Shown piece after piece: positions 1-64,000 of a DNA stretch of 64,000 bases. Below the pieces are notes generated by a model, which worked only from the letters and a program-made list of their open reading frames with translations, was not told the origin of the DNA and did no database searches. Source of the stretch: Streptococcus infantarius subsp. infantarius ATCC BAA-102 (GTDB lineage Bacteria; Bacillota; Bacilli; Lactobacillales; Streptococcaceae); contig NZ_DS572692.1 of assembly GCF_000154985.1 (NCBI RefSeq), forward strand, positions 124,001 to 188,000. The letters run 5' to 3'. The translations under genes and the position numbers were made by a program. Numbering within the stretch: position 1 is the stretch's first letter; every line of letters begins with the position of its first letter.

Positions 1-996
1 GCTGATACGTGTAGAGTCGGTACGCATGTAAGTAATCAAACCTTGTGTACCACTCTTACCAAGACTAATCCCTTCGTACAACTGTTGAGCAACCATCATA
101 GTCTTACGTGTACGGAAGTTGATTTTGTTAGCAGCATCTTGTTGAAGAGATGATGTTGTATATGGAAGTGGTGCGTTACGACGACGCTCTTTCTTTTCAA
201 CTTTTGCTACGTTAAATTCATCACTAGTAAGACGAGCAAGAACTTCTTGCACTTCTTCGTTAGTGCTAAGTTTTAGTTTTTTACCATCGATGCCATAAAA
301 AGCAGCTTGGAATTTTTTAGTTCCTTTTTTGAAGAATCCATCAATTGTCCAGTATTCTTCAGGTTTAAAGTTTCTAATCTCATTTTCACGGTCGATAATG
401 AGTTTTAATGCAACAGACTGAACGCGACCTGCAGAAAGACCTTTTTTAACCTTTTTCCAAAGCAATGGTGAGATAGAATACCCAACAATACGGTCAAGAA
501 CTCGACGGGCTTGTTGCGCATCTACCAAATCCATATCGATTTGGCGTGGTTCAACAAAGGCATTTTTGACAGCGTCTTTGGTGATTTCATTGAAAACAAC
601 ACGGTTTTTCTCGATTTCATCAAGTCCCAAAATGTGTGCCAAATGCCATGAAATAGCTTCTCCCTCGCGGTCCGGGTCACTTGCGAGATAAACTTTTTTA
701 GATTTTTTAGCCTCTTTTTTCAAATCGTTAATCAGAGGACCTTTACCGCGGATATTAATATATTGCGGTTCATAATTATTTTCAAAATCAATAGACATGC
801 TTGATTTTTTCAAATCACGGATATGACCAACTGAAGCGACAACTTTATAGTTGCGTCCTAGATATTTTTCAATGGTTTTTGCTTTAGCTGGTGATTCCAC
901 AATAACCAAGTTTTTCTTGGCAGCTGTTTTTTTCTTTGTTGTTTTTTTACTTGTCTTTTTAACAGCTGTTTGGGCTTTTGTAGTAGTCGTTGCCAT
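1..996 (-). CDS. topA: DNA topoisomerase I, N-terminal part (runs off window start)
   Basis: This is the first 332 codons of type IA DNA topoisomerase I, which relaxes negative supercoils by a single-strand break. The start codon is at 994-996 and follows a GGAAGTGAG ribosome-binding site. A lysine- and threonine-rich stretch of about 25 residues precedes the Toprim domain ([19 protein letters not shown]), with the acidic motif [14 protein letters not shown] further on. The sequence ends in the motif STRIS, just before where the family has more of the cleavage domain. The catalytic tyrosine region ([10 protein letters not shown]) is visible at the window edge. dprA lies directly upstream on the same strand, as is common in streptococci. 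Confidence 0.96.
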
Positions 997-1090
997 AAGC
1001 TCACTTCCTATCAGTAATAAACTTATAACATAATACCCCGCTTTTTCCAAACTGTCAATAAAAAAGTTGTATTTAATAGAAAAAACTTGT

Positions 1091-1933
1091 TTACAATTGG
1101 TATTCTGAAAGGACGTCTAGGCCTGATGTGATGCACTTTGCGCCCTCTTTGATTAAATGATGACATCCGTCAGATTTTCCGTCCAAAATATTACCTGGAA
1201 TGGCAAAAACGTCTCGTCCTTCTTCTAGAGCGCGCTCACAAGTAATTAAACTGCCAGATCGCAACTTAGCTTCTGCTACTATGACGCCTTGGGATAGCCC
1301 TGCGATAATGCGATTGCGTTCTGGGAAATGGTATTTTAGCGGCGCTTCTGCTGCTGTGTATTCACTTAAAATCAAATGATTTTTTCTAAGGTAGTCCTGT
1401 AACTGTTTATTTTCTTTGGGATAATAGACGTCAAGACCGCAGCCAATAACTGCTATTGTCGCCCCGCCATTTTTTAGGGCTGAAATATGTGCGCTGGTAT
1501 CGATTCCTCTAGCTAGGCCACTGACAATGACGAATTGATTTCCAAGTTCTTTGATAATTTTTTGAACGGACTTGGTTCCTGTCTGTGTGGCTGTGCGTGC
1601 TCCTACTACTGCAATTTTTGGACGATTTAGTAGCTCAATATTGCCTTGATAAAAAAGCAAAACAGGCGGATTATAAGAGTGTTTTAATTCCAGCGGATAG
1701 TCGTCATCTAGTATTGAAATACTAGGGTATTGGTTAAAGACTTTTCGCAAAGTTTTACTATCCAAATCTTTGTATTTTTCTATAAATAAAATAGGATTCT
1801 TACATTTGGACACCACAGCCATATCGCGCAAGGAAAGAGATTTCTTCTCTCGCTTTTGATAATCTAAAATGGTTAGAATATTGTGATTTGTTAGTCCTGC
1901 TTGTTTTAATTTAAATAGTTCAAAATTATTCAT
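1091..1933 (-). CDS. dprA: DNA-processing protein DprA (Smf)
   Basis: DprA binds incoming single-stranded DNA during natural transformation and loads RecA on it. The 280-residue length is normal for streptococci. The Rossmann-like core is clear: [11 protein letters not shown] around residue 106, then [29 protein letters not shown] and the [23 protein letters not shown] segment near residues 225-250. A short N-terminal SAM-like region precedes it. It lies between the terminator of the maa-rnhB-rbgA unit and topA. Competence control is likely from the family, but no competence box was identified here. Confidence 0.95.
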
Positions 1934-1960
1934 TAGTCACCTCACTACTTTTCTATTCGA

Positions 1961-1987
1961 AAAAAAGTCCTATAACCATAGGACTTT
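1961..1987 (-). terminator. Rho-independent terminator after maa
   Basis: A 10-bp stem (AAAGTCCTAT / ATAGGACTTT) with an AACC loop is followed on the minus strand by a run of T. It separates the rbgA-rnhB-maa unit from dprA. Confidence 0.75.
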
Positions 1988-2002
1988 GTGAGATTTTTTG
2001 AG

Positions 2003-2554
2003 TTAATCTAATATTTTGATGATTTTAGCTGGATTTCCGGCGATAACCACATTATCTCCAAATGATTTGGTTACAACAGCGCCAGCACCAACAACGACAT
2101 TATCACCTAAAGTGACACCTGGTAGAATGGTTACCCCACCACCAAGCCATACATTATCACCAATAGTTATTGGCGCTCCATATTCCAAACCAGAAATACG
2201 TTCTTTTGCATCTAGTGGGTGAAGAGGAGTTAAAAACTGACAATTCGGACCAATCATAGCGTTGTCTCCAATGTGAATCTCGCAGACATCTAACATGGTA
2301 CAGTTATAATTAGCGAAAAAGTTCTCACCAATGTAGATATTTGACCCGTAATCGCAGACAAAACGCTGCTCCATTAGCAAGTTATCTCCTGTAGAACCAA
2401 ATAATGATTTGATAATTTCTTTACGTTTCTGACGGTCTTCTTCATTATTAAAGAGTGTGATTTGTTTACGGGCATGTAAACGCATGGCAAGTAGCTCACT
2501 GTCACCAGCATCATATAGCTGACCAGCTAGCATTTTTTCTTTTTCGCTTGTCAT
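2003..2554 (-). CDS. maa: Maltose/galactoside O-acetyltransferase family protein
   Basis: This is a 183-residue left-handed beta-helix acetyltransferase of the Maa/LacA type, which moves an acetyl group from acetyl-CoA to a sugar hydroxyl. The N-terminal mac domain (MTSEKEKMLAGQLYDAGDSE) is followed by hexapeptide repeats, with the conserved H-P-L-D region (TPLHPLDAKERISG) and GDNVWLGGGVTILPGV. The C-terminal GAGAVVTKS and AGNPAKIIK motifs are typical. It starts one base after the end of rnhB's stop-side neighbour and is probably co-transcribed with rnhB and rbgA. The true substrate is not shown by the sequence. Confidence 0.9.
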   Translation of the reverse strand: MTSEKEKMLAGQLYDAGDSELLAMRLHARKQITLFNNEEDRQKRKEIIKSLFGSTGDNLLMEQRFVCDYGSNIYIGENFFANYNCTMLDVCEIHIGDNAMIGPNCQFLTPLHPLDAKERISGLEYGAPITIGDNVWLGGGVTILPGVTLGDNVVVGAGAVVTKSFGDNVVIAGNPAKIIKILD

Positions 2555-3334
2555 TTAGTTCTCCTTCAACATAGATTTAATTGGTTCAAATGTTTTACGG
2601 TGAATTGGTGTAATACCGTGTTCTTTAAGGCCTACAAGATGGTCTTTAGTACCGTAACCGACGTTTTTTTCAAATGCATAGCCAGGATACTCTTTGGCGT
2701 AATCCGCCATCATGCGGTCACGAGTGACTTTGGCAACGATAGAGGCTGCCGCAATTGATAAAGAATTAGCATCTCCTTTGATAAGTGATTGCTGAGGAAT
2801 GTCAGTGTCTAAGTGCATGGCATCAATTAAAAGATAATCGGGTTTAGTCACTTGTCCCTTGATTTGGTCAATTGCTTGGAGCATACCAACTTTTGTCGCT
2901 TCATAAATGTTGATATCATCGATAACATTATTATCAATAACACCAATACCAACTCCTAAAGCACGCGCAAGAACTTCTTCATAAATTTCTTCGTGATGTT
3001 TTTTAGGAATTTTCTTGGAATCATTAAGATGCTTGATTTTACAATTCTTAGGCAGAATAACGCAGGCAGTCACGACAGGACCCGCTAATGGCCCACGTCC
3101 TACTTCATCAATGCCTCCGATAGCTTCATAACCAGCCTGATAAAGCTCTTTTTCGTAGCGCAACATATTTTCCAAACGCAAGTCTTCGTCGATATCGGCT
3201 TGAATAACCTTTTTACGCTGGATAATAGCTTTTTGCACGCCAGCTCGACTATCTTCCTCATAGGATTGCCAGCGTACGTCATCAAGACTATCAATCTCTG
3301 CTAGCGCTTCTTTGATTTCTTTAACGGTCGCCAT
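2555..3334 (-). CDS. rnhB: Ribonuclease HII
   Basis: RNase HII cuts the RNA strand of RNA-DNA hybrids and removes misincorporated ribonucleotides. The catalytic core is complete: [15 protein letters not shown] with the DE pair, the DSKK motif, LLIDAMHLD, and [15 protein letters not shown]. The family-typical N-terminal extension (about 70 residues) is present. I chose the ATG at 3332-3334 because AGGAG lies nine bases upstream; an in-frame ATG at 3343 directly abuts that site. The gene overlaps the 3' end of rbgA by 14 bp, which suggests translational coupling. Confidence 0.95.
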
Positions 3335-4175
3335 TTTCAACATCTCCTACAATGTCTAATGTGTAGCGTCCAAGTTTACCTTCACGAACATCTTTGACAA
3401 AAAGAGCGTAGAAACGATCATAGTCATCACGAAAACCAAGTTTCTGTGTCATAGCAATGATAATTTCTGGTGCTTCTTCTTCCAAGTCAATGCCTTTATA
3501 ACGTTCAATCAAACGTTCTGGGTAATGTTCTTTGAAGAAATTAAGTCCAAAGATAGTTACTTCGTCCATTGGTAAGAGTTGGTCTTTGATGGCTCCAGTA
3601 AGAGCAAGTTTTAGACCAACCACTTCGTCTTCGAATTTTGGCCAAAGAATCCCTGGGGTGTCAAGAATTTCCAAATCTTTATTAGATTTAAGCCATTGTT
3701 GTCCTTTTGTGACACCAGGTTTATTTCCGACAATGGCGATTTTCTTACCAGCTAAGCGGTTCATAAGAGTTGATTTACCTGCATTTGGAATACCGATAAT
3801 CATCGTACGAAGAGTTTCTTTTTGAATACCACGTTCACGCAATTTAGCTAATTTGTCAGCCATTAAAGATTTAGCTGCTTCTGTAACTAATTTTACAGTT
3901 GCTTGTTCTTTTGAGTTGACAGCAAGAGTTTTAATTCCTTGGCTTTCAAAATAACGACGCCATTCTTTTGTACGATTGCTATCAGCCAAATCAGCTTTAT
4001 TTAAAATCATAAGTTTTGGTTTATCACCAACGATTTTAGTTAGCATTGGATTTTGACTTGATAGTGGCAAACGAGCATCGACCAAAATAGTCACGAAATC
4101 TACGTGTTTAATATTTTCTTGCACTTGTCTACGAGCTTTAGACATGTGACCTGGGAACCATTGAATAGTAGCCAT
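3321..4175 (-). CDS. rbgA: Ribosome biogenesis GTPase RbgA (YlqF)
   Basis: RbgA is a circularly permuted GTPase needed for late 50S ribosome assembly. The order of motifs is permuted as expected: G4 (LNKADLAD) and G5 near residues 60-95, then G1 (GIPNAGKST), the [12 protein letters not shown] switch region, and DTPG. Start is ATG 4173-4175, giving the family N-terminus [19 protein letters not shown]; a longer in-frame extension upstream is not typical. The first 20 bp of the gene are one copy of the direct repeat that bounds the integrated element, so the present leader and ribosome-binding site (GAAAGGATTTATAAACTT) come from the element side. Confidence 0.95.
4156..4175. repeat. Left attachment-site repeat (in rbgA start)
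   Basis: AACCATTGAATAGTAGCCAT is repeated exactly at 23793-23812. It is the reverse complement of the first 20 coding bases of rbgA. A broken tyrosine integrase gene lies 90 bp away, which fits site-specific integration into the rbgA 5' end. The limits of the true crossover core within the repeat are unknown. Confidence 0.8.
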
Positions 4176-4232
4176 AAGTTTATAAATCCTTTCGTAGCAA
4201 GTTTTTTTTTGAAAAACCTGCCTATTTTTTAT

Positions 4233-4253
4233 TAGGCACCAAACAGGCACCAA
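4233..4253. repeat. Tandem TAGGCACCAAAC-type repeat, left end of element
   Basis: Two copies of AGGCACCAA in direct orientation, spaced 11 bp start to start, lie just inside the left boundary. The same tandem pair occurs at 23632-23656 just inside the right boundary, in the same orientation. They could be integrase arm-binding sites; that role is inferred from position only. Confidence 0.55.
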
Positions 4254-4263
4254 GATTTTATAT

Positions 4264-5731
4264 TCACCAAGTTAACCTATAACCAACAACCTTTTGTTTT
4301 CCTTCTCTTAAATAAGAAATATCAAATGACTTGTAATATTTTGATATTTCTTTCTTAAGCTTAGGAATTATATTTGCAGTTATATGCCTAGGTGTATAGG
4401 TTGATTTTAGACCAAGTTTGTCTCTAAAATCATCTAAAGAAAATTCAATCATTTTTGAATCAAGATTATTTTCTATTTCATCATTTAATATTTTGGAATA
4501 TTTGCTAGACCAAGATTTTAATGCTTCAAATCTAAAATTATTTCTATCAATAAATTTATCTAAGGCTTTAACTGTTTGGTTTTGAGATATTCCTTGACTA
4601 TGAGTATACAACATAGTTGTTTCATAATTAGCATGTCCAATACGTTCCATAATTTCTTTTATAGCAACTTTCATACCTTCACTTTGTAAATAGGTAATAT
4701 GGATATGTCTAAAGGAATGAGGGGTTACATGCTTTGTCGGTTTGAAACCGTATCTCTCTTCGCAGTTTTTAATAAGATCAGTTTCAACACGAGTAAGTAC
4801 TTCCCGGAAAGAATGCGAAGTTATTGGTGAACCATATTCTGTTCTAAAAACACTCTCAGAGAATGTAAATGCTTCGCAAGGATTTTCAATCGCATAGCGG
4901 TCAAACTCTTCACTTCGTTGTATAGTCCTTAATATAGCATCACAAGCCACTTTAGGTAAAGCAACATCTCGATCAGCATTTATTGCTTTAGTTTCATCAA
5001 AGTAGAATTCTGAAACTTTCAAATCATGATATTGTAAACCCTTATCAATATGTAGTATACCTCTCTCAGCATCAAAATCTTTCTTTGTAAAAGCAGCTTC
5101 CCCGATTCGCAGTCCTGAAAATAGTAAAACTATAGCCAAGTCATAGTAATTCGGGTTTCTTCTTCGACTTAGTGTTTCAAAGAAAGCTCTAATTTCATGA
5201 ATTTATAAAAACTCTGCTTCTCGTTTTTTCTTTGTTTCACGCTTTTTCTCAAGGGACGTTTCTAGCTTTATTACAGACATTGGTGAGAACTGAATAACAT
5301 TATAAAGAACACCATGGTTAAAAATTTTGTTACAAGTGCTTTTTATAGGTAGTCAAACACCTTTTCATCAATAATGGTGTTAAGCGTTCGAGTAAATAAT
5401 CATCACCAATAATTTCACCAAGACGTTCTATCACAAAAGCCTCTCTTTTTATTGTCTGAGGTTTTACTGATACCGACCAGGTTTCTAGCCAACTCATCTT
5501 TAACTCTCCGAAAGTTCTTATCAACTGGGAATTAAATTGAGCTTCACTGCCATTAACTAATCTCTCAATTTTATCTTTGAGCTTACGTTCTGCTTGTTTT
5601 CGAGCGCGACTCGTGTTTTTATGATAACTTACAACAGCTGTCTTCCACTTGCCAGTTAGTGGATCCTTATATTTATCTACAACTTCGTATCGAGTAACTC
5701 CTTTTGAATTAGTTTTTGTTCTATAGTACAT
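4264..5731 (-). pseudogene. int: Tyrosine recombinase (integrase) of the element, broken twice
   Basis: The N-terminal part (from MYYRTKTNSKGVTRYEV) has the AP2-like arm-binding domain and SAM-like core of Tn916-type integrases. The C-terminal part has the catalytic residues: SGLRIGEA with Arg, TPHSFRHIHITYL with HxxR, and GHANYETTMLYTH with the final His and Tyr. Two lesions separate the halves. A frameshift near 5340 (in TATAAAAAGCAC) sends the first part to a stop at 5330-5332, and an in-frame TAA at 5203-5205 interrupts the second part just before IHEIRAFFETL. It should be inactive unless suppressed, so the element cannot be expected to excise by itself. It lies next to the left attachment repeat. 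Confidence 0.85.
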
Positions 5732-5805
5732 TTTCGTTTCCTTAAACTTGAAAAGAAAAATCAATCATAGAAATATAACCATTTTATATTATATCATGAT
5801 TCTTT

Positions 5806-6039
5806 TTATTTTACCGCCCTTTGTTTCCATCTTAAAAACTCTTCAAAGTCTTCCAAATTAATAAAGACTAGTTTATGAGTTGGGTTGATCACGTAATCTT
5901 TAAACTGCTTATTATCTCTCATTTCACCTAACCATCTGTTCAGTGTATATTGATTTAGACCTTCCCATCTCCTCAATATAGCTTTTTTATCTGCCCACTC
6001 AGCTATGCTATTCTCAACCGATACAAATTTAATTTTCAT
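5806..6039 (-). CDS. Putative excisionase / small DNA-binding protein
   Basis: A 77-residue basic protein (MKIKFVSVENSIAEWADKK...) with a short winged-helix-like pattern and C-terminal FEEFLRWKQRAVK. Its size and its place directly upstream of the integrase fit an Xis-type directionality factor of phages and ICEs. I assign it by context and general resemblance; no catalytic motif exists for such proteins. With the integrase broken it may have no present role. Confidence 0.55.
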   Translation of the reverse strand: MKIKFVSVENSIAEWADKKAILRRWEGLNQYTLNRWLGEMRDNKQFKDYVINPTHKLVFINLEDFEEFLRWKQRAVK

Positions 6040-6385
6040 ATTAGTTTCTCTCTATTTTATATTATTAACTTCCGTGGGTATGATTGGTTAAATCATTCAT
6101 GGGCATTTCACCCGCTGTCCTTTAGTGAAGTGTGTGATTTATTCTAAATTGGCATATTTTTTAATGTCGACCTTAACATGATTGCTCAAATGATTAAGAA
6201 AGAGTACTAGAGCATAAATAGAACGAGTTTATGAAAGGAAAATAAAAAAAGCACTCATTAAGTTTCATAACTCAACGGGTGCCGTCCTGATTTAATCACA
6301 AGAGTAGTACTTTTGGATAGTTCATATCTAGCTGCACTTAGCCTTTCAGTGAATTTTCTATTCAACACTGTAATTCAAAGACTTA
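6040..6385. other. Intergenic stretch between xis-like gene and etfA remnant
   Basis: No convincing gene is present. It holds one clear terminator (6244-6282) for the degraded operon to the right and a short imperfect inverted repeat (TTCAC ... GTGAA, about 6108-6130) whose meaning is unknown. Confidence 0.6.
6244..6282 (-). terminator. Rho-independent terminator after the etf remnant
   Basis: On the minus strand a stem of about 14 bp (GCACCCGTTGAGTT with AACTTAATGAGTGC, one mismatch and two G-U pairs) is followed by seven T. It ends transcription coming from the acyl-CoA dehydrogenase/etf remnant. Confidence 0.7.
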
Positions 6386-6487
6386 TTAAATTTGTAAATT
6401 TAATTCTGTTAAAAACTCCTTTACATCCCCAACATAGGCATAATCAGAGATATCAAAAATAGGCGCATTTCTATCACTGTTAACAGA
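6386..6487 (-). pseudogene. Remnant of etfA (C-terminal end of electron transfer flavoprotein alpha)
   Basis: In this frame the sequence reads NSDRNAPIFDISDYAYVGDV followed by KEFLTELNLQI and a stop. This matches the C-terminal FAD-binding end of EtfA proteins (INxDxxAPIFxxADYGIVGD). Everything upstream of the conserved Asn-Ser/Thr-Asp is gone and the frame joins the etfB remnant out of phase. The terminator at 6244-6282 follows, so the original operon end is preserved. Confidence 0.7.
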
Positions 6488-6681
6488 ATGGACTTTTTAT
6501 TCTCCTCCGGTCCCATTGAAAGTATAATAACTTGACCGCCATAATATTCTCTCAGGCTTAGTACAACTTCAATTGCATTCTTATCATAGGGATTCATTAT
6601 CCCTATGGTCCCATTTCTCTTTAAATTATGTGTATTAGGATCTAGACTTACCTTCGTGGAACTTGGTACCTGCTTTTGCAA
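6488..6681 (-). pseudogene. Remnant of etfB (electron transfer flavoprotein beta)
   Basis: The translation KQVPSSTKVSLDPNTHNL, then IGIMNPYDKNAIE and GGQVIILSMGP match the N-terminal 65 residues of EtfB (KQVPxTxxVxxDPxTxxL, NPxDxxAxE, VxxLSMGP). The native start is missing and after MGPEENKKS the reading frame runs into unrelated sequence at the junction with etfA. It is a deletion scar, not a functional gene. Confidence 0.75.
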
Positions 6682-7177
6682 TTACACAATATACCTCTGC
6701 AAGACCACCATTTGTAATCATTACTTTACTCCCGTTAATTATCCAATAATTATCTTGATAGAAAGCTTCAGTTCTCATATTACGTATATTGGTTCCACCC
6801 GATGGTTCAGTTGAGGAAAAGCCAAATATACATTGGTTTCTCTGCGGAAGATATTGCTCCTTTAGCCTATCTTCCGCAAATCTTTTTATCTGATCAATAG
6901 TTTTATAGTGTCCTTCAAGTATACAACCAATTGAAGCACTTCTTTTCGAAATTTCATAAACCACCTCCCAGGCAATATCATAATCAAAACCAGAGCCACC
7001 ATATTCTTCGGGTATTGTCAGAGATAAAAAGCCAAAATTCACCATTTTAGCGAATAATCCTTCTGATAGATTTCCAGTTTCATCTATAAATTTCTAGTAC
7101 TGAGCTATCTCTAGATCCGCAAATTTACTAACTGATTCAAGTAAAAGTTCCTTTGTCAAATTATCATTACTTTTCAA
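6682..7177 (-). pseudogene. Remnant of an acyl-CoA dehydrogenase gene
   Basis: A TTG at 7175-7177 behind a GGGGGAG ribosome-binding site would open the gene. The frame is stopped by TAG at 7094-7096, then continues with the typical acyl-CoA dehydrogenase N-terminal domain: FGFLSLTIPEEYGGSGFDY, the FSSTEPSGGTNIRNM flavin/substrate loop, and WIINGSKVMITNGG. It is cut at about residue 165 of roughly 380 and fused to etfB sequence. The order dehydrogenase-etfB-etfA is that of butyryl-CoA dehydrogenase operons of anaerobic clostridia, so it was probably acquired and then collapsed. Confidence 0.8.
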
Positions 7178-7331
7178 TATTTTTCTCCCCCATCCTAACT
7201 AATATTTTCATTAGTATCTATGATAGATTTTTATTCCACGCTATCTCAGCGTGGACAGTGATATATCAGATGTGTTCCTCTATATTATTTCTTAGTCTAA
7301 TTTACTTTTATAATGTTAAGAAATACCTATC

Positions 7332-8288
<957 letters not shown>

Positions 8289-8317
8289 CTAATGAGCTCT
8301 CGTTTTAGTTGTTCCTT

Positions 8318-9268
8318 TTAAAAAATATAATCATCATCAAGCATTTCCTCTGCTTCTCCCATTAGATATCCTGCACCAACCTGTGAAAAGAAATCATGAT
8401 TTGCTGTTTCAATAGAAATGCCATTCATTACAATTGGATTTACATCATTTGCTGAGGCGTCTTTAAAATATATATCAAATCCCATATTCTGCAGAGATTT
8501 ATTTGCATTGTACTTCACGAATGTTTTAATATCTTCCACTAGTCCGATTTCAGAATACACTTCTTCAGTATATGCAAACTCATTGTCTAACAGCTCCTCT
8601 AGAAAGGAATACATCCAATTAGTAAAGTTTTCTTGTTCAGTAATGGCTAACTCGTTAAAGTCCTGTCTAAACTTATACCCTAAATATGTACCATGTACTG
8701 ATTCATCTCGTATAACCAATTTAATGAGTTCTGCTAAGTTAGCTAATTTATTCTGACCTCGGTACCAAAGGGGGATAAAGAAATTGCTATAATACAATAT
8801 TCCTTCTAAAAAGACACTTGCAACCTTAACCTGCATAGGTGTACCGTTCTGATAGATCTCATTAATCTTTCTAGCTTTAAATTGCATTCTACGGTCATTG
8901 TTCATCCAATTATATATTTCTTCTATATCTTTGAATGTATTAAGTGAAATTAAAATAGTTCCATATGTTTTGGCATGGATGGATTCCATAAAGGTGAAGT
9001 CGCTCAACACAGCCCTCTCTTTTAAGGTTCTTGCATTTTTCTTTAATGCATATAAGCCCTCTTCGGATTGTAACGTATCCAATAAGGCAAGTCCTCCAAC
9101 TGCTTTTTTCACCACCTCCTTTTCCATATCAGAAAGTTTTCTCCAATCTAATAGGTCATTCGAAACAGGAACCCTTGTATCCAACCAGAACTGCGCAGTT
9201 GCCTTATCCCAGACATATTCATCTAATTCATCTTCTATAAGCTGCCAATTCATTGTTTTATTTAGCAT
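8318..9268 (-). CDS. nrdF: Class Ib ribonucleotide reductase beta subunit NrdF (all metal ligands present)
   Basis: NrdF houses the dimetal centre and the tyrosyl radical used by NrdE to reduce ribonucleoside diphosphates. This 316-residue copy keeps every expected residue: Asp64 (LLDTLQ), Glu95 and His98 with radical Tyr102 (FMESIHAKTY), Glu155 (FLEGILYY), Glu189 and His192 (IRDESVHGTYLGYK). The C-terminal acidic tail ending DDDYIF is the NrdE-docking peptide. It is the last functional gene of the minus-strand run nrdI-cupin, nrdE, nrdF-like, tpx, nrdF. Start is ATG at 9268; an ATG five codons later is possible. It is divergent from housekeeping streptococcal NrdF in many core positions. Confidence 0.9.
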   Translation of the reverse strand: MLNKTMNWQLIEDELDEYVWDKATAQFWLDTRVPVSNDLLDWRKLSDMEKEVVKKAVGGLALLDTLQSEEGLYALKKNARTLKERAVLSDFTFMESIHAKTYGTILISLNTFKDIEEIYNWMNNDRRMQFKARKINEIYQNGTPMQVKVASVFLEGILYYSNFFIPLWYRGQNKLANLAELIKLVIRDESVHGTYLGYKFRQDFNELAITEQENFTNWMYSFLEELLDNEFAYTEEVYSEIGLVEDIKTFVKYNANKSLQNMGFDIYFKDASANDVNPIVMNGISIETANHDFFSQVGAGYLMGEAEEMLDDDYIF

Positions 9269-9342
9269 TCTTTTCCCCTTACCTTTGTACTTATTAATAT
9301 TACCAATATATCAATAGTATATGATGTACGTAAAACACACAC

Positions 9343-9834
9343 TTATAGTGATTTAACAACCTCAATAGGCTGATCATAATTAGGAGATTCATTGATATTT
9401 TCAAGATATTCTGTATATTGAACAGTATTTTGAGAATCTAGAACCAAGACTGCCCTAGCTAGTAAATGCCACTCATCCATGAGAACACCAAATGCTTTTC
9501 CAAAACTATTATCATAATAGTCAGAAAGTAAAACGACATCTAATCCTTCAGCACCACACCACCGCGCCTGAGCAAATGGTAAATCAACTGATACAGTGAT
9601 AACAACCGTATCCTCTAGTTCTGATAATTCCTTGTTAAATGTACGTGTTTGTGTTGAACATAAATCAGTCTCCAGTGAGGGAACAATTGAGATAACTTTC
9701 TTCTTCCCATCAAAATCACTTAAACTTTTAAGAGTTAAGTCACTTGACATTAGTGTAAAATCTGACATTGTATCACCAACATGTAATTGTCTCTCTGCTG
9801 AAACTGTAACGGTTTTCCCAAAAAATGTTGTCAT
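9343..9834 (-). CDS. tpx: Thiol peroxidase, atypical 2-Cys peroxiredoxin (Tpx family)
   Basis: Tpx reduces hydrogen peroxide and organic peroxides using thioredoxin. The 163-residue protein has peroxidatic Cys59 in [15 protein letters not shown] (family: PSIDTPVCSTQTRxFN) and resolving Cys93 in ARWCGAEGL. The Thr normally at peroxidatic Cys minus 3 is replaced (TDLC: Thr56 is kept three before Cys59, but Pro is lost). It is placed between the two nrdF genes, an unusual partner for a ribonucleotide reductase. It could protect the radical centre or remove peroxide made by NrdI; this is inference. Confidence 0.88.
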
Positions 9835-10199
9835 AATATAATTCCTTTCTTAAACAGTAGTTTTATTTATTTCTACCCTCTATTATCACTTTTTTCTAAC
9901 AAGTCTCTAATGCAATTTATGCATAATAACTTATCCTTCTAATTACTAAGCAAGTTCCTCCCCCTACTTAATCATAAAGACTTGAAACCACTATTATTGA
10001 TTTTAATACGATATATATCTAGTCAGTAATAAGATTGATCAATCTATTGTTATCCTTTTTCATTAATATGATAACGGTATCTATCACCCCTTTTCCTTAA
10101 AAATATGTATCATAGACTAATTCCAAATCAATGACACTAATCCTAATTTCTAGTTTAATTACCAAATTAAGCCTATATCCCTATATTACATATTCTCCT
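9835..10199. other. Gap between the NrdF-like gene and tpx
   Basis: No convincing gene on either strand. The stretch is AT-rich. A GAAAGGAATTA ribosome-binding site precedes tpx and a GATAAT hexamer lies near 9886, but no good -35 was found. A short palindrome GATTGATCAATC lies near 10031-10042. The gap is long enough to hold a separate promoter for tpx-nrdF. Confidence 0.5.
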
Positions 10200-11153
10200 C
10201 TAGAACTCGTAATCAGATTCTTCCATAATCTCTTCATCGGTTGAAGCTGATTTGTTACTAGAGATGGATAAATGATGCCTGCGTAAGTTATTTAACCGAA
10301 AATTTATTCCTTTCAACACCTCAGCATTAAAATTAAATTGCTCTTTCAATCCAATCCCCATGAGAATATTATTAGCTTCCTGCAATATTAAGTTTTTAGC
10401 GATTATTTTACTCTCCTTCAAATAATAAAAGTCACCAATTAAATTAATCCCCAACTTTACAAAGTGGTTGACAGTTTCATAACCCCATGCTTTGAAGCGT
10501 TCAACCTCTTGCAGGTCTGATTCTTTTAGTAGAAGCTTTATCTTATGACTAAAATAAAAGCAATGCAAGGACTCATTACGGATAATCATCTCCAACATAC
10601 TTCCGAGGTTATTAAATTCTTTATTAATCCATAACTCAAAAAGGTATGCAAGATAAGCATAGTTCAGGAGACCTTCTATACATAGCGCTATGAACCTTTT
10701 TTTAACTAGACTCGATTCTCTATAAACAGTATTAATATCATTCAAATATTCCAGTACACGTGATTCATTGTCAACCCACTCAAATGACTTTTTAAGATTA
10801 ATCTCTTTATCAAAGGTGAGCAATATTCGATTATAAGCTTTGGTATTGACCATCTCGATAAATTGAATATTATTTAAAATAGCAACTTCTTGTTGCGAAC
10901 ACTTACCATTTCGAACAATTTCACCTACCTCTATGGACTGATTAGTAGACAAATTCGTTAAAAGTATCAGTAAACGCTTTAATTGTTCTTGTTCCTCCAA
11001 ATTAAGCTTTACCCAATTCGTAAAATCATTTTCAATTGGAATCCGGGTATCCAACCAAAACAGTGATGTAGCTCTTTCCCATACTGCATTGTCAAATTCA
11101 TCCTCGACAACATTCCAGTTAATGGCTCTATAATATAAATAGTTTTTTGACAT
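10200..11153 (-). CDS. NrdF-like protein lacking two metal ligands
   Basis: This 317-residue protein aligns without gaps through the core to the NrdF at 8318-9268 (constant offset of five residues). Two ligands are replaced: Asp becomes Ser69 (LSTNQ) and the first His becomes Asn103 (FIEMVNTKAY). Glu100, Tyr107, Glu160, Glu194 and His197 remain, and the C-terminus ends in an acidic tail ESDYEF. It follows nrdE by nine bases and so is the immediate partner in the operon. The change pattern differs from the known metal-free class Ie proteins, in which glutamate ligands are replaced. It could be a metal-poor radical subunit, a regulatory partner, or an inactive duplicate. Confidence 0.85.
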   Translation of the reverse strand: MSKNYLYYRAINWNVVEDEFDNAVWERATSLFWLDTRIPIENDFTNWVKLNLEEQEQLKRLLILLTNLSTNQSIEVGEIVRNGKCSQQEVAILNNIQFIEMVNTKAYNRILLTFDKEINLKKSFEWVDNESRVLEYLNDINTVYRESSLVKKRFIALCIEGLLNYAYLAYLFELWINKEFNNLGSMLEMIIRNESLHCFYFSHKIKLLLKESDLQEVERFKAWGYETVNHFVKLGINLIGDFYYLKESKIIAKNLILQEANNILMGIGLKEQFNFNAEVLKGINFRLNNLRRHHLSISSNKSASTDEEIMEESDYEF

Positions 11154-11162
11154 GGTACCTCC

Positions 11163-13319
11163 TTAAATCATACAAGATTCACAATTATTTACACTATTGA
11201 ATTCGTCATCTTCCGTATATGTCCGAACATAGTAGAGTGACTTAATCCCTTTTGTCCAAGCATAATTACGAAGACGATTTAAGTCTCGAGTTGTTAATTT
11301 TGAACTTCCTTGCTTCTTCCACTCATAGATACCTTCAGGTAATACAGAACGCATGAAGAGTGTCAAGCTCATTCCTTGATCAATATGTTGCTGAGCTTTA
11401 GCGTAGATATCAATAATTTTTCGTTGATCCATGTTGTAAGCTGTCTTATAATATTTAAGTGTTTTATTCGACAAGTATGGAGCAGGATAAAAGATTGAAC
11501 CAACTTTTTTCTCTTGACGATTTTCAATTAATTGAGTAATTGGGTGAAGAGATGCACTAGTCTCATTGATATAAGAAATAGAACCATTAGGAGCAATAGC
11601 TAGTCTATTTCGATGGTAGAGACCATCTTTCATGACATCTTCTTTTAATAACTGCCAATCTTCAATTGTCGGTAATAAGATATTTTCAAATATCTTTGCC
11701 ACTTTTTCAGATGTAAAATGAAATTCCTTCGCTAGATAATAATCAAAATGGCTTCCATCAGCATAGCGAGAGTTTTCAAAATCATGAAAAGTTTCGTTCT
11801 TTTCCACTGCAATTTGGTGACTGGCCTTTAAAGAGTAATAGTTCATAGCCAGAAAGAAAGCATCTACAAATTCTAAAGCTTCATCAGATTCATAGTCAAT
11901 ACCATTAAGAGCTAAAACTGTATGAAGTCCCATTGCACCAAGCCCAATTGTATGATAGAGCGAATTTCCATTAGCCACAGTTGGAACTTCACTGATTGCA
12001 CCCCGATCAGTAACAGTGGTAAGCGCCCGAATCGCATATTCTATAGACTTTCCAAAATCTTTAGATTTTATAAGATTTACCATATTCATTGAACCAAGGT
12101 TGCAAGAAATATCGGTCCCCACCTTTTTATAACTTAAATCTGGATTTAATATAGACGGTTCTTGTGGTTGAAGGATTTCTGAGCAAAGATTACTCATAAT
12201 AATTTTTCCTTTTACAGGATTAGTTCGATTAGCTGTATCAATATTTAAAATATATGGATAACCAGATTCTTGTTGTAAACGTGAAATTTCCTGTTCTAAT
12301 TCACGAGCATTAATTACAGTTTTTTCTATTTCATCATTATCCACCATAGTATCGTACTCTTTCGTCAGATCAACATAAGAAAACGGGATACCATAAACTC
12401 GCTCAACGTGATAAGGATTAAAAAGATACATTGGTTCATTTGTTTTAAGCAGCTCATAATATTTGTCAGGTACTACTAATCCTAGCGATAATGTCTTAAC
12501 TCGAATTTTCTCATCTGCATTTTCTTTTTTAGTAGATAAAAATTCCAGAATATCTTGGTGAAAAACATTAAGATACACTACTCCTGCACCATTTCGTTGT
12601 CCTAGTTGATTACTATAGGAAAATGAATCTTCCAGTAATTTCATAACAGGCAGCACACCCGAAGAAGCATTCTCAATTTCTTTTATAGGGGATCCTGTTG
12701 CACGTAGATTGGATAGATTAACCCCTACGCCTCCACCTATTCTAGAAAGCTGTAAAGCTGAATTAATATTCCGACCAATCGATAGCATAGAATCTTCAAT
12801 ATCAATAAGAAAACATGAAACCATTTCTCCCCGCCTCTTCTTACCTGCGTTTAGAAATGTTGGTGTTGCAGGTTGATATCTTTGGGAAATAAGTTCTTCT
12901 AGTATCTTATGAGCAAGATTCCTATCCCCATTCGCAAGATACAAAGCATTAAATACAGCACGATCCTCAAAGTTTTCTAAATAATATTTCGAATCATTCG
13001 TTTTCATTGCATACTGATTATAGAATTTATAAGCTGCCATGAAACTCTTAAACTCGAATCCGTAGTTATAGGCAAAATCAAAGAGTTCCTTAACAAATGC
13101 TCTGCTATTTTTACCATAAGAATCAATGATACTTTCTTCAATATAATCATGTGCGATAAGATAATTTAGTTTTGCATCAATGTTATCGAAGGACTTCAAA
13201 TTATTTTTAATTTCGGTATTTAAATATTCGTATAGCGCTTCTTTGTCGTAGTGCAAGGGAATCTGCCCTTCCACTGGTACATTTAACATATTGTTAAGAA
13301 TAAAGTAATCTTGTGTCAT
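11163..13319 (-). CDS. nrdE: Class Ib ribonucleotide reductase alpha subunit NrdE
   Basis: NrdE is the catalytic subunit that converts NDPs to dNDPs. At 718 residues it has the family length. Visible are the redox pair Cys169 (MVSCFL) and Cys406 (DISCNLGS), the active-site triad Asn377-Cys379-Glu381 (SNLCSEILQ), the Tyr pair for radical transfer near the end (SLYYVRT) and the C-terminal CESC shuttle (Cys713, Cys716). No ATP-cone activity domain is present, as usual for class Ib. It lies 20 bp downstream of the nrdI fusion and nine bases upstream of the NrdF-like gene. No nrdH glutaredoxin gene is adjacent. Confidence 0.95.
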   Translation of the reverse strand: MTQDYFILNNMLNVPVEGQIPLHYDKEALYEYLNTEIKNNLKSFDNIDAKLNYLIAHDYIEESIIDSYGKNSRAFVKELFDFAYNYGFEFKSFMAAYKFYNQYAMKTNDSKYYLENFEDRAVFNALYLANGDRNLAHKILEELISQRYQPATPTFLNAGKKRRGEMVSCFLIDIEDSMLSIGRNINSALQLSRIGGGVGVNLSNLRATGSPIKEIENASSGVLPVMKLLEDSFSYSNQLGQRNGAGVVYLNVFHQDILEFLSTKKENADEKIRVKTLSLGLVVPDKYYELLKTNEPMYLFNPYHVERVYGIPFSYVDLTKEYDTMVDNDEIEKTVINARELEQEISRLQQESGYPYILNIDTANRTNPVKGKIIMSNLCSEILQPQEPSILNPDLSYKKVGTDISCNLGSMNMVNLIKSKDFGKSIEYAIRALTTVTDRGAISEVPTVANGNSLYHTIGLGAMGLHTVLALNGIDYESDEALEFVDAFFLAMNYYSLKASHQIAVEKNETFHDFENSRYADGSHFDYYLAKEFHFTSEKVAKIFENILLPTIEDWQLLKEDVMKDGLYHRNRLAIAPNGSISYINETSASLHPITQLIENRQEKKVGSIFYPAPYLSNKTLKYYKTAYNMDQRKIIDIYAKAQQHIDQGMSLTLFMRSVLPEGIYEWKKQGSSKLTTRDLNRLRNYAWTKGIKSLYYVRTYTEDDEFNSVNNCESCMI

Positions 13320-13339
13320 TTAATTTTTCCTTTTCTTAT

Positions 13340-14143
13340 TTATATTCTTGCTCCACCAAGTGGGGAATATTCTGACTGTTTAGCTAATAAATCCTCTTTT
13401 TTACAGTAGAACTCAATATAGAATTCAAGATCTTCAGAAAGAGGATTAATCTTATGCCAGGCTTGTGGTTCAACAAATGGAGGTTGATTTTCACAATTAA
13501 AAACATGTTCTGCAATAACTTGTCCGTCTTCTTTTAGCTCATAAAACTTCAATTCTCCCGAAAGAATTGTCATCTTTCCCCAAGTCCCACTCTTGGTATT
13601 ATGTCTATGACGTAAAGCATGCAGAATTGTAGTTGCTGTCATGTTTGGCAACCGCCTATATGAAACAAGTTCTGAACTATATCTCCACTCTATCATTCTC
13701 ATATTTAATCTATGAGCAATTCGTTTTATGTCTTCCTCAGTGCCTCTCAACTCAAATTCATCTAGCACAGGAAAACCAAATTCTTCAGAATATTGATGAG
13801 CTGTAAGACAGAATTGTTTATTAAAATTTCGATTCCCACTCCCAATAATTCCAAGACAGTGTTTGCTATTATCTTTATGAGCTATAAGCCTACGCAATGG
13901 AGTCGTTAAAATTTCAACATCCCCCGTATCAAGACCATTCCCCCCTTCAAGATAGGCAGGCAGAAATGCAAAATAGGGATCATTAATTTTGAATGTCGAA
14001 GGTTCACCACTATTGACCAAGTCTTTTACATTTATATAATTCAGGCTTTCTTGAAATTCTTTTTGTAGGTATCTATCCAGCCTTTCGAGAAAACTAGTTG
14101 TATTTCCACTTAGACTGATGTAGTATACTTGGATAGTTTGCAT
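13340..14143 (-). CDS. nrdI: NrdI flavodoxin fused to a TehB-N/DUF1971-type cupin domain
   Basis: Residues 1 to about 148 are NrdI: the phosphate loop YYISLSGNTTSF, the FLPAYLEGGNG loop, and GSGNRNFNKQF before the flavin. NrdI supplies superoxide or peroxide to activate dimanganese NrdF. Residues about 165-253 match the N-terminal cupin domain of TehB proteins (DUF1971): HNTKSGTWGKMTILSG, KFYEL, then NQPPFVEPQAWHKI and FYIEFYCKKED, with His181 and His230 as possible metal or substrate contacts. Free-standing streptococcal NrdI is only about 160 residues. The frame is continuous with no internal stop or frameshift. The gene leads the operon and its promoter has an FNR-type box. Confidence 0.85.
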   Translation of the reverse strand: MQTIQVYYISLSGNTTSFLERLDRYLQKEFQESLNYINVKDLVNSGEPSTFKINDPYFAFLPAYLEGGNGLDTGDVEILTTPLRRLIAHKDNSKHCLGIIGSGNRNFNKQFCLTAHQYSEEFGFPVLDEFELRGTEEDIKRIAHRLNMRMIEWRYSSELVSYRRLPNMTATTILHALRHRHNTKSGTWGKMTILSGELKFYELKEDGQVIAEHVFNCENQPPFVEPQAWHKINPLSEDLEFYIEFYCKKEDLLAKQSEYSPLGGARI

Positions 14144-14217
14144 TTTGTTCTCCTATTGTGTATAATATCTATATATGGTGTTTTGTTGTTACATTGAATA
14201 CTATATATGGTATTTAT

Positions 14218-14259
14218 ATTATATATAATCCCTAACTAAAAAAAATTGACAATAGTCAA
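14218..14259 (-). promoter_or_regulatory. FLP/FNR-box promoter of the nrdI-nrdE operon
   Basis: The perfect palindrome TTGACAATAGTCAA (14246-14259) lies exactly 22 nt upstream of TATAAT (14218-14223, minus strand). That is the spacing expected for an activator centred near -41.5. The same box contains TTGACA in plus orientation, where it could act as the -35 of the divergent flp gene. Two other promoters in the island share the 22-nt geometry. Confidence 0.75.
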
Positions 14260-14301
14260 GTTTTTTTGAAATTATTTATTATTTTTAGAGAGATAAAAGA
14301 T

Positions 14302-14973
14302 ATGGCTAATATAGGGTGTGTTCATAGAGTTCCACTTTTTAGTAACCTTGCCAAGGATGAACAAAGCGGTGTTCAAAATCTATTACATCACAAAACATTT
14401 CAAAAAGGGGAGATAGTATTTTCTCCTGACAGTCAAGAACAATTATCTATTGTTTCCGTTGGGGCTATGCGAATTTATAAATTAAGCAGAACAGGTAAAG
14501 AACAGCTCATACGTATTGTAAGAGAAGGTGAGTACGATGGAGAAAATTATCTCTTTGGTCTTACTAATGAAACTCTTTATGCAGAAGCTATAAAAGAAAC
14601 CAAAGTCTGTATCCTTTTTAAATCTGACTTCAATAAGCTAATTGAGCTATACCCTCAACTTGGATGTAAATTACTTCAATTAAATGCACTAAAGTCCTTA
14701 GAAGTCGAAAAGCAGCTTCAGCTTTTAGCAATTGATCATATCGAGGATCGCTTAGCCTCTTATCTAAGTCAATTGTCTTCTTTGCCAACTATTATTGACA
14801 ATGAGACGGTGACAGTGCCAGTCTCAATGAAGGAATTAGCAAGTTATTTAGCTACTAGCCCAGAGTCTATCTCCCGGAAACTAAAAGTATTTCAAGAAAA
14901 AGGATTAATAAATAGAAAAGGTAAAAAAATCCAGCTATTAAAATCATTTTGGGAAGAGTTCGATTTCTTATAA
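14302..14973 (+). CDS. CRP/FNR-family transcription regulator (FLP type), copy 1
   Basis: A 223-residue regulator with an N-terminal cyclic-nucleotide-binding-like beta roll (GEIVFSPDSQEQL, GEYDGENYLFG) and a C-terminal winged helix (PVSMKELASYLATSPESISRKL). The recognition helix has the E-x-x-S-R pattern that in FNR reads TTGAT half sites. Cys6 and Cys103 (counting from MANIGC) match the two-cysteine layout of lactobacillal FLP, which switches by a disulfide; the four-cysteine iron-sulfur ligand set of E. coli FNR is absent. I chose ATG 14302 over an upstream in-frame ATG at 14266 because the protein family starts about six residues before this Cys and a AGAGA site lies upstream. Confidence 0.85.
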   Translation: MANIGCVHRVPLFSNLAKDEQSGVQNLLHHKTFQKGEIVFSPDSQEQLSIVSVGAMRIYKLSRTGKEQLIRIVREGEYDGENYLFGLTNETLYAEAIKETKVCILFKSDFNKLIELYPQLGCKLLQLNALKSLEVEKQLQLLAIDHIEDRLASYLSQLSSLPTIIDNETVTVPVSMKELASYLATSPESISRKLKVFQEKGLINRKGKKIQLLKSFWEEFDFL

Positions 14974-15019
14974 TTAACTTACCAATCACATTAACATTTA
15001 TACTTTAGAAAGGTTTCTT

Positions 15020-15361
15020 ATGCGCGAAGATATAAGATTAAATGAGAGAGCAAAAGTATTAGCTCCTCAAATCAAAGCAAAATTACTGACCGTCATTGAT
15101 CCAGAATTAGAACTAGATATTTATAATTTGGGCTTAGTCTATGAAATTAATATCAATGAAACAGGACATTGTAGGCTTGTTATGACTTTTACAGAAACTA
15201 ACTGTGGCTGTGCTGACACGTTGCCAATTGAGGTTGCTGATAAAATCAAAGAAATTCCTGAAGTTGCCTCAGCTGAAGTTATTGTCACCTATAATCCCGC
15301 TTGGAAAATGACTCGTATCAGCCGATTCGGACGAATTGCACTGCGTATCAGTCCTTGGTAA
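15020..15361 (+). CDS. DUF59/MIP18-family iron-sulfur assembly factor (SufT/PaaD-like)
   Basis: A 113-residue protein with the MIP18 signature DPELELDIYNLGLVYEI and the cysteine motif NCGCADTLP. Family members help deliver or repair iron-sulfur clusters. It sits 46 bp downstream of the flp gene on the plus strand behind an AGAAAGG ribosome-binding site, so the two are probably one transcript. The iron-sulfur enzyme IlvD is encoded close by on the other strand, which may or may not be relevant. The tail (RFGRIALRISPW) is longer than in many relatives. Confidence 0.85.
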   Translation: MREDIRLNERAKVLAPQIKAKLLTVIDPELELDIYNLGLVYEININETGHCRLVMTFTETNCGCADTLPIEVADKIKEIPEVASAEVIVTYNPAWKMTRISRFGRIALRISPW

Positions 15362-15374
15362 TCTCGAAAATAAT

Positions 15375-15418
15375 AAAAAGGTAGATATGCGAATTAACAC
15401 GCATATCTACCTTTTTTT
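15375..15418. terminator. Bidirectional terminator
   Basis: A perfect 17-bp stem from AAAAAGGTAGATATGCG to its complement with an 8-base loop lies between converging genes, with A and T runs on both sides. Confidence 0.85.
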
Positions 15419-16043
15419 ATTTTTTTGTTACCTCATAATAAGGTAAAAGTTCATTGAAAGCTTTATACAATTTATCAAGAAATTGTTCCATTGTTTGTGT
15501 ATCATCATAAATTACATCTTTTTTCACTAGAACCTTTCTAACCTGGGCATTGTTAACACTCTGGATTAACATTTGACGATTCTCTTCAGTTCCTTCAATC
15601 TTAGAACTAGTACCATCTTTCTGTACAATGTAGTACAAGGGTGAAGAAATTGGAATACTAAGTACCTTATTTTGCTTCCTTAAGCTTTCTTCAGACCTTT
15701 TCCTTTCAATAAAACTTACTTCTACAGAAATTCCAAAATGATTATAGTTGCCAAAGAGACGTATTGCCATTGCAACATCATCAGGATGATTAGATGGTAG
15801 ACGATAATAACACCAAAAATGCGGTCGACAATACTGAGCTTGATTCATCCACTGACTAACCCGCTCTGCTCTAAAAGGACCTACCCGTTCAGCTAAAGAT
15901 TGACTTAAAAGGGTAAACTCATTCCTCGAAGACTGTGCTAATTGTCGTAGATTACTCATTGTTTCTGTAAGGTTCCCTGCTTTTTCTGGCTTGATATATT
16001 TCATCCCCTGGTAAGGAAGATATTTCTTTAAACTTTTGAGCAT
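15417..16043 (-). CDS. Conserved protein of unknown function (possibly HI_0552 family)
   Basis: A soluble protein of 208 residues with no signal peptide or membrane segment. Distinct stretches are RAERVSQWMNQAQYCRPHFW, GISVEVSFIERKRSEESL and PLYYIVQKDG. It reminds me of the HI_0552-type family that has at times been mislabelled glucose-6-phosphate dehydrogenase, but I see no NADP-binding motif and give no function. I chose ATG 16043, which has GGAGAG just upstream; an in-frame ATG four codons earlier lacks one. It is transcribed toward the terminator at 15375-15418, downstream of ilvD. Confidence 0.6.
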   Translation of the reverse strand: MLKSLKKYLPYQGMKYIKPEKAGNLTETMSNLRQLAQSSRNEFTLLSQSLAERVGPFRAERVSQWMNQAQYCRPHFWCYYRLPSNHPDDVAMAIRLFGNYNHFGISVEVSFIERKRSEESLRKQNKVLSIPISSPLYYIVQKDGTSSKIEGTEENRQMLIQSVNNAQVRKVLVKKDVIYDDTQTMEQFLDKLYKAFNELLPYYEVTKK

Positions 16044-16149
16044 GCATCTCTCCATTACAATGAATCATTAATGACTATAAAAATATTAATAGCATTATAA
16101 GTCTTATTGTTTACTGAGAGTATTAATTAAGAGACAAAATACTGACTAT

Positions 16150-17859
16150 TTATGATTTACCGCTACGATCCATATTCCAAAAATCTGTCACAGCACCCTT
16201 AGAGGCAGAAGATACAATATGAGCATATTTACCCAGAACTCCACGACTGAATAGTGGAGGAATGACAGTCGTTTCCTTGCGGGCTGCTATTTCTTCATCA
16301 GAAACATGCATGGTGATTTCTTTGGTATCTTGGTCAACTGTTACCATATCACCAGTTTGGAGATAGGCGATAGGACCGCCATCCTGAGCTTCAGGAGCAA
16401 TGTGTCCAACGACTAAGCCATAGGTACCACCTGAGAAACGTCCATCAGTCAAGAGGGCAACCTTGTCACCTTGACCCTTACCAACAATCATAGAAGAAAG
16501 GGAAAGCATTTCTGGCATACCTGGTCCACCTTTAGGACCTACATAACGGACAACAACAACGTCGCCGTCCACGATGTCATCTGAAAGTACCGCATCGATA
16601 GCAGCTTCTTCTGAGTCAAAGACCTTAGCAGGACCCGTATGGTTACGAACCTTAACACCTGAAACCTTAGCTACGGCACCTTCAGGAGCCAAGTTACCTT
16701 TCAAGATAATCAATGGACCATCGGCACGTTTAGGATTTTCAAGTGGCATGATAACTTTTTGACCTGGTGTCAAATCAGCAAAGTTTTCTAAATTTTCAGC
16801 TACTGTTTTACCTGTACATGTGATACGGTCTCCGTGGAGGAATCCGTTAGCCAAGAGGTAGCGCATAACCGCTGGCACACCACCAACATTGTAAAGGTCT
16901 TGGAAGACATATTTACCTGAAGGCTTCAAGTCAGCCAAGTGAGGCACGCGCTCTTGGAAATCGTTGAAGTCTTCAAGCGTCAAATCAACGTTAGCCGCAT
17001 GAGCGATAGCAAGCAAGTGAAGAGTGGCATTTGTTGAACCGCCAAGCGCCATTATAACTGTGATGGCATCTTCAAAGGCTTCACGTGTCAAGATATCTGA
17101 TGGTTTAAGTCCCATTTCTAGCATTTTCACAACTGCACGACCTGCTTCTTCGATATCAGCCTTCTTCTCAGCTGATTCTGCAGGGTGAGATGATGATCCT
17201 GGAAGGCTCATCCCCATAACCTCAATTGCTGTTGCCATTGTGTTAGCAGTATACATACCACCACAACCACCAGGGCCAGGGCAGGCATTACATTCAAGAT
17301 TTTTTACCTCTTCGGCAGTCATATCTCCGTGGTTCCATTTACCGATACCCTCGAAAACAGAAACCAAGTCGATATCCTTACCGTTAAGATTACCCGGTGC
17401 AATAGTACCACCGTAAGCAAAAATAGCTGGGATATCCATATTGGCAATGGCAATCATTGAACCTGGCATGTTCTTATCACAGCCACCAATAGCAACAAAG
17501 GCATCGACATTGTGACCACCCATAGCAGCTTCGATTGAGTCAGCAATAATATCACGAGATGTCAATGAGAAACGCATCCCTGGTGTCCCCATGGCAATAC
17601 CATCTGCAACAGTAATTGTACCAAATTGAACTGGCCAGGCACCCGCATCTTTGACACCCTCTTTGGCAATTTGACCAAAACCGTGCAAGTGGATATTACA
17701 TGGCGTGTTCTCAGCCCAAGTTGAGATAACCCCAACAATAGGCTTTTCAAAACTATCATCCGTCATGCCAGTAGCTCTTAGCATAGCACGGTTAGGCGAT
17801 TTTACCATACTATCATAGATACTTGAGCGATGACGAAGATTTCTATCTATTTGAGACAT
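16150..17859 (-). CDS. ilvD: Dihydroxy-acid dehydratase
   Basis: IlvD dehydrates 2,3-dihydroxy acids in valine, isoleucine and pantothenate synthesis and needs an iron-sulfur cluster. The 569 residues are full length, with [13 protein letters not shown], the ligand motif [18 protein letters not shown], and the C-terminal [21 protein letters not shown]. Ribosome-binding site GGAGGATAAAGT precedes the ATG. No T-box or CodY box was recognised upstream. Codon use is richer in G and C than in the nearby ribonucleotide reductase genes, so the cargo is of mixed origin. No other ilv genes are nearby. Confidence 0.96.
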
Positions 17860-18022
17860 ACTTTATCCTCCACTATTTTTATTCCACCTCACAAAATTCA
17901 GATAAATAACTATGAATGATCTAAAACTTGGTAAGAATTAATTTATTTTATCACAATTAATATATTGTTTGCAAGAGAATCTATTATGTATACTAAGATT
18001 TCCTATCATTATACTTCATACT

Positions 18023-18676
18023 TCATAAATCAAGTAGTTCATCCCCATCGAGGATACTAATTTTTCTTCCTGACCGTTCAATATAACCATTATTCTCAAG
18101 GTACTTAAACTTTCTAGAAAGAGTTTCTGGAGTCGTTCCTAAATATTGAGCAATGTCCTTCATTTTCATAGGTAGGCTGATTTGATGACAACCATTCACC
18201 TTTGATAAATCTAAAAGATAAGTTGCTAAGCGTTCCTCAACACGCTCCATAGATAGAAACTGAGCTTGTTTCTCCACTTGAACCATTTTTTGAGCACTCA
18301 ACTCAAATAGTTTAAGAGCAATCTGTGGGTTCCTAAGCATCACGTGATTAAAAGCTTGTTTACTCAAGCTACAAATTTCAGTTGTTTCGAGAGCTTCACC
18401 AAAAAGTGTCTCGTTTTTTATACCAAACAACTGATTTTCACCCTCATAGCTACCCGGTTCAACAACTCGTAAAAGTTGTTCCTTACCATTCGGAGACAGT
18501 TGATAGACTTTCATACTTCCACGAGCTACAATATCTAGTTTTTCATCTCCTGGTTTGAAAATAATCTCATTTTTTTTAAATTGTTGGTGTCTCGCCAATT
18601 GATTGATCTCAATCTGCTCATCTTCTGACAGATAATTAAATAATGGTACAAGTGTCACGCAAAGATGTTGAACCAT
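18023..18676 (-). CDS. CRP/FNR-family transcription regulator (FLP type), copy 2
   Basis: A 217-residue paralogue of the regulator at 14302-14973. The beta roll (NEIIFKPGDEKLDIVARG, EPGSYEGENQLFG) is followed by a winged helix with MKMKDIAQYLGTTPETLSRKF, again with the E-x-x-S-R recognition pattern. Cys6 and Cys102 occupy the same places as Cys6 and Cys103 of copy 1, which fits a two-cysteine redox switch as in lactobacillal FLP. It is the last gene of the run HMA chaperone, RIC-like protein, flp, whose promoter has an FNR-type box, so autoregulation is likely. Confidence 0.88.
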   Translation of the reverse strand: MVQHLCVTLVPLFNYLSEDEQIEINQLARHQQFKKNEIIFKPGDEKLDIVARGSMKVYQLSPNGKEQLLRVVEPGSYEGENQLFGIKNETLFGEALETTEICSLSKQAFNHVMLRNPQIALKLFELSAQKMVQVEKQAQFLSMERVEERLATYLLDLSKVNGCHQISLPMKMKDIAQYLGTTPETLSRKFKYLENNGYIERSGRKISILDGDELLDL

Positions 18677-18703
18677 GGATAACCTCTTTCTAATTGACGA
18701 AAC

Positions 18704-18982
18704 CTACTCTTGAGATAATTCGACAAATTGTTTTAAGAGCTGATAGGTTTTAGTAAATGTCTCACAAACATCATCTGGAATTGCAAAATCGTTTGTAACA
18801 CCCCTCAGTTCCGAAAATTCATTTGATAGGTCCATATTATTGCCCTGAATTTTATGCTGAATTGTTTCATAAAGTTTGCGAACTTCAAAAACTTCTGGAT
18901 GATTTTTCCCATGAGCTTTTGTGATAGCATTAGTATATAAATCAAGCATCTCATCATTTGCTTCAAAAAATTGTTTTAACAT
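18704..18982 (-). CDS. Small RIC/ScdA-like protein lacking most di-iron ligands
   Basis: The 92 residues contain two segments typical of RIC (ScdA/YtfE) iron-sulfur repair proteins: HGKNHPEVFEVRKLYETI and LRGVTNDFAIPDDVCETF, followed by YQLLKQF. In full-length RIC these parts flank His and Glu ligands of a hemerythrin-like di-iron site. Here the N-terminal HH..R and the C-terminal H-x-HxxxENNILFP segments are absent, so a normal di-iron centre cannot form. It lies between the HMA chaperone and flp, with short gaps, in an FLP-box operon. It may be a minimal sensor or adaptor, or a shortened relic that is still translated. Confidence 0.65.
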   Translation of the reverse strand: MLKQFFEANDEMLDLYTNAITKAHGKNHPEVFEVRKLYETIQHKIQGNNMDLSNEFSELRGVTNDFAIPDDVCETFTKTYQLLKQFVELSQE

Positions 18983-18998
18983 TACAACTTCCCCCCTA

Positions 18999-19229
18999 TT
19001 ATTTTTCTGATGCTTTTAGAACATCATAGCCAATTGCTCGTACTGCATTCGCAATTTCTTCAATATTTGTCAGACTTGTATCAAAATTTGCTTTTGCCTT
19101 GCTAGCGTTGAAGAGAACCTTAACACTGTCTTTATCAACACCTGCCACACTTTTAATGGCTCCCTCAATTTTTTGCATACATGTTGGACAAGCCAGTGTT
19201 TCAAGCTGTAGTATAGCTTTTTTCATCAT
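18999..19229 (-). CDS. HMA-domain metal chaperone (CopZ-like)
   Basis: A 76-residue stand-alone heavy-metal-associated domain with the metal-binding motif CPTCM (LETLACPTCMQKIEGAI) and a beta-alpha-beta-beta-alpha-beta pattern. Such proteins pass copper or zinc-class ions to P-type ATPases. The adjacent ATPase has no HMA domain of its own, so this protein may be its soluble partner. It has its own FLP-box promoter and GGAAAGGAAG ribosome-binding site, and leads the operon with the RIC-like gene and flp. The metal cannot be told from the sequence. Confidence 0.85.
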   Translation of the reverse strand: MMKKAILQLETLACPTCMQKIEGAIKSVAGVDKDSVKVLFNASKAKANFDTSLTNIEEIANAVRAIGYDVLKASEK

Positions 19230-19257
19230 CTTTACTTCCTTTCCTTATTATATCTTT

Positions 19258-19299
19258 AGTATAGTACGATATTTAGAATAAAAAATTGATTTATATCAA
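19258..19299 (-). promoter_or_regulatory. FLP/FNR-box promoter of the HMA-RIC-flp operon
   Basis: TTGATTTATATCAA (19286-19299) is a perfect FNR-type palindrome lying exactly 22 nt upstream of TATACT (19258-19263, minus strand). The box is identical to that at 21210-21223. The distance fits class II activation. Confidence 0.8.
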
Positions 19300-19305
19300 G
19301 AATCT

Positions 19306-21156
19306 CTATTTTCTTTTATATTTTAAAAGCCTCATAGCATTCAAAATAACTAGGAGAATGCTACCTTCATGAACAAACATGCCAATAGCCATATTCATCC
19401 ACGAACTTGAGAGAACGCTGATAAGAAGAACTACTACGACTAGCAATGAAATGAAGATATTTTCAATCATATTATGTCGTGTAGCTTTAGCCAATCCGAT
19501 CGCATGAGGGATTCTGTGAAAATCCGAATTCATTAAAACAACATTTGAAGTTTCAATGGCAACATCTGTACCGTTTCCCATGGCAATTCCAATATCTGCC
19601 AAGGCCAATGATGGGCTATCATTAATACCATCTCCGACAAATGCTACTATTTCTCCACTTGCCTGACGTTTTCTCACAAATTCTGCCTTGTCTTCTGGTA
19701 GTAGATGACCATAAGCCTCGGTTAAGCCTAACTGACTAGCAACTAAATCAACTGTGCCTTGATTATCTCCAGACAATAGAATGAGATTTTTTACTCCCAT
19801 ATTCTTAAGCGTCTCTAAATCCTCCTTGACTCCTTGTCTAATCTGGTCGCGAATCCCTACAATAAGAGCTATTTGTCCATCAATAGCAGTTAGGACAATT
19901 GAATTCCCTTCTGCTTCCATCCCTGCTGTGTCGCTCTTCATCTGGTTAGTGAAAGGAATATTATATTGATTCATCAAATAAGAGTTCCCTACGAGAACTT
20001 GGTGATTTTGAATATGAGCAACAACTCCCCCACCTTGAACGACCTCTGTTGAGTCAATTACCTCTACTAAAGAACCTGAGTAATTTTTCACAATTGCTTT
20101 CGCGAGCGGATGATCTGATTCTCTCTCAACACTAGCCAGTAAGCTCTCAGCAAGACTCCTATCACTGCTATAGTAGATTGTCTGTGCAACCTGAGGGTTA
20201 CCATAAGTTAATGTTCCTGTTTTATCAAATAGCATTGTATCAACTTTACTAAAGTTTGTAATGACATCACTACCCTTAAATAAAATACCATGTCGTGCGC
20301 CATTTCCAATCCCTGACACATTTGAAACTGGTACCCCAATAACCAATGCACCAGGACATCCGAGAACCAAAATAGTAACGGCTAACTCAATATTGCGACT
20401 AATAAGCCAAACGAGAATAGCAAGCACCAAAACTGCAGGTGTATAGTATTTTGAAAATTGGTCAATAAATCTCTCAGCTTTTGATTTGGAGTCTTGTGCT
20501 TCTTCGACTAATTCAATAATTTTCCCAAAAGTTGTGTCTTCTCCAATTTTATCAGTACGAAGTTGTATGGTCCCATTTTCGAGAATAGTACCAGCAAAAA
20601 CTTTATCTCCTAGACCTTTAGAGACTGGAATAGGCTCACCTGTTATGCTAGATTCATTTGTGGTACCAACACCAAATATAACTTCACCATCAACTGGGAT
20701 CTTACCACCTGTTTTTACTATAAGAATGTCACCTTCTTCAACTTCTTCAACCGACACCTCTTCAAAGTCACTATTGTGTGCTTTCCGAAATGCAGTCTCT
20801 GGCGCCAACTCGACAAGATTCTTAATCGCAGAACGTGTCTTGGCTAATGTTCTTTGTTCTAAGTATGCACCGAACAAGAAGAGAAAAGCTACAATAGCTG
20901 ATTCTTCAAACTCTTTAATAACAAATGCCCCTAAAATAGCAAGAGTTACTAAGAGATCGATGCTAATGACCTTAACTCTAAGAGCTTGATAGGCTTGAAC
21001 AAAAATTGGTAAACCGCCAACTAATGAAGCTACAAACAGTAGATAAGCTGATCGCTGCTCACTACTAAAAACCCATTTGGATGAAAATGCAAGAATAATA
21101 AGAGCACCAGTTATTGCTGTCAACCAATTTCGATAACCTGATAACCATTTTTGCAT
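19306..21156 (-). CDS. Heavy-metal-translocating P1B-type ATPase with a CPG motif
   Basis: A 616-residue metal-transport ATPase without an N-terminal HMA domain. It has the actuator motif TGEP (171-175 region), the phosphorylation motif Asp311-KTGTLT, the HP motif (ESDHPLA) and GDGINDSPSLALADIGIAMG. The membrane metal-site motif is Cys267-Pro268-Gly269 (LGCPGALVIG) instead of the usual CPC of copper and zinc/cadmium pumps. Its promoter has an FLP box, and an HMA chaperone gene with the same kind of promoter follows. The lactococcal FLP genes are also linked to cation-transport ATPases, so the association is probably old. The ion is uncertain. Confidence 0.9.
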   Translation of the reverse strand: MQKWLSGYRNWLTAITGALIILAFSSKWVFSSEQRSAYLLFVASLVGGLPIFVQAYQALRVKVISIDLLVTLAILGAFVIKEFEESAIVAFLFLFGAYLEQRTLAKTRSAIKNLVELAPETAFRKAHNSDFEEVSVEEVEEGDILIVKTGGKIPVDGEVIFGVGTTNESSITGEPIPVSKGLGDKVFAGTILENGTIQLRTDKIGEDTTFGKIIELVEEAQDSKSKAERFIDQFSKYYTPAVLVLAILVWLISRNIELAVTILVLGCPGALVIGVPVSNVSGIGNGARHGILFKGSDVITNFSKVDTMLFDKTGTLTYGNPQVAQTIYYSSDRSLAESLLASVERESDHPLAKAIVKNYSGSLVEVIDSTEVVQGGGVVAHIQNHQVLVGNSYLMNQYNIPFTNQMKSDTAGMEAEGNSIVLTAIDGQIALIVGIRDQIRQGVKEDLETLKNMGVKNLILLSGDNQGTVDLVASQLGLTEAYGHLLPEDKAEFVRKRQASGEIVAFVGDGINDSPSLALADIGIAMGNGTDVAIETSNVVLMNSDFHRIPHAIGLAKATRHNMIENIFISLLVVVVLLISVLSSSWMNMAIGMFVHEGSILLVILNAMRLLKYKRK

Positions 21157-21181
21157 GATTTCTACCTCCCTTATTGTCTCT

Positions 21182-21223
21182 AGTATAAATGAGTATAAAA
21201 ATATAAGAATTGATTTATATCAA
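21182..21223 (-). promoter_or_regulatory. FLP/FNR-box promoter of the P-type ATPase gene
   Basis: TTGATTTATATCAA (21210-21223) lies exactly 22 nt upstream of TATACT (21182-21187, minus strand), with a GGGAGG ribosome-binding site before the ATG at 21156. Sequence and geometry equal those at 19258-19299. Confidence 0.8.
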
Positions 21224-21361
21224 GTTTTAAAAATACTAGAATGTCTAGATTGTTTCAAATACATCTAACTATGTTCAATTGATTTAATGATATTAATCAT
21301 AGACTTATATTTATATAATTCTCTTCGGTTACGATAGTGTTATTTCTAAAAATTTTGACTA

Positions 21362-21386
21362 TAAAAAAACCTACCATTCCTGGTAG
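21362..21386 (-). terminator. Terminator after the uracil-DNA glycosylase gene
   Basis: Minus-strand hairpin CTACCAggaaTGGTAG is followed by G and seven T. Confidence 0.7.
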
Positions 21387-21423
21387 ATTGTTTAAAAACG
21401 ATCTTCTGTATATTTCTGAATCT

Positions 21424-22002
21424 TTATTTAAGAATTGCTTTAACACGTTCCTGCAAAGCAGGAATAACCTGATCTAGAAACCAAGGATTTTTAGACTGCC
21501 AAATATTATTACGTGGCGAAGGGTGCACAAGGGGGAAAAATTCAGGTAGATATCTATCGAAATTCTTTACAGTATTGGTTAATTTCTCCGTCGATCTCTG
21601 TTTTAAGTAATATCGTTGAGCATAGGTGCCAATCAAAAGTATTAATTGTTTATTTGGCATGAGATCTAATGTTTTCTTATGCCATTTTTCTGCAAATCCT
21701 TTTCTTGGAGGTAAGTCCCCCGTTTTACCTTTTCCAGGAAAATAATAATCCATTGGGACCACTGCAAAATATCCAGAATCATAAAAACATTCTCTATCAA
21801 TACCTAACCATTCACGAAGCTTATTGCCGCTTAAATCATTAAAAAATATACCTAACTCTTGAGCACGAATACCCGGTGCTTGTGCTATGATTATAATTTG
21901 AGCAGTCTCTGGAGCAGAAAAAAGTGGTTTTATCCCTCTTTCTGTATATGAAATATTATCTTCATCGTACATGATTTCTTTTAAAAGTTTTGAATAGCTC
22001 AT
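21424..22002 (-). CDS. Uracil-DNA glycosylase superfamily protein
   Basis: A 192-residue protein of the UDG fold. Motif 1 appears as IAQAPGIRAQELGIFFND (equivalent to the GxxPG water-activating loop) and the C-terminal motif as LVHPSPRNNIW (HPSP leucine-loop type). The middle region LILLIGTYAQRYYL matches the LLxGxxA strand. Such enzymes remove uracil from DNA, but substrate specificity in this subfamily is not certain. GAAAGGACG precedes the ATG. The gene begins just past the truncated end of the methyltransferase remnant. Confidence 0.85.
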   Translation of the reverse strand: MSYSKLLKEIMYDEDNISYTERGIKPLFSAPETAQIIIIAQAPGIRAQELGIFFNDLSGNKLREWLGIDRECFYDSGYFAVVPMDYYFPGKGKTGDLPPRKGFAEKWHKKTLDLMPNKQLILLIGTYAQRYYLKQRSTEKLTNTVKNFDRYLPEFFPLVHPSPRNNIWQSKNPWFLDQVIPALQERVKAILK

Positions 22003-22017
22003 TCAAATCGTCCTTTC

Positions 22018-22428
22018 TCTTTATTACTATGAGGATTGTTCGAAATGTCTCTCCCTTGTCGTGACTAAGTAAGCCCTTGACATTTTCGAGAAATAAAAAA
22101 CGTGGTTGGATCTGTTTGGGCGCTCGAGCAATCTCAAAGAACAAAGTTCCCCTAGTATCCTCAAATCCCAATCATCTGCCTGCGAGTGAAAATGCAATCC
22201 CCCACAGATGATGTCCACTTGCCCTCTAAGTTGTCTAAAGTCTTGGTCTGTGACTTGTCTAATATCATGAAATTCTATTTCTCCTTCGGTCTCATAGATG
22301 GCCTTGTAAGATTTCCTCGCAAACTTGTCAATCTCACAAAAGCCAATACACTCATGGCCCTGACGGGTTAGCCCCAGTCGAAAACCTCCAATTCCTGCAA
22401 ACAAATCTAAAAACTTCATGTCTCTCAT
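22018..22428 (-). pseudogene. Remnant of a C5-cytosine DNA methyltransferase
   Basis: The N-terminus is a clear C5 methyltransferase: FLDLFAGIGGFRLGL (SAM motif I), then CEIDKFARKSYKAIY and VDIICGG. The catalytic Pro-Cys-Gln motif is missing through a deletion of about 10 nt near 22196, which also shifts the frame. In the shifted frame a TGA at 22172-22174 interrupts, and then LGFEDTRGTLFFEI and RFLFLENVKGLLSHDKG (ENV motif) follow. After GETFRTIL the homology ends and the remaining two thirds of the gene are gone. Methyltransferase genes next to repA are usual in Tn5252-type streptococcal ICEs. Confidence 0.88.
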
Positions 22429-22441
22429 TCCTTTCTGACAA

Positions 22442-22477
22442 AATTAAAAAGGACCTTACTTCTTGCGTAACGTCCTT
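22442..22477 (-). terminator. Terminator after the small membrane peptide gene
   Basis: Minus-strand stem GGACGTTAC / GTAAGGTCC with one mismatch, followed by a T-rich tail. Confidence 0.55.
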
Positions 22478-22479
22478 TC

Positions 22480-22575
22480 TTAACAATGATCTTCCATTTC
22501 TGGGGCAGTGATAAGTTCAAAAATAAACCAAATCATTCCTAATCCCCAAATACCTAATAATATCCACCAAAACAT
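22480..22575 (-). CDS. Small membrane peptide of the element (31 aa)
   Basis: The frame encodes MFWWILLGIWGLGMIWFIFE and a short polar tail (LITAPEMEDHC). It is one predicted membrane helix. ATG follows the repA stop codon after a single base, and the GAGGGTGAG upstream can serve as its ribosome-binding site, so translation is probably coupled. It is followed by a terminator. Its function is unknown. Confidence 0.55.
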   Translation of the reverse strand: MFWWILLGIWGLGMIWFIFELITAPEMEDHC

Positions 22576-22576
22576 C

Positions 22577-23402
22577 TTACTCACCCTCTTTTAATTCTTT
22601 TAAGCGTTGGACCTTGGTCCATTCGGATAAGACGCCATTAAAGACGTATTCAGCTATCGTTTCTAATTTATCCGCAAACCTCATATTCTCTAAAGCGTAC
22701 TGATACCGATGATCAAAATAAATCAAGGCATAATCACTTGCGGCCTGTGAAAGACCAACTTGTCTCAACTGGTCATGAACCAAACCCCAAATATAATCTT
22801 TGTCGTATCTTGTGACTCGGTCTACTTTACGTTGAAAATAGTCATTGTCACTTTTCTTACTTGTTAGACTTTCTTTCTCCTCCTCGTCCTCAATGACTGA
22901 CTCACTCTCTTTAGTTTCACTCATATTAGTCTCACTAACTTCAGTCTCACTAGTGGCTGAATTTAAGACTGGCCCCAGCTGATTTTGATACCCCCCTGGT
23001 ATTTTTTGAACACTACCCCCGTCTGAATTTGAGCCTGGGGTAGCGTTCATGTTCCAACTCCCCTAAGTAAATTTTATTCGCCAAACGTCCTTTTTCACTG
23101 GAAGACTGTTGGACTTCATCTATCAAACCATACTCTCGTAAGGTTTTCTTAATCGTCAGTAATTTTGACTTGGAACAGCCAAGTAGTGCCATGAGTTTGG
23201 AGTTAGAATAGACCAAATAAATGGCCCCATCTTCATCTATCCATCCTCTACTTAATGACAATTCCAAGCGATCTTTGAGAACAGCATAAGCAACCTTAAC
23301 CTCAAGTTTCATGTCCTTGTAGCGCTCACTCTCAAACAAGAGTTTTGGGAGCTTATAGTAACGCTCTGACGTTTGATAGTGATTTACGGTGATACGTTTC
23401 AT
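22577..23402 (-). pseudogene. repA: RepA-type replication initiator of the element, frameshifted
   Basis: The N-terminal frame (from 23402, MKRITVNHYQTSERYYKLPK) is a RepA_N-type initiator with a winged-helix region (YSNSKLMALLGCSKSKLLTIKKTL, GLANKIYLGELE-like). It runs into a stop at 23013. The C-terminal frame (from about 23018 to 22577) continues with SVQKIPGGYQNQ and the conserved tail (IWGLVHDQLRQVGLSQAASDYALIYFDHRY). The frames meet at five C (five G on the coding strand) at 23016-23020; four would restore one protein. Initiators of this kind drive rolling or theta replication of ICEs. A functional start from the second half alone is unlikely. Confidence 0.75.
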
Positions 23403-23572
23403 GATTGTCCCTCCAACACTAACAAACCAACATTCCCCATGTCATCAAACTGGATTAAACCAGACTCTTCCATTTCAACAACAATCCTCTTTGCTTTCTC
23501 GATATCAATTCTCATGATAGCCATAAGATGACACATCATAATTTGTCGTGATGATTCTTCATCCTTTTGCAT
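23399..23572 (-). CDS. Small conserved protein upstream of repA (57 aa)
   Basis: MQKDEESSRQIMMCHLMAIM followed by a helical region with IEKAKRIVVEMEESGLIQFD looks like a small winged-helix or helix-turn-helix protein. It overlaps the repA start by four bases, so the two are coupled. A longer in-frame reading back to 23653 would pass through the repeat sequence and is not likely. GAGGAAAATC precedes this ATG. Small genes of this kind sit upstream of repA in several streptococcal ICEs; the role is unknown. Confidence 0.55.
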   Translation of the reverse strand: MQKDEESSRQIMMCHLMAIMRIDIEKAKRIVVEMEESGLIQFDDMGNVGLLVLEGQS

Positions 23573-23631
23573 GATTTTCCTCCTGAAAATAAAAAAACGA
23601 GAACACTTATTAAAATGTTTTCGTGAAATTC

Positions 23632-23656
23632 TAGGCACCAAACTAGGCACCAAAAA
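23632..23656. repeat. Tandem TAGGCACCAAAC-type repeat, right end of element
   Basis: TAGGCACCAAAC followed directly by TAGGCACCAAAA; the counterpart of the pair at 4233-4253 in the same orientation. Confidence 0.55.
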
Positions 23657-23716
23657 TTGATTATTTTTGCGTATTATTGCTAAACACTACAATTACTTAC
23701 CAAAGAAAAAAATAGT

Positions 23717-23742
23717 AAAAGCCCTGATAAATCAAGGCTTTT
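23717..23742. terminator. Terminator at the right end of the element
   Basis: The palindrome AAAAGCC-C-TGAT-AA-ATCA-A-GGCTTTT has a 7-bp outer and a 4-bp inner stem. It would stop transcription that enters the element from the native rbgA promoter. Confidence 0.7.
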
Positions 23743-23812
23743 GGGCTATATTTCCTATTTTTTGATTTTGCAATTCCACATGGCTCCCATTCAACCATTG
23801 AATAGTAGCCAT
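23732..23812 (-). pseudogene. Duplicated rbgA start (26-codon stub)
   Basis: From ATG 23812 the frame reads MATIQW, as in rbgA, then diverges (LNGSHVELQNQKIGNIAQKP) and stops at 23732-23734. It is preceded by GAAAGGATAAATATCTTA, the original rbgA ribosome-binding site. The stub marks the old rbgA 5' end left behind by integration. Confidence 0.75.
23793..23812. repeat. Right attachment-site repeat
   Basis: Exact copy of the 20-bp repeat at 4156-4175. Leader sequences beyond both copies are also similar (CTTTCGTAGCAAG against CTTTCATAGTAAG), so the element carries a mimic of the rbgA leader. Confidence 0.8.
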
Positions 23813-23911
23813 TAAGATATTTATCCTTTCATAGTAAGCTTTATTTGCTTGTGTTTGATACTCTATTTATTCTTGTTTTATTAAGATTTTTAAAATCTTA
23901 AACCACGTTCT

Positions 23912-23940
23912 ATTATACCATAAAGTCAATTCTTGACTAT
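23912..23940 (-). promoter_or_regulatory. Probable native rbgA promoter, now separated from the gene
   Basis: On the minus strand TATAAT (23912-23917) is preceded by TGG, an extended -10, with a weak -35 (TAGTCA) 16 bp upstream. It now drives only the 26-codon stub and faces the terminator at 23717-23742. Confidence 0.5.
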
Positions 23941-23961
23941 CTCTTAGCAAGGCGATACAAT
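23933..23961 (+). promoter_or_regulatory. Promoter of the DUF4231 gene
   Basis: TTGACT and TACAAT are separated by 17 bp, 40 bp upstream of the ATG at 24002, with AAGGAG as ribosome-binding site. Confidence 0.6.
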
Positions 23962-24001
23962 AAAATCACATAGGAAAAAGCTTTCAATCAAGGAGATTCA
24001 A

Positions 24002-24409
24002 ATGGACGATTACAAAGGAATAACAAGTGAAACTTATCTTTCAGAGCGTTTAGAGCAAGCAATTAAAAGCTCTGATAGGAAAGCTCGTTTTCACCGTGCT
24101 TGGTTTATCGTGTTTAAAGTCATTCAAATCATTACTTTAGCTTTAATCCCGATTTTAGCTACTTTACCAATTCCTTGCTTTAAATTGTTGGCAGTGATTA
24201 TTGCTTCTTTAGTTCTCGTTCTCGAAGCTCTCATTGCACTTTCAAGTCATAAAGATAAATGGCAACTTTATCAAGAAACTTCAAAAACGCTCGCTTCAGA
24301 AAGATTTGCCTTTGAGACTAAAGCTGGCATCTATCAGGAAAAATCAGATGATGAACGTTTTTCACTCTTGGTTGACCGCTGTGAAGTGATTATTAAGTAT
24401 CGCAATTAA
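24002..24409 (+). CDS. DUF4231 membrane protein
   Basis: A 135-residue protein with two adjacent hydrophobic helices (FIVFKVIQIITLALIPILAT and LLAVIIASLVLVLEALIAL) and a C-terminal soluble part (YQETSKTLASERFAFETKAGIY). This is the DUF4231/SLATT-like layout. SLATT proteins are proposed membrane effectors in nucleotide-signalling conflict systems, but this one has no nucleotide synthetase or SLOG gene next to it. Function unknown. Confidence 0.75.
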   Translation: MDDYKGITSETYLSERLEQAIKSSDRKARFHRAWFIVFKVIQIITLALIPILATLPIPCFKLLAVIIASLVLVLEALIALSSHKDKWQLYQETSKTLASERFAFETKAGIYQEKSDDERFSLLVDRCEVIIKYRN

Positions 24410-24417
24410 TTAAAAGA

Positions 24418-24455
24418 ACCCCGTGTTTTTAGAAACATGGGGTCTATTTTTTCTT
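24418..24455 (+). terminator. Terminator after the DUF4231 gene
   Basis: Stem ACCCCGTGTTT / AAACATGGGGT with one G-U pair, followed by CTATTTTTTC. Confidence 0.7.
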
Positions 24456-24635
24456 TTGTAGTGAAATTAGTATTGGAATACTAGTAAGCGTTAGGTAATA
24501 TAAAACATGAAACCAATTGTGACTTTGACCAAGCATAACGTAACTCATGATTAAATAAAAAGCACAGTATCCTAGCCATAATTTTGCTGTCGTTTTAGGG
24601 TGATTTCTTATAAACGAATTGACTCTTTTAATCAA
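24444..24635 (-). CDS. Small membrane protein of unknown function
   Basis: About 63 residues with two hydrophobic helices (LWLGYCAFYLIMSYVML and FHVLYYLTLTSIPILISL) and a basic N-terminus. A TTG at 24635 overlapping the stop of the upstream frame is the likely start; an ATG at 24749 would overlap that gene by more than 100 bp. No family recognised. Confidence 0.4.
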   Translation of the reverse strand: MIKRVNSFIRNHPKTTAKLWLGYCAFYLIMSYVMLGQSHNWFHVLYYLTLTSIPILISLQKKK

Positions 24636-24946
24636 TAATCTGATATTCCTTTTCAAATGTTTTTTGAGCAATAATACGGCGATTGGTAATATCAATATAA
24701 TCGCCCAAGTATGCCAATTCATACATACCGTAGCCAGCAAATCCGCCACCTAGGCTTCCAATCGCTCCTGTTTTAAGGTTTTTAACTGTCGATGGCTTTA
24801 AACCAGCCGTTAAAACACGAAGGTGGTTATCTAACCAGCAAAAATATCTTTTTTGCAAAAGCTTCTTTTACCCAGTCAGGACTATTTCGATTATCTTTGC
24901 TGACTTGCCAAACATCTGCAACTTTTCCCTTATAAGTAGCTTTCAT
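24628..24946 (-). pseudogene. Unknown gene interrupted by a one-base frameshift
   Basis: From ATG 24946 the frame reads MKATYKGKVADVWQVSKDNR and reaches ...AFAKKIF before an early stop. One base out of phase the protein goes on with LDNHLRVLTAGLKPSTVKNL, a glycine-rich stretch (GSLGGGFAGYGMYELAYLGDY) and TNRRIIAQKTFEKEY. The join is at a run of five T on the coding strand near 24842-24846; four would restore a protein of about 105 residues. No family recognised. Confidence 0.5.
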
Positions 24947-25003
24947 TTTTTCCTTTTTATGAAAAGTGATATCTCTATCCTCTATTTTATCAGATTAATC
25001 ACT

Positions 25004-25037
25004 AAAAAAACGACCATGTCGTAAATAGTCGTTTTTT
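25004..25037 (-). terminator. Terminator after the histidine kinase gene
   Basis: AAAAAACGAC and GTCGTTTTTT form a stem around a 13-base loop between the kinase stop and the next gene. Confidence 0.65.
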
Positions 25038-25049
25038 CGTCGTGAACGG

Positions 25050-26387
25050 TTATTTTTTTATGGAAAGAATGACTTCTGCTCCACCTCTACTAGGATTTGA
25101 AATTCTTAAACCTCCATGATGTTTTTCAGCTACGCCTCTCGCAAAAGATAGTCCAATACCATAGTGTTTTCCGCTTCTGCTATTATGTTCAGTGAAGAAA
25201 AATTTTGCGGCATTTTTAAGAGCTTCATCTGAAAATGGTTGACCATCATTCCAAATGGAGAATATGAGATGACTATCATCTTCTGAAATGCTAAGGCGAA
25301 TTTTTCCTTTTGGGGCATGTTGAGTAGCGTTTACTAGGATATTAATCAGTGCACGTTTAAGATTTAAGCTATTTGCTAAAAAAGAATCGGTAGCACAGGT
25401 ATTTCTCATCTTGAAATCAATTGCATTTGGTTTTAGAATATCTTCAATTTTTACCGATAAATCAGCTAAAAAAGGCTTTAAGAATAGCTTTTCTTTATGG
25501 TCGTTATCGCTTAATTGACGACTATAGTTAAGTATTGCGTTGAAATAGTTTTCAAATACTAAAAGGCTATTATTGATTGATGTTAGAAAACTCGTTTGTT
25601 GTTCGTTAAGTGGTGTCATTTCAAGCAGTTCGATATTTCCCTTAATGATCGTTAACGGAGTTTTGACATCGTGAGCTAAGGCAGCGATTTGAAAAGATAA
25701 ATCTTTCTTTTCACTTCTTTCTCTTTCAATCAGTTCAGCTAATTCATCACTTTTTTGTGCTAAAACAGTTAAGGTGTCATCAAATTCCGCAATTCTAGAA
25801 TACTCTAGGAAATCAGAGTGAGACTTAGTTCCCATATTTTGAGTTGATTTTTGGATTGCATAAAAATTTGAAGTGAATTCTTTGAGCAGTCTTGTGATTG
25901 CAAAAATAAGGACCATCAAAAAGCCGATGATAAAGATGATGTAAGTCAGCGTATTGTACGAAATTGAGCGAAGCGCATGATTTGAAAACTCTGGTATGCT
26001 AGATTGTCGGACAACTAAAACGTAGTGCGAATTTTGGGCAAGATAATAGGTAACCCCATTTTCGTTTAAGTTTTTTCTCTCTTTAAAAGCTTTTTGGTAA
26101 TACATCAAATCCTCAGTGACGTTTGTTCGCTTAATGACCTTCCCAGTCTGGTCATATAAAACGTAGTCATAAGGTACTTTCGTCATTTCTTTGACAATCA
26201 TATCTTTAGAGACCTTATCTGAAAGACTAATATTTAGCTGATTGCTGAGACTGATTTGTTTAGTATAGGCAAGGACACTTGTTAAGGTTAAAATCAAACA
26301 GATAACAAGGACGATTCCGACAATCACTTCAATGACGGTTTGAAAAATGCGTTGTTTTAATGTTTTAATCTTTTTTGCTTTAATCAT
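25050..26387 (-). CDS. Sensor histidine kinase, lantibiotic-response type
   Basis: A 445-residue kinase with two membrane helices (about 14-40 and 145-168) bounding an extracellular sensor of about 100 residues. The phosphorylation site is in the H-box ALAHDVKTPLTIIKGNIELL, followed by N (LINILVNATQHAP), G1 (IWNDGQPF) and G2 (GKHYGIGLSFARGVAEKH) boxes. This pattern is that of the NisK/BceS-like group of kinases near antimicrobial-peptide transporters. It overlaps the response regulator by eight bases and the LanFEG-type transporter is upstream, which suggests a bacteriocin-sensing immunity unit. Confidence 0.85.
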   Translation of the reverse strand: MIKAKKIKTLKQRIFQTVIEVIVGIVLVICLILTLTSVLAYTKQISLSNQLNISLSDKVSKDMIVKEMTKVPYDYVLYDQTGKVIKRTNVTEDLMYYQKAFKERKNLNENGVTYYLAQNSHYVLVVRQSSIPEFSNHALRSISYNTLTYIIFIIGFLMVLIFAITRLLKEFTSNFYAIQKSTQNMGTKSHSDFLEYSRIAEFDDTLTVLAQKSDELAELIERERSEKKDLSFQIAALAHDVKTPLTIIKGNIELLEMTPLNEQQTSFLTSINNSLLVFENYFNAILNYSRQLSDNDHKEKLFLKPFLADLSVKIEDILKPNAIDFKMRNTCATDSFLANSLNLKRALINILVNATQHAPKGKIRLSISEDDSHLIFSIWNDGQPFSDEALKNAAKFFFTEHNSRSGKHYGIGLSFARGVAEKHHGGLRISNPSRGGAEVILSIKK

Positions 26388-27077
26388 GCCACTGATATCC
26401 CACTCCTCGAACTGTTTTTATAGGATTAATGTCATAGAGAGAAAATTTTTGACGAATTTGATAAACATATTCTGAAATAGATCTAAAAAGAGTATCCGAA
26501 TCATCGTTATATACGCTTTCGTAGATATTTTCACGTGTAAAAACTTTTTTAGGCTGGCTAGACAAGAGCTCTAGAATATGATATTCACGACTGGTTAGAG
26601 GAACGCGTTCACCATTAATGTAAATGCTTTTTTCCTGCAAGTAAAATGTCATTGTAGAAAATTCTAACGTTTAAATTCTTGAAAGTCTTTTTTTGCCTGC
26701 TTAAGGCGTTCTTCCCTTTTTAAATGTGCTTCCACTTTTGCGACTAGTTGTTTAATACTAAATGGTTTGGTGATGTAGTCATCGCCGCCGAGTTTGAGAC
26801 CAGAAATGATATCTTCTTCGCTATCTTTAGCACTAACAAAGATAATTGGTGTTGCAATACGATGGCGAATTTCTTGGCAAAGAGCCATGCCATCTACATT
26901 TGGCATCATAACATCGAGTAAAATTAAGTCAAATCCCATAAAATCATAGATATCAATAGGAGAGTTTACTACTTGATAAGTTGTTACAGCATAATTTTGC
27001 ATTTCAAAAATATTAGTCATTAGTTTTAAAATTTCAAAATCGTCGTCCACAACTAAAATTTTGTGCACTTTTGTCAC
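26380..27077 (-). pseudogene. OmpR-family response regulator, frameshifted between its domains
   Basis: The receiver domain (MTKVHKILVVDDDFEILKLM, LLDVMMPNVDG with the phospho-Asp, FVSAKDSEEDI, GGDDYITKPFS) reads from 27077 to a stop at 26664. The winged-helix DNA-binding domain (VPLTSREYHILELLSSQPKKVF, SISEYVYQIRQKFS, TVRGVGYQWHD) lies in another frame from about 26667 to 26380. Adding one T within CGTTAGAA (near 26670) would give FKRLEFSTMTFYLQEKS and one normal protein. If real, the receiver and effector are separated and signalling from the kinase to promoters is lost. Confidence 0.8.
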
Positions 27078-27119
27078 CTCAATTGTATTTGTTTCTATTT
27101 TACTATAAGAAACATGATT

Positions 27120-27788
27120 TCACTCATTTTTATTGCGTTTAAGTGTTAAAACGGCTATAACATCTAACATCAGTATCCAAGTCAACAAGATGAAAATAGT
27201 CTTAATCATTAGCTTTTTTTCAGGCATTAAGATAGCATTAACTGGCAAAATGATAGGAATCCAGAAATTGCCCATAAAAGCATGATTTGAAGCAAAAATG
27301 ATAAAAAGACACTCCACGAATGAGATAATGAGATTAAGACCTTTTCCTGCCCATAAGCTAAGTAAATGATGAAAATGATTGAGAAAGACAAGTAAAAGCC
27401 AAGTCAAGCTTCCTGAATAAAAGGCATAAGAGATATCATTGATCACATATCCAATGCTCCCCCATAAAATAAGACAAGGCAGAATAACAATAAGATCACG
27501 CGCTAACAACTTAAGCAACCAGATTTTAGCTCTATTGTGACTACTGTTGATATTTTGGCAGTGATTAGCTTGTTCTTCTTGCTCTATTGTTAGCAGCGAG
27601 ACAATAGTCAGCATTAAACAATAAGCTAGCATGGGTAAAAAGGTCATCGCCTCTAGGGCGTAGGAGGTTTGATGATTTGATAAATAAACTGGTATGGTTA
27701 ACCATTCTAAAGCAAATAAGCCAATCATCAGGTATAAAATAGCCGAATTTTTTAATTTTAAGAACTCGCTTTTTAAAATTTTAACCAC
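27120..27788 (-). CDS. ABC-2-type permease, lantibiotic immunity (LanG-like)
   Basis: A 222-residue integral membrane protein with about six hydrophobic helices and the start MVKILKSEFLKLKNSAILYL typical of LanE/LanG permeases (KxEFLKxK near the N-terminus). It overlaps the preceding permease gene by eight bases. With the neighbour and the ATPase it forms an exporter that removes lantibiotics from the membrane. Which of the two is LanE or LanG is not certain. Confidence 0.75.
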   Translation of the reverse strand: MVKILKSEFLKLKNSAILYLMIGLFALEWLTIPVYLSNHQTSYALEAMTFLPMLAYCLMLTIVSLLTIEQEEQANHCQNINSSHNRAKIWLLKLLARDLIVILPCLILWGSIGYVINDISYAFYSGSLTWLLLVFLNHFHHLLSLWAGKGLNLIISFVECLFIIFASNHAFMGNFWIPIILPVNAILMPEKKLMIKTIFILLTWILMLDVIAVLTLKRNKNE

Positions 27789-28500
27789 GTTTTTGCTCCT
27801 TTAGTGCTTTGATGAAGATAAGAAATAAAAGGACGGATAAACTGATTGCTACAATGCATAGTCCTACAGGATGAGGGTGATTTAGTACTTCTACTTCTCC
27901 AGAAGGTTTTAAGTGGAGAATAGCTTGGGCGATTTTATAATGATATGTGTAGGGAAATAAATACCAAAAAGACGTTTGTGCTAAAAATGGCGCAACGAGC
28001 AAACATAAAAAAGAATTTAGAACTAAAACCAAATAACAATTAATCCATTTTGAAAGGTAAAATAAGAGAGGGACATTCCATGCAGAAGCGATAAGCATCA
28101 ATAATAGTACCCAAGCGTCACGAAAAAAGTGGACAGTCATCACACCGCAAAAAACAAATGAGACAAGATAAAGAAAAAGTAACAGAACACAACTTGCTAA
28201 AAATAGGTTTTTTAATGCCGTCATGACTTTTGCGACTTTAATTTTTCCAGTTAATTTACCTTGAAGTGTGTTTTGAAAATGTCCAGCTCCTTCTTCAGCT
28301 TTATAATCATAAACAAATAACAATCCTGCCAAAGTAAATAAAAACAATGCTTCCCACCAATAAATTGAAAAATTCTCTAGAATCGTTGGTCCGCAAAGCA
28401 AAAAAGCGATAAACAGAGAGATAAATGGTAAGACTAAACATAATTTAAAGTAAGCACCATGTTTTTGTTTTAGGCATTCTGATTGAAGTATTTTTCTCAT
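27781..28500 (-). CDS. ABC-2-type permease, lantibiotic immunity (LanE-like)
   Basis: A 239-residue protein with six predicted membrane segments and the N-terminal MRKILQSECLKQKHGAYFKL motif shared with MutE/BovE-type permeases. It overlaps the ATPase gene by four bases and the next permease by eight, a tight operon. Expected partner of the ATPase at 28497-29192. Confidence 0.78.
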   Translation of the reverse strand: MRKILQSECLKQKHGAYFKLCLVLPFISLFIAFLLCGPTILENFSIYWWEALFLFTLAGLLFVYDYKAEEGAGHFQNTLQGKLTGKIKVAKVMTALKNLFLASCVLLLFLYLVSFVFCGVMTVHFFRDAWVLLLMLIASAWNVPLLFYLSKWINCYLVLVLNSFLCLLVAPFLAQTSFWYLFPYTYHYKIAQAILHLKPSGEVEVLNHPHPVGLCIVAISLSVLLFLIFIKALKEQKRG

Positions 28501-29192
28501 TTTTCATAACCTCCATGGATAATAGAAAAGAAGAGTTTTTCTAAATCTTGTTTGTCTTGATTGGGCTGATTGTAATGAATTTTTCCTTGATGCAGGATAA
28601 CAATATCATCTGCAATCTTACTAACTTCATGTAATTGGTGACTTGAGATGAGAATCGTCATTTCTTTTTGCTTGAGAGAGTTGATTAAATCTAAAAGTTC
28701 TTTGATGCCATCTGGGTCTAAGCCGTTAGTTGGCTCGTCTAAAATCAGAAATTCTGGATTGGTAATGATTGCCATACCAAGTCCTAAACGTTGCTTCATT
28801 CCTAAAGAAAATTTGCCAGCTTTTTTGCGACCAGTATTTGCTAAACCAATTAAATTCAAGGTTTCTTGTATAGTTTCGTCTGGAATATCATAAAGCAGTG
28901 CTTTAGTTTTTAAATTATCAAAAGCTGATAAATTCATGTAAATAGCTGGTGACTCAATTAAAGCACCAAATTTTTTATCATCTTTTATCTCTTTACTCGT
29001 TTTTCCATCAAATAAAATTTCACCAGCACTCTGACTTTCTAAACCATAGAGTATTTTCATTAATGTAGATTTCCCAGCTCCATTGACTCCCAAAAGTCCA
29101 CAAATCGAACCTGATTCGATGGTAAATGAAATATCATTTAAAACTTCCTTATCCTTGAAGACTTTCTTGATATGTTTAATTTGAATTTGCAT
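28497..29192 (-). CDS. ABC transporter ATP-binding protein, lantibiotic immunity (LanF-like)
   Basis: A 231-residue ATPase with Walker A GVNGAGKST, signature FSLGMKQRLGLGMA and Walker B LILDEPTNGLDPDG. The Q-loop region reads ALIESPAIY, and Glu in place of Gln (E-loop) is characteristic of LanF bacteriocin-immunity ATPases. It heads the operon that continues with two permeases, a regulator and a kinase. No lantibiotic precursor or LanB/C/M gene is in the window, so the locus is probably for defence. Confidence 0.88.
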   Translation of the reverse strand: MQIQIKHIKKVFKDKEVLNDISFTIESGSICGLLGVNGAGKSTLMKILYGLESQSAGEILFDGKTSKEIKDDKKFGALIESPAIYMNLSAFDNLKTKALLYDIPDETIQETLNLIGLANTGRKKAGKFSLGMKQRLGLGMAIITNPEFLILDEPTNGLDPDGIKELLDLINSLKQKEMTILISSHQLHEVSKIADDIVILHQGKIHYNQPNQDKQDLEKLFFSIIHGGYEK

Positions 29193-29252
29193 AAGCTAAC
29201 CTCCTTTTTTATCAAGGATACATTAGTTTTTTCAGAATTAGTTCAGAAAACT

Positions 29253-29283
29253 AAAAAAGCTTGAGAAATTTCTCAAGCTTTTT
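29253..29283. terminator. Terminator (near-perfect palindrome)
   Basis: AAAAAGCTTGAGAAA / TTTCTCAAGCTTTTT is a long stem with A and T tails. It ends the ABC-F gene transcript on the minus strand just before the lanF promoter region. Confidence 0.8.
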
Positions 29284-29285
29284 CA

Positions 29286-30824
29286 TTACATTAATTCATT
29301 GAAGTCCCAAACTTCTGTCCAACCTTCATAGAAATCAGGCTCGTGGCAAACCATTAGGACGCTACCCTTGTAGGCTTTAAGAGCACGTTTCAATTCTTCT
29401 TTAGCATCAACGTCTAAGTGGTTGGTTGGTTCGTCAAGTACTAGCACGTTGTTTTCGCTGTTCATAAGCAGGCAAAAACGCACTTTTGCTTGTTCTCCAC
29501 CAGAAAGTACTTGAATTTGACTTTCGATATGTTTTGATGTCAAACCACAGCGAGCAAGAGCAGCACGAACTTCTGCTTGGTTCAATGCAGGAAAGGCATC
29601 CCAGACAGCTTCAAGCGGTGTTTGACGATTACCAGCAGCGACTTCTTGTTCAAAGTAGCCAAGTTCAATGTAATCACCACGTTCAACACTGCCTGAAATT
29701 GGCGGAATGATTCCTAGTAAGCTCTTAAGAAGTGTTGTTTTACCAATACCGTTGGCACCAATGATGGCAACTTTCTGATTACGTTCAAAAGTTAGGTTAA
29801 GTGGTTTTGTCAATGGACGATCGTAACCAATTTCCAAGTCTTGTGTTTGGAAGATAAAGCGACTTGGTGTACGTGATTCTTTGAATTCAAAGGATGGTTT
29901 TGGTTTTTCAGCTTGCAACTCAATGCGGTCCATCTTGTCCAATTTTTTCTGACGTGACATAGCCATATTACGTGTGGCAACACGCGCTTTGTTACGATTA
30001 ACAAAGTCTTGCAAGTCAGCAATTTCTTTTTGTTGACGTTCGTAAGCAGCTTCAAGCTGTGCTTTTTTCATAGCATAAACGGCTTGGAAGTTATCATAGT
30101 CACCAGTATAACGAACTAAATCGTGATTTTCCACGTGATAAACAATATTAATCACGTCATTTAAGAATGGAATATCGTGTGAAATCAAAACGAAGGCATT
30201 TTCATAGTTTTGAAGGTAACGTTTCAACCATTCAATGTGCTCAGCATCAAGGTAGTTTATTGGTTCGTCAAGAAGCAAAATATCAGGTTTTTCAAGCAAA
30301 AGTTTTGCTAAAAGAACTTTGGTACGTTGACCACCAGAAAGTTCTGTGACGTCAGACTCCATGCCAAAATCCATAACACCAAGAGCGCGTGCAACTTCAT
30401 CAATTTTAGTGTCCAAAGTGTAAAAATCGCGTGATTCTAGACGGTCTTGCAACTCTCCTACTTCTTCCATTAGAGCATCCATATCTGCGCCTTCATCAGC
30501 CATAGACATGTAAATGTCATTGATACGTGCTTCTGTTTTGAAAAGCTCATCAAAAGCTGTACGTAAGACATCACGTACTGTCATCCCTGCTTCCAGTACA
30601 GTATGTTGGTCCAAGTAACCTGCAGTGACATATTTTGACCACTCAACTTTTCCTTCATCAGGTTGCAAATGTCCAGTTACGATACTCATGAAAGTTGATT
30701 TTCCTTCACCGTTTGCCCCGACAAGACCGATATGTTCACCTTTCAACAGACGGAAAGACACATCCTCAAAAATCGTACGCTCACCAAAGCCATGACTTAA
30801 ATGTTTAACTTCTAAAATACTCAT
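29286..30824 (-). CDS. ABC-F family ATPase (YkpA/YbiT-like)
   Basis: A 512-residue cytosolic protein with two ABC domains and no membrane segments. Domain 1 has GANGEGKST, SGGQRTKV and LLLDEPINYLD; domain 2 has GANGIGKTT, LSGGEQAKV and LVLDEPTNHLD. A charged linker (about 240-320, KAQLEAAYERQQKEIADLQD) is the ribosome P-site tRNA interaction motif of ABC-F factors. The closest group seems YkpA/YbiT, general translation factors, not antibiotic-resistance types. The first Walker B loop has DEPIN instead of DEPTN. Confidence 0.9.
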   Translation of the reverse strand: MSILEVKHLSHGFGERTIFEDVSFRLLKGEHIGLVGANGEGKSTFMSIVTGHLQPDEGKVEWSKYVTAGYLDQHTVLEAGMTVRDVLRTAFDELFKTEARINDIYMSMADEGADMDALMEEVGELQDRLESRDFYTLDTKIDEVARALGVMDFGMESDVTELSGGQRTKVLLAKLLLEKPDILLLDEPINYLDAEHIEWLKRYLQNYENAFVLISHDIPFLNDVINIVYHVENHDLVRYTGDYDNFQAVYAMKKAQLEAAYERQQKEIADLQDFVNRNKARVATRNMAMSRQKKLDKMDRIELQAEKPKPSFEFKESRTPSRFIFQTQDLEIGYDRPLTKPLNLTFERNQKVAIIGANGIGKTTLLKSLLGIIPPISGSVERGDYIELGYFEQEVAAGNRQTPLEAVWDAFPALNQAEVRAALARCGLTSKHIESQIQVLSGGEQAKVRFCLLMNSENNVLVLDEPTNHLDVDAKEELKRALKAYKGSVLMVCHEPDFYEGWTEVWDFNELM

Positions 30825-30953
30825 CTCTTATATTCTTTCGTTTGTTTTCTTTTTGAAAATAGCTGCGCAAACAGCCTATTTATAATAATCTTTTCAATTA
30901 TAGCATGATTTTGATAGCTAAAGCAATGACTTTAGCTGTTGAAAACGCAAACT

Positions 30954-30977
30954 AAAAAGCCTTTATAAAAGGCTTTT
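30954..30977 (-). terminator. Terminator after the pyridoxine transporter gene
   Basis: AAAAGCCTTTATAAAAGGCTTTT forms a stem with T tail. Confidence 0.7.
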
Positions 30978-30982
30978 GTGAT

Positions 30983-31540
30983 TTATTCAGAAATCGCTTT
31001 AGTATGACTTTTTTCTGGAATGAAGAATTGTTTTAAGATTGGGTATAAAATTGGTACAGAGATGATTGTGACAAGCGCTGAACCAAATGTTCCACCGATT
31101 TTAACCAAAGCTGTAAAAAAGGCTACTTGCAAATGTAGACCACCCACAAGACTATTAATCAAAGTATATTTAACAAGGTTACTAATGATTTTTGTAATGG
31201 CAGCTACGATCCCAACAATGATCACATTGCGTGTTTTAGTATCAGAATGCAAAAGTTTTTCAAAAACAAAATGAAGAACTAAACAAACAATTAATGATTC
31301 TAAAATCGTAGTCCAAACTTCTGCAGCATAGCCATTAAGCACATCGAACAAGCCTAGCCCAATAGATGCAACAAGTGCTGCAATTCTTGAACCAAATAGT
31401 AGAACCGCTATTACAACCAAGGCATTACCAAAATGAACAAACTGAGCACCCAGCGGAATACGTAAAAATTGAACACTGATAAAGATTAATGCTGAATAAA
31501 AACTAAGTTCAACAAGTTGACGTGTGGTAAGATTTTTCAT
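30983..31540 (-). CDS. ECF transporter S component, probably for vitamin B6 (PdxU2-like)
   Basis: A 185-residue membrane protein with six hydrophobic helices and the ECF S-component fold (LVELSFYSALIFISVQFLRI, then small-residue-rich helices). S components bind a vitamin and dock to the shared EcfAAT module. It overlaps the pyridoxine kinase gene by four bases, and a MocR-type pdx regulator is divergent, so vitamin B6 is the likely substrate. Confidence 0.75.
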   Translation of the reverse strand: MKNLTTRQLVELSFYSALIFISVQFLRIPLGAQFVHFGNALVVIAVLLFGSRIAALVASIGLGLFDVLNGYAAEVWTTILESLIVCLVLHFVFEKLLHSDTKTRNVIIVGIVAAITKIISNLVKYTLINSLVGGLHLQVAFFTALVKIGGTFGSALVTIISVPILYPILKQFFIPEKSHTKAISE

Positions 31541-32397
31541 GCTTTTTCCTCCATTAATTGTTTGATTTGTAAAGCTAAGTCTGGCAAATAAGGTTCATAC
31601 GACAAGCCAAAACGCAAATCTCGCTTTAATGACAAAGTCCTTTGTAAGGTCTTATCAATAAAGTTTAGAGCAACTTTGGCAACATCATCTAGACTTAAGT
31701 CGTGAAAATAACCAGCCCCAAGAACTGCCGTTACTAAATCCCCTGTTCCAAAGAAATGATATGGATAGGCTTTCGAAAAATGATAAGTGATTTCTCCACT
31801 CTCGCTATCATAATGCGCTAATCCAACATTATCAGATTCAAAAGAAACTCCGGTTAAGATAATGTATTTATTATGAAGATGGGATAAACGCTCACAGAGT
31901 TGCTCGATATCAGTTTTTGTATAAGTCTCGCCAAGATAAGGACAATCAGCTAAAAGACAAGCTTCGGTTAAATTTGGCGTGATCACATTGGCATTTTTAC
32001 AAAATTCTCGCATAGCTAGTACAAAATCTTGATCATAACCCGCATATAAATGCCCCTTGTCAGCCATAATAGGATCAACAAAGCGTGACAGCTTATGCTT
32101 GCTAGCAAATTTAGCTAACTCTTTTAACTGTGTTTGGTTTTTAAAATACCCTGTAATCAAACCATGACATGGAAAATCAAGTGTCTCCCACTGGTTGATA
32201 AATCCCTTTGTTGCTTGAGTCAAATCTGTGATAGCAATCTTATCGAATCCACCTGTATGCGAAGATAACAAAACTGTCGGCATAGGAATAACTTCGATTT
32301 GACAAGTTGATAAAACGGGCAAAGCACTGGATAGCGCCACTTTTCCAACCCCAACAACATCGTTGGCAACAATCACAGAACGTGTAACATGATTCAT
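31537..32397 (-). CDS. pdxK: Pyridoxine/pyridoxal kinase
   Basis: A 286-residue ribokinase-fold enzyme that phosphorylates B6 vitamers. Visible are the N-terminal VANDVVGVGKVALSSALPVL, VDPIMADKGHLY, NVITPNLTEACLL, and the GTGD anion-hole motif with the catalytic Asp (FFGTGDLVTAVLG). This pattern fits PdxY/PdxK. It lies between the S component and the divergent regulator, forming a salvage unit. Confidence 0.87.
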   Translation of the reverse strand: MNHVTRSVIVANDVVGVGKVALSSALPVLSTCQIEVIPMPTVLLSSHTGGFDKIAITDLTQATKGFINQWETLDFPCHGLITGYFKNQTQLKELAKFASKHKLSRFVDPIMADKGHLYAGYDQDFVLAMREFCKNANVITPNLTEACLLADCPYLGETYTKTDIEQLCERLSHLHNKYIILTGVSFESDNVGLAHYDSESGEITYHFSKAYPYHFFGTGDLVTAVLGAGYFHDLSLDDVAKVALNFIDKTLQRTLSLKRDLRFGLSYEPYLPDLALQIKQLMEEKA

Positions 32398-32535
32398 AAT
32401 AAACGACTTTCTAATCTCGCCTCAAAACCAGATTCAGTAACTTGAAAAGGTTTTAAAATAAGAGTTTAGAAATATTGTAAGAAAATTCAATTTATTATAC
32501 AATAGGTATCATAAGAAACTGTTCGGGGACAGATT

Positions 32536-33801
32536 ATGCCTAGTAAATACCAAGAAATCCTAACAACTATCATCGACCAAATTGAAAATGGCAAATTTCA
32601 CAAAGGTGAACGTATTCCTTCCATTCGCCGTCTAAGCCAAAAATTCCACTGTAGTAAAGACACTGTTCAGCGAGCTTTGCTAGAATTAAAGTTTAAAAAT
32701 TACATTTATGCTGTTGAAAAAAGTGGTTATTATGTCCTTGAAGGAAAAAGTCAAAAGGAAACACCGCTGAATCTCAGTTTATCTGACTACAACAACATGG
32801 CTTATGAAGACTTTACAACGTGCCTAACAGAAACCCTTGTGAATCGTGAGAATTACCTCTTTAACTACTACTATCATCAAGAAGGATTACAAGAATTAAT
32901 CGATTCCTTGCAAGAATATCTTGAAAAGAGTGCCATTTACGCCAAAAAAGAGGACATTTTAGTTACTTCAGGGACCCAACAAGCGCTTTACATCCTTTCG
33001 CAGTTGCCTTTTCCAAATCACAAGAAGACGATTCTTTTGGAACAGCCAACTTACCATCGAATGAATGATTTGGTTACTTCTCTAAAGTTGCCTTATCAGA
33101 CCATTGAACGTGATTTTGAAGGGATTGATTTAGCAAGGCTAGAAGAATTGTTTAAGACTGGTGATATCAAGTTTTTCTACACTATTTCACGCTTTTCAAA
33201 TCCCCTTGGTTTATCGTATTCGACCAGTGAAAAGCAAAGGATTGTTGAATTGGCTGAACGCTACGATGTCTACATCATCGAGGATGATTACATGGGAGAT
33301 TTTGCAAAATCAACGGATTTGCCTCTCCATTATTACGACACTTCTGGTCACGTTATTTACCTTAAGTCCTTTTCAATGACCATTTTTCCTGCTTTGCGTT
33401 TGGGGACCATTATCTTGCCACCAGCTTTAACAAAAGCTTTTCTTGACCATAAGAAAATGATTGACTACGATACCAACCTTATCATGCAAAAAGCGCTATT
33501 GCTTTATCTGGATAGCGGTTTGTTTGAAAAAAATCTGAATTACCTCAAGCAAGTTTTTCAAAAACAAAGGCAGAAAATTGATATCGTTCTTGCTGACTTT
33601 CCAAGGATTCAGCATTTCAGCAGCTCTCTTCAAGGATTGGTACTTGAACTTCCTAAGGACCAACACTTAGGTGACCTAAAATTCACTGATAAAATCAACT
33701 ATCTGGAGGATAACTACCTTTCTTTGACAGAAAAACGATTCATTAAGCTTTCAAATAATCAGGATATTTTCAGCATTTTAAGAATGATAAGTGAGCGATA
33801 A
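32536..33801 (+). CDS. MocR/GntR-type regulator with aminotransferase domain (PdxR-like)
   Basis: Residues 1 to about 75 form a GntR winged helix (ENGKFHKGERIPSIRRLSQ, KDTVQRALLEL). The rest is a PLP-dependent fold type I aminotransferase domain, with YIIEDDYMGDF and the Lys-containing SYFSK-like segment YLKSFSMTIFPALRLG. MocR proteins of this kind sense PLP and control B6 genes. It is divergent from pdxK with a 138-bp gap in which its operator is expected. Confidence 0.83.
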   Translation: MPSKYQEILTTIIDQIENGKFHKGERIPSIRRLSQKFHCSKDTVQRALLELKFKNYIYAVEKSGYYVLEGKSQKETPLNLSLSDYNNMAYEDFTTCLTETLVNRENYLFNYYYHQEGLQELIDSLQEYLEKSAIYAKKEDILVTSGTQQALYILSQLPFPNHKKTILLEQPTYHRMNDLVTSLKLPYQTIERDFEGIDLARLEELFKTGDIKFFYTISRFSNPLGLSYSTSEKQRIVELAERYDVYIIEDDYMGDFAKSTDLPLHYYDTSGHVIYLKSFSMTIFPALRLGTIILPPALTKAFLDHKKMIDYDTNLIMQKALLLYLDSGLFEKNLNYLKQVFQKQRQKIDIVLADFPRIQHFSSSLQGLVLELPKDQHLGDLKFTDKINYLEDNYLSLTEKRFIKLSNNQDIFSILRMISER

Positions 33802-33804
33802 AAT

Positions 33805-33837
33805 AAAAAGCCAGAGAAACAGAATCTCTGGCTTTTT
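33805..33837. terminator. Bidirectional terminator
   Basis: AAAAAGCCAGAG / CTCTGGCTTTTT between converging pdxR-like and dapA genes. Confidence 0.85.
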
Positions 33838-33855
33838 ATATCGTTAATAGGAAAA

Positions 33856-34791
33856 TTAATAATCAGGACGCAAAACACCTTTGACGGTTTCTTTTGTTGC
33901 TTCCACATCTCCATCGATAACAACATCGATGATACGTTTAGCATCTTCTGGTGGACAGCAAACCAAAGGCAAACGTAATGGTCCAGTTTCAAATCCAAGA
34001 TAATTAAGCACGGCTTTAACTGGTGCTGGACTTGGATATGAGAATAAAGCATTAACTTTTGGAATGAATTGACGTTGGATAGCTGCAGCTTTCTTGATAT
34101 CGCTGTTTTCGATAACTGTTAGCATTTCGTGCATTTCATCACCGTTAACATGAGAAGCAACAGAAATTACCCCATCAGCACCTAAATTCATAGCGTGGAA
34201 AGCATCACCATCTTCACCAGTATAAATCAAGAAATTATCTGGTTTGTGTTCAATCAGATAAGCCATATTAGCAAGACTCGTACATTCTTTAACACCGATG
34301 ATATTTGGGTGCTCTGCCAAACGTAACATTGTTTCTGGCGTCATTTCAACAACAACACGTCCAGGTATGTTATAAATAATGATTGGAAGGTCACTAGCAT
34401 CAGCAATAGCTTTAAAGTGTTGATACATGCCTTCTTGTGATGGTTTGTTGTAGTATGGAACGATGGCAAGACCAGCAGCGAAACCACCAAATGCAGCAAC
34501 TTCACGCGCAAATTCAATAGAATCGCGAGTATCATTGGTACCAACACCAGCAATTAATGGCACACGACCTTTAACAATCTTTTGCACTGCAGCAAAAAGC
34601 TCCAATTCTTCATCGTGTGTCAAAGTTGGACTTTCAGCAGTTGTTCCAGCAAGCAAAAGAGCATCTGTGTGATGTGCAAGCAAATGTTCAATTAATTTTG
34701 GTAGCGCGTCAAAGTTAATTGAACCGTCTTCGTTAAATGGGGTAATCATCGCGGTGATGATTTTAACATCTCTTAAATCTTCAATAGACAT
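33856..34791 (-). CDS. dapA: 4-hydroxy-tetrahydrodipicolinate synthase
   Basis: DapA condenses pyruvate with aspartate semialdehyde in lysine and peptidoglycan precursor synthesis. The 311-residue TIM barrel shows [26 protein letters not shown] with the Thr pair, [11 protein letters not shown] with the proton-relay Tyr, and IIGVKECT with the Schiff-base Lys. It lies downstream of asd with an 87-bp gap. Full length. Confidence 0.95.
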
Positions 34792-34878
34792 AATACTCTC
34801 CCTCTTTGTCTAAGAATTTATACCTGTTTGATTAAAAATGCTCAAAGACCAGCTTCTAAAAGAAACTGGTTTGAGTTG

Positions 34879-35955
34879 TTATTTTAGTTCGAATTTAAGC
34901 TCTTTAGTTGGGTGGACAAGACCGCGTTCGTGAAGTGTTTCAGCGATTTGAACAGAGTTCCATGCAGCACCTTTAAGAAGATTATCAGAAACAACCCACA
35001 TGTGAATACCATTTTCAACATCAAGGTCTTTACGGATACGTCCAACAAATGTTTCACGTTTGCCCACAGCGTTAGCAGCTTGTGGGTATACTTGATTAGC
35101 AACATCATCTTCAAGAACTGCGCCTGGGAAGCCAGCAATAGCTGCTTTCACTTCTTCGATTGGAGCAACTTCTTTTGTTTCGATGTAAACTGCTTCAGAG
35201 TGTGAGAAAAGAACAGGCACACGAACACATGTTGCTGAAACAGGAAGATCTGGTTCTTCCATGATTTTCTTAGTTTCGTTTGTCATTTTCATTTCTTCGT
35301 AAGTGTAGTCATTATCTGTGAAGACATCGATTTGTGCAAGAGCGTTAAATGCAATTGGGAAGTGTTTTTTATCACCACCACATGGCAAGATGTCAGCGTG
35401 AACGTCTTTTGGTTCAACACCATCATTAACAACTTCTTTGATTTCACGAAGTGTTTCATTGATAGCTGATTGACCAGCACCAGAAACGGCTTGGTAAGTA
35501 GAGACGATGATACGGCTCAAACCCCATTTTTGACGAACGGGTTCCAAAGCAACCATCATTTGGATAGTTGAACAGTTTGGACAAGCGATAATACCATTAT
35601 GTGCGTCTAAAGCGTGTGCGTTGACTTCAGGTACAACAAGTGGCACATCTGGATTTTGACGGAAATAAGATGTGTTATCGACAACAACTGCTCCTGCTTT
35701 AACAGCATATGGAGCGAATTTTGCTGACACAGAACCACCTGCAGAGAAAAGAGCAATATCAACGCCTTCAAATGAATCTTCGGTTGTCAATTCAACAGTA
35801 ACATCTTGTCCCTTATACTTCAATACTTTTCCAGCAGAACGTGAAGATGACAAAAGACGTACTTTGTCAATAGGGAGTGTTGATTGTTCTAATTGTTGAA
35901 TCATGCGAGTTCCAACGGCGCCTGTGGCACCAACGACAGCGACTGTATAGCCCAT
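34879..35955 (-). CDS. asd: Aspartate-semialdehyde dehydrogenase
   Basis: Asd makes aspartate semialdehyde, the branch point for lysine, threonine and methionine. The protein of 358 residues begins [15 protein letters not shown] (NADP loop), with the catalytic Cys in [11 protein letters not shown], the SGAGQSA loop and the C-terminal [20 protein letters not shown] chose ATG 35955, behind AGGAAGAGG; an upstream in-frame start would add 13 unrelated residues. A structured RNA with its own terminator precedes the gene. Confidence 0.95.
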
Positions 35956-36085
35956 TTCAATACCTCTTCCTGAAAAATAGTGTACTATTCTCAATTTTCT
36001 AAGAAATTATAGTAGGTACATTATACAATTTTTTAACTCAAAAGAAAAGTCTGAATTTTATTTAATTTTAAAAATATTTTGACAA

Positions 36086-36257
36086 CAAAAAAATCCCCAC
36101 CAAAATTGGTGGGGATATGAGGCATTCAAAAATGAATGTGGCAAAAAGGTTCACACAGATTGCCAAAGTCCGCTCCTGCGTTTCTAGTCGAACTAGAATG
36201 ACCTCCTCTTGCGCAAATAAACTCTCAAATCGAGTTAATTAGGCTCATCGCATGTTC
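36086..36257 (-). ncRNA. asd-motif leader RNA / small RNA with terminator
   Basis: Between the promoter at 36260-36287 and asd, the minus strand has several stems: GAACTCGATT-type, TTCTAGTTCGACTAGAA, GCAATCTGTG..., and a strong terminator (ATCCCCACC / GGTGGGGAT, 36093-36116) with a T run. A conserved RNA of this kind lies upstream of asd in streptococci (the asd RNA motif), and may also accumulate as a separate small RNA. I identify it by position and structure; the ligand, if any, is unknown. Confidence 0.6.
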
Positions 36258-36259
36258 CT

Positions 36260-36287
36260 AGTATACCATAGAAGGTAAGATTTGCAA
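36260..36287 (-). promoter_or_regulatory. Promoter of the asd leader RNA
   Basis: TTGCAA (36282-36287) and TATACT (36260-36265) are separated by 16 bp; TG precedes the -10 (ATGGTATACT). Confidence 0.65.
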
Positions 36288-36298
36288 ATACTTTGTTT

Positions 36299-37888
36299 CT
36301 ACATCAAGGGTGCGATAGTTTTGACCAGTAATCCAATAAGTTTTTCATGGGGTGGTCGACTATCAAGCGTCTCTTGAGTGACGCGTTTACTTTTTAGCAT
36401 GGTTTGAATGCAATCATCATAAATATCTCGAATAGCATCAACTTTATACATATAAGTTGCACATTCAAAATGGTGATACAAACTACGATAGTCAAGGTTA
36501 ATCGTTCCTACTACTGCTTTGCTGTCATCGCTGATAAAGACTTTAGCATGGACAAATCCTGGTGTGTAGAGATAGATTTTAACACCTGAGCGCATGAGTT
36601 TGCTAAAGTAAGTTTTTGCTAGCATATAAGGAACTTTTTTATCTGGAATTCCAGGCATAATAATTCGCACATCTACACCACGTTCCGCCGCAAAACAAAG
36701 CGCATGCTCCATTTCGCTATCAAGAATGAGATAAGGTGTCATGATGTAGACGTATTCTCTGGCGTGGTTAAGAATATCAATATAAACATTCTCACCAATT
36801 TTATCGGTATCAAGTGGCGAATCACCATATGGAATAACATAACCATTTGCTTTTCGTTTTTTATTATGCTTAGCAAGGTAAGGTTTGACAACTATTTGTC
36901 TTTCGGTGATTGACCACATTTGTAAGAACAGTACTAAGAAACTATCAACTGCCTCACCCTCAAGCATCAGAGCAGTGTCTTTCCAATGACCAAAACGATT
37001 GATTTTGTTAATATATTCGTCAGCTAAGTTCACTCCGCCGGTGAAACCTACTTTACCATCAATCACAATGATTTTTCGGTGATCACGGTAATTGTAATAA
37101 GTTGAGATAAAAGGTGAAATTGGTGAAAAAGCTTTGGCTTTGATACCAATTTTCTCTAAGCGTTGTGTATAATCAAAAGATAAGGTTGAAAATTCAATCA
37201 TGCCATCGTAGAGGACACGAACTTCCACTCCTTCCCTGACTTTTTGCTCTAGAATTCGTAGAATTTCACCCCACATCTTACCTTCTGCAATGATGAAAAA
37301 TTCCATGAAAATGTATTCTTCGGCCTTGAGCAATTGTTTTTTTAGTTCTTCGAAAAACTCTTCTCCACTTGGGAAATAAGTCACTTCGGTATTTTGATAA
37401 GCTGGAAAGTCACCGCGACTACGGTCAAAATACTGAACCAGATGATAGGTCGTCGACGTATTACTTTTCAAAACTCTCAATGTTTCCAAATTATCTTGCA
37501 AATATTGGCTGCTAGCATCAACCAAATGGTTCATTCGAAGTTTGAGACCGCGATAACCCCAATCAAGCTTGGTATAAATGAGAAAAAGTGACCCTAACAA
37601 AGGTGCAATCATTACCAGAATAAGCCAAGTCACACGTGATAGAGCGTCCATTTCACTGTTTACAAGATATAATACAGTTGCAATGGCAAGAGCACGTTCA
37701 ATCATAGCGACCCAAATACGATAGTGATCTAGCCAAGCAAATGATGCAATGATGAACAAAAGTTGCAAGATCAACAGGATAGAAATGACAGTTGTCCGAC
37801 TAAAAATTCCTCGAAGAAAACTGCGTCGGCTTTTATCTAATAAGCGTAATGCTTTAATTTTATTAGTACTTTTATTGTCGATAATCAT
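36299..37888 (-). CDS. cls: Cardiolipin synthase
   Basis: A phospholipase-D-superfamily enzyme that joins phosphatidylglycerol molecules into cardiolipin. Two N-terminal membrane helices (TVISILLILQLLFIIASF and VTWLILVMIAPLLGSLFLIY) are followed by two HKD motifs, HRKIIVIDGKVGFTGG and HAKVFISDDSKAVVGTIN. About 529 residues, normal length. The start could be the ATG at 37888 or a GTG three codons earlier; a GGAGG lies between the two. Confidence 0.9.
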   Translation of the reverse strand: MIIDNKSTNKIKALRLLDKSRRSFLRGIFSRTTVISILLILQLLFIIASFAWLDHYRIWVAMIERALAIATVLYLVNSEMDALSRVTWLILVMIAPLLGSLFLIYTKLDWGYRGLKLRMNHLVDASSQYLQDNLETLRVLKSNTSTTYHLVQYFDRSRGDFPAYQNTEVTYFPSGEEFFEELKKQLLKAEEYIFMEFFIIAEGKMWGEILRILEQKVREGVEVRVLYDGMIEFSTLSFDYTQRLEKIGIKAKAFSPISPFISTYYNYRDHRKIIVIDGKVGFTGGVNLADEYINKINRFGHWKDTALMLEGEAVDSFLVLFLQMWSITERQIVVKPYLAKHNKKRKANGYVIPYGDSPLDTDKIGENVYIDILNHAREYVYIMTPYLILDSEMEHALCFAAERGVDVRIIMPGIPDKKVPYMLAKTYFSKLMRSGVKIYLYTPGFVHAKVFISDDSKAVVGTINLDYRSLYHHFECATYMYKVDAIRDIYDDCIQTMLKSKRVTQETLDSRPPHEKLIGLLVKTIAPLM

Positions 37889-38002
37889 AACCTCCACATC
37901 ATTTTTTCTTCATTTACTTCTATTATATCATACTTTACTGGCTACTTTTTTCTGGAAAAATAGAAAAAGCCAGCAAAAGCCAACCTTTTAGTGGTAAGTT
38001 TA

Positions 38003-39673
38003 TTAAAACAATCCGATAGCTGTTCCACCTTCAGCAACGTCCATGTTAAGCGCTGCTGGTTTTTTAGGAAGTCCTGGCATTGTCATCACATCACCAGTCA
38101 AAGCAACGATGAATCCAGCACCAGTTTTTGGAACAAATTCACGAATTGTGATATCAAACCCTTCTGGTGCTCCAAGAAGGGTTGGATTGTCAGAGAAGCT
38201 ATATTGTGTTTTAGCCATACATACTGGCAATTTGTCCCAACCAAATTGAGTAAATTGTTTCAATTGGTTTTTAGCTTTTTTGCCGAAGATAACTTTGTTA
38301 CCGCCGTAGATTTCAGTAACGATTTTAGTGACTTTTTCTTCAAGGCTTTGGTCATCTGAGTATAGACGTTTGTAGCTTGCGTTTCCGTTTTCAACGGCGT
38401 TTACAACAGCATTAGCAAGATCAACACCGCCGTCAGCACCGTTTGCCCAAACGCTAGCAAGTTCTACTGGAACATCGATTTCGGCACAAAGTTCTTTAAG
38501 TGCAGCAATTTCAGCTTCTGTGTCAGCAACAAATTCGTTGATTGCAACAACTGCTGGAACACCAAATTTACGAACGTTCTCAACGTGGCGTTTAAGGTTA
38601 GCAAATCCAGCACGTACTGCTTCAACATTTTCTTCACCAAGATCAGCTTTTGCTACGCCACCATGCATTTTAAGGGCACGAATTGTCGAGACGATAACCA
38701 CAGCATCTGGTGCTGTTGGAAGATTTGGTGTTTTGATATCAAGGAATTTTTCAGCACCAAGGTCAGCACCAAAACCAGCTTCTGTAATTGTGTAATCTGC
38801 TAAGTGAAGAGCTGTTGTTGTTGCAAGAACAGAGTTACAACCGTGTGCGATATTGGCAAATGGTCCACCATGAACGAAGGCTGGTGTTCCATAGATAGTT
38901 TGAACAAGGTTTGGTTTAATAGCATCTTTAAGGATAAGAGTCAAAGCACCTTCTACTTTAAGGTCACGCACGTAAACTGGTGTACGGTCGTAACGGTAAG
39001 CAACCACGATATTTGCCAAACGTTCTTTTAAGTCTTTAATATCTGTTGCTAAGCACAAGATAGCCATGATTTCTGAAGCAACTGTGATATCAAAACCATC
39101 TTCGCGAGGAATACCATTAACTGGGCTACCAAGACCAACAGTGACATGACGAAGAGCACGGTCATTAAGGTCGACAACGCGTTTCCAAATGATACGACGT
39201 TGGTCGATACCTAATTCGTTTCCTTGGTGCATGTGGTTATCGATAATTGCTGAAAGGGCATTATTTGCAGTTGTGATAGCATGCATATCACCTGTGAAGT
39301 GAAGGTTGATATCTTCCATAGGAAGAACTTGGGCGTAACCACCACCTGCAGCACCACCTTTAATCCCCATAACAGGACCAAGTGATGGTTCACGAAGAGC
39401 AAGCATTGTTTTTTTGCCGATTTTATTCAACGCATCAGCAAGACCGATAGACATTGTTGATTTTCCTTCACCAGCTGGTGTTGGGCTGATAGCTGTGACA
39501 AGGACAAGTTTACCTGGTTTATTTTCTTGAACAGATTTGATTTTATCAAATGATAATTTTGCTTTATATTTACCGTAGAGTTCAATATCATCAAATGTGA
39601 TACCAACTTTTTCAACAACTTCTGTGATTGGTTTAAGCTCAACACTTTGTGCAATTTCGATATCTGATTTCAC
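38003..39673 (-). CDS. fhs: Formate-tetrahydrofolate ligase
   Basis: Fhs makes 10-formyl-tetrahydrofolate from formate, THF and ATP and so feeds purine synthesis. The 556 residues include the P-loop [38 protein letters not shown], and the C-terminal [16 protein letters not shown] motif. Several PurR-box-like sequences lie upstream, which fits known PurR control of fhs in related bacteria. Transcribed divergently from coaB. Confidence 0.95.
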
Positions 39674-39869
39674 GGGGACTCTCCTCTGATATTTTTTGAT
39701 TGATAAAAATATTATAACATACTTTTTTAAAAACGCACGATATTTATTGAAACAATTATTATTATTCGTGTTTTAGTGTTATTAAGCAACTTTTTTTATC
39801 AATAGTTATAGTCATTCGTTATAACAAAGAACGTTTTTAAAATCCTTGAAATAACAGAATTTATTAGAG

Positions 39870-39881
39870 ATTGTTCGTTTT
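39870..39881 (-). promoter_or_regulatory. PurR-box-like site upstream of fhs
   Basis: Minus strand AAAACGAACAAT resembles the lactic-acid-bacterial PurBox (central CGAA). An identical 12-mer occurs 69 bp away at 39939-39950. Confidence 0.4.
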
Positions 39882-39938
39882 GAAAACCATTGAAATCAAT
39901 TGTTTCATTCTTCAAACTTCTCAGGAGAAAAGGTTGTT

Positions 39939-39950
39939 ATTGTTCGTTTT
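39939..39950 (-). promoter_or_regulatory. PurR-box-like site upstream of fhs (second copy)
   Basis: Minus strand AAAACGAACAATAA; same 12-mer as at 39870-39881. Confidence 0.4.
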
Positions 39951-40041
39951 TAGGTAAATATTTGTGAATAAATAGGTACTTTCTAAATTAAAAGTGTGTC
40001 AAACAATTTACGAAAAAAATGTTTTTGTGTAAAATAAGGCT

Positions 40042-40728
40042 ATGAAAATTTTAATAACATCCGGTGGAACAACCGAGAAGATAGATTCTGTGCGTGGCAT
40101 TACTAACCATGCTACAGGAACTTTAGGAAAATACATCGCTGAAGCTTTTTTAGAAAAAGGGTATCAGGTAACTTTGGTTACAACTAAAGAAGCTGTTAAA
40201 CCAAAGGATCACCCTCTTTTAACTGTTCAGATCATTACAAATGTTGACAGTTTGCTAAGTACGCTTGAGCCTCTCGTCAAAACGCATGATGTCTTTATTC
40301 ATAGCATGGCAGTGTCTGATTATACGCCTGTTTATATGACAGATCTTAATGAAGTTGAACAGGCTGAACACGTTTCGGATTTGCTAAATCGTCAAAATAC
40401 AGAATCTAAGATTTCTTCTAAAGAAGACTACCAAGTGCTTTTTATGAAAAAAACACCAAAAGTGATTTCTTTAGTGAAAACTTGGAATCCTGATATTTGC
40501 TTAATTGGCTTTAAATTGTTAGTTAATGTCAGCAAAGACGAGCTTTTTACTGTTGCGCGTGAGAGTTTACAAAAAAATAAAGCATGCTATATGCTTGCCA
40601 ATGATTTAACTGAGATTAAGGGAGATAAGCACCATGCTTATTTGCTAGATGAATCTCATGTCTATGAAGCGGACACTAAAAAAGCTATTGCAAACTTGAT
40701 TTTTGAAAGGGTGACAAATCATGTCTAA
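40042..40728 (+). CDS. coaB: Phosphopantothenate-cysteine ligase
   Basis: CoaB couples 4'-phosphopantothenate with cysteine for coenzyme A. The separate 228-residue form, split from CoaC, is usual in streptococci. It begins MKILITSGGTTEKIDSVRGI (nucleotide-binding loop) and has ISSKEDYQVLFMKKTPKVI and ANDLTEIKGDKHHAYL. The stop overlaps coaC by eight bases. Confidence 0.93.
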   Translation: MKILITSGGTTEKIDSVRGITNHATGTLGKYIAEAFLEKGYQVTLVTTKEAVKPKDHPLLTVQIITNVDSLLSTLEPLVKTHDVFIHSMAVSDYTPVYMTDLNEVEQAEHVSDLLNRQNTESKISSKEDYQVLFMKKTPKVISLVKTWNPDICLIGFKLLVNVSKDELFTVARESLQKNKACYMLANDLTEIKGDKHHAYLLDESHVYEADTKKAIANLIFERVTNHV

Positions 40729-41260
40729 AAGTATTTTATTAGCTGTTTCTGGTAGTATTTCTGTCTATAAAGCAGCTGATTTAACTAATCGATTAACAAA
40801 ACTTGGCTATGATGTTCATGTTTTAATGACCAAGGCTGCTACTGATTTTATCACGCCACTGACGCTTCAGGTCTTGTCAAAAAATACTGTTCATCTTGAT
40901 GTTATGAGCGAAGAGGATCCTAAGAGCGTTAATCATATCGAATTAGCTAAAAAAGCTGATTTATTTATCCTTGCCCCTGCTTCTGCTAATACTTTAGCAA
41001 AATTAGCGCACGGTTTAGCTGATAATATGGTCACAGCTACTGCTCTTGCTTTACCAGCTGAAACACCTAAATTAATTGCGGCAGCCATGAACACAAAAAT
41101 GTATGAAAATCCATTAACCCAGCGTAATTTATCGATCTTAAAAGAGGTCGGTTATGAAGAAATTGAGCCACGTTCAAGCCTTTTAGCTTGTGGAGATCTT
41201 GGTCGCGGTGCGCTGGCTGAACTTGACACAATTATCGAGCATATTGAAAAATGTCTATAA
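40721..41260 (+). CDS. coaC: Phosphopantothenoylcysteine decarboxylase
   Basis: A 179-residue flavoprotein of the HFCD family that decarboxylates phosphopantothenoylcysteine. It has LLAVSGSISVYKAADL, the catalytic His in VNHIELAKKADLFILAPASANTLAKLAHGLADNM, and the PXMNxxM loop (AAAMNTKMYENP). CoaB is directly upstream and the pantothenate-type S component downstream. Confidence 0.93.
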   Translation: MSKSILLAVSGSISVYKAADLTNRLTKLGYDVHVLMTKAATDFITPLTLQVLSKNTVHLDVMSEEDPKSVNHIELAKKADLFILAPASANTLAKLAHGLADNMVTATALALPAETPKLIAAAMNTKMYENPLTQRNLSILKEVGYEEIEPRSSLLACGDLGRGALAELDTIIEHIEKCL

Positions 41261-41348
41261 TTTTACCCTCGTCAAGACACCTGTAAATTTGTATAATGTA
41301 TTGGGCTTTCAAAATAGAAGCCAAAAAAGTCATCTCTTAGGAGGAGTT

Positions 41349-41921
41349 ATGAAAAACAGTAAAGCAGCAAGTAATATTGCCACAGTTGCAATTTTCTTTG
41401 CTATCATGCTTGTTATTAATTTCTTAACAAGCCTTGTCTTTAACCTTTGGCCTGTGCCAATCAAGCCGACACTTATTCACGTTCCAGTAATCATTGCTTC
41501 TATTGTTTACGGACCGAGAATTGGTGCCACACTCGGTGCTTTAATGGGAGTTATCAGTGTAACAGTGAACACTTTGACTCTTCTACCAACAAGTTACCTC
41601 TTCTCTCCATTTGTTGAAAATGGTAATCTTTCTTCATTAATTGTTGCCATGGTACCTCGTATTCTGATTGGTATCACACCATACTTTGTTTACAAATGGC
41701 TTCATAATAGATTTGGTATCATTGTCGCTGGTGCTATTGGTTCTATGACAAATACAATTTTTGTTTTAGGTGGTATTTTCTTCCTCTTTGCAAATGTGTA
41801 TAGTGGAGATATCAAAGCACTACTTGCGGTTGTCTTTGGTACAAATGCGATTGCAGAGATGATTATTTCAGCTATTTTAACGCTTGCAATTGTTCCAAAA
41901 TTACAGAAAATCAGAGCATAA
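41349..41921 (+). CDS. panT: ECF transporter S component, probably for pantothenate
   Basis: A 190-residue membrane protein with six hydrophobic helices, starting MKNSKAASNIATVAIFFAIM behind AGGAG. The pattern (LWPVPIKPTLIHVPVIIASIVYGPRIGATLGALMG) is that of ECF S components. It lies 88 bp after coaC, so pantothenate or a related precursor is the likely substrate. A longer reading frame overlapping coaC is not a real start. Confidence 0.78.
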   Translation: MKNSKAASNIATVAIFFAIMLVINFLTSLVFNLWPVPIKPTLIHVPVIIASIVYGPRIGATLGALMGVISVTVNTLTLLPTSYLFSPFVENGNLSSLIVAMVPRILIGITPYFVYKWLHNRFGIIVAGAIGSMTNTIFVLGGIFFLFANVYSGDIKALLAVVFGTNAIAEMIISAILTLAIVPKLQKIRA

Positions 41922-41929
41922 ATAATGAA

Positions 41930-41957
41930 AATCACGGGAAAACCGTGGTTTTTTTAG
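41930..41957 (+). terminator. Terminator after the S-component gene
   Basis: Stem AATCACGG / CCGTGGTT with an AAAA-type loop followed by seven T. Confidence 0.75.
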
Positions 41958-42138
41958 TTACATGAAGTTAAAAAAATAGTTAATTTTTACTTTACACAAA
42001 CGTTTGCGTAACTAGACAAAAGTACTCAAAAAGCTTGATTTAACGATATTTTTACTAATATTAAATTTTTACTAGAAATAATTTTTACAAAGTGGTATAA
42101 TGAAAGCGTTTATAAGAACATATAAAGGAGTTCCATTA

Positions 42139-43854
42139 ATGACTTACACTGAAAACTATCAAAAATGGCTCGATTTTGCGGGGCTTCCCGATTATCTCCG
42201 TGAAGAATTGTTAGCCTTGGACGAAAAGACAAAAGAAGATGCTTTCTACACAAATCTTGAGTTTGGTACGGCAGGTATGCGTGGTGTTATCGGCGTTGGT
42301 ACTAACCGTATCAACGTTTACGTTGTTCGCCAAGCTACTGAAGGTCTTGCAAAACTTATCGAAACAAAAGGTGAAGATGTTAAAAAACGTGGTGTTGCTA
42401 TCGCCTACGACTCACGTCACTTCTCACCTGAATTTGCTTTCGAATCTGCTCAAGTTTTAGCAAAACATGGCATTAAAGCATATGTTTTCGAATCACTTCG
42501 CCCAACTCCAGAATTGTCATTTGCTGTTCGTCACCTTGGTACTTTTGCTGGTATCATGGTTACTGCAAGTCACAACCCTGCTCCATTTAATGGTTACAAA
42601 GTTTATGGTGAAGATGGTGGACAAATGCCACCTGCTGATGCTGATGCCTTGACTGACTTCATTCGTGCTATCGATGATCCATTTGCCATCGAATTAGCTG
42701 ATCTTGAAGAAAGCAAAGCTTCTGGTCTTATTGAAGTTATCGGTGAAAATGTCGATGCTGAATACCTTAAAGAAGTTAAAGACGTTAACATCAACCAAAA
42801 ATTGATTGATGAATACGGCAAAGACATGAAGATTGTCTACACTCCACTTCACGGTACTGGTGAAATGCTTGCTCGTCGTGCTCTTGCACAAGCTGGTTTT
42901 CAATCTGTACAAGTTGTTGAAGCTCAAGCTGTTCCGGACCCAGACTTCTCAACTGTAAAATCTCCAAACCCAGAAAATCAAGAAGCATTTGCTCTTGCTG
43001 AAGAACTTGGTCGTAAAGTTGACGCCGACGTTCTTGTTGCAACTGACCCAGATGCTGACCGTCTTGGTGTTGAAATCCGTCAAGCTGACGGTTCATATCG
43101 TAACCTTTCTGGTAACCAAATCGGTGCTATCATTGCTAAATACATTCTTGAAGCACATAAAACAGCTGGAACTCTTCCAGAAAATGCAGCTTTGGCAAAA
43201 TCAATCGTATCAACTGAATTGGTAACTAAAATCGCTGAAAGCTACGGCGCTAAAATGTTTAACGTCTTGACTGGTTTCAAATTCATCGCAGAAAAAATTC
43301 AAGAATTTGAAGAAAAACACAACTACACTTATATGTTTGGTTTCGAAGAAAGCTTCGGTTACCTTATCAAACCTTTCGTACGTGATAAAGATGCCGTTCA
43401 AGCTGTTCTTATCGTAGCTGAAATTGCTGCTTACTACCGCTCACGTGGTTTAACACTTGCTGATGGTATCGAAGAAATCTACAAAGAATACGGATACTTC
43501 GCAGAAAAAACTATCTCAGTAACTCTTAGCGGTGTTGACGGTGCTGCAGAAATCAAGAAAATCATGGATAAATTCCGTGACAACGCTCCTGCTCAATTCA
43601 ATTCAACTGATATTGTTAAAACTGAAGACTTCTTGGCTCAAACTGCTACAAGCGCAAATGGCGTTGAAAAATTGACAACTCCACCAAGCAACGTATTAAA
43701 ATATGTTCTTGCTGATGATTCTTGGATTGCTGTTCGCCCTTCAGGTACAGAACCAAAAATCAAATTCTACATCGCAACAGTTGGTTCTGACTTAGCTGAT
43801 GCTGAAGCTAAAATTGCTAACATCGAAAAAGAAATTAACGCATTTGTTAAATAA
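42139..43854 (+). CDS. pgm: Phosphoglucomutase
   Basis: Pgm interconverts glucose-6-phosphate and glucose-1-phosphate for cell-wall and capsule sugars. The 571-residue enzyme has the phosphoserine motif VTASHNPAPFNGYK, the metal loop ATDPDADRLGVEI, the sugar loop FGFEESFGY and the phosphate loop RPSGTEPKIKFY. Start ATG 42139 follows AAAGGAG; an in-frame upstream start is unlikely. High-expression codon bias is visible. Confidence 0.95.
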   Translation: MTYTENYQKWLDFAGLPDYLREELLALDEKTKEDAFYTNLEFGTAGMRGVIGVGTNRINVYVVRQATEGLAKLIETKGEDVKKRGVAIAYDSRHFSPEFAFESAQVLAKHGIKAYVFESLRPTPELSFAVRHLGTFAGIMVTASHNPAPFNGYKVYGEDGGQMPPADADALTDFIRAIDDPFAIELADLEESKASGLIEVIGENVDAEYLKEVKDVNINQKLIDEYGKDMKIVYTPLHGTGEMLARRALAQAGFQSVQVVEAQAVPDPDFSTVKSPNPENQEAFALAEELGRKVDADVLVATDPDADRLGVEIRQADGSYRNLSGNQIGAIIAKYILEAHKTAGTLPENAALAKSIVSTELVTKIAESYGAKMFNVLTGFKFIAEKIQEFEEKHNYTYMFGFEESFGYLIKPFVRDKDAVQAVLIVAEIAAYYRSRGLTLADGIEEIYKEYGYFAEKTISVTLSGVDGAAEIKKIMDKFRDNAPAQFNSTDIVKTEDFLAQTATSANGVEKLTTPPSNVLKYVLADDSWIAVRPSGTEPKIKFYIATVGSDLADAEAKIANIEKEINAFVK

Positions 43855-43871
43855 TTTTAGTTAGATATTCT

Positions 43872-43903
43872 AAAACTCCTTCTATTCTAGAAGGAGTTTT
43901 TTT
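43872..43903 (+). terminator. Terminator after pgm
   Basis: AAAACTCCTTCT / AGAAGGAGTTTT with a short loop and T run. Confidence 0.85.
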
Positions 43904-43974
43904 ACGCACTAAATTAGATCATTTAATATTAAAAAGGCAACCACCAATCAGTTTACATAAATATATTTATATAC

Positions 43975-44010
43975 AAAAAACAACACCCAAGGGAGATAAG
44001 GTGCTGTTTC
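43975..44010 (-). terminator. Terminator after the Nramp-related gene
   Basis: Minus-strand stem AACAGCACC / GGGTGTTGTT followed by TTTT. Confidence 0.65.
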
Positions 44011-44052
44011 TTTTTTGTTTTTTAGGGAGTGTTCATTTCATGAAATAACGTA

Positions 44053-45312
44053 TTAAATATTACCAGTTAGCCAAGCAATGATAAAGAACAATGCAAAACC
44101 AAAGAGGTAAATAAGACCAATGATTGATAGAACTTTCAACCAAGGTTTGATTTGATGTTCTTTGTTATTAACCAAAGAATAATTAAGGTAACCAAAGAAT
44201 GGTGTTGTAATGAATGATGCAATCATGGCAAAGCGGAGCATTGTTGCCACATTACCAGCAAATAGATAAACAATGATAAGACCAACTGCTGCTGTCACAG
44301 TCATCCAAGCATAAAGAGCTTTTTGAGATGATTCTTCCTTACCAAGTAATAATCGAAGGGATTCGTTGTTAGCACGAGAATAACCATCAATAACTGTGAT
44401 AACTGTACCGAAGATACATAGGAAGGCAATTAGAATAATCAAGAAGCGAGCCCATTCACCAAGTACTTCAGCGTACATGTTAACGAATTGAGCGATGTAA
44501 GCTGCTGATGCACTTTGTACTTCTTCACCAGAGCCAAATTGAATTAAGGCACCAAGAGCACAGAAGATAAGTGCTAAGATTGCTGTTCCAATGTAACCAA
44601 TATTAAAATCAAAAACAGCATCCTTCTCTGACATATTGACGGTTTTACGTTTTTCAACTGACCACATTGAATTGATGGCTGAGATTTCAATTGGACAAGG
44701 CATCCACCCCATTAATGAAACGATAAATGGTAAAGCTGCCATGCGCCATGGTGTTGGAGCTTCAAAGTTTGGAACGTATTCACGGTGTTTGAATAATGCA
44801 ACAACAACCGCCAAAACAGTTGCCAAAGTCAAGGCAGTCATTACCCATTTCGCAAGCGAATCAAGGAAACGATAACCACCGATCAGTAACATGGCCCAAA
44901 TAATCACAATAATGATAGTAGTCAATTGTGAAATGCTCAATCCAAAACCATTTGGGAAGACATTATATAAAATTGCTGCGCAAAGAATACCAACCCCAGC
45001 GGTATTGACGATTGCTGAGAAGACATTTAAAACGAAGAAAACAGCAAGCCAACCTTTACCTTTTTCAGCGTACCCTTCAATCAAGCTTTTGTTATTTTCC
45101 ATTGTGTATTGAGAACCAAAACGGAAAAATGGATACTTGAAAATGTTAATCAAAATGATTAGCAAAGCCAATTGCCATCCGTAGATAGCTCCTGCTTGCG
45201 TAGAAGAAACGATATGTGAGCCGCCAACGGCAGCTGATGCCATTAGAATACCAGGGCCAAGTGCTTTAAGTTTAGTGTGCCAGGTCGACTGTTGTTCTGT
45301 GCTTTCAGTCAT
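44053..45312 (-). CDS. Nramp-related divalent cation transporter with altered metal-site motifs
   Basis: A 419-residue membrane protein with 11 hydrophobic helices of the LeuT/Nramp fold. Helix 1 has LGPGILMASAAVGGSHIVSS where classical Nramp has DPGN after a GPGF..; Asp and Asn are missing (AAVGGSH, 27-33). Helix 6 has MGWMPCPIEI (202-210) where Nramp has a MPH motif. Such replacements are known in Nramp-related magnesium transporters (NRMT), so Mg2+ is one candidate. A CodY-box-like site lies 30 bp upstream. No metal is shown directly. Confidence 0.8.
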   Translation of the reverse strand: MTESTEQQSTWHTKLKALGPGILMASAAVGGSHIVSSTQAGAIYGWQLALLIILINIFKYPFFRFGSQYTMENNKSLIEGYAEKGKGWLAVFFVLNVFSAIVNTAGVGILCAAILYNVFPNGFGLSISQLTTIIIVIIWAMLLIGGYRFLDSLAKWVMTALTLATVLAVVVALFKHREYVPNFEAPTPWRMAALPFIVSLMGWMPCPIEISAINSMWSVEKRKTVNMSEKDAVFDFNIGYIGTAILALIFCALGALIQFGSGEEVQSASAAYIAQFVNMYAEVLGEWARFLIILIAFLCIFGTVITVIDGYSRANNESLRLLLGKEESSQKALYAWMTVTAAVGLIIVYLFAGNVATMLRFAMIASFITTPFFGYLNYSLVNNKEHQIKPWLKVLSIIGLIYLFGFALFFIIAWLTGNI

Positions 45313-45341
45313 AAACTAGACCTCTTTCTAAATAAACTTTC

Positions 45342-45356
45342 AATTTTCAGATAATT
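45342..45356. promoter_or_regulatory. CodY-box-like site upstream of the Nramp-related gene
   Basis: AATTTTCAGATAATT differs by one base from the CodY consensus AATTTTCWGAAAATT. A weaker copy with two mismatches is at 45416-45430. Confidence 0.4.
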
Positions 45357-45453
45357 CTGAATTGTGCAAGATTTATTTTACAACTCAAACTAAAGAAAGT
45401 CAACCTTTTTACGTAAATTTTCTGAAAAAACTGAAAAATATATTTTGAAACAC

Positions 45454-45486
45454 AAAAAAAGACCGGTAACTAGATCCTCGGTCTCT
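45454..45486 (-). terminator. Terminator after the TDT transporter remnant
   Basis: Minus-strand stem AGACCGAGG... / CCGGTCTTTTTTT around an 8-12 base loop. Confidence 0.65.
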
Positions 45487-45507
45487 TTAAAAAATACGTC
45501 TTTCTCT

Positions 45508-46138
45508 TTATTCTGTAAAAAAATTAATATACCCTGCTACCACTCTAATCAAAGTTAAGATTGCTACTACTAACTCGATGACATACAAAAAATATAAACC
45601 TTCAAAATAATTAACTGCTCCTTTTAATGCAATTGCCGTAACAATCAAAAGAAAAGTTAAGGCTGAAAACCCTTTGAGAGTATCCCGTCCAGGGAACAGT
45701 TAAACTAGAGATTCCTATTCCTATATATAGAACTGCCCATGATGGAAAGACGTTACTTAGCTCAAAATTCCATAGAAATCTTTTTGAAAAGATAACAATG
45801 TAACTAATCAATGCAATAAAAGACAGCCACCAAATCGTTCGGAAGATTTCCTCGGTAAATCCATACCATTCTGGAAAGACATCCTGATAGACAATCATCA
45901 GCATTCCTTGCATTAAGAGTGTCGGAAAAATTGAGGCCGTTAGCGGATTTTTAAGTGCAAGTCTATAGTTCTTAAAAGATTTTACAAATGCCGTTAGTAA
46001 TAGTAAATATAAAACAAAAGCTATACCACCTAGTATATAACGCAAAAGAGTTGAATAATCTCTCAAGGTGTTTCCTAATGAAAAAAAGCTCAATCCTAAG
46101 CCACCTAATGCTAAAGGAGGTTCTTTTAATTTTCTCAT
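45508..46138 (-). pseudogene. TDT-family (TehA/exfoliative-toxin-like) transporter, frameshifted
   Basis: The frame from 46138 reads MRKLKEPPLALGGLGLSFFS and several membrane helices (LRYILGGIAFVLYLLLLTAF, FPTLLMQGMLMIVY, IALISYIVIF), typical of TDT-family transporters. After ISSLTVP the frame is lost; one base out of phase it goes on with GRDTLKGFSALTFLLIVTAI and a last helix to TAA 45508-45510. The shift is at three C on the coding strand (45692-45694); two would restore the frame. Even restored, about 210 residues is short for this family (about 300), so there may be an internal deletion too. Confidence 0.65.
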
Positions 46139-46174
46139 CTATTCTCCTTAGTACCATGTTTCTTTATAAAAACG

Positions 46175-46205
46175 AAAAAATACCTCACAAAACATGAGGT
46201 ATTTG
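46175..46205. terminator. Bidirectional terminator
   Basis: AAATACCTCA / TGAGGTATTT between the DUF1002 gene and the TDT gene. Confidence 0.7.
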
Positions 46206-46259
46206 TATTGTAATATAAATAAGTTAGGGTCAAAAGCTCTTTAAAAATCCAGCTTACTA

Positions 46260-47225
46260 TTAAAACAAGTTTTTAAAGAAGTTGACAATAGCTTGCCAGA
46301 TGTTAGCCAAGAAGCCTTTTCCTGATTCTAAAGCGCTTGATGAATCAAAATTCAAGTTAATACCCTTGAATGATGAACCTGCATTTGAAACAATACTGTC
46401 CTTCAAAGAAGCCAAGGCTGATTTGAAGCTACTGCTATTAATGATGCTTGATTTTGAAAGGTTGAAAGCAAAGTTAACAATCATGTTGATTTGATTATTT
46501 GATAACACATCTTTCAATTTATAGTTATCAAGTGTTTCATCAACAATTTTACGAACATCATCTTTTGTCACGTTAGACCCGGCATCTGCTACTGCTGATT
46601 TGATATCAGCTAAAGCAACGTTCAATTTGTCAGCGTCATAACCATCTGTACCTTGATTTTCAGCATTGATAGTAGACAAGGTATTCAATTCTTCTTGTGC
46701 TAATTGCTTACTTTCATCAGAAACTTTAGCACCATTTTCTTCAAGTGAATAATAAATTCCAGCCAAAGCCGATTCACCTGTTACAGGGATTGGTGAGGCT
46801 ACAGTGATTGCGGCGTGTTCGATACCAAGTGTTACTGCAGCGTTACGGTACATATCTGACGTTACTTTTGTGATATTTTCAGGAGTGACAATATTAACCG
46901 TTAATGTCTCTGAAGATCCCAATTTTTGAATTTTAACTGATGAGTATAATTGTAAACTTGGGTCATCAGCAACATCCATAATCTTAGCATAAGCACTTGT
47001 TGTAATCGTTTTGACACTTGTGTCTTTTGAACTATCATAACCAAGCAATGACAAGGTTTGATTGCGTTGGTCATCCGATAAAGAATAACCAAGCACATAA
47101 TCTGGTTGCACATATGTTTCATCAATGACATTTTGAACTGAGTTACTTGCTGCTTGAACGTGACTAACTGTAAGAGTTGAGAATAATGCTAGCGCACAAG
47201 CCATGAGTGTCTTTTTAAATTTCAT
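46260..47225 (-). CDS. Secreted DUF1002-family protein
   Basis: A 321-residue protein with a Sec signal peptide (MKFKKTLMACALALFSTLTV, cut after VQA near residue 25). The central part contains the DUF1002 signature (SDMYRNAAVTLGIEHAAITV, then SPIPVTGESALAGIYYSLEE). The C-terminal 90 residues are Ser-rich and end in a hydrophobic-amphipathic segment (FLANIWQAIVNFFKNLF). No LPXTG motif, so it is secreted or loosely associated. Function unknown. Confidence 0.83.
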   Translation of the reverse strand: MKFKKTLMACALALFSTLTVSHVQAASNSVQNVIDETYVQPDYVLGYSLSDDQRNQTLSLLGYDSSKDTSVKTITTSAYAKIMDVADDPSLQLYSSVKIQKLGSSETLTVNIVTPENITKVTSDMYRNAAVTLGIEHAAITVASPIPVTGESALAGIYYSLEENGAKVSDESKQLAQEELNTLSTINAENQGTDGYDADKLNVALADIKSAVADAGSNVTKDDVRKIVDETLDNYKLKDVLSNNQINMIVNFAFNLSKSSIINSSSFKSALASLKDSIVSNAGSSFKGINLNFDSSSALESGKGFLANIWQAIVNFFKNLF

Positions 47226-47309
47226 CTTAACTAATTCCTTTCACTTAGGTATTTAATTATAGCACTTCTTGTTTAAAGCATCTGAAAAAAACTGTTATTT
47301 ACTCACATT

Positions 47310-47723
47310 CTACTCGTGTAGTTCTAGGGGAAGACCATCTGGGTCAAAGAAGAACGTCATTTTCTTGCCAGTATAGTCATCGTGACGGATAGGTTGGACG
47401 TAAATTCCCATATCTTCGAGCTCAGCCTTATAGGCTTCAATATTTTCAACGTAAAAAGCTAAATGACGAAGACCGCAAGCTTCCATATGGTACTCTGGTT
47501 GCCCAACACGTTTTGGTGGTGCAACATAAGCTGGATCTGATGTCTTATTCCCGAAAATTTCAAGTTCGATAGAACCACACTTCAAATCAAGCTTGTAATC
47601 GTGACGTTTTGGACGATGGTTTTCGCGGATGATTTCAAAACCAAGTTTATTAACGTAAAAGTCACGTGATTTGTCATAATCAGAGACGATAAGTGCCACA
47701 TGGTGAACAGCGCTTAATTTCAT
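47310..47723 (-). CDS. VOC-family (glyoxalase I-like) protein
   Basis: A 137-residue vicinal-oxygen-chelate protein with the paired beta-alpha-beta-beta-beta units. It has HHVALIVSDYDKSRDFYVNKLGFE at the N-terminus and RHLAFYVENIEAYKAELEDMG in the second half, with His7, Glu-type ligands (ELEIF) and PLELHE at the end. It is probably a metal-dependent lyase, isomerase or glyoxalase-like enzyme (YaeR group); the substrate is not known. Confidence 0.8.
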   Translation of the reverse strand: MKLSAVHHVALIVSDYDKSRDFYVNKLGFEIIRENHRPKRHDYKLDLKCGSIELEIFGNKTSDPAYVAPPKRVGQPEYHMEACGLRHLAFYVENIEAYKAELEDMGIYVQPIRHDDYTGKKMTFFFDPDGLPLELHE

Positions 47724-47751
47724 AAAAATCTCCTTGTTAATGTATGTTTAG

Positions 47752-47782
47752 AAAAAGCCGAGAATAAAACTTACTCTCAACT
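47752..47782 (-). terminator. Terminator after srtA
   Basis: Minus-strand stem AGTTGAGA / TCTCGGCT with two G-U pairs, then TTTTT. Confidence 0.55.
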
Positions 47783-47789
47783 TTTTTCT

Positions 47790-48530
47790 TTAAAAGGTCA
47801 TTTGATTGTAAGAGTAATCAAAGGCTTTGTGAATGTCATTTGATGCTTGATCATAGGCAATAGATGATTCTAAACTACCTCTAACAACAATTCGTTCAGT
47901 TGCTTGCTGATCTGTACAAGTTACTAGAGTGACCAAAGCTTGATCAGGAACATCATTTAAAACATCTGAACGGTCAGGTGTCACTAAAAATTTTTCAGTG
48001 ATAACGTAGGTGTAAATTGTTGATTTATCGGTAAGGTAAATCTTCATTCCAGCCTTAGCATTCTCTAAAGGTGAAAACAACATCTTAGATGAACCAGAAA
48101 TACCAAAAACGTGATGGCTAGCAAGGGCGTAATTATTCTGTCCACCCATTACTTGATCTTCTTTCATCGTTCCAGCTCCATAGGACAACTCAGTATTTCC
48201 CAAACCTTTAAAAATCGGGAGATTAATACCAAGATCTGGTATGGCAATACCGCCAATCACAGGAAGGTCAACATTAGCCGACTGAGTTTTTAACACTGAT
48301 TCGACTGTTACAGGTTCAACTGCTGAGAAATCATAAGTCACTTTAGCATTTTGATTATCTTTAATCTTCTTTTTAGAGACTTTATTGATTTGATAATGAT
48401 TTGACTGATGGCCAATCAAAAAATTACAAATGGATTTATTAAAAATCAAGGCAAGTCCTAAAAGCAATAGAACTAAACAAAGTGTAATCCTAAGGAAAGT
48501 CAAAAAACGATGTGTTTTCTTCTTTTTCAT
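47790..48530 (-). CDS. srtA: Class A sortase
   Basis: SrtA joins LPXTG proteins to the cell wall. This 246-residue protein has an N-terminal signal anchor (FLTFLRITLCLVLLLLGLAL), the catalytic His in ALASHHVFG, catalytic Cys in LVTLVTCTD, and Arg in ERIVVRG. It starts five bases after the gyrA stop, the conserved streptococcal gyrA-srtA arrangement, and is co-transcribed with gyrA. Confidence 0.95.
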   Translation of the reverse strand: MKKKKTHRFLTFLRITLCLVLLLLGLALIFNKSICNFLIGHQSNHYQINKVSKKKIKDNQNAKVTYDFSAVEPVTVESVLKTQSANVDLPVIGGIAIPDLGINLPIFKGLGNTELSYGAGTMKEDQVMGGQNNYALASHHVFGISGSSKMLFSPLENAKAGMKIYLTDKSTIYTYVITEKFLVTPDRSDVLNDVPDQALVTLVTCTDQQATERIVVRGSLESSIAYDQASNDIHKAFDYSYNQMTF

Positions 48531-48534
48531 TATT

Positions 48535-50988
48535 CTAATCTTCTACTTCTTCAGTTTCTTGTTCTTCTTCTGGTTGAACAAGAGCTAGAGTCATGATTTT
48601 CGCATCTTGGTCAAGGCGCATGATTTTAACACCCAATGTTGCACGACCAGTTTGAGAAATGTCAGCGACGCTTGTACGAATCATGACACCTGTGTCTGTG
48701 ATAACCATGATATCTTCATCGCCGTTAACTGTTACAAGTCCAGCCAATTGACCATTTTTCTCAGTGATATTAGCAGTCTTGATACCTTTACCACCACGAC
48801 CTTTAGTTGGATATTCAGAAGCTAGTGTACGTTTACCATAACCTTTTTCAGTAATGACAAGAACTTCTTGGTCATCTGTAATACGTGAAGCACCGATAAC
48901 TTCATCGCCTTCACGAAGGTTAACACCACGAACACCAGTTGCTGAACGGCTCATGCTACGAACATCAGATTCGTTAAAGCGAACGCTATAACCAGTCTTA
49001 GTTCCGATGATAATATCATCATTACCGTTTGTTCGGATAACGTTGATTAACTCGTCACCTTCTTTTAAGTTAAGGGCTTTAAGACCGTTTTGTCGGATAT
49101 TGCTAAATTCAGACTCTTTGGTACGTTTTACAACACCTTGTCGTGTGACAAAGAACAAGTAATTTTCGTTATCATCACTGCCTTTTTCACTGATAATAGT
49201 TTGAACAGTTTCACCTTCATCAAGTTTTAGAAGGTTAACAATTGGCAATCCCTTAGCCGTACGACCATACTCAGGAATTTCATAACCTTTCAAGCGGTAA
49301 ACACGTCCTTTATTGGTCATGAAATATATATGGTCATGGGTATTTGTAGAAACTAATTCACGAACAAAGTCATCGTCATTAACACCAGTTCCTTGAACAC
49401 CTCGTCCACCACGACGTTGAGCACGGAATTCGTCTTGAGCAAGACGTTTGATGTATCCTTTATTTGAAAGAGTAATCAAGACATCTTCTTCTTCAATCAA
49501 ATCTTCGTCTTCAAGTGAAAGAACTTCACCAACCATCAATTCAGTACGACGTGGATCAGCGTATTTACGTTTAATCTCATCCATTTCTTCTTTGATGATT
49601 GTGATAACACGTTCTGGTTTTGCCAAAATATCAGCCAAATCAGCAATCAATGTGAGAAGGTCATCGTATTCGGCTTGGATTTTTTCGCGTTCCAATCCTG
49701 TCAAACGACGAAGACGCATATCAAGGATAGCTTGACTTTGACGTTCAGATAAGTTGAATCGACTCATCAATTCGCCTTGAGCGATTACATCTGTTTCACT
49801 ATTACGGATAATGCTAATAACTTCATCAAGGTGATCAAGTGCAATTAACAAACCTTCTAAGATGTGAGCACGTTTTTCAGCTTTGGCTTTATCGAACTCT
49901 GTACGACGAACAATAACTTCTTTTTGGTGTTCAATGTAATCAACAATGATTTGTTTCAAAGAAAGAATCTTCGGAACACCATTTTCAATAGCAAGCATGT
50001 TAAAGCTGAAGTTTGTTTGCAAGCTAGTAAGTTTGAATAAGTTATTTAGAATAACGTTTGCTGATGCGTCACGACGCACTTCAATGATAAATCGGATACC
50101 TTCACGGCTTGATTCATCACGAACGGCAGTAATTCCTTCGATACGTTTTTCTTGTGCTAAACGAACGATGTGTTCGTGAACTTTAGTCTTGTTAACTCCG
50201 TATGGGAATTCTGTGACAACAATACGTTCACGACCGCTCTTAGTTGTTTCGATTTCAGTACGTGAGCGAAGAACGATAGAACCTTTACCGGTTTCATAGG
50301 CTTTACGAATTCCAGATTTACCCATAACAAGAGCTCCTGTTGGGAAATCAGGACCAGGCAATACTTCCATCAACTCACGTGTTGTGACATCAGGATTATC
50401 CATAACCAGTTTAACGGCATCGATAGATTCCCCTAAGTTGTGTGGCGGAATATTAGTTGCCATACCTACGGCAATACCTGTCGCACCGTTAACGAGTAAG
50501 TTAGGAAAACGTGATGGCAAAACAAGTGGTTCACGTTCACTACCATCGTAGTTATCTTGGAAATCAACAGTATTCTTGTTAATATCACGAAGCATTTCAA
50601 GAGCGATTTTACTCATACGTGCTTCTGTATAACGTTGTGCGGCTGCGCCGTCTCCGTCCATAGAACCAAAGTTTCCGTGCCCGTCAACGAGCATGTGGCG
50701 GTAGCTCCACCATTGTGCCATACGCACCATTGCTTCATAAATTGATGAATCACCGTGTGGGTGGTATTTACCCATAACATCACCGGTGATACGTGCAGAT
50801 TTCTTATGAGGTTTATCTGGCGTTACACCGAGCTCATTCATCCCGTACAAGATACGACGATGAACTGGTTTCAATCCATCGCGTACATCAGGAAGAGCAC
50901 GAGCAACAATAACAGACATGGCGTAATCAATAAAGCTTGTCTTCATTTCTGAAGCTAAATTTACGTCAATTAAATTCTTATCCTGCAT
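48535..50988 (-). CDS. gyrA: DNA gyrase subunit A
   Basis: GyrA breaks and rejoins DNA in gyrase. From ATG 50988 it is 817 residues and begins [20 protein letters not shown]. The quinolone region is wild type ([12 protein letters not shown], Ser81 and Glu85), and catalytic Tyr120 is in [12 protein letters not shown]-terminal beta-pinwheel repeats (e.g. [12 protein letters not shown] GyrA box) are complete. A longer in-frame start 12 codons upstream is less likely. Confidence 0.97.
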
Positions 50989-51024
50989 TAAGGAAAAACA
51001 CTCCTTTTCTAGTGTAAAACTCAA

Positions 51025-51338
51025 CTATATTATACCACAAAAGTACGGTAAAACCATATCTTGACCAATCCCCTTTTTACGTCTTATTAACTAAATGTAA
51101 GATTAGCTATCAAAGTTTTCCTAAGTATTTTCAAAATAATAATATGGCAAAAAATCAGTAAAATCATTGTGAAAAATTCACTAACTTTTAAGATAAAAAT
51201 AGAGAGTTTTCGCCTAAAATTTTTGCTTTCTTCTTTTTTCAAATTTTTACAATAAGTTCGTGACATTTCTCACTTAACGTGTTAAAATATTATTCGTATA
51301 GGCGTCAGCCTAAAAAAATTAAGGAGATGTTTAGATAA
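51025..51338. other. gyrA-ldh divergent intergenic region
   Basis: No gene seen. It holds the ldh promoter (51260-51288) and, on the minus strand, the gyrA promoter region; the leader of ldh includes AAGGAG 12 bases upstream of its ATG. Confidence 0.6.
51260..51288 (+). promoter_or_regulatory. Promoter of ldh
   Basis: GTGACA (51260-51265) and TAAAAT (51283-51288) with a 17-bp spacer, 50 bp upstream of the start codon. Confidence 0.6.
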
Positions 51339-52328
<990 letters not shown>

Positions 52329-52344
52329 TTTCTAGTTTTTAAAT

Positions 52345-52373
52345 AAAAAGCTATCCTTACGGATAGCTTTTTT
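52345..52373. terminator. Bidirectional terminator
   Basis: AAAAAGCTATCC / GGATAGCTTTTTT between converging ldh and nox. Confidence 0.85.
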
Positions 52374-52378
52374 GTGTC

Positions 52379-53746
52379 TTATTCTGCATTTAAAGCAGCC
52401 ATTGTAATGTAGTTGTACGGCTTATTGAAGTGAGGTAAGAAGAACAAATCTGTGAGAGCTAATTTATCAATCGTTACACCTTCTTGAATAGCTAGTGAGA
52501 AAAGATGAATACCTAATGAAATATCTGCCATAGCCAGCATCTGGGCACCCAATACACGTCTACTTTCTTTGTCATAAACAATCTTTAAAGTGACTTCGAA
52601 GTTATTCTTCTCGATGAAATCTGGTTTTTGTTTGTCACTGTATTCTACTTCTTCTGCGTCAAAGCCTTTGATTTTTGCTTTTTCAAGCGTTAAACCAGTT
52701 GATAGCATATTTAAGCCATAAATGGAAATACCATTTGATCCTTGCACTCCAATTCCTTCAAGATTATGACCACATGCATTATGAGCGGCAACAATACCAG
52801 TTCTTACTGCATTTGAAGCAAGGGCGATATAGTCCGTTTCGCAAGAAGCATTGTTATAAATGGTTGCACAATCACCAATTGCATAAACGCCAGGGAGACT
52901 TGTTTCTTGTTTTTTATCAACGAGAAAAGCACCGTTTTTGAAAAGTTCAACTTTTCCAGCAGCAAGGCTTGTATTTGGTCTAAAACCAACAGCAAGGATA
53001 ACCATATCAACATTATAACTTGCTTTATCCGTGATGATTTTCTCAACTTTTGTTTTGCCAACAACTTCTTTTACTGTTTCTCCGAAAGCTAACTTGATGC
53101 CGTGAGCTTGAAGATTATTTGCCATAATAGCACTTAAATCTTCATCATAATAACCTGCAAGACACGTATCTGCAACATCAATCAGAGTTACTTCCTTTCC
53201 TTTACGCTGAAAAGCTTCTGCCAGTTCAACCCCGATATAACCAGCACCTACTACGGCAACACGTGAAATCTCTTTTTCCTTAAGCTTTTCAATGACATCT
53301 TGAGCGTTTTGATAGAGTTTTACAAACTGAATGTTTTCCAACTTAGCTTCAAATTCTTGGCTATCTTCTTTTAGCTCAACTCCCTTAATCGGTGGAATAA
53401 TCGGTCTTGAACCTGTCGCAAAAATTAATTTATCGTAACTTTCTAGGTGAGGCTTCCCATCAACCAGAGCTGTTACTAATTTCTTGTCGTAGTCAACTGA
53501 CTCTACCGGAGAATTCATGTAAATTCTTGCTCCCAACTGCTCAAGTTCTTCTTTATTTGAATAAAAAAGCCCTTCTGGTCCTGAAATTTGCTGACCAATC
53601 CATAAAGCCATACCACATCCTAAAAATGAAATATTTGAATTTTGATCAAATACCACCACTTCGTTTTCAGAACCATAGTTAGTTAACATCGTTTTTATGC
53701 AAGCTGTACCAGCGTGATTTGCTCCAATTACAACAATTTTACTCAT
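52379..53746 (-). CDS. nox: Water-forming NADH oxidase
   Basis: Nox reduces O2 to water with NADH and regenerates NAD+ in air. The 455-residue flavoprotein has the FAD loop [13 protein letters not shown], the redox-active Cys in [12 protein letters not shown], a second loop [17 protein letters not shown] for NADH, and ATGSRP. It is full length. It is transcribed toward ldh, so the two compete for NADH. Confidence 0.94.
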
Positions 53747-53823
53747 ATAGAAGTAACCTCGATTATCTTATTTATTAAGATAACTATATCACATATTAGA
53801 AGCGCTTACAATTATTTAGCTTA

Positions 53824-53856
53824 AAAAATAAATTGGCATAATACCAACTTATTTAT
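53824..53856 (-). terminator. Terminator after the nucleoside transporter operon
   Basis: Minus-strand stem AAATAAGTTGG / CCAATTTATTT with T tail, just after the permease stop. Confidence 0.6.
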
Positions 53857-53857
53857 T

Positions 53858-54814
53858 TTATTTCGATTTAATGTAGTTAACACCATCTGCTTTTGGTGCA
53901 ACAGCTTTACCGAAGAAGGCTGCTAAAACAACGATTGTCAATACATATGGCGCAACTTTAAGGTAAACTGATGGAATGCTTGAGAAGAATGGTAATTGTG
54001 CTCCAATAATCGCAAGAGATTGTGATAAACCGAAGAATAGACTTGAAAGCATTGCTCCGACTGGATTCCAACGACCAAAAATCATAGCAGCAAGGGCGAT
54101 GAAACCTGGACCTGCAATTGTTGTAACCGCAAAGTTGTTTGAAATCGTTTGTGCATAAACAGCACCACCAATTCCTCCAAGGAAACCTGAAATCATAACA
54201 CCTGCATAACGCATAAGGTAAACGTTAATACCAAGTGTATCAGCTGCTTGTGGGTGTTCACCTACTGAACGAAGACGAAGGCCAAAGCGTGTCTTGAAGA
54301 TGATGTACCATGAAATAAATGATACCAAGATAGCTACGTATGCTACCAAAGATGTATTGTTAAAGAAGATTTTTCCGATAAATGGAATATCTTTTAAAAT
54401 AGGAAATGAAAAACGACCGAATGTTTGAGTAATTGTATCTGTTTGACCTTTACCAAACAAGTGACGGCATTGGAAAACCGCAAACGATGGTGCAATCAAG
54501 TTCAATACTGTACCAGATACAACGTGGTCGGCACGTAAGTTAATAGTTGCTACTGCGTGGATAAGTGAGTACAAAAGACCAACTAAACCAGCAACAATTG
54601 AAGCAACCCAAGGTGTCGCATGTCCGAAAACATCAGCATAACTGAGGTTGAAAAGAACACCTGAGAAAGCACCCATAACCATGATTCCCTCAAGACCGAC
54701 GTTAACAATACCTCCACGTTCAGAGAATGTTCCACCGATACTTGTAAAAATCAAAGGTGCAGAATAAATTAGCATGGAAGAAACTAATAGGGCTAACGTT
54801 GTTGAAAAACTCAT
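53858..54814 (-). CDS. Second nucleoside permease, internal start within the fused frame
   Basis: Beginning at ATG 54814 behind AAGGAGG, the 318-residue protein has the length of a stand-alone permease of this family (RnsD/NupQ type). It is part of the longer frame 53858-55873 and is listed because independent translation from this strong ribosome-binding site is likely. Confidence 0.6.
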   Translation of the reverse strand: MSFSTTLALLVSSMLIYSAPLIFTSIGGTFSERGGIVNVGLEGIMVMGAFSGVLFNLSYADVFGHATPWVASIVAGLVGLLYSLIHAVATINLRADHVVSGTVLNLIAPSFAVFQCRHLFGKGQTDTITQTFGRFSFPILKDIPFIGKIFFNNTSLVAYVAILVSFISWYIIFKTRFGLRLRSVGEHPQAADTLGINVYLMRYAGVMISGFLGGIGGAVYAQTISNNFAVTTIAGPGFIALAAMIFGRWNPVGAMLSSLFFGLSQSLAIIGAQLPFFSSIPSVYLKVAPYVLTIVVLAAFFGKAVAPKADGVNYIKSK

Positions 54815-55873
54815 CTTACTTTCCTCCTTCTTCTTTTTAGTTTTAATAAATTGACGAATCAAGTAATCAGCTCCGACAAAGAAAATGATAAAGGCTGACA
54901 CAACATCGATAACTTCTGATGGGATACCAATCATACCTGTTTTACCGATTGAAAGAACGGCATATAAGAATGATGCAAATGGAATACCAAGAGCTGTATT
55001 AACAGCAAGTAGAGATACGGCCATTCCGTCCCATCCAATACTTAATGAGCTTGTTTGAGAGTAGACATTTCCGAATGTTCCAAGACCTTCAACAGTACCA
55101 CCAAGGCCAGCAAGAGCACCTGAGATAATCATTGAAACTACAATCAAATGTTTAGCTGACATACCAGCGTATTCAGCAGCATGTGGGTTAATCCCTACAG
55201 AAGTAATTTCATAACCCAATGTTGTTTTACGCATTAAGAACCATACGATAAAGACAGCAAATAAGGCGATGAAAATACCGATGTTAATACGTGAATTATC
55301 TGTTAGAGCAGATAGCCATTCTGTTTGATATGATGCATTTTCAGAAACTTTGATAGTTGCTTCTGTTGTACGCATGATTTTATCTGGGAATACATCTTGG
55401 ATAAGATATTGGGTTCCGTACAAGATGATGTAGTTCATCATGATTGTAACGATAACCTCACTTGTACCAAGGAAAGCACGTAAAATACCAGGAATGGCAC
55501 CAGCGATACCACCAGCAATAAGACCGACTAAGACAGTACAAATAACTGAAACTGGTTTTGGTAAATCAGGGAATGATAAAGCAAACCAAACTGACATTAC
55601 CCAACCCATTAAGGCTTGGCCAGGAAGACCAACATTAAAGAAGCCAGCTTTTGAAGCAACTGAGAAACCAAGGGCAATTAGGATAAGTGGACCCATTGCA
55701 CGGAAGATTTCACCAATATTTTTTACTGAACCAAATGCAGTGTAAAGCAAATCATTATATGCCCACAAAGGATTGTAGCCGAAGCAAAGCATAAGGATTG
55801 CTCCGAGCAACATTCCAAGGAATACTGCAATCAATGGAACAGCCCATTTTTGGGTTTTCTTAGACATTAACAT
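53858..55873 (-). CDS. Nucleoside ABC transporter permeases, two proteins in one reading frame
   Basis: The frame joins two BmpA-linked permeases that are normally separate. Residues 1 to about 355 are the first (helices such as WAVPLIAVFLGMLLGAILML; EAA-like loop GINPHAAEYAGMSAKHL), and the remainder is the second (GGTFSERGGIVNVGLEGIMV, SVGEHPQAADTLGINVY). The joint is the lysine-rich TKKKKEESKMSFST. AAGGAGGAAAGTAAGATG is kept at the joint, so the second protein can also start at 54814. One base fewer in the run of five A would end the first protein at a TGA overlapping that ATG, so the fusion may be a one-base change. ATG 55873 follows AAAGGAGG. Together with the ATPase and lipoprotein these import nucleosides. 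Confidence 0.8.
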   Translation of the reverse strand: MLMSKKTQKWAVPLIAVFLGMLLGAILMLCFGYNPLWAYNDLLYTAFGSVKNIGEIFRAMGPLILIALGFSVASKAGFFNVGLPGQALMGWVMSVWFALSFPDLPKPVSVICTVLVGLIAGGIAGAIPGILRAFLGTSEVIVTIMMNYIILYGTQYLIQDVFPDKIMRTTEATIKVSENASYQTEWLSALTDNSRINIGIFIALFAVFIVWFLMRKTTLGYEITSVGINPHAAEYAGMSAKHLIVVSMIISGALAGLGGTVEGLGTFGNVYSQTSSLSIGWDGMAVSLLAVNTALGIPFASFLYAVLSIGKTGMIGIPSEVIDVVSAFIIFFVGADYLIRQFIKTKKKKEESKMSFSTTLALLVSSMLIYSAPLIFTSIGGTFSERGGIVNVGLEGIMVMGAFSGVLFNLSYADVFGHATPWVASIVAGLVGLLYSLIHAVATINLRADHVVSGTVLNLIAPSFAVFQCRHLFGKGQTDTITQTFGRFSFPILKDIPFIGKIFFNNTSLVAYVAILVSFISWYIIFKTRFGLRLRSVGEHPQAADTLGINVYLMRYAGVMISGFLGGIGGAVYAQTISNNFAVTTIAGPGFIALAAMIFGRWNPVGAMLSSLFFGLSQSLAIIGAQLPFFSSIPSVYLKVAPYVLTIVVLAAFFGKAVAPKADGVNYIKSK

Positions 55874-57404
55874 TAGAATCCTCCTTTTCCACTTTTCCAC
55901 CAGCCATCAAAATACCAAGTTCTTGTTTATTGGTTGTGGCAGCGTCTAAGATACCTTGAATTTTACCATCATGAATAACGGCAATACGGTCGGAAACATC
56001 AAGGATTTCATCTAATTCAAAACTAATAACTAAAACGGCTTTACCTTTATCACGTTCGGCAACCAAACGTTTACGAATGTATTCAATCGCACCGACATCA
56101 AGTCCACGTGTTGGTTGACTTACGATAAGCAAATCAGGATTGCGGTCGATTTCACGAGCGATAACCGCTTTTTGTTGGTTACCACCTGAAAGAGCTCCAC
56201 CTGATACCAATTCACTTGCGGCACGAACGTCGAATTCAGCCATCAATTGACGAGCATGTTCGTTCAACTTATGATAGTTCATGAAACCATGTTTACTGAA
56301 TGGCTCTTTGTAGTAAGTTTGAAGAGCGATGTTTTCAGCAATGGTCATATCAAGGACCATACCATCACGGTGACGATCTTCTGGCACATGTCCAACACCC
56401 AATTCAGTAATCTTACGCGGTCGTTGGTTTATCATGTCAACACCTTTGATGAAGAAATTACCTGATTCAACTTTACGCAAACCAGTCAATGCTTCAACCA
56501 ATTCTGTTTGACCATTTCCATCGATACCAGCGATACCAACAATTTCTCCTGCACGAACATCAAGTGACAACTCTTTAACAGCTGGAACACCACGGTTTTC
56601 GTTAACAACCAAATCTTTGATTGAAAGAACAACGTCTTTTGGATTGGCTGGAATTTTATCTGTTTTAAATGAAACAGCACGACCAACCATCATTTCAGCC
56701 AATTCGTTACTTGTTGAATCAGCAACTGGAACTGTCTGAATTGATTTACCGTGACGGATAACTGTAACTCGGTCAGCAACAGCACGAATTTCATCAAGTT
56801 TGTGAGTGATTAAGATGATTGATTTGCCTTCTTTAACCAAATTACGCATAATATCAAGCAATTCAGTGATTTCAGAAGGTGTCAAAACAGCTGTCGGTTC
56901 ATCAAAGATAATGATATCAGCTCCGCGGTAAAGTGTTTTTAAGATTTCAACACGTTGTTGCGCACCAACTGAAATATCAGAAATTTTGGCAGACGGATCA
57001 ACCGCTAAACCGTATTTTTCAGATAATTCTTTGATTTCTTTACTTGCTTTTTTAAGGTCAAGAATTCCAGGACCTTTTGTCACTTCATTACCTAAGATAA
57101 TGTTTTCAGCAACTGTAAAAGCTTCAACCAACATAAAGTGTTGGTGAACCATTCCGATACCCATCTTAGCTGATTTAGATGGTGAGTCAAGCGTTGCATC
57201 TTCACCTTTTACTAAGATTTGACCACTTGTTGGTTGCAAAAGACCAGCAAGCATATTCATCAAAGTTGATTTACCAGCACCATTTTCTCCAAGGAGAGCG
57301 TGGATTTCACCTTTTCTGACTTCTAAATTAATATGGTCATTTGCGACAAAATCACCAAATTTCTTGGTAATCTCACGCATTTCTATGACGTTTTCATGTG
57401 TCAT
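55860..57404 (-). CDS. Nucleoside ABC transporter ATP-binding protein (two ABC domains)
   Basis: A 514-residue ATPase with tandem nucleotide-binding domains. Domain 1 has LLGENGAGKST, DISVGAQQRVEI and IIIFDEPTAVL; domain 2 has GIDGNGQTE (degenerate Walker A) and SGGNQQKAVIAREID. This is the RnsB/NupA layout of guanosine/nucleoside importers with BmpA lipoproteins. Its end overlaps the permease start by 14 bases. Confidence 0.9.
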   Translation of the reverse strand: MTHENVIEMREITKKFGDFVANDHINLEVRKGEIHALLGENGAGKSTLMNMLAGLLQPTSGQILVKGEDATLDSPSKSAKMGIGMVHQHFMLVEAFTVAENIILGNEVTKGPGILDLKKASKEIKELSEKYGLAVDPSAKISDISVGAQQRVEILKTLYRGADIIIFDEPTAVLTPSEITELLDIMRNLVKEGKSIILITHKLDEIRAVADRVTVIRHGKSIQTVPVADSTSNELAEMMVGRAVSFKTDKIPANPKDVVLSIKDLVVNENRGVPAVKELSLDVRAGEIVGIAGIDGNGQTELVEALTGLRKVESGNFFIKGVDMINQRPRKITELGVGHVPEDRHRDGMVLDMTIAENIALQTYYKEPFSKHGFMNYHKLNEHARQLMAEFDVRAASELVSGGALSGGNQQKAVIAREIDRNPDLLIVSQPTRGLDVGAIEYIRKRLVAERDKGKAVLVISFELDEILDVSDRIAVIHDGKIQGILDAATTNKQELGILMAGGKVEKEDSNVNV

Positions 57405-57440
57405 GTGTGATCCCTTTCAGTCTAATAATAATTTTTAGGT

Positions 57441-57504
57441 CAGTTAAGCCCATTAAAACATGTTTTAATGAACTTAACTGAGATAAAAATAAGATTTATC
57501 TCAG
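57441..57504 (-). promoter_or_regulatory. Two adjacent hairpins between bmpA and the ATPase gene
   Basis: A near-perfect 40-nt hairpin (57441-57480, CAGTTAAG and CTTAACTG outer, CATTAAAACA / TGTTTTAATG inner) is followed by a second (57478-57504, CTGAGATAAA / TTTATCTCAG). No T run follows, so they may stabilise the ends of mRNA. Confidence 0.55.
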
Positions 57505-57510
57505 TCCCTG

Positions 57511-57540
57511 AAAAAAGGCGACCAATTTGGTCGCTTTTTT
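57511..57540 (-). terminator. Partial terminator after bmpA
   Basis: AAAAAA-GCGACCA / TGGTCGC-TTTTTT palindrome right after bmpA and before the ATPase gene; suggests more bmpA mRNA than ATPase mRNA. Confidence 0.7.
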
Positions 57541-57551
57541 CAAAAGAGCGA

Positions 57552-58616
57552 TTATTTGTTTACGCCATCATCTACTTTTACTTCGCCTTTGATAACTTTT
57601 TCTTTTGCAGTTTCTACAGCAGATTTGATGTTATCTGGAAGGTTTTTAGTAACAAGATCAACACCACCGTCTTTAAGACCGTATGTTTTAGTTGTGTTAC
57701 CTTCAAATTTATCACCTTTGAGTTGACGGTTAGCAATATCTTTAACAACTTGACCTACTTCTTTGATTGTTGAAGTCAAAACAAAGTTTGATTTCACTTT
57801 ATCAGATGAAGTGTAGTTACCTTCTTCAGTTTGGTCACGGTCTACACCAACAACCCAAACTTTTTTGTCGCTATCAGCTGGTAATTTTTCGTTGATTTCT
57901 TTGGCTTGTGAGAAGACACCAGTACCAGAACCACCAGCAGCATGGTAAATAACATCAGCACCACTAGCATACATTGTTGCAGCGATTGTTTTACCTTTAG
58001 CTGAATCAGAGTATGAACCAGCATATTGGACGTCAACTTTGATTGAGCTATCTACTGAAGCAACACCTTCTTTGAATCCAGTTTCAAAGCGAGTGATTGT
58101 ATCAGATTCGACACCTCCTACAAAACCAACGTGTTTTGTTTTAGATTGCATTGCAGCCGCAATACCCGCAAGGTAAGCACCTTCGTTATCTGCAAACAAT
58201 ACACTTTCAACGTTTTTGTGGTCTGCAACGACATCATCGATAATAACATAGTTTGTATCTTTGTTTTGAGGTGCAGCTTCATCAACAGCGTCGTGAAGGT
58301 TGTAACCAATTGCAAAAACAAGGTTGTAACCATTTGAAACAGCTGAGTCTAGGTTTGTTGCATAGTCTGACTCACTATCAGATTGGAAGTAAGTGTAGTC
58401 AGTATCTTTTTTCAATTTGTTTTCTTTACCCCAAGCTTGCATACCTTCCCAAGCAGATTGGTTGAATGATTTATCATCAACACCACCTGTATCAGTAACA
58501 ATCGCAGCTTTTACGCTTGATTTTGAGCTAGAGCTAGATGAATTTGAACGACTACATGCGCCGAGCGCTAATGTTGCTACTGCAGCAAGTCCAAGACCAA
58601 CAATTTTCTTGTTCAT
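57552..58616 (-). CDS. BmpA-family nucleoside-binding lipoprotein
   Basis: A 354-residue lipoprotein with signal sequence MNKKIVGLGLAAVATLALGACS (lipobox LGAC, Cys20 or so) and a Ser-rich linker. The body has the BmpA/Med periplasmic-binding fold: VTDTGGVDDKSFNQSAWEGM, ADNEGAYLAGIAA, GFVGGVESDTITRFETGFKEG. It is the substrate-binding part of the following ABC importer. It is separated from it by hairpins and a terminator. Confidence 0.92.
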   Translation of the reverse strand: MNKKIVGLGLAAVATLALGACSRSNSSSSSSKSSVKAAIVTDTGGVDDKSFNQSAWEGMQAWGKENKLKKDTDYTYFQSDSESDYATNLDSAVSNGYNLVFAIGYNLHDAVDEAAPQNKDTNYVIIDDVVADHKNVESVLFADNEGAYLAGIAAAMQSKTKHVGFVGGVESDTITRFETGFKEGVASVDSSIKVDVQYAGSYSDSAKGKTIAATMYASGADVIYHAAGGSGTGVFSQAKEINEKLPADSDKKVWVVGVDRDQTEEGNYTSSDKVKSNFVLTSTIKEVGQVVKDIANRQLKGDKFEGNTTKTYGLKDGGVDLVTKNLPDNIKSAVETAKEKVIKGEVKVDDGVNK

Positions 58617-58646
58617 GAAAAATGAACCCTCCTAAAAAACTTATAA

Positions 58647-58720
58647 GCAACGTTTGTTGCTAAAATCTATCAAGCCAATTGGCTTGATGAACACTCTGAA
58701 AATAGACTTAGGCTAAGTCT
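58647..58720 (-). promoter_or_regulatory. Leader with three hairpins upstream of bmpA
   Basis: Between deoC and bmpA lie three short perfect stems: GCAACgtttGTTGC (58647-58660), ATCAAGCCAATTGGCTTGAT (58669-58688) and AGACTTAggcTAAGTCT (58704-58720). No known riboswitch core was recognised. They could be an mRNA-processing or stability element. Confidence 0.45.
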
Positions 58721-58804
58721 ACGAAACTGTGGCATCGTTACCACCTGACCGTCATCGCGACCGTCCAAATAGAAAATAAGTTATCTTTTTAAAGTAAGTA
58801 CTGA

Positions 58805-59470
58805 TTAATAGCTACCTTCTGCAGCTGTTTCACCGTTCACGATTGCAACACCAGATGATGCTCCAATACGTGTTGCACCAGCTTTAACAAACGCTTCAGC
58901 GTCAGCATATGAACGTGCACCACCAGCAGCTTTTACACCAATGTTAGGACCGACCGTTTTTCGCATAAGAGCAACATCATGTACATTTGCTCCTGCAGTT
59001 GAGAAACCAGTAGATGTTTTAACGTAATCAGCTCCAGCGGCTACTGACAATTGACATGCTTTTTCTTTTTCTTCATCAGTTAAAAGACATGTTTCAATGA
59101 TAACTTTTACTAATTTATCTCCGCTTGCTTCAACAACAGCACGAATATCATTTTCAACAAAATCATACTCTTTTGCTTTCAAGCGACCGATATTAATTAC
59201 CATATCAATCTCATCAGCACCATTTTCGATAGCATCTTTTGTTTCAAATGCTTTCACACGACTTGTGTTAGCTCCTAGAGGGAATCCGATAACAGTACAT
59301 ACTTTTACATCAGAATCTTTTAAGGCTTCTGAAGCATGAGAAACCCAAGTTGGGTTAACACAGACACTAGCAAAGTTGTATTCTTTAGCTTCAGCAATAA
59401 GATTATCAATTTGATCTTGAGTGCTTTCAGGTTTCAATAAAGTGTGATCAATGTATTTGTTAATTGACAT
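58805..59470 (-). CDS. deoC: Deoxyribose-phosphate aldolase
   Basis: DeoC splits deoxyribose-5-phosphate into acetaldehyde and glyceraldehyde-3-phosphate. The 221-residue TIM barrel shows [20 protein letters not shown], catalytic Lys in [14 protein letters not shown] and Schiff-base Lys in [15 protein letters not shown], and [11 protein letters not shown] chose ATG 59470 as family start; an in-frame ATG five codons earlier abuts GGAAGGA. It lies upstream of the nucleoside importer, which fits nucleoside catabolism. Confidence 0.93.
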
Positions 59471-59485
59471 TAATATAATTTCCAT

Positions 59486-59971
59486 TCCTTCCTGAAAATG
59501 TTATTTTCATTTCATTAATAATTACACTCTATCTATTCTACCATTTTTTTGATAGAATGTAAGTCTTTTTTGCTATTTTTTTAATAAAGAGTAAAAATGG
59601 CAAAAACCGAAAATTCATTAAAACGCTTATTTTGTTTCACTTCTATATAAAAACCTTATTATAGCAACCTTTTTGCACTGAATATGATATATGTGTCATA
59701 TGTAATATTCGGTATTTCTGAACCTTTTCCTATCATTTTACTATAAACAACAAGATTTTGCGACCGTAAAATTAGTGACTTTCGGTTTTGTAATCGCTTT
59801 ATATTAGTGTATTTTATGATTTTTATGTGAATAATTATACTTTAAAAAGTGACTACGATGTCATAATTATTCTATGACATTTGTCACAAAGCTTGTCATT
59901 AAAGGAATTCAACAAAAAAATCCTTATCGAACTAGAAATAATAACTAATTCAATAAAGATTTTTTATTCAC
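59486..59971. other. deoC-rsmC intergenic region
   Basis: No gene supported. It contains the deoC promoter region, several AT-rich inverted repeats and a terminator (59914-59965) for the gene to the right. A sequence AAACGCTTATTTT near 59630 only weakly resembles a cre site. Confidence 0.5.
59914..59965 (-). terminator. Terminator after the RsmC-like gene
   Basis: Minus-strand long hairpin AAAAATCTTTAT ... ATAAGGATTTTT, inner pairs GAATTAG / CTAGTTC, followed by T. Confidence 0.55.
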
Positions 59972-60565
59972 TTATTTTGTTTTTTCACTACGTAAAATAT
60001 AATAGCCTTTATCACGTTTTAAAATCTCAACATTTCCAAAAACTTCTTCCATTTTGGCTTTTGCACTTGGTGCACCTTGTTTTTTCTGAATAACAATTGT
60101 CAAATTGCCACCAACTTTTAAATAGTTAATACTTTCAGAAATAATTGTATGGACAACTTGTTTTCCTGCACGAATTGGCGGATTACTGATGATATAATCA
60201 AATGTTCCATTGACTTTCTCATAGATATCTGATTGGAAAATATCAGCTTCGACACCATTTTTTTGTGCATTTTGTTTCGCTAAATCAATTGCACGATTAT
60301 TGATATCAACCATAGTTGGTTTAACACCTTGAACTTTTGCTAGTGAAATTCCTAAAGGACCATACCCACAACCAAGATCTAACAGTATCTTTCCTTTTTC
60401 GAAATCTAGGGTATTTAAAAGGACTTGACTCCCATAATCTACCATTTTTTTAGAAAAAACGCCTGAATCAGTTAAAAAAGTAAACGATTGCCCAAGCAAG
60501 GTAACTTTTAATTCTTGAATGTCGTGAGCACTATCAGGGTTTTCTGCATAATACATTTTAGTCAT
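59972..60565 (-). CDS. Class I SAM-dependent methyltransferase (RsmC-like)
   Basis: A 197-residue single-domain methyltransferase with LLDLGCGYGPLGISLAKVQG (motif I) and the catalytic NPP motif in YIISNPPIRAGK. This signature is of rRNA m2G methyltransferases such as RsmC, where the second domain is missing in Gram-positives. Start MTKMYYAENPDSAHDI at 60565. The exact target base is inferred. Confidence 0.85.
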   Translation of the reverse strand: MTKMYYAENPDSAHDIQELKVTLLGQSFTFLTDSGVFSKKMVDYGSQVLLNTLDFEKGKILLDLGCGYGPLGISLAKVQGVKPTMVDINNRAIDLAKQNAQKNGVEADIFQSDIYEKVNGTFDYIISNPPIRAGKQVVHTIISESINYLKVGGNLTIVIQKKQGAPSAKAKMEEVFGNVEILKRDKGYYILRSEKTK

Positions 60566-60696
60566 TCTTCTATCACTTTCTTTTATAATGCACTTCTATT
60601 TTATCATACTCTTCTATCATATCAAGCATTGTAACTGTTTTCAACTAAAGCTTAAAATGCTATAATAAAGTAGATAACCTCTTTAAGGAGTTTCGT

Positions 60697-61617
60697 ATGA
60701 CTAACGAATTTATTAATTTTGATCTTATTTCTCGCGAGACTTGGCAGGAATTGCATCGAAAAACTCAGCCGCTTCTCACAGCTGAGGAGCTTGAATCGAT
60801 TAAAAGTTTAAATGATAACATCAGCATCCAGGATGTTGTTGAAGTTTATCTTCCTTTAATCAGTTTGATTCAAATTTACAAAAACGCTCAAGAAAACCTT
60901 TCGTTTTCAAAAAGCATCTTTTTAAAAAAAGATGCGAGTAAACGACCTTTTATTATCGGAATCTCTGGTTCTGTAGCTGTTGGGAAATCAACGACCAGTC
61001 GTCTTCTACAACTTCTACTATCTCGAACATTTAAAGATAGCAAAGTTGAAATGGTAACGACTGATGGATTTATTTATCCCAATAAGGTCTTGATAGAGCA
61101 AAATATCTTAGACCGTAAAGGATTTCCTGAAAGTTATAATATGGAACTTCTTTTAAACTTTCTTGACACGGTCAAAAATGGAATGACAGCTCGCATTCCT
61201 GTTTACTCACACGAAGTTTACGATATAGTTCCTGATCAAGAACAAGTTATCGAAGCACCTGATTTCTTAATCGTCGAAGGTATCAACGTTTTTCAGAATC
61301 AAAAAAACAAACGTATCTATATGACTGGCTACTTTGATTTTTCTATCTATATTGATGCTGAAAATGATATAATTGAAAAATGGTACCTAGAACGTTTTGA
61401 CAGCTTACTAGAACTTGCTAAGACAGACAAGACAAACTACTATAATAGATTTGTTAAAATGCCATACAAAGACGCGTTAGAGTTTGCCAAAATGGTTTGG
61501 AAAACTGTCAATCTTGTAAACCTAGAAAAATATATTGAACCCACTCGAAATAGGGCAGAATTAATTTTACACAAAACTGATAATCACAAAATCGATCACA
61601 TTTACTTGAAAAAATAA
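60697..61617 (+). CDS. coaA: Pantothenate kinase, type I
   Basis: CoaA phosphorylates pantothenate as the first step to CoA. The 306 residues show P-loop [32 protein letters not shown] and the YIDA / W(Y) region. It is full length and divergent from the RsmC-like gene. Together with coaB, coaC and the S component it covers most of the CoA pathway in this window. Confidence 0.94.
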
Positions 61618-61707
61618 GTAAATTTTCCTGAAACAGTGATTAAGACTTGCCAAAACGCAATAAATTCTATATAATAATATAGTTAGATTAATTTGGAGGT
61701 GAAAACA

Positions 61708-61944
61708 TTGGCAAATATTAAATCAGCTATCAAACGCGCTGAACTTAACGTTAAACAAAACGAAAAAAATTCAGCACAAAAATCAGCTATGCGTTCTGCT
61801 ATCAAAGCATTTGAAGCTAACCCATCTGAAGAGCTTTTCCGTGCTGCTTCTGCAAGCATCGATAAAGCTGAATCAAAAGGTTTGATTCACAAAAACAAAG
61901 CTAGCCGCGATAAAGCACGTCTTGCTGCTAAATTGGCTAAATAA
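61708..61944 (+). CDS. rpsT: 30S ribosomal protein S20
   Basis: The 78-residue S20 begins with TTG 61708 ([20 protein letters not shown]) behind GGAGGTGAAAACA. This start gives the family N-terminus; an earlier frame start would add five residues. Rich in Lys and Ala as usual. It is followed by a terminator. Confidence 0.95.
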
Positions 61945-61953
61945 TATCCAATG

Positions 61954-61980
61954 AAAACTCCAAATGGAGTTTTTCTTTTT
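61954..61980 (+). terminator. Terminator after rpsT
   Basis: AAAACTCC-aaat-GGAGTTTT followed by TCTTTTT. Confidence 0.8.
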
Positions 61981-62003
61981 CTAATGAATACTCTTACAAA
62001 CTA

Positions 62004-62031
62004 AAAGGGATGCTTAAAGCATCCTTTTTTT
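62004..62031. terminator. Terminator between rpsT and ciaH
   Basis: GGATGC-ttaaa-GCATCC with A and T runs on either side; overlaps the end of ciaH. Confidence 0.7.
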
Positions 62032-63358
62032 ATTTACCAAAATTATGTCGGTTAAAACGAACTTCAAAGATAGTTCCTTTTGGATGATTATCCTTAACTT
62101 GAATATCACCTTTTAAGGCATCAACAATTTGTTTAGCTAAGGATAGACCAAGTCCAAAGCCACCTTTTTGACGTGTCCTTGCCTTATCAACGCGATAAAA
62201 GCGATCAAAAATTTTCGCTTTATCAGCGTCACTAATACCCGGCCCATTATCAGCGACGGTTAGAATAGTCTGGCGTTCTGTTGTTTTAACTGTAAATTCA
62301 ATAAAACCGTCGTCATCAGTGTACTTAATCGCATTATCAAACAAGATTGTCATCAATTGTTTAAGCAAGGTGCGATCAGTTTTTATCGGACGATCCGCAG
62401 AATTATGAGCAACAAAAGTTTTACCATTTTCTTCGGCAATCATGTTGTAATTCTCAAAAATTTCATTAAAGATTGAAGGTTGGATTTCTTCTAATTCAAC
62501 TTTCAATCCATCATCTCGCCTAGCAAGGTTCAAAAGATTGGTTGTTAAAATACGCATATTACGAACTTCGTCAAGACTCGCTGCAATACTTTCACTGTTA
62601 TCAAGAATTGTTGCATTCGGTCGTCTAAAAAGACTTTCAAGTCGGTTTTGAAGCACCGCTAACGGCGTTCTTAATTCGTGACTAGCATTTTCAACAAAAC
62701 GCTTTTGTTTTTCATAACTTTCTAAAATTGGTTTACGCATCCAATTTGCCAAGTAAATACTTGCTAAAATTGAAATCATCCAGAAAATAATCATGACTGA
62801 AACAGTTATGGTTACATAACGTTCGTTTGCCTCATCAAGCTGACTAACACTGATTAAGAAAGTCGCGTATTCAATCGTTGGATAGTCACTACTATACACT
62901 CTAACCGTTAAAACATGGTATTTTTCGGTTTGACCAAAGATAGTTGTCATTTTCTCGTCTTTAATCTCACCAATAGTGTCTTCATCAACACTAGATGCTA
63001 ATGTCCCGAACTGGACAAACGCATCAATTACATTTACGATTTTCCCATTTGTATCGTACAATAGCACACTGACATTACTTAAACTTGCCACATTTGAGCT
63101 GGGTTTTCCTTTTCCAGAATTACTAAAACTATTATTAGATTGTAAGGAATCACTACGCTCCATTGTTCGTGTGACGTAATCACTTGCGTTGTCAGCTGCA
63201 TTTTTTAAAGTGGTATCTACAGAAGAATATAGACCATAACGCATAATCTGCAAGATAATCGTGGTCATAATGATGAAAATTCCTGTAAATACAATGAAGA
63301 AATGGAAAAAATTAGAAAACGTTCCTGTTGATAATTTTTTGTGTATGTTATTCAGCAT
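62030..63358 (-). CDS. ciaH: Sensor histidine kinase CiaH
   Basis: CiaH of the CiaRH system controls competence, stress and cell-wall functions in streptococci. The 442-residue kinase has two membrane helices (about 20-45 and 180-205) around a Ser-rich extracellular loop. The H-box is [20 protein letters not shown], with N box ([14 protein letters not shown]), DNGPGIS and [13 protein letters not shown]. It overlaps ciaR by 11 bases. Synteny with rpsT supports the assignment. Confidence 0.92.
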
Positions 63359-64000
63359 CTTTTAGAATATACCCTACACTACGAAGTGTTTGTAGATTTT
63401 TAGCAAAACTTGTTCCTTTTAATTTTTTGCGAATCTTAGAAACATAAACTTCAACAACTGAAATTGTAGTATCGCTATCAAATCCCCAAATACGGTCAAA
63501 AATTTGTGATTTTGGCAAAATAACATTTTGATTTTGCAAGAAATAAACCAATAAATCAAATTCTTTACCTAGTAACTCAACCTTTTTACCGTTAACAGTT
63601 GTTGTGTTAGTTGATGTATCAGCTGTTAATTCGTGGTAAGAAAGAGTATTATCGTTGAATTTTCCAGAGCGTTTCAAAAGCGCTTGAATACGCATCTTCA
63701 ACTCTTCAAGATAAAATGGTTTTGTCAAATAATCATCAGCACCAAGTTCAAAACCGTGTCCTTTATCATTAAGACTTTCTTTGGCTGTCATAATTAAGAC
63801 AGGTGTCGTAATACCTTGTTCACGTAATTCTTTCAGAACTTGGAAACCATCTTTTTCTGGCAACATCAGATCAAGCAAAATGAGGTCATAAACACCACTT
63901 TCTGCCTCATAAAGCCCTTCTTCACCATCAAAGACTTGCATAACATCTGCAAAATTATCTAAAAAATCAAAGATTGAATTCGATAAACTCAAATCATCTT
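63348..64000 (-). CDS. ciaR: Response regulator CiaR (N-terminus beyond window end)
   Basis: The visible part covers nearly all of the OmpR-type regulator. It has [20 protein letters not shown] with phospho-Asp, [34 protein letters not shown], and the winged helix ([32 protein letters not shown]). The sequence at the edge is [14 protein letters not shown], so the usual MIKILLVE start lies outside. It overlaps ciaH. Confidence 0.93.

Follow-up and report, generated by a model that had tools for sequence, protein, structure and literature searches.

A conserved NrdF paralogue with lost metal ligands, paired with an intact NrdF in Lactobacillales: a probable heterodimeric radical subunit of a class Ib ribonucleotide reductase

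The closest described counterpart of the gene pair reported here is the yeast class Ia ribonucleotide reductase (RNR) pair Rnr2-Rnr4, whose second small subunit, Rnr4, is described as having no metal-ligating side chains, as inactive alone and as required for the active one to fold correctly (PMC3267527). In bacteria, a β-β' heterodimer with half-site reactivity was found with the truncated β' of E. coli C600, and a heterodimer has been speculated for the short nrdB of 'Candidatus Liberibacter asiaticus' (125 aa, matching the 3' end of the long gene at >99% identity); a bacterial β-β' dimer with a truncated β is a prior idea, and we do not claim the arrangement as such to be new in bacteria (PMC5154197). 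Class Ie R2 proteins are reported to have three glutamates replaced and a radical Tyr turned into DOPA, and can be the sole RNR of a species (PMC11846895). The locus described here shares with yeast Rnr2-Rnr4 a second small subunit with metal ligands lost (PMC3267527), but it is bacterial and class Ib, lies in an operon with nrdI and nrdE, is often plasmid-borne, and forms a heterodimer that is so far a proposed one. It resembles the Liberibacter short nrdB and E. coli C600 β' in being a bacterial β form without an active site (PMC5154197); unlike those truncated class Ia forms, it is a full-length, old and separately evolving paralogue with conserved features of its own.

We analyzed a 64,000-nucleotide stretch of the Streptococcus infantarius subsp. 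infantarius ATCC BAA-102 genome (contig NZ_DS572692.1, positions 124,001 to 188,000), hereafter the window. On its minus strand lie, in order, nrdI with a fused C-terminal DUF1971 domain (13340..14143), nrdE for the class Ib RNR catalytic subunit (11163..13319), a 317-aa open reading frame, nrdF', encoding β' (10200..11153), a thiol peroxidase gene (9343..9834) and an intact nrdF encoding β (8318..9268). A Crp/Fnr-family regulator (14266..14973, plus strand; family name taken from plasmid annotation) is divergent upstream. The nrdE stop lies 9 bp ahead of the β' start. An earlier note on the window had assigned β' and β to the same operon, and where relatives have no thiol peroxidase gene, β' and β are indeed close or abutting, whereas in the window they are separated by that gene and a 365-bp gap. 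The thiol peroxidase gene also occurs in 3 of 12 relatives within the genus (L042-L044) and was not seen in the other nine genus loci; on a Lactococcus plasmid (L054) it is a fragment, and the nrdI-DUF1971 frame is split.

In L042-L045 nrdI has frames of similar length (253-267 aa), in L046-L053 of about 157-172 aa. The window regulator and nrdI are 98% and 95% alike to those of S. henryi (L045) and 78% and 70% alike to those of L042, and the window stretch from nrdE to nrdF is 96-99% alike to L042, so recombination seems to have shaped the window cassette, its breakpoint lying near the junction of nrdI and nrdE. By eye, the stretch downstream of the pair (4264-8300) seems to contain a split tyrosine integrase, an interrupted lactate dehydrogenase, and pieces of acyl-CoA dehydrogenase and EtfB, as would a mobile island in decay; a search for tRNA genes in the 64-kb window gave none. 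Since each of the 12 carriers in the genus has, besides the cassette, a third NrdF and another nrdE match (partial in G170), the cassette represents a second RNR.

Residues are compared here under the E. coli numbers D84, E115, H118, E204, F208, D237, E238, H241, W48 and Y356, which we take to mark the equivalent positions. The partner β has all six metal ligands and the radical Tyr (Asp64, Glu95, His98, Tyr102, Glu155, Glu189 and His192), whereas β' has Ser69, Glu100, Asn103, Tyr107, Glu160, Glu194 and His197. Both sets agree with the earlier note, which had described an NrdF paralogue with two of six ligands lost alongside an intact NrdF. That note missed two further losses: Asn193 of β', immediately ahead of the second ExxH motif, replaces the relay Asp (Asp188 of β), and nothing in β' corresponds to the relay Tyr close to the C-terminus (Tyr301 of β). 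Altogether, β' is without the D84, H118, D237 and Y356 equivalents, and retains W33 and the C-terminal D314-Y315-x-F317.

The best matches of β' are class Ib NrdF proteins. Pfam Ribonuc_red_sm matches both β' (118 bits) and β (253 bits), while the class Ib NrdF model TIGR04171, with a cut-off of 355 bits, is passed by β at 415 and failed by β' at 161.6. An AlphaFold model of β' (pLDDT 85.7, pTM 0.83) and fold searches show an R2 fold. The nearest solved structure by sequence is Streptococcus sanguinis NrdF 4n83, and no solved structure lies within the β' family; yeast Rnr4 was not among the best 50 matches of either β' fold search, which is uninformative either way. From an ordinary class Ib NrdF such as 4n83, β' differs in its metal and radical-path residues as well as in score (162 bits against the cut-off of 355). 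The six ligands of class Ib (D, E, H, E, E, H) are not all present, two being lost in the window β' and at least the Asp in all 39 β' compared below. Class Ie proteins have their three metal glutamates replaced (VPK or QSK), whereas Glu100, Glu160 and Glu194 are present in the window β', which upholds the earlier distinction from that class as described in its literature (PMC11846895). The radical tyrosine conserved in class Ie is found in only 27 of the 39 β'. Class Ie R2 and β' are alike as NrdF relatives whose metal site is altered and whose operon includes NrdI, but β' loses the D84, D237 and Y356 positions and adjoins an intact NrdF. Like Rnr4, it is a paralogue of an active small subunit with metal ligands lost.

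The residue comparison covered 126 different proteins with a length of 290 aa or more (39 β', 38 paired β and 49 other NrdF), assigned to groups by profile score and not by the residues compared; Leuconostoc pieces, rows below 290 aa, class Ie rows and orphan rows were excluded from the counts. The ligand Asp (D84) is gone in 39/39 β', as are the relay Asp (D237; Asn in 21, Gly in 18) and the relay Tyr (Y356), the latter being present in 38/38 paired β and 49/49 other NrdF, with a loose β' alignment at this position. In all paired β and other NrdF, the six ligands are complete and the radical Tyr, D237 and Y356 are retained. The shared losses are these three positions and not the Ser/Asn pair, as Ser occurs in 12/39 β' and Asn in 12/39. 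Seven β' miss just the Asp of the six ligands, yet are already without D237 and Y356, so radical transfer may have gone first and metal ligands later; their loci place six of them in genomes of a second family within the order (f2) and one in G524.

A search for genomes with the same pair, as the earlier note had proposed, found β' in 12/284 genomes of the genus at E 1e-50 or better, with 46-98% identity and open frames; named carriers include Streptococcus alactolyticus, S. henryi and S. oralis. Regulator, nrdI, nrdE, β' and β occur in the same order in all 12 and on the Lactococcus plasmid, nrdE being interrupted in the G104 cassette. The search was widened with a profile of 12 β' proteins, which revealed β'-β tandems in the six f2 genomes and in G524. 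In the latter (L116:6382-8899) the cassette reads nrdI-β'-β without nrdE, and two other nrdE genes are present in the genome. Named genomes, scanned in turn, yielded 31 loci, of which 8 are streptococcal; the other 23 belong to lactobacilli, Enterococcus, Periweissella and Leuconostoc, and there the match was mostly to β, with a more diverged β' just upstream. The order nrdI-nrdE-β'-β was found in 23/23 of these (the Leuconostoc locus with broken frames) and in 6/6 f2 loci.

The pair is often plasmid-borne. With a threshold of E 1e-60, streptococcal-type β' was found on 44 of 72,556 plasmid records, 31 of them from Lactococcus and 13 from Enterococcus, and the lactobacillar type in 174 records at E 1e-50, of which 166 had at least 60% identity; hosts of the 174 include Lactiplantibacillus (114), Latilactobacillus (30) and Pediococcus (15). 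Together, the two types are present on over 200 plasmids, and the paralogue noticed in the window has relatives across Lactobacillales. The β clade was found in 212 plasmid records; the plasmid sets were compared through the 16 records that appear in both the β' and β listings, not record by record, and in 16/16 β follows β' on the same strand within 1 kb. The earlier idea of a metal-competent and a metal-impaired β served by one NrdE is borne out in many species, under purifying selection. A phage origin was rejected, as the best of 576 phage records was 31% identical and one viral-contig scan was without a relative. Another degenerate NrdF was observed in G051 (L130:7946-9343), where it is fused to NrdI, and in G044 (L129:8023-9418), where it overlaps nrdI; it has Ser and Asn at the same two ligand positions plus additional losses. 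Both genomes were searched for NrdE (PF02867) without a match, and such an R2-like protein without R1 merits its own study.

We propose that the cassette encodes a class Ib RNR whose radical subunit is probably a β-β' heterodimer with one catalytic and one dummy half, similar to yeast Rnr2-Rnr4. In this scheme, β (8318-9268) would hold the metal pair, be activated by NrdI and carry the radical, and β' (10200-11153) would be a catalytically dead partner that completes the dimer via exchanged N-terminal arms, presumably helps β to fold or to load metal, and presents NrdE with another C-terminal tail. A radical could then enter NrdE from one half of the dimer alone. The pair would work as Rnr2-Rnr4 does, but would have arisen separately within class Ib NrdF. 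A heterodimer was one of three ideas in the earlier note and fits best, with dimerization suggested by gene pairing and arm conservation. It is favored by the pairing, the trees, the shared losses with a kept tail, the arm, dN/dS values of 0.11-0.22, the plasmid tandems and the nrdI-β'-β cassette of G524. Against it, gene pairing would equally fit a regulator acting as its own homodimer, helix B of β' is of merely average conservation (36% versus 38%), and dN/dS is 0.48 in the two nearest comparisons. In addition, β alone looks complete and might act as a homodimer.

The C-terminal tail of NrdF is the part that binds NrdE, and it bears on whether β' might instead form its own homodimer and serve as a decoy or brake, competing with β for NrdE through its intact tail and tuning radical supply. 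The W48 position and the D-Y-x-F tail are retained in 39/39 β', the tail while most of the β' core drifts, and a single operon would hold the ratio fixed, both of which suit a decoy. We nevertheless consider this reading unlikely, because it predicts neither a paired β clade that is never alone in the sample nor a dimer arm that is best conserved in β' and least conserved in β.

The first of these points was examined in 395 genomes of Lactobacillales with a paired-β profile. The scores split, with 14 genomes at 605 bits or more and the next at 533, and β' lies directly upstream of β in 14/14 paired-clade genes. No second NrdF was found in 16/16 inspected loci of the 17 next-best hits (stretches of about 4 kb each, 2.6 kb in one). 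Among 378 genomes of the class, no paired β was found outside the order: the 35 genomes that passed E 1e-120 belong without exception to Lactobacillales and score below 500 bits. In the samples searched, the paired β clade is confined to the order and never alone. A tree was built from 57 proteins. Its 21 β' are set apart from the rest by a single branch (98/96), with a monophyly that depends on long branches, and its 16 paired β group as one clade (100/100). A first tree of 62 proteins (of 130 rows, clustered at 88% identity) agrees with this one, long-branch warnings being given for both trees; the smaller tree leaves out a Leuconostoc β' piece, two class Ie proteins and two orphans. The β' and β subtrees are alike in outline, with Lactobacillaceae grouping with Enterococcus and f2 with Streptococcus (the latter fork being weak in β, 92/75 in the first tree), which fits co-inheritance from one ancestral pair.

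As for the arm, NrdF monomers exchange an N-terminal arm in the dimer and helix B is said to be at the core of the interface; the source gives no residue numbers for the arm, and the limits used here (residues 6-14) are our own choice. The arm is the best conserved region of β', at 86% identity versus 38% overall (692 sequence pairs, not independent of one another), or 2.3 times the whole. It is the least conserved region of paired β (48% versus 73% overall), and is about average in other NrdF (70% versus 76%). Such a kept β' arm and drifting β arm would be expected if the arm of β' packs on the slowly evolving β and that of β on the rapidly evolving β'. Paired β starts about three residues later (a median of 7 residues before the conserved Trp, versus 10 in β' and other NrdF), and its arm score may be depressed by this. 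Codons are identical for identical residues at a rate of 0.54 in the arm versus 0.45 expected and 0.42-0.43 elsewhere, so the DNA level seems to contribute a little to arm conservation. Other parts of β' that exceed its average are segment 15-50 (57%), helix C (58%) and the tail (64%), and helices E (32%), F (39%) and B (36%) do not, the helix B value being contrary to the simple expectation for a dimer interface. The first ten residues of the β' model are unsure (pLDDT <50), as might be the case for the exchanged arm of a lone chain.

Less probable still is a role for β' as a maturation factor outside the working enzyme, which would hold one metal ion or dock NrdI and pass metal or oxidant to β. 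One metal site could persist in the 21/39 β' (Streptococcus and f2 types) that have the E115, E204, E238 and H241 equivalents all present. However, the E238 and H241 equivalents are gone in the other 18, of lactobacillar type, so metal holding is not common to the family, and the NrdE tail is retained everywhere. We give very little credence to β' as an active radical subunit of a new kind, using a mononuclear metal or a modified Tyr107 as in class Ie, although the window protein does have Tyr107 and four ligands. The covalent radical suggested in the earlier note, or a class Ie-like one on Tyr107, is unlikely, as the Tyr is replaced by Cys, Ile, Val or Phe in 12/39 β' and two steps of the radical path, at the D237 and Y356 positions, are lost in 39/39.

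Finally, β' evolves fast, with 45-68% identity where β shows 80-88%, and its dN/dS against the two nearest relatives is 0.48, on 9 and 12 changes; β values are 0.05-0.10 where computable. A decaying duplicate kept by chance would show such speed, but we set this explanation aside as scarcely credible, since dN/dS between the window and three other relatives (L044, L045 and L054) is 0.11-0.22, the frame is open in 12/12 genus relatives and the tail is kept in 39/39.

The paired β has peculiarities of its own. At seventeen positions, paired β and other NrdF each have a fixed residue, and the two residues differ; Tyr159, Asn162, Gly103, Leu106 and Ile97 of β are among these positions, several of which adjoin ligands or the radical Tyr in sequence. 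Position 159, which by counting from E204 we take to be E. coli F208, is Tyr in 38/38 paired β and Phe in 49/49 other NrdF. Judged from these residues, paired β may depend on its partner or use altered chemistry, and β' may be what makes a β with a second tyrosine beside the metals work. For the E. coli F208Y variant, a published table gives 0.0% activity (PMC10645729). We suggest only tentatively that the cassette represents a new RNR subclass, with an obligate β-β' radical subunit in which one active half is hard-wired and β itself has altered chemistry.

Regulatory sites upstream of nrdI were compared with Fnr-type and NrdR consensus sequences. In the window, a perfect Fnr-type palindrome, TTGA-N6-TCAA, lies at -116 of nrdI (14246..14259). 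Palindromes of this kind are found at -98 to -117 in 9/11 Streptococcus-type cassettes, with one mismatch in the other two, and in 0/7 upstream regions of other cassette types. An NrdR-like box (14198..14213) matches 13/16 positions, which 0.5% of single-base shuffles equal, and a second box 32 bp further (14166..14181) matches 12/16. Boxes of this kind, in many cases a pair spaced by 31-32 bp, score better than single-base shuffles (<5%) in 15/18 regions and do not in L063, L080 and L122. The Crp/Fnr-family regulator lies beside the cassette in all 12 genus relatives, and the Fnr-type site suggests that oxygen or redox state may call for the second RNR.

In databases, β' is filed under the name of the ordinary β subunit. 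No account of this conserved full-length pair was found in the open-access literature searched, as judged by titles and abstract starts and with subscription papers mostly outside that scope; the earlier view that such a pair would be new stands to this extent, but a heterodimer with a truncated β had been proposed in bacteria before. In the portion dealing with these genes, an L. pentosus plasmid paper names both nrdF and makes no remark on the pair (PMC6662855).

It is still actively debated how class I RNRs make use of their two halves, and cryo-EM is reported to place β2 for radical transfer with only one α at a time (PMC11482829). A natural heterodimer with a dead half, if confirmed, would let each half be altered separately and so put that question directly, and it would be a yeast-like arrangement with an origin independent of yeast. 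Plasmids of food bacteria spread a spare RNR, and a radical-making part composed of two sister proteins suggests a division of labor like that of yeast.
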